Origin: Bifidobacterium breve
Lineage (GTDB): Bacteria > Actinomycetota > Actinomycetes > Nanopelagicales > Nanopelagicaceae
Assembly (NCBI GenBank): GCA_945883675.1
Contig: CAMCYA010000005.1
Location: 1-57,703 of the forward strand
Direction of reading: 5' to 3'
Length of the DNA: 57,703 nt
In this document: positions 1 through 57,703 of the stretch, piece by piece
How the letters are laid out: each line of letters begins with the position of its first letter
Position numbering within the stretch: position 1 is the stretch's first letter
Program-made: the position numbers and the translations under genes
The notes under the pieces: generated by a model
Databases searched by the model: none
The model's input: the letters and a program-made list of their open reading frames with translations, nothing else
What the model was told of the DNA's origin: nothing

Positions 1-173
1 TCCCAGCTGGTAAAGCTTCTGTTGACGTAACAGTTACAGGAACTGGTGTTTCAGCCGATGCCGCTAACACAGCATCACTAGCAGCACTAACTACATTGAT
101 CAACAGCTTAATTGCCAAGATCAATGCACTTAACAAGCTAGTAATCAAGATCCAGAAGAAGGTAAAGGCATAA
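1..173 (+). CDS. Surface-layer-like secreted protein, 3' end only
   Basis: Partial gene running in from the left edge; the frame reads from base 3 to the TAA at 171-173. The last 34 or so residues (hydrophobic heptad-like run ending in KIQKKVKA) are almost identical to the C-terminus of the protein at 10643-12349, so the missing N-terminal part was probably a similar secreted, Thr/Ala/Val-rich protein. The nucleotide match is perfect over 86 bp including third codon positions, which points to recent duplication or gene conversion. The C-terminal amphipathic Ile/Leu/Lys segment may be a multimerisation or wall-anchoring element; that is inference. Identity as paralog is firm, function is not. 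Confidence 0.8.
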   Translation, partial: PAGKASVDVTVTGTGVSADAANTASLAALTTLINSLIAKINALNKLVIKIQKKVKA

Positions 174-220
174 TCTCTTCAAGGGAAACCTTGATGGATT
201 AGTTTCTAACTAACTTCAAA

Positions 221-265
221 CCGAAGCCCGGCTTCCACTTAGGTGGGGGCCGGGTTTCGGCTTTT
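221..265 (+). terminator. Rho-independent terminator of the left surface-protein gene
   Basis: A long GC-rich hairpin (arms CCGAAGCCCGGC and GCCGGGTTTCGG, with an inner CCAC/GTGG step) is followed by CTTTTC. It starts about 48 bp after the stop codon. The same hairpin with few changes follows the paralogous gene in the opposite orientation at 10552-10595. Confidence 0.85.
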
Positions 266-326
266 CTTATAGGCGATGAGAGGGTGAGCAACACATTTAC
301 TTTCCCAATAGAGATGGATTACATAA

Positions 327-1091
327 ATGACCGCTCAAATAACTCTAGATGACTTCGCACAATCACTCTGGAAACACTTAAAGGTTACAAAAAAGACCCT
401 AGCCAACTACAGGGGAACGTATAGGTTACATATTTCGCCTTCTATTGGAACGAAGTCACTCGGTGAAGTAACAAGGCGAGAGCTATTGGACGCTTTAGCT
501 CCCTTATCTCCACATACGTATTACCAGACGCTGATGACTTGCCGAGTAATCTATCGAGAAGCGCTAAACCGTGAGCTGGTGGATGTCAGCCCCGTTGCGG
601 CAATCAAAGCACCAAAACTTACGAATAAACCTTACAAGTTCTTAACATGGGAGCAGGTCCAGCAAACAAACTTTGGTAAATACGACGAGCAAATCAAGTT
701 TCTTGCTCTCCACGGATTACGGTGGGGAGAGGCGGTTGCCTTAACGCAAGAAGATATTTATGACCAAAAAGTTCATGTCACCAGAAGCATTCACGGTGCA
801 ACTAAGACTCAGGCAGGGGTCAGAGTGGTTCCGTACTTAGGACATTTCAATCCCTTGCCTCGAACACCAAAGCCTTTAAGGAAAGCCCTGGAGCCGTATG
901 GGGTCAATATCCATTCACTAAGAAAGACCTATGCATATTTTTTAAAGAGCAATGACGTGCATGTAACAACAGCTGCAAAATTCATGGGCCACAGTAATCC
1001 TTTAGTGACTTTAAAAATTTACACTCTTGTGCGTGATAACGAAGTTATAGATGTGGGTAATTCGATGCGACAAAGGTTGGCGATCAAGTGA
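327..1091 (+). CDS. Tyrosine recombinase / phage-type integrase
   Basis: 254-residue site-specific recombinase expected to cut and rejoin DNA through a phosphotyrosine intermediate. An N-terminal SAM-like core-binding domain (about 5-95) precedes the catalytic domain. The full catalytic set is visible: Arg132 in HGLRWGE, Lys160 in the beta-hairpin, His196 and Arg199 in HSLRK, His222 in MGHS and nucleophile Tyr232 in IYTLV, so it should be active. It is shorter than typical phage integrases but close to Xer size; sequence style is integrase-like rather than XerC/D. It lies alone, directly inside the left arm of the inverted repeat, with no excisionase or phage genes around it. Substrate site unknown. 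Confidence 0.88.
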   Translation: MTAQITLDDFAQSLWKHLKVTKKTLANYRGTYRLHISPSIGTKSLGEVTRRELLDALAPLSPHTYYQTLMTCRVIYREALNRELVDVSPVAAIKAPKLTNKPYKFLTWEQVQQTNFGKYDEQIKFLALHGLRWGEAVALTQEDIYDQKVHVTRSIHGATKTQAGVRVVPYLGHFNPLPRTPKPLRKALEPYGVNIHSLRKTYAYFLKSNDVHVTTAAKFMGHSNPLVTLKIYTLVRDNEVIDVGNSMRQRLAIK

Positions 1092-1137
1092 GAAGTCCAG
1101 AACCTAATTCTTACTGAGGAAGGGTTTGGTTTTGGCT

Positions 1138-1752
1138 TTACTGAGTAATCAGAGTTGGGTCGATAGGGATTACAACTGTTACTGGAAACTTTGCAATCTT
1201 TGCCTGTGCGGTTGTAAAGGAATAGTTAGGAGAAATATAAATGAAAGGTTGCTCACATGCAGCCAGGGAATTAACCCCTTGTGGCAAATTGACGATAGTA
1301 GTTCCAGAGCTCTCTGTTCTAGGTGGTAAGGACTGATATGCACTAAATCCATTAGACCAATTCTCTGCGTAGTTGACAGAATTCTTGCACCACAGTTGTG
1401 TGTAAATACCAACTACTTCTTCTTTTTTGTTGAAGTTCTTAACGGTTAATGTATATCCATATCTAGGTACATAACCTATTGCTTCGCCTCGGTAGTCACT
1501 TTCTAAATCGTAAACTTTAAAGTCGGCCACAGTAACATTTATTGGATAGTAGGTGCTAACCCTTTTATTCTTGACCTTTTTAATAGTTAAACCAGCAGAG
1601 ACATTAATTGCTACGCCCATCTGTCCCTTTTTGGCGGCAGCAACTTTTACATCAAATGGGCTGGCTAGTTTCTCGGTGGCATAGGAAGCCGTAGGACCAA
1701 GTAATAGTGAAGTCAGCGTCGCGATAACCGTTAGTACCATCGTTTTTCTCAT
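1138..1752 (-). CDS. Secreted protein of unknown function
   Basis: 204 residues with a clear signal peptide: basic MRKT, hydrophobic stretch to about 21, then ASYA-TEK as a plausible cleavage site. The mature part is beta-rich in appearance, with two cysteines (in LWCKN and AACEQP) that could form a disulphide outside the cell. I do not recognise a family. It is encoded opposite to the flanking recombinase and galE and has no operon partner. The start could also be the Met at residue 5; no strong ribosome-binding site is seen for either. Confidence 0.6.
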   Translation of the reverse strand: MRKTMVLTVIATLTSLLLGPTASYATEKLASPFDVKVAAAKKGQMGVAINVSAGLTIKKVKNKRVSTYYPINVTVADFKVYDLESDYRGEAIGYVPRYGYTLTVKNFNKKEEVVGIYTQLWCKNSVNYAENWSNGFSAYQSLPPRTESSGTTIVNLPQGVNSLAACEQPFIYISPNYSFTTAQAKIAKFPVTVVIPIDPTLITQ

Positions 1753-1816
1753 GGAGAAAGGCTAACTGAGTTAAGTAGAAAATTCACCCTTTCACCCGAA
1801 TCATGAGGTTGCTGAC

Positions 1817-2836
1817 ATGCATATGAACTCACATAAAGTGGGTATAGATAGACTTAAATCTATGGGTCAAGGGCAAACCTGGTTACTAACCGGCGGTGCT
1901 GGTTATATTGGCTCACACATTGCTGATGAGTTTATTGGGGCAGGAAAGTCTGTTGTTGTTTATGACTCGCTATATCAAGGATTGCAATCACGTATCAAAT
2001 TTTTAGAAGATAAACATCAAGTAGAGATCCCTTTAGTGCAGGCAGATATTTTGGATTACAAGAAACTTGATGAAACCATAAAAAAATACAACATCTATGG
2101 CATTGTTCATACCGCAGCCCTAAAGGCAGTTGGTGAATCTATGGAGAAACCAGATCTCTACTTTGAAGTGAATTTGACAGCAACTATTGAGCTTTTGAAA
2201 ATAGCCGAACAAAACAATGTTAAGAACTTTATCTTTTCCTCATCAGCGGCTGTGTATGGAAGCCCTGATTCCATGGATCTATGTAAAGAAGATGGCCCAG
2301 TTGCGCCGATTTCTCCTTATGGCGATTCAAAGTATCAAGCAGAGGCATATGTTGAAAAATTCATTAGCAAACCAAGAAATCGTGGAACTTCACTAAGATT
2401 TTTTAACGTGATTGGTTGCGGTGCCACACCAGAGCTTTTGGATAATTCAGTTGAAAATCTAATTCCAATAGTTATAAATAAAATAAAGGCCGGGCAATCA
2501 CCGGTTATTTTTGGAACTGACTACCCAACAGAGGATGGAACATGCATCCGTGACTATGTTGATGTCCGTGATATTGCGCGAGCACACTTAGCAGCAGCCG
2601 ATTCACCGAATGTTTTGCCAACAAAAATAAACATTGGAACAGGCCGCGGCGTCTCTGTTCACCAAGTTATTGAACTTGTTTTAGCTGGACTTAATTCAAC
2701 AAATACTCCTGTTATCGAAACCGATCGCCGTGCAGGTGATCCCGCTTTTCTATGTGCCGATGTGAGCCTTTCTAAAACTGCTCTTAAGTTTGAATCACGT
2801 TATAGCCTGGAAGAAAGCATCGCCAGCATCTTTTAA
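1817..2836 (+). CDS. galE: UDP-glucose 4-epimerase (GalE-like extended SDR)
   Basis: Interconverts UDP-glucose and UDP-galactose (or the N-acetyl forms), supplying sugars for surface glycan. Rossmann NAD-binding motif TGGAGYIGSH at 25-34, SSSAAVYG with the catalytic serine near 142-143, and the YxxxK pair Tyr168/Lys172 are present; the C-terminal NIGTGRGVSV is typical of GalE. Length matches the family if translation starts at Met16 (base 1862), which would remove an atypical N-terminal extension; the upstream ATG at 1817 is the longest option. It opens a run of same-strand polysaccharide genes to 7577. Confidence 0.85.
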   Translation: MHMNSHKVGIDRLKSMGQGQTWLLTGGAGYIGSHIADEFIGAGKSVVVYDSLYQGLQSRIKFLEDKHQVEIPLVQADILDYKKLDETIKKYNIYGIVHTAALKAVGESMEKPDLYFEVNLTATIELLKIAEQNNVKNFIFSSSAAVYGSPDSMDLCKEDGPVAPISPYGDSKYQAEAYVEKFISKPRNRGTSLRFFNVIGCGATPELLDNSVENLIPIVINKIKAGQSPVIFGTDYPTEDGTCIRDYVDVRDIARAHLAAADSPNVLPTKINIGTGRGVSVHQVIELVLAGLNSTNTPVIETDRRAGDPAFLCADVSLSKTALKFESRYSLEESIASIF

Positions 2837-2897
2837 TAGGCTCTTTTCCCGAGCAAATAAGGTTAGTTAGTTTGCTGTTGGCCCAGAAAATGAAGTT

Positions 2898-3671
2898 ATG
2901 CTTGTCTGTGTGAGCCATCTTGAATTAATTCGCTTGCTCGTTGGCAGGGAATTAACCCTGCGATACAAGAGAAGCGTCCTTGGCATCGGATGGACCCTAC
3001 TAAATCCAATCCTGACTAGCTTTGTTTTATGGATCGTTTTTAGCTTTGTATTTGCATCCAAGTTGCCCTCTGGCCAGCAATTTGCTCCCTATTTAATGGC
3101 CGGGATTCTCCTGAACACATTCTTTAACCAGGGTTTAATGGCTTCGGCAGAATCAATTGCAGGAAACGGTGGAGTCTTAACTAAAATCTATATTCCGCCT
3201 CAAATATTTGCAGTCAGTGCGGCATTGGCGGCACTGGTTAACTTTTTGATTGGCTTTCTGCCACTTGCAATAGTTGTTATCATCTCTGGGCAAAGCCTGT
3301 CGCTATGGCTACCGCTATCCCTCGTTGTCGCCTTCTTTATGGCCATATTTGTTGCCGGTATTGGTTTAACTCTTTCTATCCTGTTTATCCGCTTTGATGA
3401 TTCTAGAAATATCGTTGCGGTTTTGTTAATGATTACTATGTATTTAACTCCAATTTTTTATCCAGTATCGATTTTAAATTCAACTATGCAAAGCATTGTT
3501 CGTTGGAATCCAATTACCAGTTATCTAGAGATCTTTAGGTGGGCATTTTCTAATAACGCTTCTCCCTCTGGCCGTGATTGGATCTTTATGATTGTCACAT
3601 CACTTGCTTCAATAACTATCGGTACATATTTCTTTAAGAAAAAATGGCCAAAAACGATGGCGATGCTCTAA
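2898..3671 (+). CDS. ABC-2 type polysaccharide export permease (Wzm/TagG-like)
   Basis: 257-residue integral membrane protein with about six predicted hydrophobic segments, the layout of ABC-2 permeases such as Wzm, TagG and RfbA. The N-terminal stretch RELTLRYKRSVLGIGWTLLN is the characteristic amphipathic entry helix of O-antigen and teichoic-acid exporters. It pairs with the ATPase that starts in its stop codon (TAATG). Predicted role: moving a lipid-linked polysaccharide across the cytoplasmic membrane. Confidence 0.85.
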   Translation: MLVCVSHLELIRLLVGRELTLRYKRSVLGIGWTLLNPILTSFVLWIVFSFVFASKLPSGQQFAPYLMAGILLNTFFNQGLMASAESIAGNGGVLTKIYIPPQIFAVSAALAALVNFLIGFLPLAIVVIISGQSLSLWLPLSLVVAFFMAIFVAGIGLTLSILFIRFDDSRNIVAVLLMITMYLTPIFYPVSILNSTMQSIVRWNPITSYLEIFRWAFSNNASPSGRDWIFMIVTSLASITIGTYFFKKKWPKTMAML

Positions 3672-4396
3672 TGGCTGTCATTAAATTAGAGAATGTAGGT
3701 TTTACATATCGCGTGCTGCTTAATCGCACCGGTTCACTTAAAGAATTATTTAAAGAGGCTGTGCATGGTCGAGTAAGGATGATCGACTACGTTGCATTAT
3801 CAGGAGTATCTTTTGAACTAAACGCAGGAGAAGTAGTTGCGATTATTGGCCGTAACGGTGCCGGTAAATCAACATTGCTAAAAATCTTGGCCGGTGTTTT
3901 GCCACCAACAGAAGGCAAATCAGTTGTTAACGGAAGCATTGCACCCATGATCGAACTTGGTGCTGGCTTACATCCAGAGATGACCGGCTCAGAAAATGTG
4001 CTGTTCTACTCAGTTCTTATGGGTAGAAAGACGAAAAAAGTGAAAAGCCGAATTGCAGCCATTGGGGAATGGGCTGGCGTCACCGATCATATGGACTTTC
4101 CTTTGCGTACATTTTCTTCGGGCATGGTTGCACGTTTAGCTTTTGCAACAGCAACAGATGAAAAAGCTGAAGTACTTTTGGTGGATGAAATCTTGAGCGT
4201 TGGGGATGCAGAGTTCCAAAAGAAATCTAGAGCGCGGATGGATCAGTTGATCGCATCTGGTGCGGCAGTAGTTTTAGTTTCACATGATTTAAATTCAGTG
4301 AGAGAGCTATCAACCCGCACAATTTGGCTTGAAGCTGGCCACGTGAAGATGTTTGGTGAAACTGGAGCAGTAGTAGATGCATACGAGGCCTCCTAG
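3671..4396 (+). CDS. ABC transporter ATPase for polysaccharide export (Wzt/TagH-like)
   Basis: 241-residue ATPase of the polysaccharide exporter. Numbered from the ATG at 3671: Walker A GRNGAGKS at 60-67, a non-canonical signature FSSGM at 148-152 (usual LSGG-type position for this subfamily), Walker B with VDE at 171-173, and the switch histidine His205 in VSHD. The reading frame is open back to an ATG at 3644, but the 3671 start gives a TAATG overlap with the permease and puts MAVIKLENV at the expected place. It lacks the C-terminal carbohydrate-binding domain of Wzt proteins that read O-antigen caps, so it resembles TagH or cap-independent exporters. Confidence 0.87.
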   Translation: MAVIKLENVGFTYRVLLNRTGSLKELFKEAVHGRVRMIDYVALSGVSFELNAGEVVAIIGRNGAGKSTLLKILAGVLPPTEGKSVVNGSIAPMIELGAGLHPEMTGSENVLFYSVLMGRKTKKVKSRIAAIGEWAGVTDHMDFPLRTFSSGMVARLAFATATDEKAEVLLVDEILSVGDAEFQKKSRARMDQLIASGAAVVLVSHDLNSVRELSTRTIWLEAGHVKMFGETGAVVDAYEAS

Positions 4397-4398
4397 CA

Positions 4399-5463
4399 AT
4401 GCCTTATTCATTAGGTGAGTACCTGTTACTGGGCCTTGCTTCAATAATTCTTTCAGGACTTTTAACGCCAGTAGCACGTAAGTTTGCCCGGCACATTGGA
4501 GCGATGGATCTACCTAATTTAGATCGTAAGGTACATAAGGAGCCCGTGCCATACCTTGGCGGATTATCAATTGCTCTGACAATTACGTTGTTAACATACA
4601 CAGTTATATTGGTGCAAGATCCAGACTGGTCAAAGTTTAGACTTGCAAGTTATGTGATTATCCCTGCATTAATTCTTGCAGCTGTTGGTTTACTAGATGA
4701 CATAAGGGGTTTAAAACCCTGGCCACGATTAATTATGCAAACATTAACTGGACTTGTGGTGGCAATTATTCTTATTCAAACAGAGACAATCAGTTTTGCT
4801 TTCGGCAACACCTATCTTGATGCGCTAGTTACAATTGTTTGGATAGTTGGAATATGTAATTCGATTAACTTCTTTGACAATATTGATGGTGGAGCATCGG
4901 GAACAGTTGCAATAATTGGCTTATCTGTTTTCTTAATTGCATTTAATCAAGGCCAGATTTTGGTTAGCTCAGCGGCAGTTGTGATGTGCGGGGCAGTTAT
5001 TGGATTTTTAGCCTGGAATAAACCCCCAGCAAAGATTTACATGGGCGATGCAGGTGCTTTGTTTCTCGGAGTAATGGTTTCTGTTTTAACCATTCGATTA
5101 GACCCAGGTATTTCACCAAGTTGGCAGTCACTAGCAATTCCGGTGTTAATGCTTGCGGTTCCAATTTTGGATACCACCGTTGCTATTTTCTCAAGGTGGC
5201 AAAGGGGTATTTCAGCTTTTACAGGCGGGCGCGATCATTTATCTCATCGCTTAATTCGAATTGGATTTACTCATAAAAAAGCTGCCGTATCCCTGTGGGC
5301 GCTCACTGCTGCTTTTTGCGGGGCAGCCCTTGCTGTCTATCAATTGCCACGCAGTGGCGCAACGGCAGTGATAATTTTTGCTGGATTAATCTGGCTATTT
5401 TTAGTTGTTGGTTTTTTGAGAATTAACTCCGAAGATTCAGTACCCTCTAAAGATAAAGATTGA
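4399..5463 (+). CDS. Undecaprenyl-phosphate sugar-1-phosphate transferase (WecA/TagO type)
   Basis: Polytopic enzyme that starts polysaccharide synthesis by transferring a sugar-1-phosphate, typically GlcNAc-1-P, from a UDP-sugar to undecaprenyl phosphate. The family's conserved acidic loops are intact: DD at 100-101 in LLDDIRG, NFFDNIDGG around 157-165, MGDAG at 215-219 and GGRDHLSHR at 276-284. About ten to eleven hydrophobic segments; 354 residues is normal. Starts 2 bp after the ABC ATPase stop codon, so probably cotranscribed. It is the initiating step for the cassette. Confidence 0.88.
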   Translation: MPYSLGEYLLLGLASIILSGLLTPVARKFARHIGAMDLPNLDRKVHKEPVPYLGGLSIALTITLLTYTVILVQDPDWSKFRLASYVIIPALILAAVGLLDDIRGLKPWPRLIMQTLTGLVVAIILIQTETISFAFGNTYLDALVTIVWIVGICNSINFFDNIDGGASGTVAIIGLSVFLIAFNQGQILVSSAAVVMCGAVIGFLAWNKPPAKIYMGDAGALFLGVMVSVLTIRLDPGISPSWQSLAIPVLMLAVPILDTTVAIFSRWQRGISAFTGGRDHLSHRLIRIGFTHKKAAVSLWALTAAFCGAALAVYQLPRSGATAVIIFAGLIWLFLVVGFLRINSEDSVPSKDKD

Positions 5464-6611
5464 CTCTAAAGATGCAATCAAATAGCGCAGTCAATAGTTC
5501 TCAGATCACAGTGCTGCATGTAATTGCACGTCTTAATGTGGGCGGCACCGCGCGATATTTGACCCAATTAGCCAAGCACTTACCAGAACACAATGTGAAG
5601 ATTGTTATTGCATCAGGATATGTTCAAGGTGAAGAGGTTGAAGATCCCTCTGCTTCACAGTTTAAGATTGTTTGCATTCCATCGTTAGGCCGAGCAATTA
5701 ATCCAATTGCAGACTACAAGGCATACAAAGAGCTAAAGAGAGTTGTTGCGGATTTAAAGCCAGATTTGATTCACACACATACTTTTAAGGCAGGGTTAAT
5801 TGGAAGAATCAGAGATTTTGGAGTTCCTGTTATTCACACATTCCACGGTCACTTATTTACAGACCCGGAGTTTAAAGGCGCTAAGGGCACAGTCATTCGA
5901 TTAATTGAGAATTATTTGGCACCACATGCTCATTCTTTAGTCACTGTGGGCGTGGGCGTTGCAGAAGATTTAATCAAAAAAGGAATTGGCGTGCGCAGCC
6001 AATACCGCAGCATTGCACCTGGAGTTTTACCACTAGATGTGACTGAGCGTTCGAAGGCATTTAAAAACTTGAATCTAACCGATGACGGCAAGTTGATTGT
6101 TGGTTGGATTGCACGAATGACTGGTGTTAAAAATCCAAACCGAGCTTTAGAGATTGCTGAAAAGCTGCCCAGTACGCGATTTGTAATGGCAGGCGGTGGC
6201 GACTTACTAGATTCAATTGCTACAACAGCTGGAGAAAATGTTTCAGTTGTGGGTTGGCAAGATGCACGTGACATCTTTGGAATCTGCCATCTAGTTCTAT
6301 CTACTAGTGAAAATGAAGGTATGCCGGTGGCACTTATTGAGGCCCAACTTGCTGGCCTGCCAGTTGTAGCAACTGATGTTGGCGCAGTCTCAGAAGTTAT
6401 CCAAACCGGTGTCACAGGGCGTGTGGTGCCCGCTGATAACGCTGCCTTGATCCAGGCAGTAACAGAAATTATCAATAGTTCAGATAAAGGTAAGGCCATG
6501 GGCAAAGCAGGTGCCATCCGTGCACGCAAGCTGTTTTCTATAGAGCAAATGGTTGCAGCCCACGTTGATCTTTATAGAAGCATTGAACTATCTAGAAGCA
6601 ATGTGAAATAG
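5460..6611 (+). CDS. GT4-family glycosyltransferase
   Basis: 383-residue retaining glycosyltransferase with two Rossmann-like halves (GT-B). Visible signs: LNVGGTARYL near the N-terminus, HTHTFKAGLIGR acceptor-side loop, HTFHGHLF, and the donor-binding SENEGMPVALIEAQLAGLPV with its E-x7-E spacing. Likely extends the lipid-linked sugar made by the preceding transferase. The TTG start overlaps the upstream stop (TTGA); an ATG twelve bases downstream (5472) is an equally possible start. Confidence 0.85.
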   Translation: MTLKMQSNSAVNSSQITVLHVIARLNVGGTARYLTQLAKHLPEHNVKIVIASGYVQGEEVEDPSASQFKIVCIPSLGRAINPIADYKAYKELKRVVADLKPDLIHTHTFKAGLIGRIRDFGVPVIHTFHGHLFTDPEFKGAKGTVIRLIENYLAPHAHSLVTVGVGVAEDLIKKGIGVRSQYRSIAPGVLPLDVTERSKAFKNLNLTDDGKLIVGWIARMTGVKNPNRALEIAEKLPSTRFVMAGGGDLLDSIATTAGENVSVVGWQDARDIFGICHLVLSTSENEGMPVALIEAQLAGLPVVATDVGAVSEVIQTGVTGRVVPADNAALIQAVTEIINSSDKGKAMGKAGAIRARKLFSIEQMVAAHVDLYRSIELSRSNVK

Positions 6612-6620
6612 GCTTTACTC

Positions 6621-7577
6621 ATGCGCGTTTTAGTAACAGGTGGGGCTGGCTTTATTGGTTCACATTTAGTCGAAGCCCTTGTTGCTAGAGGGGATACAGT
6701 CACTGTTATAGACAATGTTTCTACAGGAAATTTAGAGAATTTAGCTTCAGTAAAAGAGAAAATTCAGATTGTTAACGGCGATATTCGCGACAACGTTTTG
6801 ATTGAATCATTAACTGAGAAGACAGATTTAATTTTTCACTTGGCTGCTGCCCTTGGCGTCAATACGATTTTAGAGTCAACGTTGGAATCAATTTCTACAA
6901 ATATTGTGGGTAGTGAAATAATTCTAACTTCTGCTGCCAAAAACAAAAAGAGAATTGTCATTGCAAGTACATCAGAGATTTATGGCAAGAATCCAAAGCA
7001 GCCACTATCTGAATCTGATGACAGAGTAATTGGCGCCCCACAGAAAATTCGTTGGTCTTACAGTGATGCCAAAGCGATAGAAGAGGCCATCGCTACAACT
7101 TTGTTTCTGCGCCAAGCATTACCCGTTACAACTGCAAGGCTATTTAACACCGTTGGGCCTCGACAATCTGCAAACTATGGAATGGTTTTGCCAAAGCTTG
7201 TTCTGTCGGCGCTTAAAAATGAGCCGTTAATTGTGTTTGGGGATGGCAAGCAAACACGAGTTTTTTGTCATGTTAACGACGCAGTGCGAGGTCTATTGGC
7301 TTTGGCTGATTCACAAAAGAGTATTGGTGATGTGTTTAATATTGGCGGTGTGGGTGAGATAAGCATTAAGGATTTGGCTACAAAAGTAATTGAAGCCACT
7401 GGATCTAAATCTGAGATTAAATTGTTGGATTATCAAAAGGCATACCCTGCAGGATTTGAAGATATGGCCCGTCGTGTGCCAGATATTTCAAAGATTAAAT
7501 CTGTAATTGGGTGGCAACCAGAACACGATATTGATTCAATTATTGCCGATGTAATCACATATTTTAAAACCAAATAA
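6621..7577 (+). CDS. NAD-dependent nucleotide-sugar epimerase/dehydratase (extended SDR)
   Basis: 318-residue SDR enzyme acting on an NDP-sugar. NAD-binding GGAGFIGSH at 7-15, and the catalytic Tyr147/Lys151 pair in YSDAK. STSEIYGKN and the C-terminal region resemble UDP-glucuronate decarboxylase and 4-epimerase relatives, but the exact substrate cannot be read from sequence. Last gene of the plus-strand run, 9 bp after the GT4 gene. It may process the uronic acid made by the dehydrogenase encoded just beyond it. Confidence 0.8.
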   Translation: MRVLVTGGAGFIGSHLVEALVARGDTVTVIDNVSTGNLENLASVKEKIQIVNGDIRDNVLIESLTEKTDLIFHLAAALGVNTILESTLESISTNIVGSEIILTSAAKNKKRIVIASTSEIYGKNPKQPLSESDDRVIGAPQKIRWSYSDAKAIEEAIATTLFLRQALPVTTARLFNTVGPRQSANYGMVLPKLVLSALKNEPLIVFGDGKQTRVFCHVNDAVRGLLALADSQKSIGDVFNIGGVGEISIKDLATKVIEATGSKSEIKLLDYQKAYPAGFEDMARRVPDISKIKSVIGWQPEHDIDSIIADVITYFKTK

Positions 7578-7611
7578 GTTTTTTAAAACTAATTAATCAT
7601 CTAAAAAGGAA

Positions 7612-8763
7612 TCAAATACCGTCAACGCCTTTAACGGTGCCTGTGCAGTCAAATACGTAGGTCGCTTTTTTAATCTCTGCCTCTGTTAACCCGCTGTGGC
7701 GAGTGACAACAACGGCAATATCGCTACCTTCAATTGGACTAGAGCTTTGCCCCATCCACGTGCCAACAACATGATCATTCCAAGTAACAGTTGCGCCGGC
7801 CGAGGCCAGCAAGCGAATGATCTCTGCAGATGGCGTTTCACGGGTATCAGTGACATCGGGTTTATAGGCAACGCCAACGACGACAACTTTCTTACCCTTA
7901 ATACTTCCCCCGGCTGCAGCAATTACTCGTGCGACAACATAGGCAGGCATCGCTTGATTAACCTGTGTTGCAAGTTCGATAAAGGTGGCAGGTACCCCAG
8001 CCTTTGCAGCAACATTGGATAAATAGATTGGATCAACAGGGATGCAGTGCCCACCAACACCGGCACCAGGTGTGAACTCCATAAAGCCATAAGGCTTTGT
8101 TGAAGCAGCAGAAATCACTTCTCTTGGATCAATCTGTATTGCATGGGCAATCTGGGCAAATTCATTGACCAAAGCGATGTTTACTTGCCGGAATGTATTT
8201 TCGAAAAGTTTTGCAGCCTCTGCAACTTCGGGTGTCGATGTTTCAATGATGGTGTCACAAAAGGGTGAATAAAAACTCTTAGCAAGTGCAATTGCCTCTG
8301 GCGTTAAACCAGAGAGCAAACGCGGGGTATTTTTAACATCCCAATTGGCATTGCCAGGGTCTACGCGCTCTGGTGACGATGCATATAAGTGGACAACCCC
8401 TGATGCCTTAGTGATTCTGGCTGCAATCTCTGTGCGCAAAGTACCTGGATGAGATGTTGACTCATTAATAACTAAAATAGGAGATTTAAAATTACGCGCA
8501 ATAAGATCTGTCGCTTGGTGGATAAATGATAGATCTGGTTGTCGATCATCTGTTAAGGGGGTTGGCACAGCAATCAACACAATTTCACAACCAGATAACT
8601 TAGTTTCATCTGTGGTTCCAGTGAAATTACCTATCTCTTTGGCATCTAATTTCGCAACCGATTCAGCGCTCACGTCGTAGCCAATAACCAGATGCCCAGA
8701 TGCAGCGGCGGCGCGCGCAATTGTTTGGCCTACATAGCCCAGCCCAATAACTCCAACGCGCAT
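7612..8763 (-). CDS. Nucleotide-sugar 6-dehydrogenase (WecC/WbpA type)
   Basis: Oxidises a UDP-HexNAc (or UDP-hexose) to the uronic acid in two NAD-dependent steps. N-terminal Rossmann motif GLGYVGQ at 7-13, NPE-type region replaced by ASSPERVDPG around 128-137, and nucleophilic Cys240 in GVGGHCIPVDP, a sequence seen in the UDP-N-acetyl-glucosamine/mannosamine dehydrogenase branch. 383 residues, slightly short for the family. It runs opposite to the epimerase and is separated by 5 bp from the ligase-like gene upstream on the same strand, so those two probably form an operon. Confidence 0.85.
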   Translation of the reverse strand: MRVGVIGLGYVGQTIARAAAASGHLVIGYDVSAESVAKLDAKEIGNFTGTTDETKLSGCEIVLIAVPTPLTDDRQPDLSFIHQATDLIARNFKSPILVINESTSHPGTLRTEIAARITKASGVVHLYASSPERVDPGNANWDVKNTPRLLSGLTPEAIALAKSFYSPFCDTIIETSTPEVAEAAKLFENTFRQVNIALVNEFAQIAHAIQIDPREVISAASTKPYGFMEFTPGAGVGGHCIPVDPIYLSNVAAKAGVPATFIELATQVNQAMPAYVVARVIAAAGGSIKGKKVVVVGVAYKPDVTDTRETPSAEIIRLLASAGATVTWNDHVVGTWMGQSSSPIEGSDIAVVVTRHSGLTEAEIKKATYVFDCTGTVKGVDGI

Positions 8764-8768
8764 AAGGG

Positions 8769-10460
8769 CTACTTTAACTCAGGGTTTAAGGGATCAAGAC
8801 GTTTCATCTGCAGTTGAGCCTGCGCTATCTCTTCAGGGGTTGCAGATGGAATTGAGGCTATTAGTTTCCATGCGAAGTAGTTATCAGGATTATTTTTGAC
8901 TGTATTTCGAATAACCCGCAGTGCATTTTCTTCAAACTTACTGTCTGCAAGATTGCCAGCCATCAAGATTGATATCTCGGGGTTTAATGAGTCGCGCATA
9001 CCAAACTCTTCAACAGCTCCTATGGTAGTTTCGCCAGAAAGAGATCGCACTTCAATTGAATTACGAAGTGGCGACATTGCAATAAGTGCGCCAACTATTA
9101 GTCCAAACAAAGAAAAAAGCACCACATCCCAATCAGGTTTTACCTTCTCTAAGGATGGTTTGGCAGTAAGCCCTGGAACCTTGACTAAATCCTGATCTGC
9201 GGCTTTATCTTTAGTGCGCGTATTGATTTCATAACCAATAAGAAGACCTGTCAAAGTCCAACCCCAAATACCCAAGCCGAGTTGATTAATACTTATTAAT
9301 GACTGCAGTTGGTATGTAAACCAGGCAATAAACACTGCTACAAATTTCCAGTTATATCCGTTTTCACGTCGAAGTACCTTTATGACTGCTCGAACAGTTA
9401 GACCTAAAATAATCAGATAGGCACTCAGTAAAAGGAGCCCGCCATTTGATGAGATATCAATTAGTTGATTGTGAGCAGAGCTTGAAAAAACATCTGGGCC
9501 ACGACGAAGTGTTGCCTCTAAGGTGCGAGACCTGCGATACCAATCGCCATAACTATCTAAGCCGACACCAAAGATTGGATTCTCTAGAGTCATATTCTGC
9601 CCCGCACGCCAGTAGTCACCACGGAAAGTTACAGATTCTTGATACAGATATTTTGCAAAGAAGCCCTTATTCAAAGTACCGAAGAGAACTGCAAAAAAGC
9701 CAATCACGGAAAATACTAGGTATGAAGCTTTCAACTGAACTTTTATAGAACGAATAAAGCGTAAGTATGTAAGCAAAACTAGTGATGCAACCAGAACGAA
9801 GTAACCTTGTTCTGACTTTGTATAGTAAATCTGCACAATACTTATAACGATAAAAACAAAAAGAAGGATCCTATTGATAATTGAAATAGACTTTGAGATG
9901 AGAATAGCAATGGCTGCTGCAACTGCGATTGCAGTAAATGCCGATTGAAAGTTTTGATTTCCAAAGAACCCAAAAGCAAAATTAGAGGGGTTTACAACTC
10001 CTGTTGGGTCAGCACCGAGCACTTGAAGGAATCCATAAAACGTTGAAATTAAAGAGACACCAAAAAGCACATAGATGTAGTAGTTCAAATTGCTAGAGTT
10101 CGCAGCGATTACTGCTACAAAAAGTAGAATTGCAAGTGCGAAATAGGCTAGGTATCCAGTATTTCGCCCGTACGCCCCATAAAACTGCGCATTAAATGAA
10201 GGAGAAGTTATGAACAAAGTAAGAGTCAAGCAAGATAGAAAAAATAGAACCGCAAAAAAAGGTGCTTTGTAGGATGCAAACCATTTGTGTTTAAGGCCAA
10301 GAAGTAGTGCAACTATTGATGCCCCGCAAAATGCACCTAAAGACAATAGCCGCGGTGCATTAAATGGATCAAACGCAAAGCTAGGGGCTATGAACAAAGT
10401 TGTTGTGGTCAAAGATGCCAAAGATATAAAGGCTAGCGACTTTTGATATCTCTCCAACAT
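8769..10460 (-). CDS. O-antigen ligase / polymerase-like membrane protein
   Basis: 563-residue protein with roughly ten to twelve hydrophobic segments. The region SSSAHNQLIDISSNGGLL, preceded by the long loop with GVGLDSYGDWYRR, carries the conserved His-Asn of the Wzy_C/WaaL family, which joins glycan chains to an acceptor or polymerises repeat units. The C-terminal soluble part (about 465-563) looks TPR-like (LRVIRNTVKNNPDNYFAWK), an arrangement seen in bacterial glycan ligases that work on proteins or lipids. In a Gram-positive-type cell the acceptor is more likely wall glycan or surface protein than lipid A. Transcribed into the dehydrogenase gene. Confidence 0.78.
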   Translation of the reverse strand: MLERYQKSLAFISLASLTTTTLFIAPSFAFDPFNAPRLLSLGAFCGASIVALLLGLKHKWFASYKAPFFAVLFFLSCLTLTLFITSPSFNAQFYGAYGRNTGYLAYFALAILLFVAVIAANSSNLNYYIYVLFGVSLISTFYGFLQVLGADPTGVVNPSNFAFGFFGNQNFQSAFTAIAVAAAIAILISKSISIINRILLFVFIVISIVQIYYTKSEQGYFVLVASLVLLTYLRFIRSIKVQLKASYLVFSVIGFFAVLFGTLNKGFFAKYLYQESVTFRGDYWRAGQNMTLENPIFGVGLDSYGDWYRRSRTLEATLRRGPDVFSSSAHNQLIDISSNGGLLLLSAYLIILGLTVRAVIKVLRRENGYNWKFVAVFIAWFTYQLQSLISINQLGLGIWGWTLTGLLIGYEINTRTKDKAADQDLVKVPGLTAKPSLEKVKPDWDVVLFSLFGLIVGALIAMSPLRNSIEVRSLSGETTIGAVEEFGMRDSLNPEISILMAGNLADSKFEENALRVIRNTVKNNPDNYFAWKLIASIPSATPEEIAQAQLQMKRLDPLNPELK

Positions 10461-10551
10461 TTTCTAATCTTACTTCAGACGTATGAGAGCAATCCTGCCA
10501 GATGATGGGTGATTTTTGAATGTCAGGCTTGGCATAATGCTTTTAGAAGAG

Positions 10552-10595
10552 AAAAGCCGAAACCCGGCCCCCACCTAAGTGAGAGCCGGGCTCCG
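10552..10595 (-). terminator. Rho-independent terminator of the full surface-protein gene
   Basis: Read on the minus strand, the hairpin CCGGAGCCCGGC ... GCCGGGTTTCGG is followed by CTTTTC. It begins 47 bp after the stop codon and mirrors the terminator at 221-265. Confidence 0.85.
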
Positions 10596-10760
10596 GTTTG
10601 AAGTTAGTTAAGAACTAACCCAGCAAGGTTTCCCTTGATCGATTATGCCTTTACCTTCTTCTGGATCTTGATTACTAGCTTGTTAAGTGCATTGATCTTG
10701 GCAATTAAGCTGTTGATCAATGTAGTAAGTGCTGACATTGTTGCTGAGTCTGAAACAGTT
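10555..10760 (-). repeat. Right arm of the long inverted repeat
   Basis: Covers the 3' coding end, stop codon and terminator of the surface-protein gene. 10641-10726 is the perfect 86-bp inverted match to 90-175; the terminator part is nearly identical to 176-268. Upstream of 10726 the two genes diverge quickly at nucleotide level. Confidence 0.85.
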
Positions 10761-12349
10761 GCTGTTGCAGCAAGTGTTACAGCTGTTGCTGGAACTCCTG
10801 AGCCTGCGCCTGTCTTACCAGCGAAGACAATTGGACCTGATGTCAATGGAGCATAGAGCGTCCATGTCTTGACTCCACCAATTGTTGGTACAGCAGTTGC
10901 TGTAGTTGTATCTCCGTTTAGTGAAACGTTGGTGGTAATACCACCTGCTGCAAGTACATCAGTACCTGTTCCATCATCTGCGGTCTTAAATGTACCTGCA
11001 TCTTTAAGTGTAAGAGTTAGGGTCATCTTCTCACCTGGTAGGTAAGTTGCCTTATCTGTTGTCAAGACAGCAGTTGTAGCCCGTACTAGACCAACAGTGA
11101 AAGGAACTGCAACTGTTAGACCTGTTGCTGTGTGAGTAAGTGTTAATGACTTAACACCTGTCTTTGTAGCAGTTGGGTCAACTACTAGTACCGGTGCTGA
11201 AGCAGCTACTGCCACACCACTGTATGTTGCAGCTGATCCAGCTACAACTGCTGCGCCTGTGATAACTGCTGCTGTCAATTGTGCTGCTGTTGGTGCAGTG
11301 AATTCACCTGCTGTAAGTGTTACAGCGTTTCCAGCTGCATCCTTACCTGAGATGAATGCTGCATATGCATCTGTGTCAGTGTTAGCTGAGCCATCTGCTG
11401 TATCTGGGATTGAGCCACGTACAGCAGTGGCAGTAAGTGATGCAACTACGCCAACCCATGTGATTGTTCTAGTTGCTGTGTATGCACCTGCAGTGATTGT
11501 GAGTACTGAAACTCCAGCAACGCCATCTGGTGCAATACCAACAGTGAAAACTTCACCTGTTGTTGCAACAGTACTTGTAAGTGAACGTCCTGTTGCAATG
11601 GATGATGATAGTGGATCTGTGTCAGATGCTGAGAGTGCAAGTGTTCCAGGTCCCGTTAGAGATACTGCAACTTTAGTCGTTGTGGTAATTGCACCAGCAA
11701 CTTGACCAAGGCTAACAATTGCTGCAAACACAGGTGTTGCAGCAGCACCAGCAGGAGTTGCTGTTGATGAGAATGAAGTTGTCTCTGTTGTAGCAGCTGT
11801 GACTGTCGCTGCCTTGTTCAAGAATGTAGTTGATGTTGCTACATCGAGTCCACCAGAGATAACTGCAGCATTAACTGTGATTGTTACAGTCTCTGTCGCA
11901 GTAGTCTTGTAAATACCAGCAGAAAGTGTTTCAAATAGTGAAACTGTTACTGTTCCCACTGTTGGGGTATTGATAGTTACAACACCATCATTGTTGGCTG
12001 CGGTAGCACTAAAGGTTGCGCTTAGGCCACCTGTTGCAATTACGAGATCAGCATCAGTAGTAGTGCCCATTGTTGCACCAGCTCCTGAAACTGTTACGCG
12101 AGAGCTTGCTGGAGCATCAAGAAACTCAATCGAAACTGAGTTTGCCACTCCTGCAACACCGTTACAGGCATCGTTTCCTGCCTGGGCTGACGCTGCAATT
12201 GTGTCGCCTGCGGCTAGACCGTCAGCAACTTCACACCACACATTAGTATTCGTTGCTGCACTAGCTGGTGAAACAGATGTAAGAACACCCATTCCAAGAG
12301 CTGCTACTGCAACAAGCGCAATACGCTTGTAAATTGTCTTTGTAGACAT
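10643..12349 (-). CDS. Secreted surface-layer-like protein
   Basis: 568 residues from the ATG at 12349, which has an AAAGGA ribosome-binding site six to seven bases ahead and gives an ideal signal peptide (MSTKTIYKR, hydrophobic run, SPASA-ATN). The mature protein is rich in Ala, Thr, Val, Ser and Gly with few charged residues, has two early cysteines (VWCEV, NDACNG), and looks like a string of beta-sandwich modules, as in S-layer or adhesin proteins. It ends in a Lys-rich amphipathic helix shared with the gene at 1-173. The frame is open further upstream to an ATG at 12532 that overlaps the sigma-factor stop (ATGA), but that would bury the signal peptide. Function inferred, not proven. Confidence 0.75.
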   Translation of the reverse strand: MSTKTIYKRIALVAVAALGMGVLTSVSPASAATNTNVWCEVADGLAAGDTIAASAQAGNDACNGVAGVANSVSIEFLDAPASSRVTVSGAGATMGTTTDADLVIATGGLSATFSATAANNDGVVTINTPTVGTVTVSLFETLSAGIYKTTATETVTITVNAAVISGGLDVATSTTFLNKAATVTAATTETTSFSSTATPAGAAATPVFAAIVSLGQVAGAITTTTKVAVSLTGPGTLALSASDTDPLSSSIATGRSLTSTVATTGEVFTVGIAPDGVAGVSVLTITAGAYTATRTITWVGVVASLTATAVRGSIPDTADGSANTDTDAYAAFISGKDAAGNAVTLTAGEFTAPTAAQLTAAVITGAAVVAGSAATYSGVAVAASAPVLVVDPTATKTGVKSLTLTHTATGLTVAVPFTVGLVRATTAVLTTDKATYLPGEKMTLTLTLKDAGTFKTADDGTGTDVLAAGGITTNVSLNGDTTTATAVPTIGGVKTWTLYAPLTSGPIVFAGKTGAGSGVPATAVTLAATATVSDSATMSALTTLINSLIAKINALNKLVIKIQKKVKA

Positions 12350-12408
12350 TATTTTCCTTTCGATAGTCGATCCAGAGACGATCCCTGGGTCGGCTTGTGC
12401 AACAAGGG

Positions 12409-12431
12409 CACTCACATATGTCATGAGAGTG
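12409..12431 (-). promoter_or_regulatory. Imperfect palindrome in the leader of the surface-protein gene
   Basis: On the minus strand, CACTCTCAT and ATGTGAGTG (one mismatch) are separated by five bases, 60 bp upstream of the start codon. A second short pairing (CCAG/CTGG) lies nearer the start. It could be an operator or a 5' leader hairpin; nothing in the sequence decides between them. Confidence 0.4.
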
Positions 12432-12528
12432 TCTTTTTGCACGACGTAATGAATCGCACGTGCTGATTCACTACTTTCTCTACCAAATTCCGGATCTGGC
12501 AGAGAATTCTCTTTGTTTAGGCCGCGCT

Positions 12529-13905
12529 TCATGCTCGGGCCTGGTCTGTAGTAGGGCTATAAATGAATTGAGAGGCTGCTGAGATCACTTGGGATCCATC
12601 GGCAGTTACTTTGAGCTTCACATTGATCTGTGAAGGAAGGGGAAGTGGTGAATTGGATGGCTCAATTATAACCCAGGCACTTATCAGTCTGGTTCCATCC
12701 TCTAAGCGTGTCTCCTGGCTTGAATACTCCAAGATCTCAGGGGAAACGTTATTTGCGCCTTGAGCAAAGAGAGGGGCAATAGAAAGCACTGATTGACCAT
12801 CCACGATCTCGATGGTCTGGACCAAGTAGGTGTCGATTCCATTAGATGAAGAGGAAAGAACAAAGTCGCCGGCACCTAAGGTCGTGATCTTTACAGAATC
12901 ACGGTTGGCCTGTGTGTAAGCACCATTGTTTGTTGAGACTCCGATTGGAGCGCCATTTGAATCTAGGCCGATCCAACCAATATTTGTTGCAACTGATCGC
13001 AAATTCATGACTCCCTGTTGCACAACTGCCATGCCTCTAAAGAAAGTGTCGATATCTGTTGAAACACTAGTGACCGTTGAAATATCAGAATCAGTTGAAG
13101 GAACTTCTGCTGCGTTTTTATCGCTAGGTGTTTCTTGTGAATTATTTGGAGCACCTGGAATAACAGATGCAATCTTAGAAGTTCCGCTTGTAATTGCTTC
13201 GTTGCCTGTCATGGAGTTAAAGCCAAGGAATGCAGTAACAACTAATAATAAGGAAAGTGCTGCTGTGGTTGACTTTTTAGCAAGCTCTGCAGCCTTCTTG
13301 TAAGAAGTAGAGAGCATGTCCATTGCTGTTAGGCCACGCTCTTGATCTAGAACAACCTCGGTCAAGATGCGACGAAGTGAAAGGCGAGCGCGAGAAACAG
13401 TGTGGCGAACAGTTGCTGGCTTGATGCCAAGTTCTGCTGCGATCTCTTCTGTGCTGCGGCCTTCGATTTCCCACATAACAAGTGCTGCGCGCTCTGCAGG
13501 TGAAAGTAGTGAGATTGCTTGGCGAATAATCGCTGCATCCTCTGCTGCTGTCATTGCTGCTGAGTGGTCTCCATCTACTGCCCATGTTGCTTCGATCTCT
13601 GCTGATGCATCATCTAATACGACAAGGTTGGGACGGCGTCCTTCGCTGCGGAATAGATCGATGCATAGGTTTTCGATTGTGCGGTGTAGATAAGAGATTG
13701 CGTGATCTGTTGACTCAAGTTCTGGCGCTGCAAGGATGAACTTGATTAATGCATCCTGAGTAATTTCCTCAGCCTTGTTTGAATCCTTTAGAACGCGGTT
13801 TGCGTGTGTAAGTAGCTCTGTGCGGTGTGCTGTGTAGAAAGCACCAAGCTCTGCCACGGTCCAAACACGAGGACCTGCAGAGTTTGCAGAGTTCTTAATT
13901 GACAC
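12529..13905 (-). CDS. ECF-type sigma factor with C-terminal transmembrane and outer domain
   Basis: 458 residues. Residues about 20-90 form sigma region 2 (AEEITQDALIKFI, SYLHRTIENLCIDLFR) and 130-185 region 4 with the helix-turn-helix STEEIAAELGIKPATVRHTV. Instead of ending there, the protein continues through a basic stretch and one hydrophobic helix (about 213-230), then some 225 residues rich in Ser/Thr that would sit outside the membrane. It would thus be a one-protein membrane-tethered regulator, a layout known for some actinobacterial ECF groups. Starts at GTG with AAGGAA upstream. It sits immediately upstream of the surface-protein gene, its likely target (inference). No separate anti-sigma gene is nearby. 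Confidence 0.82.
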   Translation of the reverse strand: MSIKNSANSAGPRVWTVAELGAFYTAHRTELLTHANRVLKDSNKAEEITQDALIKFILAAPELESTDHAISYLHRTIENLCIDLFRSEGRRPNLVVLDDASAEIEATWAVDGDHSAAMTAAEDAAIIRQAISLLSPAERAALVMWEIEGRSTEEIAAELGIKPATVRHTVSRARLSLRRILTEVVLDQERGLTAMDMLSTSYKKAAELAKKSTTAALSLLLVVTAFLGFNSMTGNEAITSGTSKIASVIPGAPNNSQETPSDKNAAEVPSTDSDISTVTSVSTDIDTFFRGMAVVQQGVMNLRSVATNIGWIGLDSNGAPIGVSTNNGAYTQANRDSVKITTLGAGDFVLSSSSNGIDTYLVQTIEIVDGQSVLSIAPLFAQGANNVSPEILEYSSQETRLEDGTRLISAWVIIEPSNSPLPLPSQINVKLKVTADGSQVISAASQFIYSPTTDQARA

Positions 13906-14136
13906 TTAAGGATTCCTTTTTTACCGGTTTTGTATTGCAGAGCCATCCGTCGATGTCTCTATAACCTTCTACGAATCTGTTGCCCGAATGTAGCGTCGAA
14001 GGGACAAAACGGACATTTTGCCAGGTAGGCGGGGTTGGCAATCCATTTGGGGTTGCCGGATTGAAGCTGGATATAGGTGCGTGGGTTCTGGCTGGTCTAG
14101 CGGGGCCAGTTGCAGGTTTGGGAAAAGAGGCTCTAG

Positions 14137-14511
14137 TTACTTTTCACGGGCGCAAGCGAGTTTTCGAACATCAATAGTTGTGTCCAGCAACAACTGCCAT
14201 GTTCCAAGAGTCGCCGCATCTAGACCCGCTGCTTTTTGTTCTGCAATTGACTTTCTTTCAGCAGCTTCATTCCTAATGGCATCGAGGCACTCTTTCATGG
14301 TCCAAGTTAATCTAGTCTTCAAATAATAAGGGTTCTTCACGCAACTGTACTGATAGGTGCTGCCTTTAAACTTAAAGCTGGTTTTAGCGTTGAGCTTTTT
14401 ACAGCTTTGACCACCCTTTACCACTGCCGCGCTGGCAGGTGCAGCCGAGACTGCAGATAGTGTTGAGATAGCAAAAAGGGCAACTGCCGCTGTTGTTAGT
14501 ACTTTACGCAT
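14137..14511 (-). CDS. Small secreted protein of unknown function
   Basis: 124 residues with a signal peptide (MRKVLTTAAVALFAISTLSA, then APASA-AVV as cleavage site) and a perfect GGAGG ribosome-binding site five bases before the ATG. The mature part has four cysteines (QSCKK, YSCVK, KECLD, KLACA), suggesting two disulphides, and a short KxxxTYQYSC motif region. No enzyme signature is visible. Encoded as a single gene between the sigma factor and tRNA-Lys. Confidence 0.7.
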   Translation of the reverse strand: MRKVLTTAAVALFAISTLSAVSAAPASAAVVKGGQSCKKLNAKTSFKFKGSTYQYSCVKNPYYLKTRLTWTMKECLDAIRNEAAERKSIAEQKAAGLDAATLGTWQLLLDTTIDVRKLACAREK

Positions 14512-14580
14512 AAGAACCTCCGTAGTAATGGCGCAACCTTACAAGAACTGTGGGGCTGTGGCCAAGCATCTGCAGGCTAA

Positions 14581-14602
14581 TTCACTGCGAATATGCGGTG
14601 AA
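14581..14602. repeat. Palindrome upstream of the small secreted protein
   Basis: TTCACTGC and GCGGTGAA (one mismatch) flank six bases, about 70 bp upstream of the start at 14511. It may be an operator or an end-of-tRNA-transcript hairpin; there is no T-run. Confidence 0.35.
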
Positions 14603-14640
14603 TACATTGGGGTATCGCTAATAAAGGCTGACTTGGTAAG

Positions 14641-14713
14641 TGGGCCCAGACAGGCTCGAACTGTCGACCCACGGATTAAAAGTCCGTTGCTCTACCGGCT
14701 GAGCTATAGGCCC
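14641..14713 (-). tRNA. tRNA-Lys (anticodon TTT)
   Basis: Cloverleaf folds on the minus strand: acceptor GGGCCTA/TGGGCCC (one G-T pair), D arm with AGCTCAGCCGGTAGAGCA, anticodon loop CTTTTAA between ACGGA/TCCGT, T arm GACAG-TTCGAGC-CTGTC, discriminator A. No CCA is encoded. Confidence 0.95.
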
Positions 14714-14834
14714 CACTGCTGCAATTGCCTGTAAATACCTTCTATTTTAGGTAACTACAGCCAACTGCAAGGCGTAATCGTATCGGAAAAATCTAAATCC
14801 CCGAACGCAGCAGTCTCGACCAGGGGCCCAAAAC

Positions 14835-15812
14835 CTAGCGCCCGTTGGCTGCTCGCATGAGGCGATCTCGTATTGCAACTGCGATCCCAGAACCTGTTGG
14901 CTGCTCTATAACAACGTAGGAAAGGCCTAACTCATCGGCCTTTCGAAGTGATGCATAAAGAGTTTGCGCAAACTCAACATCGTTGTTTGGTGATGCCAAA
15001 CGAACAACATCTTTTGGGGTTGGTGTTGTTGCTAACGCAATAAAGCCTTGGCCTGTTGTGGGTTGCAGATCCAATAAAACTAGTGCAGCTGGTGCATAGT
15101 GGGCCTCGAGTGAACCGCTGACTCGAATTTTTTCGGTATTTGAGTCTACTGAATCTGCAACATCTAAACCTGTTGATGTTGAAATCATCTCTGCAGTAAT
15201 TGCACCCGGGCGCAGAATCTTTGGCATATCTCCTGTGCAATCAATGATCGTTGATTCCACTCCAACAGTGCACGGGCCACCATCTAAAATTTGGTCCTGT
15301 TCTTGTAAGTAATTTCCGAGTTCATCTTTAACTGCTTGGGCTGTTGTTGGTGAAACATGCCCAAATCGATTGGCACTGGGTGCCGCAACGCCTTTGCCAC
15401 CAATTGCGTAGAAGGCATTGAGTAGAGCTAATGCAACAACATGGTCTGGAACTCGAATACCTACAGATTTTTGACCGCCAGTAATAAAATCTTGGGCAAG
15501 TGATGATCGATTTAAAATAAGCGTCATTGGCCCTGGCCAGAAGTCTCTTGCTAAATCAATGGCATATGTTGGAATATCTTCGGCCCAATCACCCATTGCC
15601 TGCATTGTATGCACGTGAACAATTAAAGGATGATCTGCAGGGCGCCCTTTTGCTGCATAAATCTGTGCAACAGCGGTCTTATTTGTTGCATCGGCGCCAA
15701 GTCCATAAACAGTCTCTGTTGGAAAAGCAACGAGGTGGCCATCCTTTAATTTTTGCGCTGCCAAAACCATCGCATCTGCGGTGCACCGTGAGACAAACTG
15801 TGACTGGCTCAT
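14835..15812 (-). CDS. tsaC: Threonylcarbamoyl-AMP synthase, long Sua5 form
   Basis: Makes L-threonylcarbamoyladenylate from Thr, bicarbonate and ATP, the first step of t6A37 modification of ANN-decoding tRNAs. The N-terminal YrdC domain is clear (FPTETVYGLGADA, IYAAKGRPADHPLIVH, VGVESTIIDC) and a C-terminal Sua5 domain follows from about 225 (SGSLEAHYAPAA), so this is the two-domain Sua5/YwlC type rather than short TsaC. 325 residues fits. Other t6A genes are not in the window. Confidence 0.92.
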   Translation of the reverse strand: MSQSQFVSRCTADAMVLAAQKLKDGHLVAFPTETVYGLGADATNKTAVAQIYAAKGRPADHPLIVHVHTMQAMGDWAEDIPTYAIDLARDFWPGPMTLILNRSSLAQDFITGGQKSVGIRVPDHVVALALLNAFYAIGGKGVAAPSANRFGHVSPTTAQAVKDELGNYLQEQDQILDGGPCTVGVESTIIDCTGDMPKILRPGAITAEMISTSTGLDVADSVDSNTEKIRVSGSLEAHYAPAALVLLDLQPTTGQGFIALATTPTPKDVVRLASPNNDVEFAQTLYASLRKADELGLSYVVIEQPTGSGIAVAIRDRLMRAANGR

Positions 15813-15881
15813 GGGATTAAGTCTGCCACTAATCTCAGAAATAATTAAGACCTTACACAGTCAATAGTAGATACTTGTACT

Positions 15882-16598
15882 ATGAAAACAACAACATTTC
15901 GCAAAGCCGCATCCATCGCAACTGCAATCACTTTATTAACCGGGATTAGTTTGTTTAATCCTGCAGCAGCTGCCGCACCGACTCGCTACATCACCACAAC
16001 AGGTAATGGAACGGTCAGCGTTATCCCTGATGCGGTTAAAGTCAGCGCAACCGTTTCGGTATTAGGTGCGACAAGTAAGGCGGCTTTAGCAACTGCCAAT
16101 ACAACATCTGTTGCTGTGCGCAAGGCACTAACTGCAAACAAGATTGCAGCCCGTGATGTTGCAACACAGTCGATCTCTGTTTACCCAGAGTATTCATATC
16201 CAGATAATTCAACACCAGTTATTTCTGGCTATAGAGCTAGCCAATCATTTTCAATCACTGTTCGAGCTGCAGCAACTGCTGGCGCTGTTGTTGATGCAAT
16301 AGTTGATGCAGGTGGTGCCAATGTCATGATCAATGGTGCATCACCATTTGTTTTAGATAATGAAAAGGCAACAGATTTAGCCAGAGCTGCTGCAGTTAAG
16401 AGTGCGAAAGCAAAGGCAACTTCATATGCAAAACTGCTCGGCGTGAAACTTGGAAGAGTTGTTTTCCTCAATGAGCAGTCATCTCCAAATCCATTCCCTG
16501 TTTTTGGAGTCACTGCAAAGGCTGAAGATTCAGCAACACAAATTGACTTAGGCCAACAAGAAGTAACAGTTCTAGTCACTGTTCGCTGGGCTATATAA
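15882..16598 (+). CDS. SIMPL (DUF541) domain secreted protein
   Basis: 238 residues with signal peptide (hydrophobic to about 30, PAAAAA-PTR) followed by a SIMPL/DUF541 domain: ITTTGNGTVSVIPD at the start, ATQSISVYPEYSYPDN in the middle and AAVKSAKAKATSYAKLLGVKLG toward the end. The family is periplasmic or extracytoplasmic, linked to oxidative-stress defence in some bacteria, but its biochemical role is unsettled. Divergent from the Sua5 gene with a 69-bp shared promoter region. Evidence for the family is good; no function beyond that is visible. Confidence 0.85.
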   Translation: MKTTTFRKAASIATAITLLTGISLFNPAAAAAPTRYITTTGNGTVSVIPDAVKVSATVSVLGATSKAALATANTTSVAVRKALTANKIAARDVATQSISVYPEYSYPDNSTPVISGYRASQSFSITVRAAATAGAVVDAIVDAGGANVMINGASPFVLDNEKATDLARAAAVKSAKAKATSYAKLLGVKLGRVVFLNEQSSPNPFPVFGVTAKAEDSATQIDLGQQEVTVLVTVRWAI

Positions 16599-16648
16599 GC
16601 GGGTTTGGTCACCTGCTTATTGGCAGGTAAGATTGGCGAGCCTCGTAC

Positions 16649-16721
16649 GTCCCCATCGTCTAGGGGCCTAGGACATCGCCCTTTCACGGCGGTAACACGG
16701 GTTCGAATCCCGTTGGGGGCA
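16649..16721 (+). tRNA. tRNA-Glu (anticodon TTC)
   Basis: Acceptor GTCCCCA/TGGGGGC, anticodon loop CTTTCAC between TCGCC/GGCGG, T arm ACGGG-TTCGAAT-CCCGT, discriminator A. First of a three-tRNA cluster. Confidence 0.95.
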
Positions 16722-16828
16722 CGAAGTACCGCAGTAAAAGATTTACAGTTGTAAATGAAAAGTAATTTGCAGTAGTTCAGGCTTTAAGGTGACATAAGAG
16801 CCACTTATGTTTTTATATTAATTCTTAA

Positions 16829-16902
16829 GGCCCGGTAGCGCAGTTGGTTAGCGCGCCGCCCTGTCACGGCGGAGGTCGCGGGTTCAAGTCCCGTCCGGGT
16901 CG
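16829..16902 (+). tRNA. tRNA-Asp (anticodon GTC)
   Basis: Acceptor GGCCCGG/CCGGGTC, anticodon loop CTGTCAC between CCGCC/GGCGG, T arm with GGTTCAAGTCC, discriminator G. Confidence 0.95.
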
Positions 16903-16979
16903 CAAAGGTTTTGGTGTTGTATGCAAATTTATTTGTGTATTGCGCGTACTTATGGGCAACCATTAGCAAAATCTTTGTT

Positions 16980-17053
16980 GGCTTGGTAGCTCAGTTGGTA
17001 CGAGCGAACGACTGAAAATCGTTAGGTCGCCGGTTCGATCCCGGCCCAAGCCA
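16980..17053 (+). tRNA. tRNA-Phe (anticodon GAA)
   Basis: Acceptor GGCTTGG/CCAAGCC, anticodon loop CTGAAAA between AACGA/TCGTT, T arm GCCGG-TTCGATC-CCGGC, discriminator A. Last gene before the second glycan island, which starts 77 bp downstream. Confidence 0.95.
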
Positions 17054-17129
17054 CAGGAAAATTACGAATCACCCATTTCTGACAAGTAAAATCAATTTAG
17101 ATCATAGGTGTATTGATTAAGATAACAAT

Positions 17130-18137
17130 ATGAAAAAAGCATTAGTTCTAGGTGCGGGCGGGTTTATTGGAAGCCATATGGTTAAACGTCTTAAGGACGA
17201 GGGCTATTGGGTTCGAGCTATCGACCTTAAGGAACCTGAATTCTCAGCAACGGTTGCAGATGAATTCTTTATTCGGGATTTAAGAAACCAACAAGCGGTC
17301 AAAGACTCTCTAATTCTTGCGGCCCCAGACCAAGCGTTTGATGAGATTTATCAGTTTGCTGCAGATATGGGTGGAGCCGGCTTTGTATTCACTGGAGACC
17401 ATGATGCAGATATTATGCATAACTCTGCCACCATCAATTTGAATGTATTGGATTCTCAACGCGAAATAAATGAAGCACATGGAATTAACAAAACGAAATT
17501 GTTTTATTCGGGCAGCGCATGTATGTATCCCGAATACAATCAAATGGATCCAGAAAACCCAAATTGTGAAGAATCAAGTGCCTATCCGGCAAATCCTGAT
17601 AGTGAGTATGGTTGGGAGAAACTATTTTCTGAGAGACTTTTTCTCTCATATCATCGCAACTACGGCTTCCCGGTCGCCATTGCTCGCTATCACAATATTT
17701 ATGGCCCTGAAGGAACATGGGATGGCGGACGCGAAAAAGCACCAGCCGCTATTTGCCGTAAAATCGCCAAGCTTTCATCAGATGGTGGGGAGATTGAGGT
17801 ATGGGGCGATGGCTTGCAAACTCGTTCATTTCTTTTTATTGACGAGTGCATCGAGGCCACTCGTCGTTTAATGCAGTCAAGTTTCGCTGAACCAATTAAT
17901 ATTGGTTCAGAAGAAATGGTGACCATTAACCAGTTGATCGCAATTGTTTCTGAGGTTTCTGGAAAAGACGTTACCCGTAAACACAAGCTCGATGCACCCA
18001 CTGGTGTTCGCGGACGTAATTCTTCAAACGATTTGATTCGTCGCGAACTTGGTTGGGATTATGAAATGTCTTTGAAACAAGGTTTAGAAAAAACCTATGG
18101 CTGGATTAACGACCAAGTAAACGCTGCAGATAATTAA
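17130..18137 (+). CDS. GDP-mannose 3,5-epimerase-like SDR
   Basis: 335-residue extended SDR closely resembling GDP-mannose 3,5-epimerase, which converts GDP-D-mannose to GDP-L-galactose/L-gulose. NAD motif LGAGGFIGSH at 7-16; YQFAADMGGAGF around 74-85; SGSACMYPE with Cys131 at the position of the catalytic cysteine of that family; Tyr160/Lys164 in YGWEK; RYHNIYGPEGTWDGGREKAPAA in the substrate region. The family is best known from plants, with scattered bacterial homologs in glycan clusters. It ends 1 bp before the convergent nadE gene. Close relatives with other NDP-sugar substrates cannot be excluded. Confidence 0.82.
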   Translation: MKKALVLGAGGFIGSHMVKRLKDEGYWVRAIDLKEPEFSATVADEFFIRDLRNQQAVKDSLILAAPDQAFDEIYQFAADMGGAGFVFTGDHDADIMHNSATINLNVLDSQREINEAHGINKTKLFYSGSACMYPEYNQMDPENPNCEESSAYPANPDSEYGWEKLFSERLFLSYHRNYGFPVAIARYHNIYGPEGTWDGGREKAPAAICRKIAKLSSDGGEIEVWGDGLQTRSFLFIDECIEATRRLMQSSFAEPINIGSEEMVTINQLIAIVSEVSGKDVTRKHKLDAPTGVRGRNSSNDLIRRELGWDYEMSLKQGLEKTYGWINDQVNAADN

Positions 18138-18138
18138 A

Positions 18139-19788
18139 TTATTCCTCATTCCAGCGTGAAGTCATTGGCAAACGGCGGTCCTTTCCAAATGCTCTGCTTG
18201 AAACCTTTGTGCCCGGTGGATACTGGCGGCGCTTGTATTCAGCCTTGTCCACCAAAGAAATAACGCGGCGAACAAGATCAGCCTCAAAGCCATCGGCCAA
18301 GAGAGCCTCGTACCCATGGTCCTCATCAACATAGGCACGAAGTACTTGATCCAATAATGGATAGTTGGGCAGTGAATCAGAGTCTTTTTGATCTGGCCGA
18401 AGTTCAGCGCTTGGCTCTTTTGTAATTGAGCGCTCGGGTATAGGTGGAATTGCTCCGTTCTCTAGCGCTAGGGCATTTCGATATCGTGACAAGGCCCAGA
18501 CATCTGTTTTGTAAATATCTTTAATGGGAGCAAAGCCGCCCACTGCATCGCCATACAAAGTTGAGTACCCAACGGCCAACTCACTCTTGTTACCCGTTGC
18601 CAAAACCAGATGACCTTCTTGATTAGAAATTCCCATCAGCGTTGTTCCGCGCACACGGGCCTGCAGGTTCTCTTCTGCCAATCCCTTCAATTCAACATTC
18701 TCCATAAAAGCCTCAATCATTGGAGCGATGGGTGTAACTCTGAAGTGAATGCCTGTGGCGGTTGCCATCACTTGGGCATCTTCTACTGAATGGTTTGAAG
18801 AGTACTTGCTTGGCATCGCAACGCCACTAACTTGCTTTGCTCCCAGTGCATCAATTGCAATTGCTGCAACTAACGCCGAATCAATTCCGCCAGATAATCC
18901 AAGGACAACTGATCTAAATCCATTCTTCCTAATATAATCACGGAGCCCCATGACAAGTGCTTGCCACATTTCGGCTTCATTAGACAACCGTGTGGCAACA
19001 ATTGTAGTTGCCACCTCTGGCAATTGTGTTGGCTCTTCTGAGATAACTACATTGGGTTGTGAACTACCTTTTGTGCATTCAATATCTACAACAATTAATA
19101 GATCATCAAATTGAGGTGCGCGGGCAAGGACTGATCCATCTTTGGCGACAACAATGGTGTCACCATCAAAGACAAGATCATCCTGGCCACCTGTCATATT
19201 GACGTAAGCAACTGGTGCAGCGATTTCCTTGGCCCGCTTTTGAACTAGCGCCAAACGCACATCATCCTTATTGCGTTCAAATGGTGAACCATTAGAAACA
19301 ACTAATAACCCTGGTGTTCGTGTAGCGATCGATTCAAGTGAGTGCCAAATATCTTCACAGATAGCAAAGGCGACATCGACCCCATGAATTCGCACTACAA
19401 GGCTTTGGTCTCCTGCCATAAAGTTGCGGAACTCATCAAAGACGCCGTAATTAGGTAGGTGGCGCTTGACATAAGTGGCTCTAACTTTCCTATCATGGAT
19501 TACTGCAACGGCGTTCTTTGGACCTTGGTCAAGATAACCCACGACAGCAACGATGTCGCCGGTAATTGAATCTGCAATCTCTTGAACTGCTTGAATGCTA
19601 GCTGCCTGAAATGATGGGCGCAAAGCAAGATCTTCAACTGGATAACCCGTCACAATCATTTCAGGAAAGACAATCAAGTTGGCACCTTGTGCTTGCGCGT
19701 CTATAACTGAGTCTCTAATCAGCGCAGAGTTGCCCGCAAGGTCTCCAACCGTTGGGTTGATTTGGGCTAGCGCCACTCGCAGTTTCAT
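18139..19788 (-). CDS. nadE: Glutamine-dependent NAD+ synthetase
   Basis: Last step of NAD synthesis: amidation of nicotinic acid adenine dinucleotide with ammonia tunnelled from glutamine. N-terminal nitrilase-type amidase with triad Glu43 (FPEM), Lys109 (YVKRHLPNYGVFDE) and Cys144 (AICEDIW); C-terminal synthetase with PP-loop SGGIDS at 299-304 and GNKSELAVGY. 549 residues is typical of the two-domain form. Its ATG overlaps the stop of the upstream glycosyltransferase gene (ATGA), so in this genome it appears translationally coupled to glycan genes. Confidence 0.95.
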   Translation of the reverse strand: MKLRVALAQINPTVGDLAGNSALIRDSVIDAQAQGANLIVFPEMIVTGYPVEDLALRPSFQAASIQAVQEIADSITGDIVAVVGYLDQGPKNAVAVIHDRKVRATYVKRHLPNYGVFDEFRNFMAGDQSLVVRIHGVDVAFAICEDIWHSLESIATRTPGLLVVSNGSPFERNKDDVRLALVQKRAKEIAAPVAYVNMTGGQDDLVFDGDTIVVAKDGSVLARAPQFDDLLIVVDIECTKGSSQPNVVISEEPTQLPEVATTIVATRLSNEAEMWQALVMGLRDYIRKNGFRSVVLGLSGGIDSALVAAIAIDALGAKQVSGVAMPSKYSSNHSVEDAQVMATATGIHFRVTPIAPMIEAFMENVELKGLAEENLQARVRGTTLMGISNQEGHLVLATGNKSELAVGYSTLYGDAVGGFAPIKDIYKTDVWALSRYRNALALENGAIPPIPERSITKEPSAELRPDQKDSDSLPNYPLLDQVLRAYVDEDHGYEALLADGFEADLVRRVISLVDKAEYKRRQYPPGTKVSSRAFGKDRRLPMTSRWNEE

Positions 19789-20630
19789 TTTTTGACACTA
19801 ACTTTAAGTGCACCGAAAAGCAACTTAAATCCGGAAAGTAGTTGAAAAGTTATAAATCGGTTACGAAGAGCCACTGTTAGAAGGAACTTCCAATTTAACA
19901 TTGATGGTCTGTCACTTAAATACTTAAACCAATATAAATCTTGAGAGATTTCCAATTGTCTATGGCTAAATGGCTTTGAAGATGCCACTTCAACAAGTAC
20001 ATCATCGATCTGAATAATGCTATAACCTGCTAGTTCCACCTTGTCGATGAAGAGCAAGTCCTCACGCTCTTGCAGGTTGGTATCAAATTGAAATTCTCTA
20101 GCGACAGCCGCTCTCACAAGAATAGTTGGGGTAGGAATACCATATTTACGGGTTCCAAAATCCCATTTACCATAAAGCAATTTGAGAAAAGTTTGTTTGC
20201 TCGAATAAACCTCTTTGGGAACGACTTCATTCCTCCAACCTTTATATCTGGCTTTGCAAGCAACCAGATCAAAGTTTTGCAATTTCACTAAACTTAACTG
20301 TGATTCCAATTTTAATGGCAACCATTTGTCATCATCGTCAAGAAAAGCAACAAAATCTCCTAAAGATTCTTGAATGCCTTGATTACGATTTTCGCTCGCG
20401 GTTCCCTGTGAGTTACTAAGAATCTTTACCAACGGAATACTGGCTGCTTGCGATATTACTTCTGTATCGCAAAGTGAATCGTGACAGATGACGAGCACCT
20501 CTAGAGGTTTAATTGATTGATTGATCGCAGATAAAATCGAACTCACCAATGACTCACGACCCAGGGTTGGAATAAGAACAGAAACAGAGGGAAACTTATC
20601 AAACTCTTCTCCTATTTCTGTTGGCGCCAT
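19785..20630 (-). CDS. GT2-family glycosyltransferase
   Basis: 281-residue inverting transferase with a GT-A fold: SVLIPTLGRESLVSSILSAI at the start, ENRNQGIQESLGDFVAFLDDDD (acidic DDDD at 98-101 as metal/nucleotide site), then an acceptor-side half. No membrane helices are evident apart from a mildly hydrophobic C-terminal region. It overlaps the dehydrogenase gene upstream by 19 bp and nadE downstream by 4 bp. Donor and acceptor unknown. Confidence 0.85.
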   Translation of the reverse strand: MAPTEIGEEFDKFPSVSVLIPTLGRESLVSSILSAINQSIKPLEVLVICHDSLCDTEVISQAASIPLVKILSNSQGTASENRNQGIQESLGDFVAFLDDDDKWLPLKLESQLSLVKLQNFDLVACKARYKGWRNEVVPKEVYSSKQTFLKLLYGKWDFGTRKYGIPTPTILVRAAVAREFQFDTNLQEREDLLFIDKVELAGYSIIQIDDVLVEVASSKPFSHRQLEISQDLYWFKYLSDRPSMLNWKFLLTVALRNRFITFQLLSGFKLLFGALKVSVKK

Positions 20631-21859
20631 AAGTCCAAATAAGGTTTCTGAGATTGTTCCAATTTAGTCAATAGGAGTTCAAGTTTGTTGGTCGGGCGTG
20701 TGATTACAATAAAGTCTGAAGCTTCTACCAATGCACTTAGATCTTTAGAGTACGTTGCTTGCTCATGTAGGCCAGAAGGTAGTTGGGCATTCTCATCATC
20801 CCAAACTTGTAGACGGTACCCCCGTGCTAATAAATCAAAAGCTATTGATACCCCAGGACTTTCCTCGATTACAGGAGTACTTGGCTTATAGGAGATTCCA
20901 ACTAGACCAACCGTCTTAACTTCACCTAGGGATTTGTTCACAAGTTCCGAAATGAAGGATACGTGCGACTTATTAAGCATTTCTGTGGCCCGCGACAAGT
21001 CTGCGGGTACACCCAACTCGTCAAAGAGTGCAGTTAAGGCGCGAGTATCTCGGGGAAAACATGGTCCGCCGTAAGGTGCAGCGCCTTTTAGATATTTCCT
21101 ACCAATTCTAGTGTCCAGTCCAATTGCATTGGTAACAACGTCAATGTCTACATTACCCAAAGCTACACCTGCCTGATAAAGCGCATTTGCATATGAAATC
21201 TTCATAGTCACAAAGTTATTCACGGCAATTTTCACAAGTTCAGCTTCAGTCAAGTTCATTCTTTGACATAGCACGGATTTTGTTACAACAGATGCCAAAA
21301 CTTCCTCAACAATATTGCCAGCCCAGCTACTCGATTCTCCAAGTAAATGCATGTCGGGTTCCTGCATATTTTTAACGACAGATCCAAGTGCTATGAACTC
21401 AGGGTTATAGCAAAGTCCCAATTCTTCGCCTAAGGGTTTGCCGATCTTTCTCTCAAGAGTTTGGCGTATAACTCCTTCGCAGGAACCCGGCATGACTGTT
21501 GAAACTATGTCAATAACGACTTTCCGATTGGCAAAATGACTCGGGTTTAGATTTTTCAAAACCTCTAATATAAAATCATTTGAAAAATAGCCGTCTTCCT
21601 CACTTGGGGTAGGCACAATAATGAAAATTACAGAGGTTGTTTCAGTAGATTTATCAAGTTCGTGACAAAAATTTAGATTGCTTTTGGAATTTTGTAGTAA
21701 ATCTATCAAACCTGGTTCACTGGATTTGTATGATTCGGATTCTAAACTTTCAATGAGAGTTTTAGAAGCGTCGTAAGCATTTACCTTATGTCCTACACTT
21801 GCAAATAATGCAGCAAGTGGCAAGCCTAGCTTTCCAAGACCAATGACTGTGACTTCCAT
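20612..21859 (-). CDS. UDP-glucose 6-dehydrogenase-like enzyme
   Basis: 415-residue nucleotide-sugar dehydrogenase. GLGKLGL at 7-13 is the NAD site; IVPTP at 81-85, YNPEFIALGS at 151-160, and nucleophile Cys267 in YGGPCFPRDTRAL place it in the UDP-glucose/GDP-mannose dehydrogenase family. The GPCFPRD form differs from the GHCIPVD form of the enzyme at 7612-8763, so the two likely act on different sugars. It starts 4 bp before the following stop on the same strand and is part of a minus-strand run from 24266 to 18139. Exact substrate not determinable. Confidence 0.83.
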   Translation of the reverse strand: MEVTVIGLGKLGLPLAALFASVGHKVNAYDASKTLIESLESESYKSSEPGLIDLLQNSKSNLNFCHELDKSTETTSVIFIIVPTPSEEDGYFSNDFILEVLKNLNPSHFANRKVVIDIVSTVMPGSCEGVIRQTLERKIGKPLGEELGLCYNPEFIALGSVVKNMQEPDMHLLGESSSWAGNIVEEVLASVVTKSVLCQRMNLTEAELVKIAVNNFVTMKISYANALYQAGVALGNVDIDVVTNAIGLDTRIGRKYLKGAAPYGGPCFPRDTRALTALFDELGVPADLSRATEMLNKSHVSFISELVNKSLGEVKTVGLVGISYKPSTPVIEESPGVSIAFDLLARGYRLQVWDDENAQLPSGLHEQATYSKDLSALVEASDFIVITRPTNKLELLLTKLEQSQKPYLDLWRQQK

Positions 21860-21863
21860 ACAG

Positions 21864-23501
21864 TTACCTCAATTTCTGAATTGAACGAAAAAGGAAATAG
21901 ACAATAGGCTTAAGGATTTGCTTTAGCCAACGCGGAGCGAATCTCAAAGTAAACCTAAAAACTGATGAAACTAAGTCTCGACTAATGGGCAAGCCAAAAT
22001 GATTTCGGATTTCAGCTTGTGTAAGTTTCTTACCAAGATTTGAATTATGGCTTTGGGGCATCTCTCTAACTCGCCCAGCAAGAATTTGACTATAGTTATT
22101 GAACAGTGGCGTTTGAAAGTCATTGCTTAAAATCAATCGTAAACCCCAACTCAGTGGGCCGATTACCGCAATTTCCGTGTTAGGTGACTTTGATCGAAGG
22201 ATTTGTGCGAGCGAGGGAAGGTTTTCTGCAAGTTCTGCCATCCACGCTCTGATTGGAATTGATGAGTCTGTAATTTGAGTGCCATGTTTGCTTGCTTCAT
22301 CAATACCCAAGTCAATGATGATCAGAGAAGTATTATCTAATTTTAGGGAGCTGTAGCTAAGGTCGTTGCCGATTTCAATTTCATCAAACGTCAAACTAAA
22401 GTCTTTTACAATCACACTCAGCTGATCTTTAACCCGTTGGTTGAATCCAAGATACTTAACCTGAGAATTTGCTTGTTTCGTGACCAGCATATCAATCAAG
22501 AATGTTAGCGTAAGGCTTGTTGGATAAAATAAATCGGTCACAACATCTACTGATGATTCTGGTTGACCGCTTGAATTAAATCCAAGTTTTTTTAGAGTTT
22601 CCTGAATATTTAGATTTATGTTTGGAACATTAACCTCTTCAATCTGCCTATTGATTAATCCCCAATTATCCTCTGAAAGCACGACGTCATCACCATATTC
22701 ATATTCATTTTGCTTTTCGTTACTTGTATGGAAATGGGTTAGGTGCCTTAAATGATTACAGTGAAATCCCTCTAATTGATTCTCTTCTAAGATTACGGGA
22801 AATCCTAGCTTCCCAACTAGTAGTTGGCTCATTGCACTGTCCACATGCCAGCCATATCGCATGCTTTCGGGAAAACCATTCAATTCGAAGAAAGTTTCGC
22901 GGGGGGCAAGCTGGAAGTCACCAGGACCATCCGGTACCTTATGATCTTCCCTTTGTAAGTAAACTTTACGAGTTAATCTCACTGAAGTACTCCAGTCATG
23001 AAGTTGGTCCATGAAATGGGTTGGGTGCAACCTGGAAGATGAGTTCCAGAGGTACTCTGGGATCTCATATCTGTAGGCATTATAAAAACCTTTGGGTAAT
23101 TGCGAAATAAGTGTAGAAAGAGAACCCACTTCACTAAGGAACACCATGTCTGTGTTTGTGTTAAGAATCCATTTGTTTTTAGGGTTACTCCTGCGAATGC
23201 CTACGTTTCTGGCGAATGGCTCGATGGTAGGGCGCTTTGAATCTATAGGTGAAAGTTCTTCATGAATATTAGATCGCACTCTAAAAGTTCTTAATTTGTT
23301 TTGTGTGTGCAATGTCAAAGTATCAAATATATCTTCAACGAGAGTTGGAAGGTGCTCGGGTGAATTCCAATCAACAAAAATAATCTCGTCATCTTTGTGA
23401 TCCAATTTTTCAGCAATGCAATTCAGGCTAATTGCTACACGCTTGTGCATATTATAACCGTGACCGTCATTTCTACCGTACACAATTACAGAAACAGTCA
23501 T
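21864..23501 (-). CDS. Glycosyltransferase-like protein with an unassigned C-terminal half
   Basis: 545 residues. The first 280 or so look like a GT-A transferase: MTVSVIVYGRNDGHGYN opening, VDWNSPEH at about 44-51, ILNTNTDMVF with a TDM motif in place of DxD, GPGDFQLAPRETFFELNGFPE, and GWHVDSAMS. From about 320 to 500 there is a separate region with DLFYPTSLTLTFLIDMLVTKQ and LIIIDLGID that suggests an alpha/beta domain I cannot assign. It ends in a basic, moderately hydrophobic tail that could bind the membrane. Part of the minus-strand glycan operon. The transferase call is moderate; the second half is unknown. Confidence 0.6.
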   Translation of the reverse strand: MTVSVIVYGRNDGHGYNMHKRVAISLNCIAEKLDHKDDEIIFVDWNSPEHLPTLVEDIFDTLTLHTQNKLRTFRVRSNIHEELSPIDSKRPTIEPFARNVGIRRSNPKNKWILNTNTDMVFLSEVGSLSTLISQLPKGFYNAYRYEIPEYLWNSSSRLHPTHFMDQLHDWSTSVRLTRKVYLQREDHKVPDGPGDFQLAPRETFFELNGFPESMRYGWHVDSAMSQLLVGKLGFPVILEENQLEGFHCNHLRHLTHFHTSNEKQNEYEYGDDVVLSEDNWGLINRQIEEVNVPNINLNIQETLKKLGFNSSGQPESSVDVVTDLFYPTSLTLTFLIDMLVTKQANSQVKYLGFNQRVKDQLSVIVKDFSLTFDEIEIGNDLSYSSLKLDNTSLIIIDLGIDEASKHGTQITDSSIPIRAWMAELAENLPSLAQILRSKSPNTEIAVIGPLSWGLRLILSNDFQTPLFNNYSQILAGRVREMPQSHNSNLGKKLTQAEIRNHFGLPISRDLVSSVFRFTLRFAPRWLKQILKPIVYFLFRSIQKLR

Positions 23502-23531
23502 CTGAATTCTCTTCGCAATAGGCGAGTCATA

Positions 23532-24266
23532 TTATAGAAGTTCAAGGTCGATCCAGTTGAAATCTGAATTATGAAACTCATAATCTAAAATGACTCTAGA
23601 TTCCCGCGGTGCAATCATAGATTGGACAAAAGATGCGTCGATAGGCATTGCATACGGTGTATCAGGTCCATCTGTGAATGTGCCCCATTTTTCATATTTA
23701 GGGGAACCTTCGCGGATCCATCTTGCCTTAGGGTAGGCAAGCTGCAACCACCTGCCGCCGCTCCTTACCTTACCTTGAAGAATTTGATACTCGGGTGCAA
23801 GGAATTCTTTAGGTGCGTGATGTAAAGATCCCCCCGAGAATAAGACATCTAAGTCATTTATTTGATGCAAGTCTTCAAACTTCTCTACCAACAAAAAGTT
23901 TGCGTTACGACGTATTCCAAGCAACATGATAATTCTTTCAACTAGCTCAAGATTGGAAGGTACGAGGTCTGCAAAAGTCACCCTATTTCCCCAAGACAAA
24001 AACTGTATCGAAGAGATTCCCAAACCTGTACCGATATCGAGAATGTCTTTCTCAATCAAAATATCCTTGTATAAAGTATGAAACCAGCCTCTGTGCCCAA
24101 AATCTTCAATAGTGTCTCGATGAAGCACATCGTTGTAAATTTCAAGTAAATCTTTATCGTTGAGAGCCATTAAGTCGCGCGTACTCGCACGTTGGCTCTG
24201 CCCAAACGGAACGACGCCCCATCGATTGCTCAAGAGTTTGAACCAATCACGCGATTGAATAATCAT
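23532..24266 (-). CDS. Class I SAM-dependent methyltransferase
   Basis: 244 residues; motif I ILDIGTGLGISS at 75-86, followed by TFADLVPSNLELVE (acidic end of beta-2) and DVLFSGGSLHHAPKE (motif post-II, as in UbiE/Methyltransf_11 relatives). Probably O- or N-methylates a sugar or lipid-linked intermediate, judging from neighbours; substrate not shown. First gene of the minus-strand run. Confidence 0.8.
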   Translation of the reverse strand: MIIQSRDWFKLLSNRWGVVPFGQSQRASTRDLMALNDKDLLEIYNDVLHRDTIEDFGHRGWFHTLYKDILIEKDILDIGTGLGISSIQFLSWGNRVTFADLVPSNLELVERIIMLLGIRRNANFLLVEKFEDLHQINDLDVLFSGGSLHHAPKEFLAPEYQILQGKVRSGGRWLQLAYPKARWIREGSPKYEKWGTFTDGPDTPYAMPIDASFVQSMIAPRESRVILDYEFHNSDFNWIDLELL

Positions 24267-24361
24267 TCTTCCGTCCCTAGCTTTTTGAGTTTCCTGAAAA
24301 CTTCTGGCATGGGTTGCAACGAGTCAAAGAGAACTATATCTGCGGTGGGCTGGATTGATCC

Positions 24362-26167
24362 ATGCTTGAAACGCATCGACAAACCCTTTTTGCCCAAATC
24401 CTGATTTGTGGATACCGGTTTTTGATAATCCCACACACATTCCCAAACAATCCTTTTCTGAACTCCATGAGAGAATTTGCTGTGATCAATAGAATACTCA
24501 GACTCCCTTTGATGCTTCCCCTTCCAAGCTGGTTGATCCTCCCAATCTTGACTTTCACTATCGCTGTGTTCTCATTTCCAAATGCTGGCCTAGGAAACAA
24601 TGGGCATTGTGACCCTTGGTATTACTGGGGCATGGGTCATTCATCAAGGATAAGCGAGAACGTCCTGGCTTTAGATTACTACCCTGGTTCGAGAGTCCCA
24701 CTTTACTCATTAGGTTGGCTCTTAAACTCAACAATAAACCCATTACTTTGGTCAAAACTCTTAATGATTTTGACAGTACTCATTCCCGCCGGTTTCATTT
24801 TAGTCTTTACCAAAGGTAAGACGCGCAAATTATCATTTATAAGTTATTTTCTTGCACAATTAACGCCTATCGCTTTCAGTCAATCTAGCGTTACGTACGC
24901 GGGATTCAGTTATTCATGGATATTGGTATTGGCTCTTTTGACATTCGTACTCGAAACCCGAAGGCAATCAATATACATTATCGGATTCATTATCGGGCTC
25001 CTCTTTCTCGCTAATGCCGAAGTATTAGTAATTCTTCCTCCAATATTGGTGTATTTAACAATTCGATTTAAGCTTCAATCGCGGACAAACTTTTTCTGGA
25101 TTATTTTCGGGTTGTTTTCGTCATATGTTTTTTTCTTGTTTGTCCTCTTTTTTCAAGGATATCCATTTAAAGAATCTCTGAGTTACCCGAAACCTCAAAT
25201 AATCGCGATTACCTCTGCACTGAGAACTGAGAATTTCTGGGGTGAATTCAACGGATCTTGGCTTACAAATACCCCCTTGTTTGTATTTCATGTTGCTACT
25301 CTAATTATGTTGCTAGTAGCATCTAAATCCAAGATTGATATATGGCCAAAATCTTTCCTTTGGATTTTTGCTGGGCAATTAGTTTTTCTGGTCGTTCTTC
25401 AACTTTCTTCATTGACAGCAATTTTCCAATCTGGTTTTCATGCAATATTAGGTTTCTGGCCCATTGTTCTTATAATCTATTTCGTATTGCTGAAAGAAAC
25501 TAAAGAATCTCTCCTTTTATCCTGTGTTTTTATTTTTTTCTTCATAGTATTCCTTATGTTTTCAATAAGAATTGTCTTGATATCCCGGGAAATTACAAAT
25601 TTTAATGAATCTTTATTTACTTCGTGTATTTTGCCCACCTTAGCAGTTTTTGTTTTCCTTCTAATTCGTAGAATCAATTTTGTGCGCCCTATAGGTCAGG
25701 GCGCACTATTAGTTCTCTTAATCCCATTTCTGTCTACTCACTCTCTAGATTATTCGGGTGCCTTTTATACTCAAGAAAACAAAGTGTTTGCCCCTAAGAG
25801 TCCTGTTGTAGCTGGCACTTATGAAACTGCCCAATACGCACTAAATGAATTTAGTGCATTGATAATCCCACCAACCGCGGTTATTGGTATAGAAGATACA
25901 AGTAATCAATTACAAACTTCATTCATCAGAGCAGCCGTACGTTCTTTTTCGTCGTGCCCTTTTGATTGGTCCAGGAAAAACTCGATCTCAGAAATTACAA
26001 ACCATGAAAGTTTAGATTTTCCTCGAAATGTACTCTTGGTTAGTTCAATGGAACTCTCAGATGTAGAACTAAAAGACTCGTTCGGAGATATAACGATTCG
26101 AGAATACAAAAAGTCCGCGATTTTTGAGCAGGCGATCTATTGGTACCTGTTCAGAATTATAAAATAG
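24362..26167 (+). CDS. Large polytopic membrane protein, GT-C-like
   Basis: Up to 601 residues with about ten to twelve hydrophobic segments and a soluble C-terminal part. The first outer loop carries GHCDPWYYWGMGHSSR and YYPGSRVPLY, which matches the loop IDPWISLGYGQ and HYYKESR of the protein at 27286-29112; both also share a GIED/GATD-type region near the C-terminus. This layout (acidic first loop, many TM helices) is that of GT-C transferases using lipid-linked sugars, such as the PMT/ArnT group. The start is uncertain: Met36 (base 24467) or the Met near 24513 gives a more normal N-terminus. Very AT-rich compared with flanking housekeeping genes. Confidence 0.6.
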   Translation: MLETHRQTLFAQILICGYRFLIIPHTFPNNPFLNSMREFAVINRILRLPLMLPLPSWLILPILTFTIAVFSFPNAGLGNNGHCDPWYYWGMGHSSRISENVLALDYYPGSRVPLYSLGWLLNSTINPLLWSKLLMILTVLIPAGFILVFTKGKTRKLSFISYFLAQLTPIAFSQSSVTYAGFSYSWILVLALLTFVLETRRQSIYIIGFIIGLLFLANAEVLVILPPILVYLTIRFKLQSRTNFFWIIFGLFSSYVFFLFVLFFQGYPFKESLSYPKPQIIAITSALRTENFWGEFNGSWLTNTPLFVFHVATLIMLLVASKSKIDIWPKSFLWIFAGQLVFLVVLQLSSLTAIFQSGFHAILGFWPIVLIIYFVLLKETKESLLLSCVFIFFFIVFLMFSIRIVLISREITNFNESLFTSCILPTLAVFVFLLIRRINFVRPIGQGALLVLLIPFLSTHSLDYSGAFYTQENKVFAPKSPVVAGTYETAQYALNEFSALIIPPTAVIGIEDTSNQLQTSFIRAAVRSFSSCPFDWSRKNSISEITNHESLDFPRNVLLVSSMELSDVELKDSFGDITIREYKKSAIFEQAIYWYLFRIIK

Positions 26168-26239
26168 CTCTTTTTTTTGTGAATTCATTTTAAGAAAGTT
26201 TACAAAATTCTAATAGCCGGAAAATTAAATTCGACTTTT

Positions 26240-27223
26240 CTATTTTTCGTTCCATCGAGGACGTGGTCGACTCAATGACATTTCATAGATTCTTCCGACG
26301 TATTCTCCCAGAAGTCCAATTGCCGCAAAAAGCATTGAATTTACGCTAAGCATTAATAAAACAATAGATCCCCACCCTGGAACTGTCGAGCTTACGATTG
26401 AAATAATAAACACACACACTGCGGCGAGAAACAGAATAAAAGAAATCACCAGACCCAGTAGTGACATAATTCGAAGAGGGCGGTAAGTAAAACTCACTAC
26501 AGATTCAAGTGCCAATCCAATCATTTTTCTCGTTGTGTAACTTGTATTTCCAGCAAATCTCCTAGATCGAGTTATTGGAAACTCCTTGATCCTAAACCCT
26601 AAACTCGGGATGAGAAGTCTATAAACTAGTTTAGGTTCTGCTAGCTTCTTAAGTTCATCCACGACTTGACGGGACATGATTCGAAAGTCAGCTGCGTGAG
26701 GAATCACCTTTATTCCAGTTAATCTTGAAATAATCCAATAGTAAATCGTTGCAAGTTTTCTCTTTGAGAAACTGTCAGAGGATCGATCAAGTCGATATGC
26801 CTGGACAACATCCCATTCAACTTGATTGTCTTCATTGGATTCGCTCCGTTCTGAGATTATAAGATGGCGTAGCATTTCAGGCATATACTCCGGTGGATCC
26901 TGCAAGTCTGCATCCAATGTTGCAATAAAGTTTCCTTCACTTGCTTCCAATCCTGATCGCAAAGCTTGCATATGGCCGTAATTTTTCCCCAAATCAATAA
27001 CTCTTATTTTGTGTCCCAAACTTCGCAGTGCTAAACATCTGGTTAGCGTTTCGTCTGTGCTCCCATCATTTACAATGAGGATTTCATGGTCTATTTCTTC
27101 ACGGTTTAGAATTGCTGATACTCGCCTGACACATTCGCCAATAACTTCTTCTTCATTAAATACTGGAATCACAACTGATAAACACACGCCTTTAAAAGGA
27201 GCTGAATTGTAGGAGCCTTCCAC
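26240..27223 (-). CDS. GT2 polyprenyl-phosphate glycosyltransferase (GtrB/DPM-like)
   Basis: 327 residues. GT-A domain with SVVIPVFNEEEV at 16-27, VNDGSTDET at 51-59 and TLDADLQDPPE with Asp104/Asp106, the hallmark of dolichol-/undecaprenyl-phosphate sugar synthases. Two C-terminal transmembrane helices (about 245-270 and 280-305) anchor it. Such enzymes load a hexose on polyprenyl phosphate, the donor that GT-C proteins use; here it lies between two GT-C-like genes, which fits that scheme (inference). Confidence 0.87.
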   Translation of the reverse strand: MEGSYNSAPFKGVCLSVVIPVFNEEEVIGECVRRVSAILNREEIDHEILIVNDGSTDETLTRCLALRSLGHKIRVIDLGKNYGHMQALRSGLEASEGNFIATLDADLQDPPEYMPEMLRHLIISERSESNEDNQVEWDVVQAYRLDRSSDSFSKRKLATIYYWIISRLTGIKVIPHAADFRIMSRQVVDELKKLAEPKLVYRLLIPSLGFRIKEFPITRSRRFAGNTSYTTRKMIGLALESVVSFTYRPLRIMSLLGLVISFILFLAAVCVFIISIVSSTVPGWGSIVLLMLSVNSMLFAAIGLLGEYVGRIYEMSLSRPRPRWNEK

Positions 27224-27285
27224 ACACTGACTATATCAAGACATATGCTTCTCAGACTTATTCCGCAAGTAATTCTCTAGTTAAA

Positions 27286-29112
27286 TCAAAAATGTGAGCT
27301 TTCTGATTTGTCCATAGAGGTTTTACAAATGAGACTGTAATAAAACGTTGTGTCCAAAATCTTAAACTTTTTGTCACTACTGTCAAGGCCAATCAAGACA
27401 TAACAGCTCTCTGGCTGTTTTTCTCGTCCGAGTAGGTCGCCCAAAGTTTGGTAGATGTAATCCGATTCAAGATCTTCATTTTTTTTGCTTAGGTATGCAC
27501 CTAGCGTTGATGCTGCGGGAAATCCCATGGAAGCCAAACTTAAAATATACTGAGATGTCGGTCGCCCTTGGAAATCAGAACAGTTAGTTTCAATTAATTT
27601 CTTGAAAACATCGTCGGTCGCGCCCATGATAATAGAACCTCGATCCCCAAATTCATCTAGTTCGATTGAAGCTTTGATGAGATCTATTCTCATTTGCTCT
27701 CTGTAAGTCGCACACCTTTCGAATTGTTCTCGCGATGAATTACCTGGCAACAACTTGTACGTATCAGTCAAATGAACCGGAAGCAGTACTATCAATAATG
27801 CATAAGGGATTCTAAGCATTACCGGAATTCTGAGTTGAGTGAAAAAAGCAATTATTAAGACCAATACAAATACAATTACCGCTTCTGTTGAATTAATATA
27901 TCCATTTGCCAGTGCTATTCCGACAATTATTGAAGATGGGAACAAAACTGAAATTTTCTCCATAAGCAGAAATGAGATCACCAATGTATAGATCAGAAGT
28001 GGCGTTGTGGAGTAAGAAATATTTATTAGGATTGTTTTTCCATTTATCTGCAAAAATAGGATTAAGATGTAGATCATTAAGGTGGACAATAACAACTTAT
28101 TCTTTGCAGAGTTCTGCGTGTTCTTCAGTGAGTATGTCCCGAATCTTGACATCAATAAATCTAGAAAATACATACTCATTAGAATGAAGAAAGCTGCAAA
28201 ATACATTGCAGTAGGTAAAGCGAGAATGTCGTTTAAACCAAGGGGCTCCCACCAACTTGACTGCATTTCCGGATTTATGATTGAGTCAAGGAGAAATTTT
28301 GGACCTGCAAGAAGTCGAATAGGGCTTTGTCTAAATAACAATAGAAAAACAGATTCCAAAATTATCAAAATTCCAGATCCTAACCCCAGATTAAAGGCCA
28401 AAGAGAAGATATTTTTTACGCCTTTGACTGTAAATCTACTCGTCACGCTGGAACAAGTAAAAACCAGGAATAATCCTACTGCCGCCACCACCACAATTCC
28501 GGATGGAATTTCTAAAGCAACCAATGTTAATAATAAACCGCTTTCAATCTGTTTAGTTCGTCCAATAGGTACATTGTGCCTTCCCAAAATCAAACTGGGC
28601 ATAACAATTCTAATCAATAAAATAACAATGATTAGGTTTCCAAGTGTGTTGTAATAATCACCACCAAGTGCTGGATCACCCCAAATAATTGGATTCCAAG
28701 TCACAACAATTAGTGCTGCAACACCTACAAAATTACTTGAGGTAACATTCTTGCAAAATTTGAAGGCGAGAAGCCCGGTTATCATGACCAATAGTGTGCA
28801 AACTTCGGAGAAATACCGCGGATCAAGGCGGAGTATTAAATACGTGAAAAATATGTTTACAATTCGGCTTTCCTTGTAATAGTGCCCCGGGAAAGCTGTT
28901 TCTGGAAAAGACTGTCCGTACCCAAGGCTGATCCAAGGGTCTATATAACCAGCGGTGAGTTCAAAGTGATATGGACGGAACTTTAGAAGAGTAAAGAAAT
29001 AGACCACGAAAAAAAATGGCAAAAGTGATTTGTGCAGGCATCTCACTCTCTCAATGGCCGCCTTGAAGAGTGTGACCTGAATTCTGGTAACTGACGTCTC
29101 ATCTCTGTTCAT
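27286..29112 (-). CDS. Large polytopic membrane protein, GT-C-like, relative of 24362-26167
   Basis: 608 residues with about a dozen hydrophobic segments. The first outer loop has GYIDPWISLGYGQ and HYYKESRIVN, aligned to the DPW and YYPGSR motifs of the protein at 24362-26167, followed by a soluble tail from about 480 with several cysteines (CATYRE, TNCSDF, ESCYVL). Overall similarity between the two is low, so they are old paralogs. Probably uses the lipid-linked sugar from the neighbouring GtrB-like enzyme; acceptor unknown. Its start is only 86 bp from the divergent methyltransferase gene. Confidence 0.6.
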   Translation of the reverse strand: MNRDETSVTRIQVTLFKAAIERVRCLHKSLLPFFFVVYFFTLLKFRPYHFELTAGYIDPWISLGYGQSFPETAFPGHYYKESRIVNIFFTYLILRLDPRYFSEVCTLLVMITGLLAFKFCKNVTSSNFVGVAALIVVTWNPIIWGDPALGGDYYNTLGNLIIVILLIRIVMPSLILGRHNVPIGRTKQIESGLLLTLVALEIPSGIVVVAAVGLFLVFTCSSVTSRFTVKGVKNIFSLAFNLGLGSGILIILESVFLLLFRQSPIRLLAGPKFLLDSIINPEMQSSWWEPLGLNDILALPTAMYFAAFFILMSMYFLDLLMSRFGTYSLKNTQNSAKNKLLLSTLMIYILILFLQINGKTILINISYSTTPLLIYTLVISFLLMEKISVLFPSSIIVGIALANGYINSTEAVIVFVLVLIIAFFTQLRIPVMLRIPYALLIVLLPVHLTDTYKLLPGNSSREQFERCATYREQMRIDLIKASIELDEFGDRGSIIMGATDDVFKKLIETNCSDFQGRPTSQYILSLASMGFPAASTLGAYLSKKNEDLESDYIYQTLGDLLGREKQPESCYVLIGLDSSDKKFKILDTTFYYSLICKTSMDKSESSHF

Positions 29113-29198
29113 CGAAGAACCCTTGCGATCGTCCTATGTTCTAGATTTATTCAGTAAATCCTACCAAGATTAATTCAATAGACGTTTAAGATAGGGGA

Positions 29199-29921
29199 AT
29201 GGATGATCTCGAAATAGAACAGCTCGACCGACTTGAGAGTAGTCATTTTTGGTATAGGGCTCGTAAAGATCAATTGAGCAACTGGCTTCTCAATACCCAG
29301 CCTAAATCTCGTAACGTTCTCGATCTTGGTTCTGCAACTGGAGGAAATACTCTTCACTTATTAAGCATGGGCTATAGAGTTACAAGCGTTGAATACTCAG
29401 AAATAGGAGTTAGTATTCAGCGCAAAAAAGGATTACCTGTGATTCGGGCTGATGCGCGTTGTTTGCCATTTAAAGATGAGAGTTTTGACCTAGTTATTTG
29501 CTTGGATGTCCTTGAGCATATAGTTGAAGACTACCGAGTTGCGGACGAAATCTACCGTGTGCTTGCGCCGGATGGAACATTCTTGATTTCTGTACCTGAG
29601 GACCCTGCACTTTGGTCGGATCATGACGTTTCTGTTAATCACGTTCGGAGATATTTAAAAAGTGATCTGATTGATGTTATACAAGCATCTAAACTTTCAA
29701 TTCATCAAATTTGGAGTACTCTCTTTTTATTGAGACCTCTAATACTTGTAGCCAGAAAATTCACGAAAGGTAGTAACCTAAAGAAACTGAATGTCATTGT
29801 AAATCTGATCTTGCTGGCCATATGTAAACTGGAACTCGTTTTTCCAAAATTTCGAGGTAAAGGTGTGACATTATGGATCTCGGGACAAAAGAGTTCGCAC
29901 CTTAACAAGGTAAAGAAGTAA
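29199..29921 (+). CDS. Class I SAM-dependent methyltransferase
   Basis: 240 residues, Methyltransf_11-like: motif I NVLDLGSATGGN at 39-50, GLPVIRADARCLPFKDESFDLVI with the usual acidic DE after it, and DVLEHI. An N-terminal FWYRARK segment is typical of methyltransferases in glycan loci. A hydrophobic C-terminal region (about 200-225) may associate with membrane. Followed 5 bp later by another methyltransferase gene, likely one transcript. Confidence 0.83.
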   Translation: MDDLEIEQLDRLESSHFWYRARKDQLSNWLLNTQPKSRNVLDLGSATGGNTLHLLSMGYRVTSVEYSEIGVSIQRKKGLPVIRADARCLPFKDESFDLVICLDVLEHIVEDYRVADEIYRVLAPDGTFLISVPEDPALWSDHDVSVNHVRRYLKSDLIDVIQASKLSIHQIWSTLFLLRPLILVARKFTKGSNLKKLNVIVNLILLAICKLELVFPKFRGKGVTLWISGQKSSHLNKVKK

Positions 29922-29926
29922 ATCAC

Positions 29927-30544
29927 ATGTTGATCCCGATAGCTCATCGAATGCTTGAGAATCAATTAGTTTATGACGCATATCAGACATGTGTCGGTTC
30001 TGTTAAATACAGGAAAAATCTTGTGCGGAAATTGGCTGAGGAAGAGATCACTTCGTTTCTTGACATAGGTTGTGGAACTGCTTCAACTATTGATCTCTTG
30101 CCGATCAATGCTTCGTATCATGGAATTGATATTTCTGAGAAGTACTTGGAACGCGCCAGGGGCAAAAGACCTGGACTAAATTTGATTCTTGGAGATGTTT
30201 CCAAAAGCGCTTGGACACAATTTCTAAATCTAGAAGCTCCAACAACTTGTATAGCTTTAGGGATTTTCCATCACCTATCTGATCTTGAACTGAAATTAAT
30301 GCTCCAACAGTGCCTAAGTGTGTTACCAAAAGGTTCAAAGATTTTTTCTATGGACCCAATCATTACTGAATCTAGCTCTAGAGGTGCGAAATGGTTTGCT
30401 GAAAATGATCGAGGCAAGTATGTTCGTACGCTTACTCAATTAGAGGAAATATTCACGGTTAACAACTTAAATCCAACCATTAAGGTGGAAAGCCGACAGA
30501 TGCGAATCCCTCTCGATACTGTTGAGATTTTGATTACTTTGTAA
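29927..30544 (+). CDS. Class I SAM-dependent methyltransferase
   Basis: 205 residues; motif I SFLDIGCGTAST at 43-54, YHGIDISEKYLERAR for the ribose-binding strand, and ALGIFHHLSD. UbiE/COQ5-like core with little extra sequence, so probably a small-molecule or sugar methyltransferase. Starts 5 bp after the preceding methyltransferase gene; last gene of the second glycan island. Confidence 0.82.
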   Translation: MLIPIAHRMLENQLVYDAYQTCVGSVKYRKNLVRKLAEEEITSFLDIGCGTASTIDLLPINASYHGIDISEKYLERARGKRPGLNLILGDVSKSAWTQFLNLEAPTTCIALGIFHHLSDLELKLMLQQCLSVLPKGSKIFSMDPIITESSSRGAKWFAENDRGKYVRTLTQLEEIFTVNNLNPTIKVESRQMRIPLDTVEILITL

Positions 30545-30644
30545 ATAAAATTTAGGGGCTATTGGATTAAATCTTCAAAATCAAAAAGAAATAGAATCTT
30601 TGTAGCTGTGAGTTAGACAATAAATCTTTAGTTTACTTTCAACT

Positions 30645-31295
30645 CTAATCCAGAACAACTACTCCGGTTGCAGTCTTTAGGTGAACAGCAACAATTCCGT
30701 TTTCGCCGTCATTTGCTGATGGGTCTGTCCATTCGATAGATGTTCCAGCAAGTCCTGCAAGGATTTCATCCTTAAACCATGACTCAGATAGCTCACCTTT
30801 ATCTGCAATAGTAATCTTTTCAATTGATGCAACAGCTTTGCCATCTTGTGAAGGGTGGTCTGTTGTTAACCATTGAATAAAAAATGGGAGTTCATGTGAA
30901 TCTGCTATCTCAGTAACGCCAATCTGCTTCCACTTGAGGTCGCTTCCATCTGGGCGTGTGCGATGGCCCTCTACTGCTTCTCTGCCAAATTTCTCTTCTA
31001 CTTTTGAAATATCTTCAGTGCTAAATACCCAGGTTAACCAACCGCCACCAGCTTGGGCTTTTTTACTAACAGCTTTGCCCCATGGTGTTTGCTCTGTTGA
31101 TGGATGATCTAGTGGACATACAACTTCTATGTATTGCCCGTTTCGTAATGGCGCAGTGAAGTTGCGTGTACCAAAGCGTGGGTGAACGCCGCCGTCAACA
31201 AATGTGCTGCCAAGGCGTGAACCAAGACGTTGAACAGTGTCGGCTAATTGATCATGGGAAGTTACATATGAGACATGGTCTAAGCGCATGGGCAA
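30645..31295 (-). CDS. VOC-family (glyoxalase-like) protein
   Basis: 216 residues. MRLDHVSYVTSHDQLADTVQRLGSRLGSTFVDGG at the start and GTRNFTAPLRNGQYIEVVCPLDHP match the first beta-alpha-beta modules of the glyoxalase-like domain group (VOC superfamily), with His6 and Glu metal-ligand candidates. Function within the superfamily cannot be told. It is a single gene between the glycan island and the antitoxin gene. Confidence 0.8.
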   Translation of the reverse strand: MPMRLDHVSYVTSHDQLADTVQRLGSRLGSTFVDGGVHPRFGTRNFTAPLRNGQYIEVVCPLDHPSTEQTPWGKAVSKKAQAGGGWLTWVFSTEDISKVEEKFGREAVEGHRTRPDGSDLKWKQIGVTEIADSHELPFFIQWLTTDHPSQDGKAVASIEKITIADKGELSESWFKDEILAGLAGTSIEWTDPSANDGENGIVAVHLKTATGVVVLD

Positions 31296-31480
31296 ATCTT
31301 GCCCTATGAAAGGGGGTGCTAATTACCATCAAGGCGGTAATTGGATGCGTGGGAAATGGTTGTTTGGAAGGGCTGGGGACAACTTAATGATGGTGTCGGT
31401 GAAGTCTGCGATTCTCCCAATCATCTACGGGTTGGAGGAAAAGTGTGTTCATTGACAAATAGTTGTGTGGCGCATAAGAT

Positions 31481-31591
31481 ATGAGAAAGAAAATTAGATT
31501 TATATCTGGTGCACGTAAACACAAGATTGGAAGAAGAAAATGGTTAAGAAGCAAAAAGAAAAGTATGTCTGGGGTAAAGATGTTGACCTAG
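31481..31591 (+). pseudogene. Possible truncated toxin ORF ahead of the antitoxin gene
   Basis: A 36-codon ORF starting MRKKIRFISGARKHKIGRRK, whose ISGARKHKIGRR resembles the N-terminus of a small actinobacterial toxin-like family (DUF4258/BrnT-like in appearance) that often precedes this type of antitoxin. The ORF then runs out of frame into the antitoxin start at 31540. This looks like an internal deletion that removed the rest of the toxin. The match is from memory of the family pattern, so confidence is limited. Confidence 0.4.
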
Positions 31592-31839
31592 ATAAAACTG
31601 TAATTCTTGATAAACAAGGCAAGCGACTTACGAATGCTCGAGCCGAGAAAATAGCTCAGGAGATTGTTAAGCAAGCCACCGGTAGACCATCCCTTACCGG
31701 TCCGAAAAAAGTCTCACCTGAAGTTAAAGCTCGTGTGCCGCAAAAATTGAAAGTGAAGTTAGAGCGAGAAGCTAAGCGTCGTGGAGAAACACCATCTGTT
31801 TTAATTAGAGAAGCTTTGGAAGATTATTTATCTGCCTAA
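31540..31839 (+). CDS. Ribbon-helix-helix DNA-binding protein, antitoxin-like
   Basis: 99 residues. The C-terminal 45 form a ribbon-helix-helix domain: VPQKLKVKLEREAKRRGETP followed by SVLIREALEDYLSA. The N-terminal half (DVDLDKTVILDKQGKRLTNARAEKI, GRPSLTG) matches the toxin-binding half of antitoxins of the CopG/BrnA kind. Expected to be a dimeric repressor of its own promoter. No intact toxin gene adjoins it, only a fragment. Confidence 0.75.
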   Translation: MVKKQKEKYVWGKDVDLDKTVILDKQGKRLTNARAEKIAQEIVKQATGRPSLTGPKKVSPEVKARVPQKLKVKLEREAKRRGETPSVLIREALEDYLSA

Positions 31840-31863
31840 GGCCTGAGTGGTTGTAGTGAATAG

Positions 31864-33033
31864 TTAACGGGCCAAGGTGCACATTAGCGCTTCAACCGTT
31901 AGTAAAGGTGCGGCGTTGTGACCTAAGTTGGTGCGGGCCCGCATGATTGCGCTGATTTTTTTGATTGTGTTCTGTGGTTTTGTTTTTTCGGCCAATGTGC
32001 GGATCTCTGTCTCTAACTCTTTATTGATCAACCCGTCGTTGGCACCGGACTGCACCATCATTACATCGCGATAAAAGGTTGCAATATCTAGTAACGCTGC
32101 ATCAAGACCGTCACGGATCATTCTCGTTTGACGAGTCTTTTGTTCCTTCTCTAAATCTTTAATCGCCTTGCTACCACCAGATGCCATACCGCGGCCTGTT
32201 GCACCTTTGCCGTATGCAAGTGATAAATCATCGATCTCTTTTTCATTTCTTGCCTCTGCCGCAATTGTTGCCTGATCTGTTGCAAGATCCACAAGAGTTT
32301 GTGCTGCGGCAAATGCCGATGAGATTCCAGTAAGAGTAAGTGGCAGTTTCATGATTGTAGTGCGTGTATTGCGCACAGATTCATTCTTTGCAAGATAACG
32401 GGCACGGCCAATGTGGCCCTGTGAAACTCTTGCTGCAAAATCTGCCATGTTGGGTGAAATGCCATCTCGAGTTTGTAGAACCTGTGCAACGGCTGCATTA
32501 GATGGTGTGACAAGTTGTAAGTGGCGACAGCGGCTACGAATTGTTGGCAGCACGTCATGCAGCGTTGGTGCACAGAGCAGCCAGACTGTTCTGTTGCCTG
32601 GTTCTTCAATTGCTTTGAGAAGTGCGTTTGCTGCAGATTCTGTGAGTCTGTCTGCATCTTCCATTACAACTACTCGCCAACCACCCATTGATGGCGCCCA
32701 AGCAACTCGAGTGAGCAGTTCTCTTACTTCATCAATTTTGATCGATAGGCCTTCTGTTCTGATGATTTCAACATCAGGGTGTGAACCAGAGGCCGCAGAT
32801 TTACATTCATTACATGTTCCGCAACTGTTATTAGGGCAGATAAGTCCTTGGGCGAAAGCGATTGCTGCGTTGGAGCGACCAGAGCCCGGTGGGCCTGTAA
32901 AGACCCAGGCGTGCGTCATTTGATTGTTTGTCTCTGCTGTGGCCTGCACATCCTCTGTTCGCGTTGCAAGAACAGCCTTTTGAAGGATTTCTATGACATG
33001 TTCTTGTCCTACTAGTTCGGCGTAAACGCTCAT
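31864..33033 (-). CDS. holB: DNA polymerase III delta' subunit
   Basis: Clamp-loader subunit. AAA+ domain with GPPGSGRSN at 47-55, where the P-loop lysine is Arg, as expected for non-hydrolysing delta'; zinc module Cys66, Cys71, Cys74 and Cys77; VRELLTRVAWAPSMGGWRVVVMEDADRL, and NALLKAIEEPGNRTVWLL with the sensor region. 389 residues is normal. Its GTG/ATG start overlaps the stop of the tmk fusion gene by 4 bp, so the pair is cotranscribed. Confidence 0.9.
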   Translation of the reverse strand: MSVYAELVGQEHVIEILQKAVLATRTEDVQATAETNNQMTHAWVFTGPPGSGRSNAAIAFAQGLICPNNSCGTCNECKSAASGSHPDVEIIRTEGLSIKIDEVRELLTRVAWAPSMGGWRVVVMEDADRLTESAANALLKAIEEPGNRTVWLLCAPTLHDVLPTIRSRCRHLQLVTPSNAAVAQVLQTRDGISPNMADFAARVSQGHIGRARYLAKNESVRNTRTTIMKLPLTLTGISSAFAAAQTLVDLATDQATIAAEARNEKEIDDLSLAYGKGATGRGMASGGSKAIKDLEKEQKTRQTRMIRDGLDAALLDIATFYRDVMMVQSGANDGLINKELETEIRTLAEKTKPQNTIKKISAIMRARTNLGHNAAPLLTVEALMCTLAR

Positions 33034-35228
33034 TTTTTGGCAGCTCTTTTTGATTTACTTGCAGCAGCCTTTGCAGATTGCGAACTCTTTTTAACAGCTT
33101 TACTTGCTGTTGCGCCACTGTGCTTAACAGCTTTGCTTGCAGCGCTGCCTGTATTTTTCACAGCCTTTGCGGTTGCGCGAATAGGGCGAAGTAGAAGATT
33201 TCCTTTATCTTCGCGTGCATTTCGCTTGAGGCCAGCGATTTCACTAACACGAGCAACAATTGCAGCATGTGTTGCTTGAATAGATTGCTCACCAGAGACA
33301 ATGAAATAACGCTCTGGATCTAACGCTGCGATTTGTAAGAACTCTTGGCGTACTCGCTCATGAAAATCAATTGGTTGTGCTTCAAGTCTGTCTTTGCTCA
33401 TTAAGCGCCCAAGACCAACTTCTGGTGCAAGATCAATAATGACTGTCAATGTTGGAAACAGCGATTCAGTTGCCCATCTAGAAATTCGCGCTACCTCACC
33501 AGGTTGTAATACGCGCCCTGCGCCTTGGTATGCAATTGATGAATCAAAGTAGCGATCACTAATTACAACTTCGCCTCTGGCTAAGGCAGGTCTGATAACA
33601 CTATGAACATGGTGCGCGCGATCTGCTGCATAGAGCAAAGCTTCGGCCCGTGGACTTATCTCACCTGTTGAATGTGAGAGCAATATCTTTCTGATCTCAA
33701 TACCAAGTTCTGTTCCACCAGGTTCTCGCGACAAGACAACGATTTCGCCTTCTTGTTCTAACCAAGCCTTTAGTAGTTTTGACTGCGTTGATTTACCAAT
33801 TCCTTCGCCGCCTTCGAATGCAATAAAGATTCCTTTTGCAGGGGCGCCAGTCATGCTGCCTAGCTCGCCTTTTAACGCATTTGAAATATCTGACCAAAGT
33901 GAAACATTTGGTCGATCTTTCATCTGTTTATAGGAGACAAGCCCAATTAAAGATGCAATCAACCCTGCGATAAGAATTGTTACTGCAGCGCCGTTATAGG
34001 AGAGCTCGGTATTTTGAAACTTAAATGTGTGTTGGCCAACTGCTGCTGCAATCAATGGAGAGATCGCAAGAACTGCGACCAAAACCACGCGGATAAGGCT
34101 TTGAACGAAGGCAAAGGTGCGGCCGCGAACATCATCTGTGACCTCTAGCCCTAACATCGTAAAACCGGTTACCCAACAGATGCCGCTAAATGCGCCAAGA
34201 ATGATTACAACAAAGACTGCAATTACTAAGTTAGGGATTGCAGCTAAAACAACTAGTAGCGCACCTGCTATGACAAGGGATGCGCCAAATAATCTACGGC
34301 GTGAAAACTGTGCAAAGACTTTTGGTCCAAATGCAATACCGGCTGCAAGGCCAGTAAAGACTGCGCCAAACAAAACACCGTATGCGGCATCTCCACCACC
34401 AAGATCGCCGACAAATGTTCTAGCAAGGCCAATGACCGCCCCTGCTGCAACAAAAGCTCCGACCATTCCAACAATTAGGCCGCGAATAATCTTGCTACCA
34501 CTTACGGTTTTCCAACCTTCGTGCAGAGATTTTAGTAGACCTGTTTCTGCTGCATGCTTTGCTGCTGCGCCCTTTGGTATCTCTCGCAATTGAAAAATTA
34601 TGATTGCTGCAAAGAAGAATGATGCAGCGTTTGCATAGAGTGCTAGATTTACAGCTGTTATATTTGTTGAAAAAGTTGCATTAAAGGCTGATGTAAAGAG
34701 AGTTAAGAATGTAAAGACAAGCGCGGCAATAGGGGCGGTGCCGTAGGCTGCCAAAAGTGTGACTTGGTTGGCAGACTCTAACTTCTCACGTGGTACTAAA
34801 TTGGGTACAGATGCCTCTTTGGCTGGTGACCAAAACAGCGTAAGACACTCAACCAAAATCATTGCTGTGTAGAGCCAGAAATAATTATTTGCAATTGGAA
34901 TTGAAATATAGAGCGCACCGCGCAAGATGTCGCAGTTGACCATTAACTTTCTGCGATCTAACCTGTCAGCGATTACTCCAGCGATTGGGCCTAGAAAGGC
35001 GGCCGGCAGTAAGCGCGCAATAAAGACACCTGCGATTGCAAAGTTAGCTGTTGCGTAATCTCCACCAGATAGCTGTTGAGCCATCGCAGTTGTTGCAAGT
35101 AATCCAAGCCAATCTCCCAAAGAGGAGTAGAGCATTGAGTTCCAGAGTTTTCTAAATGGACGGATCGCAAGCACTCCACGTGTTACATCCGGTGCAGGAG
35201 CAGCCGGGACCGGAAGTGTTTTAGGCAT
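33030..35228 (-). CDS. tmk: MFS membrane domain fused to thymidylate kinase with a basic tail
   Basis: 732 residues in three parts. Residues about 20-440 are an MFS transporter-like domain with some ten to twelve hydrophobic helices. From about 468 to 665 there is a complete dTMP kinase: P-loop FEGGEGIGKST, SREPGGTELG (DR motif variant), DRYFDSSIAYQGAG and the LID region. The last 60 residues are Lys/Ala/Ser repeats (SKAVKKSSQSAK). The kinase makes dTDP. MFS-Tmk fusions are known in actinobacteria; whether the membrane part transports anything is not known. It is the only tmk copy in the window and sits between topA and holB. Confidence 0.9.
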   Translation of the reverse strand: MPKTLPVPAAPAPDVTRGVLAIRPFRKLWNSMLYSSLGDWLGLLATTAMAQQLSGGDYATANFAIAGVFIARLLPAAFLGPIAGVIADRLDRRKLMVNCDILRGALYISIPIANNYFWLYTAMILVECLTLFWSPAKEASVPNLVPREKLESANQVTLLAAYGTAPIAALVFTFLTLFTSAFNATFSTNITAVNLALYANAASFFFAAIIIFQLREIPKGAAAKHAAETGLLKSLHEGWKTVSGSKIIRGLIVGMVGAFVAAGAVIGLARTFVGDLGGGDAAYGVLFGAVFTGLAAGIAFGPKVFAQFSRRRLFGASLVIAGALLVVLAAIPNLVIAVFVVIILGAFSGICWVTGFTMLGLEVTDDVRGRTFAFVQSLIRVVLVAVLAISPLIAAAVGQHTFKFQNTELSYNGAAVTILIAGLIASLIGLVSYKQMKDRPNVSLWSDISNALKGELGSMTGAPAKGIFIAFEGGEGIGKSTQSKLLKAWLEQEGEIVVLSREPGGTELGIEIRKILLSHSTGEISPRAEALLYAADRAHHVHSVIRPALARGEVVISDRYFDSSIAYQGAGRVLQPGEVARISRWATESLFPTLTVIIDLAPEVGLGRLMSKDRLEAQPIDFHERVRQEFLQIAALDPERYFIVSGEQSIQATHAAIVARVSEIAGLKRNAREDKGNLLLRPIRATAKAVKNTGSAASKAVKHSGATASKAVKKSSQSAKAAASKSKRAAKK

Positions 35229-35251
35229 AGAGGAAAGTCTATCGGGTGGTG

Positions 35252-38062
35252 CTATTCGCTCTTTTTGGCGGCTTTTCCGCTTGCTGCCTTTTTAGCAGCT
35301 TTCTTTGCGCCGGCTTTTTTAACCGTGTTTTTAGTTAACGTTGGCGCAGTTGCTCCGGCCTTTACAGGTTTTGATTTTGCAGCAGCTTTCTTGCGAGATT
35401 TTTTAGGTGATGGGCCGTTCTCTGCCTCCCATGCACGGCGACCAGCGAGTAGCTCTAATCCGCGTTCAATTGTCATGGCCTCTAACGTGTCACCACGGCG
35501 AAGCGTTGCATTTGTTTCTCCATCAGATACATACATTCCAAAGCGACCATCTTTGATAATAAGAGGTCTCTGCGTTTCAGGATCAAGACCTAGTTCTTTA
35601 AGCGGTGGCTTTGCAACACCACGGCGACGCTCTTTTGGTCTCGAATAAATATCTAAGGCTTCTTCAAGATCAATAGTAAATAATTGATCTTCACTAGTAA
35701 GCGTGCGGCTGTCAAGACCAGCTTTTAGGTAAGGCCCATAACGACCGTTTTGCACAGTGATTACATCACCTGCTTCTGTGTTACCAAGTGTTCTTGGTAG
35801 GGAAAGAAGAAGTAGTGCATCTTCATATGTGACAGTATCTAGCGTCATTGTTGAAAGAAGTGATGCAGTTTTTGCTTTTGGTGCATCTGCTTTCTTTTTC
35901 TTCTTCTTGCCAGATGCTGTTAGCTCAACAGGAACTTCCGGTAATACTTCTGTGATGTATGGGCCAAAGCGACCACTCTTTGCAATGATCGGCAGATTAG
36001 TTGCTGGATCAATTCCAAGTTCGCGCTCACCAGAAGGTGCTGCTAATAGTTCTATTGCTTTTGCAAGAGTTAATTCATCTGGTGCTAACTCTTCTGGAAT
36101 GTTTGCAAGCTTGCGCTCTTCACCAGGCAAGTTCTCTTGCAGATATGCACCGTAGCGACCAACACGGATCTCAATCTCAGGGGATAAGTTCATGGTGTTT
36201 GTTGCACGTGCATCGATAACGCCTAAGTCTGCAGAGAGTTCGTTAAGACCAGGTTGGCCATCTACGCCATAGAAGAAATCACGTAACCAATCAACGCGGC
36301 CTGCATCTCCGGATGCGATCTTGTCTAGATCTTCTTCCATGCTTGCCGTGAACTCGTAGTCCACTAACTTTGTAAAGTGTGTTTCAAGCAAACCTGTTAC
36401 AGAAAATGCTAAGAAGGTTGGAACCAGTGCGCGGCCGCGCTTATAAACATATCCACGATCTTGAATTGTTTGAATAATCGATGCAAAAGTAGATGGGCGA
36501 CCAATACCCAACTCTTCTAGTTTTTTAACAAGAGTTGGCTCTGTGTAGCGGGCAGGTGGCTTTGTTTCATGGCCTTCGCAGGTGTATTCATTAACTTTTA
36601 CAGCCTGCCCAAGAACCATTGCTGGAAGGCGTTTATCAGTTGCCTCTTCATCTTTGTTTTCATCTTTGCCATCTTCGGTAACAATCTCATCGTAGGCGGC
36701 AAGAAATCCAGGAAAGACAACAACAGATCCATTTGCGCGGAAAATCGCTTTCTTCCAATTATTTGCAGAGTTAGATGAAATGCTGGCATCAAAGTCAACG
36801 CGCATCTGCATTTTCTTAGCATCTGCCATTTGGGATGCAACGGTGCGCTTCCAAATCAAGTCATAGAGTGCAAACTCATCACGTGAGAGCTCTGGTGCTA
36901 ACTCACCTGGTGTCTTAAAACTCTCACCTGCAGGTCTAATCGCTTCATGGGCCTCTTGTGCGTTCTTTGTTTTACCTTGATAGACACGTGGTGCATCTGG
37001 AATATGGTCGGCTCCGTATAAAGATTTGGCAGCATTGCGCGCCGCAGTAATTGCTTGCGCCGACAAATTAACGCTGTCGGTACGCATGTAAGTGATGTAG
37101 CCATTTTCATACAAGCGCTGTGCAACTCGCATTGTTATCTGTGCGCCCCAACCAAGACGACTACCTGCATCTTGTTGCAATGTTGATGTTGTAAATGGTG
37201 GCTTTGGGCGTTCGGTACGTGGTGACTCGTCCATCGACTTAACAGTTAAGTCGCTGGCTTTTAACCCATCAACTAGCGCTTTCGCACTGGTTTCATCGAG
37301 CAATAAAATATTTGCAAGTGACTTCTCTTTTACTGCCCCATCTGCGCCAAAGTCAGATGTGCTGGCAACTTTCTTGCCATCTACTTCTAGCAAGCGAGCG
37401 TTAAAGCCAAGTGCTGTAACTGCAGCCAAGTCCCACCAACCAGATGAGATAAAGGCCATGCGTTCGCGCTCTTTTTCCACAATCAATCTGGTTGCAACTG
37501 ATTGCACGCGGCCTGCAGAGATGCGTGGCATAACTTTTTTCCACAAAACAGGAGAGAGGCGATATCCAAATAATCTGTCGAGAACGCGACGTGTCTCCTG
37601 TGCATCGATTAAGTTGTAATCTAAATCTCGAGTGTTTTCAACTGCAGCAACAATCGCCTCTTTTGTAATCTCATTAAAGACCATTCGCTTAATTGGAATC
37701 TTTGGCTCTAGTACTTCAACTAAGTGCCAAGCAATTGCTTCACCTTCGCGGTCTTCATCTGTTGCCAGAATTAACTCTTCAGCGTTTTTCATTAAGGCTT
37801 TGAGTTCGGCAACCTTTGCTTTTTTGTCAGGATTAATCACATATAAAGGCGCGAAATCATTTTCGATATCTACGCCCTCTTTAGCCCAGGCGATTTTTTT
37901 ATACTCTTTTGGAATATCTGCAGCGCGCTGTGGCAGATCACGGATATGACCGACGGAGGCCTCGACGACATAACCGTCGCCGAGGTATCCACCAATTTTT
38001 CTGGCCTTAGCTGGTGATTCAACAATCACCAGCTTGATCAGATCCGTCTTTGCCTTTGCCAT
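35252..38062 (-). CDS. topA: DNA topoisomerase I
   Basis: Type IA topoisomerase, 936 residues. TOPRIM at the N-terminus (VESPAKARKIGGYLG; catalytic DEDREGE at 102-108), active-site Tyr near 325 in TYMRTDSVNLS, and GIGRPSTFASII. The C-terminal third has several repeat modules beginning DPATNLPIIAKSGRFGPY / DPETQRPLIIKDGRFGMY, the actinobacterial topo-C repeats without zinc fingers, and then a Lys/Ala-rich tail of about 50 residues. Such tails increase DNA processivity in other actinobacteria. 23 bp separate it from the tmk fusion. Confidence 0.96.
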   Translation of the reverse strand: MAKAKTDLIKLVIVESPAKARKIGGYLGDGYVVEASVGHIRDLPQRAADIPKEYKKIAWAKEGVDIENDFAPLYVINPDKKAKVAELKALMKNAEELILATDEDREGEAIAWHLVEVLEPKIPIKRMVFNEITKEAIVAAVENTRDLDYNLIDAQETRRVLDRLFGYRLSPVLWKKVMPRISAGRVQSVATRLIVEKERERMAFISSGWWDLAAVTALGFNARLLEVDGKKVASTSDFGADGAVKEKSLANILLLDETSAKALVDGLKASDLTVKSMDESPRTERPKPPFTTSTLQQDAGSRLGWGAQITMRVAQRLYENGYITYMRTDSVNLSAQAITAARNAAKSLYGADHIPDAPRVYQGKTKNAQEAHEAIRPAGESFKTPGELAPELSRDEFALYDLIWKRTVASQMADAKKMQMRVDFDASISSNSANNWKKAIFRANGSVVVFPGFLAAYDEIVTEDGKDENKDEEATDKRLPAMVLGQAVKVNEYTCEGHETKPPARYTEPTLVKKLEELGIGRPSTFASIIQTIQDRGYVYKRGRALVPTFLAFSVTGLLETHFTKLVDYEFTASMEEDLDKIASGDAGRVDWLRDFFYGVDGQPGLNELSADLGVIDARATNTMNLSPEIEIRVGRYGAYLQENLPGEERKLANIPEELAPDELTLAKAIELLAAPSGERELGIDPATNLPIIAKSGRFGPYITEVLPEVPVELTASGKKKKKKADAPKAKTASLLSTMTLDTVTYEDALLLLSLPRTLGNTEAGDVITVQNGRYGPYLKAGLDSRTLTSEDQLFTIDLEEALDIYSRPKERRRGVAKPPLKELGLDPETQRPLIIKDGRFGMYVSDGETNATLRRGDTLEAMTIERGLELLAGRRAWEAENGPSPKKSRKKAAAKSKPVKAGATAPTLTKNTVKKAGAKKAAKKAASGKAAKKSE

Positions 38063-38124
38063 GAGTTCTTAACTCTTTGATTTTTCTGCTGTGTTTTCTA
38101 GAGCGACCGGGGAAGTCACTGGCT

Positions 38125-40407
38125 TTAGACCGTGATTGAAGTTGCTTGTCTGCGGTTACGAATTAACGCACCGATGATTACTGCAACTGCTAGCAAAGAG
38201 ATTAGTGTGCTTGTTGTTTCCCCATTGCCGAGTGCAAGAGAAACAATTGCAGGAGTAATCAAAAGACCAACAAGGTTCATAACCTTGATAAGTGGGTTGA
38301 TTGCAGGACCTGCAGTGTCTTTGAATGGATCTCCAACAGTGTCACCCACGATTGTTGCTGCGTGTGCTTCACTGTTCTTTCCACCGTGGTGGCCATCTTC
38401 AACCATCTTCTTAGCGTTATCCCAAGCTCCGCCTGAGTTAGATAAAAACACTGCCATTAATGTTCCGGTACCAATTGCACCGGCAAGGTATGCACCAAGT
38501 GCACCAACACCTAAACCAAATCCAACTGCGATTGGAGCCATTACTGCAAGCAGACCTGGTGTTACCAATTCACGTAGTGAATCGCGAGTACAGATATCAA
38601 CTACGCGTGCATAGTCTGGCTTCTCTGTTCCCTTCATGATTCCTGGGTGTAAGCGGAACTGTTCACGAACTTCAACAACGACTGCACCTGCTGCTCGTGA
38701 TACCGCATTAACTGCAAGACCTGAGAATAGGAATACAACTGCGGCTCCAATAATCAACCCAACCAAGTTACGTGGATCTGCAACATCTAGAACACCTTGG
38801 AACTGAAGAGCAAGGTCGGTCGCATTGCGACCAGCATCTACAACTGCAGTTTTGATTGCATCTGTAAATGCACCAAAGAGTGCGGTTGCTGCAAGCACTG
38901 CAGTTGCAATTGCAATTCCTTTAGTAATCGCCTTAGTTGTGTTACCAACTGCATCAAGGCCTGTAAGGATCGCTGCACCTTCACCAGTAACATCGCCAGA
39001 CATTTCTGCGATTCCTTGTGCGTTGTCAGAGATTGGTCCGAAGGTATCCATCGCAACAATAACACCTACTGTTGTTAGCAAACCAGTACCTGCGAGAGCA
39101 ATTGCAAGAAGTGAAAGCACAATACTTCCGCCGCCTAACAAGAATGCACCAAATACTGCTGCTGCGATCAATAGAGCTGAGTAAACAGCTGATTCAAATC
39201 CAACTGCGATACCAGCCAAAATTACTGTTGCTGCGCCTGTCTCAGATGAAGCTGCAACATCATTAACTGGACGACGGCCAGTTTCTGTAAAGAAGCCTGT
39301 AAGAACCTGAATTGCTGCAGCTAATGCGATACCAATTAATACTGCGCTAATTGCAAGTATTCGAGGATTTGTATCTCCTGCTGCTGCAATTGCCTCTGGT
39401 GATAAACCACTCATGAGTTTGAAATCAGATGGCAAGTAAGTAAATGTTGCAAGAGCAGTTAAACCTGCAGAGATAATCGCTGATAAAAAGAATGAGCGGT
39501 TAATTGCTGTCATTGCTGACTTGTCTGTACTGCGCAATCTAGTTAAGAAGATTCCGATTACCGCTGTGACAGTTCCAATTGCAGGAACGATCAATGGATA
39601 GACCAATCCCATATCACCAAATGCTGCTTTACCAAGAATCAACGCTGCAACAAGTGTTACTGCATATGATTCAAAGAGATCTGCGGCCATACCGGCGCAG
39701 TCACCAACGTTGTCACCAACGTTGTCTGCAATTGTCGCAGCGTTACGTGGGTCATCTTCTGGAATGTGCTTTTCTACTTTACCTACAAGGTCTGCTCCAA
39801 CATCTGCAGCCTTAGTAAAGATTCCACCACCTACGCGCATGAACATTGCAAGCATTGCTGCGCCAAAACCAAAACCTTCAAGAACAGCTGGAGCATTTTC
39901 GCGATACAAAATAACAACGAGTGCGGCCCCTGCAAGTCCTAGACCAACTGTGGTCATACCAACAACGCCACCTGTGCGAAACGCGATCTGAACTGCTTTC
40001 CCACCATCCTTATTGCGAGCTGCATCTGCAACGCGAACATTTGCGCGCACTGCAAGCCACATACCGTTGTAACCAACGAGTGCGGAAAACGCTGCACCAA
40101 CTAGAAAGAATATTGAGCGGCCGATGCGGATTTCTGCGTCACCGGGTAGCGCGAACAAAAGAAGGAAAACAATTACTACAAAATATGAAAGTGTGCGGAA
40201 TTGGCGGGACAAAAATGCCGCAGCGCCTTCTTGAACTGCCTCTGCGATTTCACGCATCTTGGGTGTGCCATCACTTGCGGCCAAGACCTGAGCGCGAAGG
40301 CCGTATGCAATTGCAAGGGCTGCTAATGAGATACCCAGAACAATGTAAACATAAATTAAGTTTGTTCCGGTTACTTGGACCAGTGATACGGTGCTTGAAG
40401 CACGCAT
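38125..40407 (-). CDS. hppA: Membrane-bound proton-translocating pyrophosphatase
   Basis: 760 residues, about 16 transmembrane helices; hydrolyses PPi to pump protons. Substrate loops DVGADLVGKVE and NVGDNVGDCAGMAADLFE are present, and DNAKKMVEDG near the end. In GNTTKAITKG the residue at 492 is lysine, where K+-dependent enzymes have alanine, so this should be the K+-independent H+-pumping class (established family rule, applied by inspection). Good GGAGGAG ribosome-binding site before the ATG. Single-gene unit with the 340-bp upstream region described separately. Confidence 0.96.
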   Translation of the reverse strand: MRASSTVSLVQVTGTNLIYVYIVLGISLAALAIAYGLRAQVLAASDGTPKMREIAEAVQEGAAAFLSRQFRTLSYFVVIVFLLLFALPGDAEIRIGRSIFFLVGAAFSALVGYNGMWLAVRANVRVADAARNKDGGKAVQIAFRTGGVVGMTTVGLGLAGAALVVILYRENAPAVLEGFGFGAAMLAMFMRVGGGIFTKAADVGADLVGKVEKHIPEDDPRNAATIADNVGDNVGDCAGMAADLFESYAVTLVAALILGKAAFGDMGLVYPLIVPAIGTVTAVIGIFLTRLRSTDKSAMTAINRSFFLSAIISAGLTALATFTYLPSDFKLMSGLSPEAIAAAGDTNPRILAISAVLIGIALAAAIQVLTGFFTETGRRPVNDVAASSETGAATVILAGIAVGFESAVYSALLIAAAVFGAFLLGGGSIVLSLLAIALAGTGLLTTVGVIVAMDTFGPISDNAQGIAEMSGDVTGEGAAILTGLDAVGNTTKAITKGIAIATAVLAATALFGAFTDAIKTAVVDAGRNATDLALQFQGVLDVADPRNLVGLIIGAAVVFLFSGLAVNAVSRAAGAVVVEVREQFRLHPGIMKGTEKPDYARVVDICTRDSLRELVTPGLLAVMAPIAVGFGLGVGALGAYLAGAIGTGTLMAVFLSNSGGAWDNAKKMVEDGHHGGKNSEAHAATIVGDTVGDPFKDTAGPAINPLIKVMNLVGLLITPAIVSLALGNGETTSTLISLLAVAVIIGALIRNRRQATSITV

Positions 40408-40747
40408 AGTTTCTCCTCCATTGGAGTTAAGGGGCGCCTTAAACTGAAGGTCGGGCGCGAGACTGTCAGAGTGTAAAGGGCTAGGGGCCGATTAAGGCAA
40501 ATTGATACCTATTTATTGCGTAATACGGGCCTAGCGGCAACTGAGAGAGTTATGGCCAAAATCGCCGGGATCATCATCGCCCATCGCAATCTAATGAGGC
40601 CGCCCAAGAAGCTAAGAGCGCTGTTTGTGATTTGCCGCTGAGTTTTGATATCGGCAATCCGCGCGTAAAGAGAACCAGTTATTTAGTTTACAACTACGGT
40701 GCGATCGTCGGTGATGCTCTGCCGATTGCAACCGTTAAAGTATCTCC
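40408..40747. promoter_or_regulatory. Intergenic region between hppA and the DedA gene
   Basis: 340 bp between divergent genes, expected to hold both promoters. The hppA ribosome-binding site is at its left end. A stop-free plus-strand stretch (40545-40751) ends in an ATGA overlap with the DedA start but has no usable start codon, so I do not call it a gene. A 29-codon ORF from 40552 is also unconvincing. No repeat or RNA recognised. Confidence 0.4.
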
Positions 40748-41386
40748 ATGAATTATTTCGATCCAAACCTTGTTGTATCAAACCTGGGTTTAGTCGGAAT
40801 TCTCTTTATGATTTTTGCCGAGATTGGTCTGTTAATCGGTTTAGTTTTACCGGGCGGTGACACGCTTTTATTTCTTTCAGGTTTAGCTGCATCTAACGCT
40901 GGTGCTTTGGTTTTTGGTGATGCAAAGATTTCTGCGCCGCTTTTGTTTATTCTTGCGCCAATTGTTGCAATTATTGCGGGTGAGTTTTCTTACTGGACTG
41001 GTGCAAAGTATGGAAGAAAATTCTTTGATCGCCCGGATGGACGATACTTTAATCATGAAAATGTTGTTAAGGCAGAAAAATGGCTTACTACCTACGGTGT
41101 AGGAAAAGCTCTGGTTTTATCTAAGTTTGTATCTATTGTTCGAACACTGATCACTCCAGTTTGTGGAGTAATTGGTATTGATAAGAGAAAGTTTAGATTT
41201 TGGAACGCAGTTAGTGGAATTGTCTGGACACAGACAGTGATTGGCCTGGGATATGTATTAGGCGATGTATTCGATGTTTCTATCAGTAAATATCTTCTAC
41301 TGGTTGTCTTAGTTATTGTTGCAATTAGCTTGACGCCTGTATTGCTTGAAGTTATCAAGACACGAAAGGCGCGAGGCGCACAATAG
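40748..41386 (+). CDS. DedA-family membrane protein
   Basis: 212 residues, five to six hydrophobic segments. ETGLL-type opening (FAEIGLLIGLVLPGGDTLLFLSG), the re-entrant region GEFSYWTGAKYGR with its acidic residue, and the conserved basic helix LVLSKFVSIVRTLITPVCGVIG typify DedA/VTT proteins, which include undecaprenyl-phosphate and phospholipid flippases. A role in recycling the lipid carrier used by the glycan genes is possible but not shown. Single gene. Confidence 0.88.
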   Translation: MNYFDPNLVVSNLGLVGILFMIFAEIGLLIGLVLPGGDTLLFLSGLAASNAGALVFGDAKISAPLLFILAPIVAIIAGEFSYWTGAKYGRKFFDRPDGRYFNHENVVKAEKWLTTYGVGKALVLSKFVSIVRTLITPVCGVIGIDKRKFRFWNAVSGIVWTQTVIGLGYVLGDVFDVSISKYLLLVVLVIVAISLTPVLLEVIKTRKARGAQ

Positions 41387-41405
41387 GGTTAAGCAAGAAT
41401 AAAAG

Positions 41406-41939
41406 TTATAGACCCAAGTCTGCTAATTGATATGCAGCCAGGTATTTATATCCTGCATCTTTGATCTTTGGCTCTGCGCCACGTTCAACAATGACGGCCA
41501 CACCAACAACAATTGCACCAGCTTCAATCAATGCATCAACGGCTGTTAATACAGAGCCGCCAGTTGTCGAAGTATCTTCTACAGCTAATACGCGTTTTCC
41601 TTTTACATCTGGGCCTTCAATACGACGCTGCAGGCCATGGGCCTTTTCTGCCTTGCGAACTACAAATGAATCAATCTTTCGACCTTGCGTAGCGGCAACA
41701 TGCATCATTGCTGTTGCTACGGGATCTGCGCCAAGTGTTAATCCACCCACGGCATCAAAATCTAAATCCTTAGTTAAATCCAACATAACTTGGCCAACTA
41801 ATGGGGCAGCTACTGAATCCAACGTTACGCGACGAAGATCTACGTAGTAATCGGCCTCTTTGCCGCTAGAAAGAATGACTTTCCCGTGAACAACGGCCTT
41901 ATCTAGTATCTGCTTTTTTAAATCATCGCGCGCGCTCAT
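41406..41939 (-). CDS. pyrE: Orotate phosphoribosyltransferase
   Basis: 177 residues. Converts orotate and PRPP to OMP in pyrimidine synthesis. The PRPP-binding motif is clear in VLAVEDTSTTGGSVLTAVDAL, with GLTLGADPVATAM and FVVRKAEKAHGLQRRIEG as flexible-loop region. The gene starts 13 bp after hspR on the same strand, so it may be read from the dnaK operon in addition to any own promoter. Confidence 0.93.
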   Translation of the reverse strand: MSARDDLKKQILDKAVVHGKVILSSGKEADYYVDLRRVTLDSVAAPLVGQVMLDLTKDLDFDAVGGLTLGADPVATAMMHVAATQGRKIDSFVVRKAEKAHGLQRRIEGPDVKGKRVLAVEDTSTTGGSVLTAVDALIEAGAIVVGVAVIVERGAEPKIKDAGYKYLAAYQLADLGL

Positions 41940-41952
41940 AGGTAAACCTTAA

Positions 41953-42354
41953 CTACTTTTCTTGCTTATAAACGATTACTTCGGCTTTGCGTCGTGTTGC
42001 TAAACCTTTTGGTGGGTTTTCCTTGAGTAGCGCATTTACTTCAATTCGAAGTTGGGCAACTTCAACAGATAAATTAGCCATCGCCGATTCAAGTTCGATG
42101 ATGCGCTTAATACCTGCATGGTTGATTCCTTCGCCTACTAGTTTTTGTACGGCGCGTAGAAGTGCAATATCGCGCAATGAATAACGACGATTGCGACCTT
42201 CTGTGCGAGAAGGAGAGACCAAACCTAGCTTGTCGTACTGGCGCAGAGTCTGTGGATGCATTCCAGAGATTTCGGCTGCGACAGAGATTACATAAACACC
42301 GGCGTCATCTGATGGGACGGTGTTCTCTGAATTGTTTTTAGAATCCTGGCTCAT
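41953..42354 (-). CDS. hspR: Heat-shock repressor HspR (MerR family)
   Basis: 133 residues. N-terminal winged helix: YVISVAAEISGMHPQTLRQYDKLGLVSPSRTEGRNRRYSLRDIALL, characteristic of HspR, then a coiled-coil dimerisation helix (IIELESAMANLSVEVAQLR). It represses the dnaK operon by binding HAIR sites, using DnaK as corepressor in Streptomyces. Fourth gene of dnaK-grpE-dnaJ-hspR, overlapping dnaJ by 4 bp (ATGA). Confidence 0.94.
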   Translation of the reverse strand: MSQDSKNNSENTVPSDDAGVYVISVAAEISGMHPQTLRQYDKLGLVSPSRTEGRNRRYSLRDIALLRAVQKLVGEGINHAGIKRIIELESAMANLSVEVAQLRIEVNALLKENPPKGLATRRKAEVIVYKQEK

Positions 42355-43271
42355 ATTTTTGCCTTCTTAGTAAAGTCAGAGCGAACATCTTCACCTGCTG
42401 TTGCTTCTGCAAATTGTTTAAGTGCTTCGGCTGCTTTTTCATCTACGCGCTGTGGGACTTGAACTTGAATAGTTACCAATAAATCTCCAGTAGTACTGCC
42501 CTTGGCGATTCCTCGTCCTTTTACTCGCAAAGTGCGACCATTAGATGTACCCGGTGCAATACGCACAGTTACATCATCTCCACTTAACGTTGGAACTTTT
42601 ATATCTGCACCAAGTGTTGCTTCTGTAAATGTGACAGGTAGATTTAACGTTAAATTCTCACCTGCACGCGAGAAAATTGGATGAGGTTTTACGGTTAATA
42701 AAATAAATAAGTCGCCAGGGCCAGCTTCTCCTGCTGCGCCTTTTCCTTTAACTCTAATCTTTGCACCGTCGTGAACTCCCACAGGAACTCGTGCAGAGAT
42801 GTTTTGTGCAAGGCCGCGATCTGTTGCAAGGCGAAGATCTAATGTTGTTCCAAATATAGATTCACGAAAAGAGATTGTTGCTTCGGTCTGTAAATCCTGA
42901 CCTTTGCGTGGTCCGCGACGAGCGCCACCGCCAAAGAGATTTGCAAAGATATCTTGCGGGTTACCTCCGCCAAACATCTCTGAAAAATCAGCACCTTGTG
43001 CCCCGCCGCCATGTGGTGGGCGAAAGCCGCCACGTTCGTAGAGTGAGCGTGCTTCATCGTATTCTGCGCGTTTTTTGTCATCGGAGAGAATTTCGTAGGC
43101 CTCTGAAACAGCTTTGAACTTATCTTCTTTAGCTGCATCACCTTTTGTTTTATCTGGGTGAAGATCACGCGCTAACGCACGGTACTTCTTTTTAATCTCA
43201 TCGGCGGCGGCTTTTTTATCTACGCCAAGGGTTTTATAAAAATCCTTTTCGTAAAGATCTTTGGCCGCCAT
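42351..43271 (-). CDS. dnaJ: DnaJ-family co-chaperone without zinc finger
   Basis: 306 residues. J-domain at 8-75 with the HPD tripeptide in DLHPDKTK, then a Gly/Phe-rich linker with GGGAQGADFSEMFGGGNPQD, then the two beta-sandwich substrate-binding domains. The four CxxCxGxG zinc repeats of classical DnaJ are absent, so it is a CbpA-like form. This is the usual kind in actinobacterial dnaK operons. Activates DnaK ATPase and delivers substrates. Confidence 0.93.
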   Translation of the reverse strand: MAAKDLYEKDFYKTLGVDKKAAADEIKKKYRALARDLHPDKTKGDAAKEDKFKAVSEAYEILSDDKKRAEYDEARSLYERGGFRPPHGGGAQGADFSEMFGGGNPQDIFANLFGGGARRGPRKGQDLQTEATISFRESIFGTTLDLRLATDRGLAQNISARVPVGVHDGAKIRVKGKGAAGEAGPGDLFILLTVKPHPIFSRAGENLTLNLPVTFTEATLGADIKVPTLSGDDVTVRIAPGTSNGRTLRVKGRGIAKGSTTGDLLVTIQVQVPQRVDEKAAEALKQFAEATAGEDVRSDFTKKAKI

Positions 43272-43277
43272 TTAAAA

Positions 43278-43781
43278 TTACGCTCCTTGTGGTTCTGTCA
43301 CAGATACACGTGCAGGGCGCAAAACGCGCTCTTTGTACTTATATCCTGATTGCAAAATCTTAACTGCTGTTGCAACAGCAACATCAGAAGGCTCATCGTG
43401 CATTAGCGCTTCATGAATCTGTGGATCAAATGCATCGCCAGCGCTTCCGTATTTTTCTAAACCGATGCGGGATGTAATGGAGTTCAACTGTTCTGCAACA
43501 GCTTTAAAGCCACCAGTTAGTTCGCCATGTGCCTCTGCGCGATCTAGATCATCTAGTAAAGCTAGAAGCTCACTAAGGACAGCAGCAACTGCATTCTCAT
43601 GTGCAACTGCTCGATCGCGCTCTACGCGCTTTCGATAGTTTGCATACTCTGCTTGCAGACGTTGTAAGTCGGCAGTTAGCGCTGCAACCGGATCAGTTAT
43701 CTGATCTGGTGCAGCAGCTTCAACTTCCTCTACAGATGTCTCTGCGTTTATATCTTCTGGCGCTGTTGTTGGCTCGCTCAT
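43278..43781 (-). CDS. grpE: Nucleotide exchange factor GrpE
   Basis: 167 residues. Acidic N-terminal segment, long coiled coil ([20 protein letters not shown]) and the C-terminal beta domain with [15 protein letters not shown] and [20 protein letters not shown]. Releases ADP from DnaK. Overlaps dnaK by 4 bp and precedes dnaJ by 6 bp. Confidence 0.95.
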
Positions 43782-45622
43782 GCCTTTTGTTCTTCTTGCT
43801 CTGCTTGCTCGTCAATAACTTCGGCATCTTCAACGCCGTCATCGGCTGAGTTTGCTTCACCTTCTGCAGCACCTGCTGCATAAATCGCAGTACCTAACGC
43901 TTGGCTAACAGTTGCAACTTTCTCTGTTGCTGACTTAATCATCTCGTAGTTAGAACCACCGAGTGCGGTCTTTAACTCTTCTAGAGCTGCCTCTGTCTCT
44001 GTTTTCTTTTCAGCTGCATCACCTGAAGACAACTTCTCTTCATTTTCTTTGATGAACTTTTCAGTTGAGTAAAGAAGTGAATCTCCGGCGTTACGAATCT
44101 CTGCCTCTTCTTTGCGGGCACGATCTTCATCGGCATGTGATTCTGCATCGGCCATCATGCGCTCGATCTCTTCTTTAGAAAGGGCTGAGCCACCTGTGAT
44201 GGTCATGCTCTGCTCTTTTCCTGTTCCAAGATCTTTTGCAGATACGTGAACGATTCCGTTTGCATCAATATCGAATGTAACTTCGATTTGAGGAACTCCA
44301 CGTGGTGCTGGTGGCAGACCAGTTAGTTCGAACATGCCTAGCTTCTTGTTATATGTAGCCATTTCACGTTCACCTTGGTAGGCCTGAATCTGTACAGCTG
44401 GCTGATTGTCATCGGCAGTTGTAAATACTTCGCTGCGCTTTGTAGGGATCGTTGTATTTCGCTCGATCAACTTAGTCATAACGCCACCCTTTGTTTCGAT
44501 ACCAAGTGAGAGCGGAGTAACGTCTAGAAGCAATATATCTTTAACTTCACCCTTTAAAACACCAGCTTGAAGTGATGCACCAACTGCTACAACCTCATCG
44601 GGGTTAACACCCTTGTTTGGCTCTTTTCCGCCAGTTAACTCTTTTACAAGTTCTACAACTGCTGGCATGCGAGTTGATCCACCAACCATTACAACTGATT
44701 GAATCTTTGCGATTGGGATTCCGGCATCTTTTAGTACTGCCTGGAATGGCTTCTTGCAACGCTCCAGCAAAGCAGAAGTTAGTTGCTGGAACTGTGCACG
44801 AGTAATTGTTTCATCCATAAACAGTGGATTCTTTTCTGAATCAACTGTGATGTATGGCAGGTTAACTGATGCTTGTTGCGAAGATGAAAGTTCGATCTTC
44901 GCTTTTTCTGCAGCTTCACGAACACGCTGCATAGCCATCTTGTCTTTTGTTAAATCGATTCCGTTTTTAGAACCAAATGTTTGAACTAAGTAGTCAACAA
45001 CTGCTTGATCCCAGTCATCTCCACCAAGGTTGTTATCACCGTTGGTTGCTTTAACTTCTACAACTCCATCACCGATCTCTAGAAGTGAAACGTCAAATGT
45101 TCCACCACCAAGGTCGAAGACAAGAATTGTCTGCTCTTTGTCAGCCTTATCTAAACCGTATGCGAGCGCTGCAGCAGTTGGCTCGTTGATGATGCGAAGA
45201 ACGTTAAGTCCTGCAATTTCGCCAGCCTCTTTTGTTGCTTGGCGTTGCGCGTCATTGAAATATGCCGGCACAGTAATAACTGCATCCGTTACTGTTTCAC
45301 CTAAATAAGCTTCTGCATCGCGCTTTAGTTTTTGTAGTACGCGCGCAGAGATCTCTTGTGATGTGTACTTCTTGCCATCAATATCGATACTCCAGTTAGT
45401 ACCCATGTGGCGCTTTACGGAACGAATAGTGCGCTCAACGTTTGTGACTGCTTGGCGCTTGGCTACTTCTCCCACCAGGACCTCGCCGTTTTTAGCAAAG
45501 GCCACAATCGATGGAGTCGTGCGGGCACCTTCGGCGTTAGCGATAACCGTTGGCTCGCCACCTTCTAGTACAGATACGCAGCTGTTGGTTGTTCCAAGGT
45601 CGATTCCGACTGCTCTAGCCAT
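43778..45622 (-). CDS. dnaK: Chaperone DnaK (Hsp70)
   Basis: 614 residues. ATPase motifs [44 protein letters not shown] and MVGGSTRMP; substrate-binding domain with [19 protein letters not shown]-terminal lid and a Glu/Asp-rich end. Good GAAGGAG ribosome-binding site. First gene of the operon controlled by the HAIR site upstream. Confidence 0.97.
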
Positions 45623-45661
45623 TGTGTCTTCTCCTTCTGTGCTGTTTTTTTCACTATCGAG

Positions 45662-45745
45662 CCTGAGTTAGGGTCGAGGACCGTTTGAACCTGAGTCGAT
45701 CATACCCAAAAGGTTGAGTCAGCGCGACTCAGGTTTTCTACTCAG
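45662..45745 (-). promoter_or_regulatory. dnaK operon control region with HAIR operator
   Basis: GTTGAGT-N7-ACTCAGG at 45713-45733 is a near match to the HspR-binding HAIR inverted repeat (CTTGAGT-N7-ACTCAAG). Additional half-sites CCTGAGT lie at 45662 and 45690 and ACTCAG at 45740. A TATGAT -10-like box (complement of 45699-45704) lies just downstream of the HAIR on the minus strand, so HspR bound there would cover the -35 area. Confidence 0.8.
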
Positions 45746-45815
45746 TGAACACCGGAGCCGAAAGCTTTATTCCTGAACAGGTCGCCTTATCTAGGCCTTG
45801 CCTTAGCCTTACCCA

Positions 45816-47861
45816 ATGAATCTTGGATTAGCCGGTCTTGCATACGGCATCACTGTTGTTGCACTTGTACTTCTTGCAGTGAGAGTTCGGACTCTGATCG
45901 CTATCTATAAAAAGGGCCAACCTGACCCAACTCGGCGCAACGATAAGTTGCAGAGATTAAAGATGGCAGCTGGAGAAATCTTCGGCCATACCAAGATGCT
46001 TAATTTTTCAGTTGTGGGAGTTGCGCACTGGTTTGTCATGATCGGATTCTTTTCACTCTTTGGAACCTTGGTCACTGCATATGGACAGTTGATTGATCCA
46101 CGATTTGCGCTGCCTTTCATTGGTCACTTCTGGCCTTATGAGTATTTTGTAGAGTTAATTGCTTGGACAACGGGAATATCAATTGTTGCACTTATTGGAA
46201 TTCGCCAAGTAACTAGATTGCGCAACAAGCGCTCCCGCTTTGCAGGCTCTGGCATGGGTAAGGCCTACTACGTTGAGGCAACAATTTTGTTGATTGTTTC
46301 CTGCGTTATCGCACTGCGTGGTTTAGAAGGTGCGCTCTCAGATGAGACAGAGTGGAACCGCCACTTTATTACTACATGGTTTATCGCAGACATGTTTAAA
46401 TCAATGTCGCTGACACAGCTCACCTCTTGGATTCAAATTGTTGCAACAATCAAAATTGTTGGATCAATGCTCTGGTTCATTGTTATTGCATCTAATCTAA
46501 CAATGGGAATTGCATGGCACCGCTTCTTGGCACCTTTTAACATTTTCTATCGCCGTAATGCAGATGGTGCTTCATCCCTTGGCGCGCTACCTCCCATGCT
46601 TTCACATGGAGAAGAGATTAACTTTGAAGATCCAAAAGAAGATGATGTCTTTGGTTTAGGAACTCGCGCTGACATAACCTGGAAGGGTTTGTTAGATATG
46701 ACATCGTGTACTGAGTGTGGCCGTTGCCAGTCTCAGTGCCCTGCTTGGCACACAGAAAAACCATTGTCACCAAAGCTTTTGATTATGGCTATGCGCGATC
46801 ACGCCTTTGCTAAAACCGTTGAAAATGAAGCCTTAGTTGGCGATCTTTCACCTATTTCTCTAGATGTCCTATGGTCCTGTACTACATGTGGAGCTTGTGT
46901 AAATGAGTGCCCAGTAGATATCGAACACATTGATCACATCGTTAATATGCGCCGCTTCCAAGTTTTAGTTGAGTCAGAGTTTCCTTCAGAGCTAGGTGGA
47001 ACATTTAGAAATCTTGAAAAGAGTGGAAACCCATGGGGTGCCAATCGCACAGATCGTGAAGGATGGATTGCAGAGTGTGATTTCCCAGTAAATGTTATTG
47101 AAGGTGCGCTACCTGAAGATGTTGAGTATTTGTTCTGGGTTGGTTGCGCTGGTGCATATGAAGAGCGGGCAAAGAAGACAACAAAGGCAGTTGCAGAGTT
47201 GTTATATATGGCCGGAGTTAACTTTGCAGTCTTGGGTAAGAAAGAGACATGTACTGGCGATCCTGCACGTCGTGCTGGTAATGAATTTTTGTACCAAATT
47301 CTTTCTCGCGAGAACATAGAAACTTTTAAAGAAGTATTTGGTGATCGTCCAAAGGGTAAAAAGAAAGTAGTTGTTACCTGCCCTCACTGCTTTACAACAA
47401 TCGGTCGCGATTACGGGCAGCAAGGCTATGAGTTAGAGATGGTTCACCACACTCAACTTTTAAATCAGTTAATCCGTGAAAAGCGATTGGTTCCAATAAA
47501 GATGTCACACACTGCAATGACCTACCATGATCCTTGTTATTTGGGTCGACACAACGAGATCTACCAACCACCGCGCGAAGTATTAGAAGCAACTGGTATT
47601 GAAATCATTGAGATGCCACGAAATAAAGAGCGCTCGTTTTGTTGTGGCGCAGGTGGTGGACGTATGTGGATGGAAGAGAAAATTGGTACGCGCATCAACA
47701 TCAACCGTGTTGAAGAGGCGATTGCAACAGGTGCAACAGAGCTTGCAGTTGCCTGTCCTTTCTGTCGCGTTATGACAAGTGATGGCATGAATGCAAAAGA
47801 GTCTGCTGTTGAAGTTTTAGATGTTGCACAGGTTTTGCTCCGCAGTGTGAAGGAAAGCTAG
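45816..47861 (+). CDS. Membrane-linked Fe-S oxidoreductase (GlpC/HdrD-like)
   Basis: 681 residues. An N-terminal membrane part with about five helices (NarI-like look) leads to two 4Fe-4S clusters: CTECGRCQSQCP from Cys298 and CTTCGACVNECP from Cys355. Two CCG-type cysteine-rich domains follow (TCPHCFTTIGRDY and CCGAGGGRMWMEE). The layout matches the actinobacterial Rv0338c type, thought to pass electrons between a quinone and an unknown donor. Single gene, opposite the dnaK operon across a 190-bp divergent region. Confidence 0.87.
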   Translation: MNLGLAGLAYGITVVALVLLAVRVRTLIAIYKKGQPDPTRRNDKLQRLKMAAGEIFGHTKMLNFSVVGVAHWFVMIGFFSLFGTLVTAYGQLIDPRFALPFIGHFWPYEYFVELIAWTTGISIVALIGIRQVTRLRNKRSRFAGSGMGKAYYVEATILLIVSCVIALRGLEGALSDETEWNRHFITTWFIADMFKSMSLTQLTSWIQIVATIKIVGSMLWFIVIASNLTMGIAWHRFLAPFNIFYRRNADGASSLGALPPMLSHGEEINFEDPKEDDVFGLGTRADITWKGLLDMTSCTECGRCQSQCPAWHTEKPLSPKLLIMAMRDHAFAKTVENEALVGDLSPISLDVLWSCTTCGACVNECPVDIEHIDHIVNMRRFQVLVESEFPSELGGTFRNLEKSGNPWGANRTDREGWIAECDFPVNVIEGALPEDVEYLFWVGCAGAYEERAKKTTKAVAELLYMAGVNFAVLGKKETCTGDPARRAGNEFLYQILSRENIETFKEVFGDRPKGKKKVVVTCPHCFTTIGRDYGQQGYELEMVHHTQLLNQLIREKRLVPIKMSHTAMTYHDPCYLGRHNEIYQPPREVLEATGIEIIEMPRNKERSFCCGAGGGRMWMEEKIGTRININRVEEAIATGATELAVACPFCRVMTSDGMNAKESAVEVLDVAQVLLRSVKES

Positions 47862-47957
47862 GGGAACCTCTCTGCCTAAGGTGTAACGGCTCTATTTCCC
47901 CTATGAATTTGGGCGTATTCTCAGCAAATCTTCAGTTTGTGAGAGCATTGTGTAGCC

Positions 47958-48689
47958 ATGACAACCACACTAGATCGAGTTAATTCAAAGACCACCAATG
48001 GGCAACGCATTCTTGTCGTTGATGATGAAGCAAGTATCAGCGAATTAATCTCAACAAGTCTTCGCTTTGTGGGATTCGATGTTCGCACAGCCGCTAATGG
48101 CGCTGAAGCGTTACTGATTGCTGAAGAGTTCAAACCTCATGCAATGGTTCTAGATGTTATGTTGCCAGATCTTGATGGCTTTGAAGTATGTAAAAAAATT
48201 CGCAACGAAGGTGTCGATACAGGCGTTTTGTTTCTTACTGCAAAAGATGGCATGGATGACAAAGTTAAAGGTTTAACTCTTGGCGGCGATGATTACATGA
48301 CTAAGCCATTTTCTTTAGAAGAGTTAGTTGCACGCCTTCGTGCGCTCTTGCGTCGAACAGGTGTTGATGCAATTGAAGTCGATGATGAAAAGATGCGCTT
48401 TGCAGACCTTGAGCTAGATGAGGCAACACACGAAGTTCGTCGCGCCGGTCAGCTACTTGATCTTTCTCCAACAGAGTTTGCACTGCTTCGCTATTTAATT
48501 ATTAACGCTGACCGCGTTGTCTCTAAGGCCCAGATTTTGGACCATGTCTGGCAGTACGATTTCCGCGGAGACATGGGCATCGTCGAGACCTATATCTCCT
48601 ACCTTCGCAAGAAGATCGATTCTTTTGACCCACCATTGATCCATACAGTCCGAGGAGTTGGCTATCGCCTTAGGTTGCCGCCACAATAA
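47958..48689 (+). CDS. OmpR/PhoB-type response regulator
   Basis: 243 residues. Receiver domain with Asp22/Asp23 acidic pocket, phosphoacceptor Asp66 in MVLDVMLPD, and the KPF lysine near 116; a C-terminal winged helix with LSPTEFALLRYLI, VSKAQILDHVW and YISYLRKKI. Resembles actinobacterial TrcR/MprA-like regulators. The partner kinase starts 3 bp after its stop, so they form a two-component operon; targets unknown. Confidence 0.93.
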   Translation: MTTTLDRVNSKTTNGQRILVVDDEASISELISTSLRFVGFDVRTAANGAEALLIAEEFKPHAMVLDVMLPDLDGFEVCKKIRNEGVDTGVLFLTAKDGMDDKVKGLTLGGDDYMTKPFSLEELVARLRALLRRTGVDAIEVDDEKMRFADLELDEATHEVRRAGQLLDLSPTEFALLRYLIINADRVVSKAQILDHVWQYDFRGDMGIVETYISYLRKKIDSFDPPLIHTVRGVGYRLRLPPQ

Positions 48690-48692
48690 ACT

Positions 48693-50150
48693 ATGAAATC
48701 GCGCATACTTCAATTTAGTTTAACCAATTGGAGTTTGCGGGATCGTTTAACTGCTGGAGTTCTCATTCTTTCGGCTTTTGGTTTTATTGGTGCCGGCATC
48801 GGTTCGCAGGCTCTTTTGCGGGACTATTTAATTAATCAAGTAGATGAACAGCTGCTCAGTGTTGTTGGTGGCACTACCGATCAATTAGATCGTGCAGGTA
48901 TTGAAGATGACAGTTCGCAAGATTCATCTAGAGGATTTAGAAACCGTGCTGCCGCACCTCTTAATCGGGTTCCAACATCTATCTCAGTCACGGTTTTAGA
49001 CCCTTTTGGAAATCTTGTTGGTGGACTTGGTGGAGATCTAAACTCCAATAAAATTACAGAGTATGTAATGGGTTTACTACCTAGCCAGGTTGAAGAGTTT
49101 GGCGACAGGCCTTTTACTATTGAAGCACCGGGCGCTGATTTTCGGGTTGCCACAACGGTTTTACCCTCTTCACTTGGCTCAGTAATTGTTGCTCAATCTC
49201 TAGAGGATTTTGATAAAACCACCAGGCGTATTGGGGTTGTCTTTACAATCATTGGCGCGTTAGTTCTTTTCTTTATTGCATTTGCTTCAAGACAGGTAAT
49301 AAGAATCTCTATGCGCCCACTTGAAAAGATTGAGGACACGGCAGAAAAAATTGCTGCCGGAGATCTATCTGCTCGTTTAGAAAATTTTGAGCCAGATACA
49401 GAAGTTGGTCGTCTTAGTACATCACTGAACATAATGCTCTCGCGCATTGAAGAGTCTTTTGCTGTCCGCACATTAAGTGAGAATAAACTGCGTCGCTTTG
49501 TTGCAGATGCAAGCCATGAGCTTCGAACACCATTGACTGCTATCCGTGGTTTTGCAGAGCTTCATCGTCAGGGCGCTGTTCCGGAAGGTGAGAAAACTAA
49601 AGAGCTAATTTCTCGTATTGAAAAAGAATCGATTCGCATGGGCTATTTGGTTGAAGATTTACTAATGCTTGCGCGCCTTGATCAATCTAGAGAACTTGTA
49701 ATGGATAGTTTTGATTTGAGTGTTTTGGTAAATGAGGCTGTTACATCGGCTACTGCATCTGGACCAGATCATAGCGTCACAACGCAGATCACAGCCGGTG
49801 TTGTAACTATCGGAGATGCTGACAAGATTTATCAAGTAGTAACTAATTTGCTTGCTAATGCGCGCGCCCATACTCCCGCGGGAACATCAATTAAAGTTAG
49901 CGTTGGATCAAATCAAAACGGTGCTTTTGTATCGGTTGCAGATAATGGGCCCGGATTATCAAAAGAGGATCAAGTGCGGATATTTGAAAGGTTCTACCGC
50001 GTAGATCCATCGCGTCAGAGAAGTACACAAGATGGAAGCGGATTAGGGCTTTCTATTGTTGATGCAGTGATGCAGGCACATGGAGGCTCGGTTTCAGTTG
50101 CATCAGAATTAGGAAAAGGCGCAGTTTTTACGCTGCAATTTAACAACTAG
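48693..50150 (+). CDS. Sensor histidine kinase
   Basis: 485 residues. Two transmembrane helices (about 20-40 and 180-205) enclose an outer sensor of some 140 residues; then a HAMP domain, HisKA with the phospho-His275 in DASHELRTPLTAIRGF, and an ATPase domain with the N box (VVTNLLANARAHTP), DNGPGL and GSGLGLSIV. Orthodox kinase, partner of the regulator just upstream. Sensor signal not recognisable. Confidence 0.93.
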   Translation: MKSRILQFSLTNWSLRDRLTAGVLILSAFGFIGAGIGSQALLRDYLINQVDEQLLSVVGGTTDQLDRAGIEDDSSQDSSRGFRNRAAAPLNRVPTSISVTVLDPFGNLVGGLGGDLNSNKITEYVMGLLPSQVEEFGDRPFTIEAPGADFRVATTVLPSSLGSVIVAQSLEDFDKTTRRIGVVFTIIGALVLFFIAFASRQVIRISMRPLEKIEDTAEKIAAGDLSARLENFEPDTEVGRLSTSLNIMLSRIEESFAVRTLSENKLRRFVADASHELRTPLTAIRGFAELHRQGAVPEGEKTKELISRIEKESIRMGYLVEDLLMLARLDQSRELVMDSFDLSVLVNEAVTSATASGPDHSVTTQITAGVVTIGDADKIYQVVTNLLANARAHTPAGTSIKVSVGSNQNGAFVSVADNGPGLSKEDQVRIFERFYRVDPSRQRSTQDGSGLGLSIVDAVMQAHGGSVSVASELGKGAVFTLQFNN

Positions 50151-50173
50151 AAGTTACTAACTAGCACTAAAAA

Positions 50174-51067
50174 CTAGCTCAGGGACTCCATTGATTTAAG
50201 CACTGCGATTCTCTCTTGAATCGGTGGGTGCGTAGAAAATAGTTTTGATACAGATTTTGAATCTAACGGTGACTCAATCCAAATATGTGCAACGGCAGTA
50301 GAGCGCTGTTGAACAACTGTGGAATCTGAGGCGAGAATTTCTAACGCTGAACGAAGTCCTGCTGGGTTTCTAGTAAATGAAACTGCTGTTGCATCTGCCA
50401 ATGATTCACGCTTTCTAGAAATTGCAGATTTAAGCATGATGGCAGCAATTGGTGCCAGGATTAAAATAATAAGCGAAAAAACAAGTGCGATCGGATTACC
50501 GTTACCGTTGTTATCTCTGCGACCACCAAAGAACATCATGCGAGTTAACATGTCAGAGACAATTGCAATGGCACCTGCCGTTGTTGCTGCAACTGCGCTC
50601 ACCAAAGTGTCGCGGTTTGCAACGTGTGCCATCTCATGTGCAATTACGCCCTGAAGTTGATCGCGATCCATTGCATCTAAAATTCCAGTTGTAAAGGCAA
50701 TCAGAGCGTGCTCAGGGTTACGACCAGTCGCAAATGCATTTGGAGCGCTATCAACAACTATTGCTACTTTAGGCATCGGCATGCCGGAGGCAATAATTAC
50801 TTCATGAATAAGACCAAAGAGTTTTGGATTATCTGATTCTTGAATTAATTTTGCACCTGTCATTGTTAAAACTAATTTGTCGGATCCATAGTAAGAGCCC
50901 CAAACAGAGATCAATGCAATACCTACTGCAATTGGAACAATGCCTGCAGTTGAGCCACCAAAATATGTCAGTGATGCATAGACAACGCACCACATCAAAA
51001 TACCCATACCCATAAGCAGGCCAAATGTTTTGCGGCGATTTGCCGCTTGCATCGTTCTAAAGTTCAT
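50174..51067 (-). CDS. htpX: Membrane zinc protease HtpX (M48)
   Basis: 297 residues. Two N-terminal helices, then the HEMAH zinc motif (His144, Glu145, His148) followed by VANRDT, two further membrane segments, and the third-ligand region REsLADATAV. Quality control of membrane proteins. The gene starts in the stop codon of lemA (TAATG), and the lemA-htpX pair is common. Confidence 0.92.
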   Translation of the reverse strand: MNFRTMQAANRRKTFGLLMGMGILMWCVVYASLTYFGGSTAGIVPIAVGIALISVWGSYYGSDKLVLTMTGAKLIQESDNPKLFGLIHEVIIASGMPMPKVAIVVDSAPNAFATGRNPEHALIAFTTGILDAMDRDQLQGVIAHEMAHVANRDTLVSAVAATTAGAIAIVSDMLTRMMFFGGRRDNNGNGNPIALVFSLIILILAPIAAIMLKSAISRKRESLADATAVSFTRNPAGLRSALEILASDSTVVQQRSTAVAHIWIESPLDSKSVSKLFSTHPPIQERIAVLKSMESLS

Positions 51068-51618
51068 TAGAACTTAACGTTTGGTGCTTTACGATCTTGT
51101 GGATCTTCAACTTCATAAAACTCACGCTCTCCAACTTTTGCCAATCCGGTAAAAAAGCTGCTTGGGATGGTTTTTACAGCCGTGTTTAGCGAGCGCACAT
51201 TGTCGTTGTAAAACTGACGAGAGAAAGCAACTTTATTTTCTGTTGTTGCTAACTCTTCTTGTAGTGATAAAAAGTTTGATGATGCTTTCAGATCTGGATA
51301 TGCCTCAGCCACTGCGAGTAATCCGCGCAGAGCTTGAGTGAGCATTCCATCTGCTGCAGCAACATCTGCCACACCTGTTGCAGATGTTGCCTTTGCTCGT
51401 GCTGTTACAACAGCATCAAAAGTTGACTGCTCATGAGTTGCATATCCCTTAACTGTTTCAACCAAATTAGGGATTAAATCTGCGCGACGCTTTAGCTGAA
51501 CCTCAATCTGGGCCCATGCTTCATCGACAGTGATATTGAGTCTTATCAATCGGTTGTACTGAGTGATTAAGAAAAGAGCAATGAGTGCAACTACGGCAAC
51601 GGCGATGATTATTTCCAT
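51067..51618 (-). CDS. lemA: LemA family protein
   Basis: 183 residues with one N-terminal transmembrane helix (about 2-20) followed by the LemA helical domain: NITVDEAWAQIEVQLKRR, DLIPNLVETVKGYA, and SRQFYNDNVRSLNT. Function is unsettled in the family; pairing with htpX suggests an envelope-quality role. Confidence 0.9.
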   Translation of the reverse strand: MEIIIAVAVVALIALFLITQYNRLIRLNITVDEAWAQIEVQLKRRADLIPNLVETVKGYATHEQSTFDAVVTARAKATSATGVADVAAADGMLTQALRGLLAVAEAYPDLKASSNFLSLQEELATTENKVAFSRQFYNDNVRSLNTAVKTIPSSFFTGLAKVGEREFYEVEDPQDRKAPNVKF

Positions 51619-51712
51619 ACCTAATTAAACCGCTATTTGAGTGATTTCATTCCCTGAATTGCTTTGGATTCCCTGAATTACGGGAGATTGCTAGGCATTG
51701 TTGGTTGCGGGC

Positions 51713-52291
51713 TTAATCGATCTTCGACTTGTGAAAGTTCAAAAACGAGCGGCTAGCAGTAGGCCCGCGCTGGCCTTGGTAGCGTGAACCATACTTCTCA
51801 CTACCGTAAGGATGCTCAGCAGCAGATGAGAGTTTGATGAGACAGAGCTGACCAATCTTCATTCCTGGAAATAATTTAACGGGCAAGTTTGCAACGTTTG
51901 AAAGCTCAAGAGTTATGTGGCCGCTAAAGCCTGGATCGATAAAGCCTGCAGTGCTGTGGGTTAAAAGTCCTAGACGGCCAAGTGATGACTTACCTTCTAG
52001 GCGGCCTGCAATGTCATCTGGCAATGTAATAACTTCGTAGGTACTTGCCAAAACAAATTCGCCCGGGTGCAAGATAAATGGCTCGTCACCTTCGGCAATA
52101 ACTTCACGCGTTAGATCGGGCTGTTCAATTGAGGGATCGATAACGCTGTACTTATGGTTTTCAAAGACTCGGAAGAACTTGTCTAGGCGAACATCAACAG
52201 ATGATGGCTGGATCATCGCCTCATGGAATGGTTCGCAGCCGACTCGGCCGGCCGCTATTTCGGCTCGAATATCGCGATCGCTGAGTAACAC
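51713..52291 (-). CDS. dcd: dCTP deaminase
   Basis: 192 residues. [17 protein letters not shown] at the N-terminus, [15 protein letters not shown] and [20 protein letters not shown], the family signature, then [14 protein letters not shown]. Converts dCTP to dUTP; actinobacterial homologs are often bifunctional, giving dUMP directly, which cannot be told here by eye. Single gene. Confidence 0.93.
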
Positions 52292-52403
52292 GGCGCTGAG
52301 CCTATACGAGAGTGGGGAGGCTTTTGGCTCAACTGGCTTGAACCCTTTTAGGGCACGCTAATTTTGGCTTGCATAAGTTACTGGCGAGTAGCACAATTTA
52401 TCT

Positions 52404-54227
52404 ATGAGCCATTACATAGCAAACCTGCGCGATATCGAGTTCTGCCTATTTGACCTTCTGGGTCGCGAAAAAGTTATGGGTGTCGCTCCATACGGTGATG
52501 TTGATCGCGATACATCTGTTGGCATGCTCGAAGAGATGAAGCGTCTATGTGAAAATGATTTGGCTGAATCGTTTGTTGAAGGCGATCGTGTTGGAACTGT
52601 TTTTAATAAAGAGACAGGAAACATCACACTTCCAGAGAGTTTCAAAAAATCTTACAAAGCATATGTCGATGGCGAGTGGTGGCGTTTAGATGCACCAGTA
52701 GAACTTGGTGGCATGAAAGTTCCACCATCGGTTCGTTGGGCAATGGCAGAGATGGTTTTGGGTTCTAACCCTGCAATTCATATCTACGCCTCTGGTTACG
52801 CATTTGCACAAGTTGCACATGTATTGGGAACGCCGCATCAAAAGAAGATTGCAAAGCACATGGTCGAAAAACACTGGGGTGCAACGATGCAGCTAACAGA
52901 GCCTGATGCAGGTTCAGATGTTGGTGCAGGGCGCACAAAGGCTGTAGAACAAAGCGATGGCACTTGGCACATCACTGGTACTAAGCGTTACATCACTTCT
53001 GGGGACGCCGACTTCTACGACAACATTGTTCACTTTGTTTTGGCTCGTCGCGAAGGTGGGGGACCAGGAACAAAGGGTCTGTCGCTATTTTTAAGTCCTA
53101 AGTTCATGTTTGATTTTGAAACAGGAGAGCTTGGAAAGCGCAATGGAGTATTTGTTACTAGCGTTGAACACAAGATGGGTCTTAACGTCTCTGCAACATG
53201 TGAAGTTAACTTGGGCGAGAAAGAGCCAGCTGTTGGATATCTATTAGGAGATGTTCACGAAGGTATTTTCCAGATGTTTAAGGTTATTGAGTTTGCACGA
53301 ATGATGGTTGGAACAAAGGCGATCGCAACACTTTCTGCCGGCTACCAACAGGCGTTGTTGTATGCAAAGCAGCGCGTACAGGGCGGCGACATGAAGATTA
53401 TGAATGACAAGGCATCTCCTCGCGTGACAATCATTAACCACCCAGATGTGCGCCGCTCGCTAATGGTTCAAAAGTCCTATAGCGAAGGCATGCGCGCGCT
53501 GGTTCTTTACACAGCATCTATTCAAGATGAGATCGAACTTGCGATTCAAGCCGGCAACAAAGAGCGCGCAGAAGATATGGAACATCTCAATGACTTGTTG
53601 CTTCCAGTAGTTAAGGGCTATGGATCAGAAAAATCTTGGACTCTACTTGGTACTGAATCACTACAGACATTTGGTGGAGCAGGATTTACAGAGGATTGGC
53701 CTCTGGAGCAGTATGTGCGCGATGCAAAGATCGATACTTTGTATGAGGGAACAACTGCAATTCAAGGTCTAGATTTCTTCTTCCGTAAAGTTGTAAAAGA
53801 TGGCGGACGCACACTGGGACTACTTGGTAAAGAGATTCAAAAGTTTGCAGAATCTGGCGGAGCACATCAAGAAGAAAAGCAGGCTCTAGGTAAAGCTTTG
53901 GGTGATCTCAATGGAATTATCGCCGTATTAGTTGGACATGCAATGGAGTCACAATCTGAGCCAGAAAAGATTTATCAAGTTGGCTTAAGTACTTCTCGTT
54001 GCTTAATGGCAGTTGGTGACATTATTACTGCATGGCTACTACTTCGTCAGGCAGATATTGCAGTTGAAAAACTTCCAGGTGCTGGAAAAGATACTGACTT
54101 CTACACAGGAAAGATTGCTTCTGCAAAGTTTTTTGTTCAGAACTATTTGCCTCATATCACTGCAGATCGCAAGATCGTTGAGGCCACAAATGGTGCGATC
54201 ATGGAGATCCCTGTAAACGCCTTTTAA
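52404..54227 (+). CDS. Acyl-CoA dehydrogenase (long form)
   Basis: 607 residues. QLTEPDAGSDVGAGRTKA and WHITGTKRYITSGDAD are FAD/acyl-CoA contacts; the catalytic base is probably the Glu near 449 in DTLYEGTTAIQG; the C-terminal extension of about 120 residues beyond the core is typical of the 600-residue FadE5/AcdA-like group. Oxidises an acyl-CoA in fatty-acid breakdown; chain-length preference unknown. Followed by the EamA gene after 17 bp, perhaps the same transcript. Confidence 0.9.
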   Translation: MSHYIANLRDIEFCLFDLLGREKVMGVAPYGDVDRDTSVGMLEEMKRLCENDLAESFVEGDRVGTVFNKETGNITLPESFKKSYKAYVDGEWWRLDAPVELGGMKVPPSVRWAMAEMVLGSNPAIHIYASGYAFAQVAHVLGTPHQKKIAKHMVEKHWGATMQLTEPDAGSDVGAGRTKAVEQSDGTWHITGTKRYITSGDADFYDNIVHFVLARREGGGPGTKGLSLFLSPKFMFDFETGELGKRNGVFVTSVEHKMGLNVSATCEVNLGEKEPAVGYLLGDVHEGIFQMFKVIEFARMMVGTKAIATLSAGYQQALLYAKQRVQGGDMKIMNDKASPRVTIINHPDVRRSLMVQKSYSEGMRALVLYTASIQDEIELAIQAGNKERAEDMEHLNDLLLPVVKGYGSEKSWTLLGTESLQTFGGAGFTEDWPLEQYVRDAKIDTLYEGTTAIQGLDFFFRKVVKDGGRTLGLLGKEIQKFAESGGAHQEEKQALGKALGDLNGIIAVLVGHAMESQSEPEKIYQVGLSTSRCLMAVGDIITAWLLLRQADIAVEKLPGAGKDTDFYTGKIASAKFFVQNYLPHITADRKIVEATNGAIMEIPVNAF

Positions 54228-54244
54228 GGCGATACCATTTCTTA

Positions 54245-55165
54245 ATGTTTACTAAGCACCGTGGTGAGTTTTACCTTGTCATGGGTGGAATGATTTTCGC
54301 ATTTAACGGAGTTGTCTCCACCGTTGTTCTAGAACACATCTCACCATTTAGATTGGCCCAGATTCGCGCAGTTGGTGCACTTGTCTTTTTATTAGCGATT
54401 GCATTAATTATTGATCGTAAATCTTTGGCAGTAACTCCTAAGCAGATACCCAAGCTATTTTTGTATGGGATCGTTGGCTTTGCCGCTGTTCAGGCCGGTT
54501 ATTTTCTAGGTATTCAGCGCGGTATTCCGCTCAGTCTTGTGCTTGTTATCGAATTTACAGCGCCTATCTGGATCGCCCTTTGGATTAAATATGTGCGCAA
54601 GGTTTTTGTACCCAACTCAATGTGGGGTGCGATTGCACTTTCTTTACTTGGTTTAATGATGTTAGCCCAAGTGTGGAAGGGGCTTACTTTAGATGCCATA
54701 GGTTTGTTGGGATGCATACTGAGTGCTTTTGCGCTAACTGCATATTTTCTAGTCGGTAAATCTTTTGGAAACACCCGCTCTGCGATGTCATTAACAGTCT
54801 GGGGATTTGCAACATCATCTATTGCATGGATAATCACTATGCCGGTGTGGAAGTTTCCTTTTGAGGTTTTTACAATCGATATGAATCTTCGTGGAATCTT
54901 TGAAGGTAGTTTCTTGCCAGGTTGGGCATTGCTTTTATGGATTATTACGATGGGAACAATCGTTCCCTACCTTCTTGTGATCTCGGGGCTTCGTCGCTTA
55001 TCTGCATCAACTTCTAGTGTTATAGGAATGTTAGAGCCAGTGATGGCGGGAATCTTTGCATGGATTTGGCTTAATCAAAGTTGGAATGCAATTCAATTAA
55101 CTGGGGGAGTTATTGTTTTGATCGGAATTTATATTGCCGATCGTGCTCGATCAGAAGTGGACTAA
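54245..55165 (+). CDS. EamA/DMT-family transporter
   Basis: 306 residues with ten hydrophobic segments in two repeated halves; the internal repeat is seen in FNGVVSTVVLEHISPFRLAQIRA and LTAYFLVGKSFGNTRSAMSLTVW. RhaT/YdcZ-type exporter of a small metabolite; substrate unknown. Its stop overlaps the last 4 bp of the convergent dnaB gene. Confidence 0.87.
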   Translation: MFTKHRGEFYLVMGGMIFAFNGVVSTVVLEHISPFRLAQIRAVGALVFLLAIALIIDRKSLAVTPKQIPKLFLYGIVGFAAVQAGYFLGIQRGIPLSLVLVIEFTAPIWIALWIKYVRKVFVPNSMWGAIALSLLGLMMLAQVWKGLTLDAIGLLGCILSAFALTAYFLVGKSFGNTRSAMSLTVWGFATSSIAWIITMPVWKFPFEVFTIDMNLRGIFEGSFLPGWALLLWIITMGTIVPYLLVISGLRRLSASTSSVIGMLEPVMAGIFAWIWLNQSWNAIQLTGGVIVLIGIYIADRARSEVD

Positions 55166-56613
55166 GCGCCGAAGTTATCTTCTGGTGGAGTATTTGTTTG
55201 TTCGCGGGCCTGTGTCCAGTCTTGTCCGCCACCAGGGTTTTGTGGCATATCAACGAAGCGTGCATAGTGAAGCTGGGCCGAAACAGTGATTGTCTTTGTT
55301 GGACCGTTACGGTGCTTAGCAACAATTAAATCTGCCTCACCAGTTCTGTTTTGTGAGTCATACATATCATCGCGGTGCAACATAATGACAACGTCTGCGT
55401 CCTGTTCGATAGATCCAGATTCACGTAGGTCAGAGAGCATTGGTCTCTTATCTGTACGTTGTTCTGGTCCACGGTTTAGCTGTGAGATGGCAATTACTGG
55501 AATGTTTAACTCTTTAGCCATTAACTTTAATTGACGTGAAAATTCGGAGACCTCTTGCTGGCGATTTTCAACCTTTTTACCGCTGCTCATTAGCTGCAAG
55601 TAGTCGATAACAATTAATTTGAGATCGTGGCGCTGCTTAAGGCGACGGGCCTTTGCGCGGATCTCCATCATTGAAAGATTGGGAGAGTCATCAATAAACA
55701 AAGGTGCCTCGGAGATCTCACCCATACGGCGTGCAAGACGTGACCACTCATCATCAGATAAAGATCCTGCGCGAATGTTGTTAAGACCAACGCGAGCTTC
55801 GGCAGACAACATACGCATTGTAATTTCACTCTTTGACATTTCTAGAGAGAAAATAACTGAGGTTAATCCGTCGTGAATAGATGCATGCCGTGCGATATCT
55901 AAACCTAACGTTGACTTACCCATTGCAGGACGTGCAGCAAGAATAATCATGTTACCTGGGTGCAGTCCGTGGGTTAGTTGATCAAGATCTTTAAATCCAG
56001 TTTTAACACCTTCAACACCAATTCCCTTAGAGATCGCTTCGATCTCATCTAGCGCCTGTGGCAGCAATGTAGAGAGTTGTACGTAATCCTCTGAAGAGCG
56101 GCGTTCGGTAACTGCATAGACCTCAGCTTGTGCCAAGTCGACCATCTCATCGACTTCACCCTCGGTTGTGTATCCGTACTGAACAATCTTTGTTCCGGCC
56201 TCTACTAAGCGGCGCATGATTGCATGTTCGCGAACAATCTTTGCGTAGTAGCCAGCGTTTGCTGCAGTTGGAACAGAGGAAATTAACGTGTGCAGATAAG
56301 GGGCGCCACCTGCGCGCGCAATGTCTCCGCGCTTTGTTAACTCTGCAGAGACTGTTACTGCATCTGCTGGTTCGCCGCGGCCGTACAAATCAATAATCGC
56401 ATCGTAGATAAGTTCGTGTGCGGGACGATAAAAATCGCGTTCTCTAATTACTTCAATGACATCTGCAATTGCATCTTTAGATAACAACATTCCGCCGAGA
56501 ACGGATTGCTCTGCAATTAAATCCTGTGGTGGTGTGCGTTCAAACTCTGCGCCAACTGAATTTAAATTGGGATCGCGAGGAGCGCGGTTGTTGGGAAATT
56601 CAGCGATACTCAT
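55162..56613 (-). CDS. dnaB: Replicative DNA helicase
   Basis: 483 residues. N-terminal primase-binding domain (PPQDLIAEQSVLGGMLLSKDAI), linker, then the RecA-like motor: Walker A AARPAMGKST near 225-232, LEMSKSEITMRML, LIVIDYLQLM, LNRGPEQRTDKRP and GSIEQDADVVIMLHRDD. No intein interrupts the P-loop. GGGAGG ribosome-binding site ahead of ATG 56613. The dnaB-rplI-rpsR order is conserved in actinobacteria. Confidence 0.96.
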   Translation of the reverse strand: MSIAEFPNNRAPRDPNLNSVGAEFERTPPQDLIAEQSVLGGMLLSKDAIADVIEVIRERDFYRPAHELIYDAIIDLYGRGEPADAVTVSAELTKRGDIARAGGAPYLHTLISSVPTAANAGYYAKIVREHAIMRRLVEAGTKIVQYGYTTEGEVDEMVDLAQAEVYAVTERRSSEDYVQLSTLLPQALDEIEAISKGIGVEGVKTGFKDLDQLTHGLHPGNMIILAARPAMGKSTLGLDIARHASIHDGLTSVIFSLEMSKSEITMRMLSAEARVGLNNIRAGSLSDDEWSRLARRMGEISEAPLFIDDSPNLSMMEIRAKARRLKQRHDLKLIVIDYLQLMSSGKKVENRQQEVSEFSRQLKLMAKELNIPVIAISQLNRGPEQRTDKRPMLSDLRESGSIEQDADVVIMLHRDDMYDSQNRTGEADLIVAKHRNGPTKTITVSAQLHYARFVDMPQNPGGGQDWTQAREQTNTPPEDNFGA

Positions 56614-56980
56614 ATAGCTAACCTCCCACTAGGTACTGACAAATCGGGTACTGACACAGGCATTGCTCATCAAATTCACTCTGAAACCTCTTCATTTATG
56701 AGAGTTTTCAGGATGAGAACGAAGGGTTAGCCCCGTACTCAACTGTGCGTAATTTTATTGTTTACCTCTACTGCAAGCGAGAAAGCATCTTTTGTCATGG
56801 GGATAAAGGTGTGCATAAGTAGGTGGATAAGTGCATATTTCTGTGTACAAAGCGGTGGATGCATTGTGTATAACAACGGGTGCTCGCTCTCACTTGGTTC
56901 AAAGGTGCAGGTCAGGGGGGATATCTATGCACACAGGGCTGTGGAGCAAAGTATTTTTGTGAGTATCAGTTGGTGAGATT
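56614..56980. promoter_or_regulatory. Gene-free region between dnaB and rplI with DnaA-box-like cluster
   Basis: About 370 bp without a convincing gene. A 10-bp direct repeat, GGTACTGACA, occurs at 56632 and 56647, likely in the dnaB leader or promoter. From 56810 to 56933 there are two exact matches to the DnaA box pattern TTATNCACA (minus strand at 56810-56818 and 56865-56873) and three one-mismatch versions (56822-56830 and 56842-56850 minus, 56925-56933 plus). They could control dnaB, bind DnaA in excess, or mark an origin. Confidence 0.6.
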
Positions 56981-56983
56981 ATT

Positions 56984-57012
56984 AAAAAACCCGCCGCGTT
57001 ATGCGACGGGTT
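56984..57012 (-). terminator. Rho-independent terminator of the rpsR-rplI transcript
   Basis: On the minus strand, AACCCGTCGC and GCGGCGGGTT form a hairpin (one mismatch) followed by a TTTTTTAAT run. It begins 60 bp past the rplI stop codon. Confidence 0.85.
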
Positions 57013-57071
57013 CTTTAATTGAACTAAGTTGATAGTTCTAGCTAGCCACTGGGCCTAGCTTGAAATAGTTC

Positions 57072-57521
57072 TTACTTGTCAGCTACGACCTTGACTGAAA
57101 GCTTTGCAACAACGTTATGACCAAGTGAGATCTTTACATCGTGATCGCCAAGCTTTTTGATGTGGCCCTTGGTGTTGATCGAATGACGGTCAATATCTAG
57201 ACCTGTTGCATTCTTAATAGCCAGTGCAAGATCTTTGTCTGTTACTGAACCAAAGAGTGCGCCTTTTGCGCCAACCTTTGCTTTAGAGACAACTGATGCA
57301 GACTCGAGCTTTGCCTTAATCTCTTTTGCGTGATCGATATCGCGAACTTCGCGTGCTGAACGTGCACGGCGGATTCCCTCGATCTGCTTTTCTCCACCCT
57401 GTGTCCATGCAATTGCATTTCCACGAGGAAGTAGGAAGTTACGGGCAAAACCATCTTTAACATTTACAACATCTCCTGCAGTGCCTAGGCCTGCAACTTC
57501 ACGAGTAAGGATTAGTTTCAT
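57072..57521 (-). CDS. rplI: Ribosomal protein bL9
   Basis: 149 residues, normal length. The N-terminal domain MKLILTREVAGLGTAGDVVN and VKDGFARNFLLPRGNAI is the L9 signature, joined by a long central helix to the C-terminal domain (GALFGSVTDKDLALAI). Sits 13 bp downstream of rpsR in the same transcript. Confidence 0.96.
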   Translation of the reverse strand: MKLILTREVAGLGTAGDVVNVKDGFARNFLLPRGNAIAWTQGGEKQIEGIRRARSAREVRDIDHAKEIKAKLESASVVSKAKVGAKGALFGSVTDKDLALAIKNATGLDIDRHSINTKGHIKKLGDHDVKISLGHNVVAKLSVKVVADK

Positions 57522-57534
57522 ATCTCTATTCCCC

Positions 57535-57703
57535 TTATCGCGCTGATGATGTGTAAGGAAGTAGTGCTACTTCACGGCTGTTCTTTACCGCGGTTGCGAT
57601 TGAACGCTGGTGCTGTGTGCATGCACCTGTAACGCGGCGAGCGCGGATCTTGCCGCGATCTGAAATGTACTTGCGAAGTGTCGCAATATCTTTGTAATCG
57701 ATA
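57535..57703 (-). CDS. rpsR: Ribosomal protein bS18, 3' part
   Basis: Partial gene cut by the right edge; the frame gives 55 residues ending [10 protein letters not shown] and a TAA at 57535-57537. The internal stretch [20 protein letters not shown] followed by [16 protein letters not shown] and [10 protein letters not shown] is S18. The N-terminal residues lie outside the window. Confidence 0.94.

Follow-up and report, generated by a model that had tools for sequence, protein, structure and literature searches.

Why do the ends of two surface-protein genes face each other as inverted repeats around a recombinase and a glycan cluster, and what, if anything, is inverted there? The question arises at the left end of the window, i.e., the whole stretch of 57,703 nucleotides that was analyzed (positions 1-57703 of contig C5). 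The genome that it belongs to (G000) is a 62-contig draft that is ~85% complete. The original prediction was that recombination between the two gene ends could invert the DNA enclosed by them, or that their common 3' end could serve as a landing zone where glycan cassettes are swapped. The features on which the argument draws are listed in Table 1.

Table 1. Features of the window, in order of position.
Feature	Position	Strand	Remarks
Surface-protein gene A, 3' fragment	1..173	+	open frame PAGKAS...IKIQKKVKA, then stop
Left 3' repeat arm	67..267	+	C-terminal helix codons, stop, and terminator of gene A
Degenerate 3' dyad past gene A terminator	262..284	+	TTTTCTTAT-AGGCG-ATGAGAGGG
Tyrosine recombinase	327..1091	+	PF00589, 31.1 bits (cut-off 27.1)
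Small secreted protein	1138..1752	-	ORF; homologous stretch in G078 C47, also beside a recombinase there
Glycan cluster	1817..10460		epimerase, ABC permease and ATPase, sugar-phosphate transferase, glycosyltransferase, epimerase, UDP-sugar dehydrogenase, Wzy-like ligase
Right 3' repeat arm	10550..10749	-	end and terminator of gene B
Surface-protein gene B	10643..12349	-	signal peptide, tandem beta domains, C-terminal helix encoded by the shared 3' end
5' repeat common to B and C (contig C17)	12264..12428	-	99.4% over 165 bp
Putative recombination site, 5' leader of B	12406..12434	-	AGACACTCTCAT-GACAT-ATGTGAGTGCCC; identity step falls here
Leader hairpin	12449..12471	-	GTGAATC-AGCACGTGC-GATTCAT; putative mark of the expression flank
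ECF-type sigma factor with C-terminal extension	12529..13905	-	PF08281 and PF04542; constant neighbor of the putative expressed position in relatives

Two gene ends in inverted orientation

The identity of the gene ends that raised the question is borne out in full. Positions 90-175 are the exact reverse complement of positions 10641-10726 (86/86 bp), and the exact match extends on neither side. It lies within two pairs of inverted arms (67-175/10641-10749, 94%; 179-267/10550-10638, 92%), which together span the last codons, the stop codon, and the terminator. These pairs are merged by blastn into one inverted repeat of 201 bp (92%) that contains the terminators, whose close match had also been correctly noted. 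Such a repeat cannot have originated by chance. The expected recombinase is present in the enclosed 10.4 kb, and by our recount it is accompanied by nine other genes rather than ten.

Gene A is only a 57-codon fragment because contig C5 starts inside it. Over 51 residues, the fragment shares 65% identity with the end of gene B. A third related gene, gene C, is located on contig C17, and the end of this contig falls within the same 3' repeat. A sequence link between C5 and C17 was looked for and not found, and the 5' part of gene A falls in an assembly gap. Judging from sequence, the inverted 3' ends are best described as the shared C-terminal helix and terminator, i.e., the inner repeats of a convergent surface-gene architecture. 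The identical silent sites at the gene ends fit homogenization within the genome. The degenerate dyad past the terminator of gene A occupies the same position as the intact 3' dyads CTTTCTCAT-GGTGA-ATGAGAAGG of G078 and of G073 genes A and C and agrees with them at 14/18 arm letters, a likeness that is weak when taken alone. The 3' repeat of gene B has no intact dyad.

What kind of protein do these genes encode? The protein of gene B found no match in a Pfam search. Its AlphaFold model displays beta domains and then a helix (residues 536-566), with a mean pLDDT of 59.6 that supports the fold class only. A Foldseek search with this model returned multi-domain Ig-like proteins at low TM, including the S-layer proteins SbsB and SbsC. 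It is reasonable to call B an S-layer-like surface protein, a name that would fit the modeled fold class. The signal peptide of B (MSTKT..SPASAA) has no evident lipobox cysteine.

A putative recombination site in the 5' leader

More informative is a repeat at the 5' end of the gene (12264-12428), outside the region considered by the original prediction. Downstream from the start of the dyad, B and C agree at 17/17, 23/23, 29/30, 30/30, and 60/60 positions. Upstream of the dyad they are unrelated, with 4/10, 4/20, 8/30, and 12/40 matches. Beyond the 165-bp repeat the two genes have a diverged middle (~40% identity) and then similar ends again. The same identity step occurs at the dyad in G073 genes A and C and in L154. 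The recombinase had been expected to make the locus invertible, and this part of the prediction agrees with the data; the joint had been placed at the 3' ends, whereas the step from unrelated to near-identical sequence lies at the 5'-leader dyad.

The dyad consists of two arms, one ending in CTCAT and the other starting with ATGAG or ATGTG, that are separated by a 5-bp spacer. It is a near-perfect inverted repeat in G073 gene C (GGTCTTTCTCAT-GACAT-ATGAGAAAGGTC), and matching sites are present in G073, G105, IMCC26077, L154, G277, and G259. The arm on the side of the flank remains in place (G000 C and G073 C are alike there, 10/10), and the arm on the side of the gene moves with the gene, as G000 C carries that of B. 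A crossover in the spacer would leave just such a remnant as the combination of arms at gene C of G000. These sites share one spacer in any given genome, and the spacer varies from lineage to lineage (GACAT, GGTTC, TGCTA, GACTT, and TACTT). Agreement within genomes everywhere was reached in 1/200,000 random deals, in a permutation that ignores the common descent of paralogues.

The site in the window was recognized by paralogue comparison, not by its motif alone. The strict 23-bp symmetric pattern, allowing <=3 mismatches, found nothing in the window. The short core CTCAT-N5-ATGWG has one further occurrence there (1916-1930), presumably by chance. With 2 mismatches, the site pattern had many matches off the locus among 135 genomes, which were not counted, and exact matches in G136 and G143 fall inside an unrelated conserved coding gene. 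Because of these off-locus matches, dyads were counted only at surface genes.

A leader hairpin at one flank

A hairpin precedes the dyad of gene B, and its stem covaries: 98.4% of cells are paired and 5/7 pairs changed on both sides, as against <=46% in slid controls. In G000, G073, G105, IMCC26077, L154, G277, and G259, exactly one flank has the AGCACGTGC hairpin before its dyad. It also precedes the surface gene in most single-gene genomes. An Rfam search of the leader gave chance-level matches only. It appears that the hairpin marks the expression site, presumably together with a promoter. If so, gene B of G000 is probably at the expressed position, and C and probably A would be its silent partners.

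Complete loci in related genomes

Further evidence comes from five loci in which two surface genes converge, both 5' leaders contain a dyad, and a recombinase is present (G105, IMCC26077, G277, G259, and L154, which belongs to G245). One of them, IMCC26077, is a closed genome from culture (CP015606). The order in G105, IMCC26077, G277, and G259 is dyad, surface gene, recombinase, converging surface gene, dyad; in L154, two converging surface genes have their dyads and the recombinase lies just outside. All five pairs display inverted repeats of 157-186 bp (83-96%) at their 5' ends, beginning at the dyad, and inverted repeats of 180-641 bp (76-91%) at the 3' gene ends.

The segment is asymmetric: 124-266 bp separate one surface gene from the start of the recombinase, and 80-100 bp lie between the end of the recombinase and the other surface gene. 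Relative to the recombinase, the hairpin flank is occupied by the upstream gene in IMCC26077 and G105 and by the downstream gene in G277 and G259. In other words, the gene found at this flank varies with the species; both orientations thus occur across species, and switching within one strain is suggested by extension. Two contigs that are 99.9% identical over 1,610 bp split exactly at a dyad of this kind, beside a recombinase of the window clade. Contig ends at the sites in G028, G066, G103, G105, and G146 were considered as evidence for mixed orientation and dropped, since a repeat alone also breaks assemblies. In G088, a single surface gene has an intact dyad on one side and a half dyad, adjoining wzy, on the other, a layout that looks as if the partner gene and the recombinase had been lost.

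A model for the locus

How could these parts work together? The locus probably belongs to a switch for surface-coat (S-layer-like) proteins that works by site-specific inversion. In this model, two or more surface-protein genes would lie in opposite orientation, each with a recombination dyad in its 5' leader, and the neighboring tyrosine recombinase or recombinases would pair two dyads and invert the intervening DNA. The conserved leader (the hairpin and presumably a promoter) would be present only at the flank beside the sigma-factor gene. The gene brought to this flank would be expressed and the other gene would be silent. The 3' ends would be kept alike by exchange between the copies.

The model takes its parts from the anatomy of the loci, the identity step, the matching spacers, the one-sided leader, the recombinase clade, and the occurrence of both orientations across species. 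The catalytic event and the control of expression are predicted from these, and a role in evading phages or grazers would be a further supposition.

The 5' end of gene A and its dyad are missing from the assembly, which leaves the inverted pair of the window unclosed and counts against the switch.

The recombinase and alternative explanations

The window recombinase belongs to the tyrosine recombinase/phage integrase superfamily. It scores above the PF00589 gathering score, and R132, K160, H196, R199, H222, and Y232, which make up the catalytic R-K-H-R-H-Y set, are invariant in the recombinase alignment. An identity as XerC or XerD was rejected (TIGR02225, 45.2 bits vs a cut-off of 329.6; TIGR02224, 30.9 vs 335). 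A PDB sequence search with the recombinase gave one weak integrase match, and an IMG/VR search gave distant integrases only (<=32% identity). The recombinases of the surface loci form one clade with 100/100 support, from which the solo integrases of this family are separate. Within it, the enzymes of the window and of G078 make up a branch of their own beside those of L150 and L151, and the window enzyme is in a different subclade from the G105 and G073 enzymes.

Which dyad does the window enzyme recognize? By its neighborhood it may act on 3' dyads, with partner enzymes acting on 5' dyads, like the orthologous recombinase pair that G028 and G073 each possess. It is possible, if rather doubtful, that the window recombinase is the integrase of a mobile gene cassette at the post-terminator 3' dyad and that other recombinases make the 5' exchanges, which would be compatible with an inversion switch. 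The position of the gene, which begins ~42 bp after the degenerate 3' dyad, points this way. So does G078, where a 279-aa ORF and the recombinase are bracketed by a dyad after the surface-gene terminator and a partial copy of that dyad. The window clade also includes recombinases beside dyad-bounded small cassettes (L151, whose enzyme adjoins dyad-bounded small genes, and L158), and the presence of two recombinases each in G028 and G073 agrees with a division of labor. However, the 3' dyad of the window is degenerate, and a search of G000, an incomplete draft, turned up no second recombinase of this clade.

A wider version of the idea, to be held just as tentatively, is a two-site cassette system. 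Each surface gene would have a 5' and a 3' dyad served by two recombinases, whole coat genes could be inverted, exchanged, or swapped between cells as cassettes, and related recombinases would build small integron-like arrays (L151 and L158). The dyads of G073 have the same arms and different spacers (GACAT before the gene and GGTGA after it). The window recombinase belongs to another subclade than those of G105 and G073 and lies beside a degenerate 3' dyad where it may act, an observation that counts against the switch.

Could the repeats arise with no switch at all? Duplicated surface genes may be homogenized by RecA-type recombination or gene conversion, with the dyad serving as an operator or leader hairpin and the recombinase being an unrelated passenger integrase. 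Within genomes the 5' and 3' ends are indeed both alike, the 3' repeat of gene B lacks an intact dyad, and G086, G087, and G030 keep the 5' dyad without any such recombinase, which is also an observation against the switch. Such homogenization is nevertheless unlikely to be the explanation, because the 5' identity stops abruptly at the dyad rather than gradually, a recombinase of one clade recurs in the convergent pair across several genera, and spacers agree within genomes. Moreover, in related single-gene loci without the recombinase (G001, G002, G007, G010a, G015, G018, and G063), no dyad was found at this place in 7/7.

A flip of the glycan cassette between the inverted 3' ends, or a cassette landing zone there, is very improbable: a repeat and a recombinase are present, and a 201-bp, 92% repeat could allow occasional homologous inversion, but single-surface-gene relatives have the same cassette order and orientation beside the sigma factor and the surface gene, and the pairs of G105, G277, G259, and IMCC26077 enclose no cassette yet have the same 3' repeats.

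The glycan cassette

Pfam families could be assigned to three glycan-cluster genes; the small secreted protein matched no Pfam or NCBIfam family. The order sigma factor, surface gene, wzy, ugd, epimerase, glycosyltransferase, ABC exporter is found in the same orientation in G014 and G088, which are of the same genus. The first part of the cassette (sigma factor, surface gene, wzy, ugd, and a converging epimerase) is identical in layout in G007, G063, G086, and G087, and G259, which is of another genus, has much of the same layout. The relatives with the conserved cassette (G014, G007, G063, G086, G087, and G088) have a single surface gene. Order and orientation are kept in relatives, and therefore the cassette is a standard neighborhood, not the exchangeable cargo of a 3' landing zone. 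A comparison of relatives for different cargo had been proposed along with the landing-zone idea; it found the cassette conserved, the very outcome that had been named as refuting the idea.

The additions in G000 are the recombinase, the small secreted protein, a few sugar genes, and the extra surface genes. With gene B on one side of it and the recombinase on the other, the cassette could be carried along if a larger segment were inverted in G000.

Significance

The window probably comes from an acI/Planktophila-like actinobacterium. The acI actinobacteria (Nanopelagicales), which rank among the most abundant bacteria in fresh water, have very small genomes, and their microdiversity is usually attributed to phage predation. 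Cultured acI strains reportedly have no CRISPR (PMC10202952). If the inversion switch exists, a built-in coat switch would reversibly change the surface exposed to phages or grazers within a clone, and the phage-predation idea could be tested directly in relatives that are in culture. Such a switch would also help to account for the breaks of genome assemblies at the surface gene in this lineage. A search of the open-access literature found no report on phase variation in Nanopelagicales.

Comparison with known systems

The Vpma and Vsp systems of Mycoplasma agalactiae and M. bovis employ the recombinase Xer1, with sites in the 5'-UTR of every gene; a single promoter is active, and silent genes are brought under its control by inversion (PMC2268961). 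The likeness to the present loci lies in a locus-encoded tyrosine recombinase, sites in 5' leaders, a conserved leader and signal peptide, and a single expression site. A 5'-leader site is present at genes B and C and at both genes of the five complete pairs; the 5' end of gene A is missing. A single expression site is suggested by the leader hairpin at one flank in seven genomes, and a recombinase lies in or beside the locus. Gene B encodes neither an evident lipoprotein leader nor a sequence homologous to Vpma or Vsp. The present loci differ in the recombinase clade and the site, in encoding tandem-beta-domain proteins instead of lipoproteins, in usually forming a two-gene convergent pair that encloses the recombinase, in their conserved 3' ends, and in belonging to free-living streamlined actinobacteria.

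In Lactobacillus acidophilus, slpA and slpB lie in opposite orientation on a ~6 kb segment and share their 5' and 3' ends. To our knowledge, no recombinase is embedded in that segment and no covarying leader hairpin is known there. These silent and expressed S-layer genes are exchanged by chromosomal inversion (PMC5893755). A two-gene flip that swaps a silent and an expressed surface gene is the point of likeness, whereas the proteins are unrelated to those described here.

The paralogous S-layer genes of Campylobacter fetus (sapA) have conserved 5' ends and are moved behind one promoter by inversion. That inversion differs in being homologous and RecA-dependent, without a dedicated recombinase. 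In Clostridioides difficile, the tyrosine recombinase RecV controls the cell-wall protein CwpV via inverted repeats upstream of its gene (PMC2784873). The gene for RecV lies elsewhere, and what inverts is a short ON/OFF element, in contrast to the gene pair here. The loci differ from known systems in their enzyme clade, site, protein family, leader hairpin, and host group, and the switching logic is the part that is already known.

Surface-gene neighbourhood and leader dyads

An ECF-type sigma factor, whose C-terminus carries a long extension, always neighbours the expressed surface gene on its upstream side (see table), and this sigma factor may drive the gene. In the genomes G086, G087, and G030, which lack a recombinase of the window's family, the surface-gene leader retains the dyad, the putative recombination site (loci L138, L139, and L144), with other spacers, GTCAT and TTCAT. 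Many assemblies of the lineage stop within about 110 bp of a dyad (L060 at both ends, L073, L134, and L137), and draft genomes therefore show a systematic break at the coat locus.

Recombinase arrangements in related genomes

Two adjacent recombinases are present in each of G028 (L060, contig C104) and G073 (L061, contig C2). The two pairs are pairwise orthologous (74% and 68%), which suggests two specificities. A sister clade of the surface-locus recombinases consists of solo integrases, members of the same family, located away from surface genes (L065, L066, L099, L100, and L243). In G078, a 279-aa ORF and a recombinase have an intact 3' dyad on one side and a partial copy of the terminator/dyad on the other, as if they had been inserted at this place. 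At L151 and L158, nearly identical contigs diverge at a dyad that adjoins a recombinase belonging to the window's clade. Consecutive dyads there are separated by small genes and differ in their spacers, and in sequence layout these arrays look integron-like.

Coordinates of the features discussed
Feature	Locus	Position
ECF-type sigma factor, long C-terminal extension	window	12529-13905
Recombinase element at 3' dyad	L064 (G078:C47)	1-1894
Dyad-bounded small-gene array	L151	3038-3449
Dyad-bounded small-gene array	L158	1591-3226
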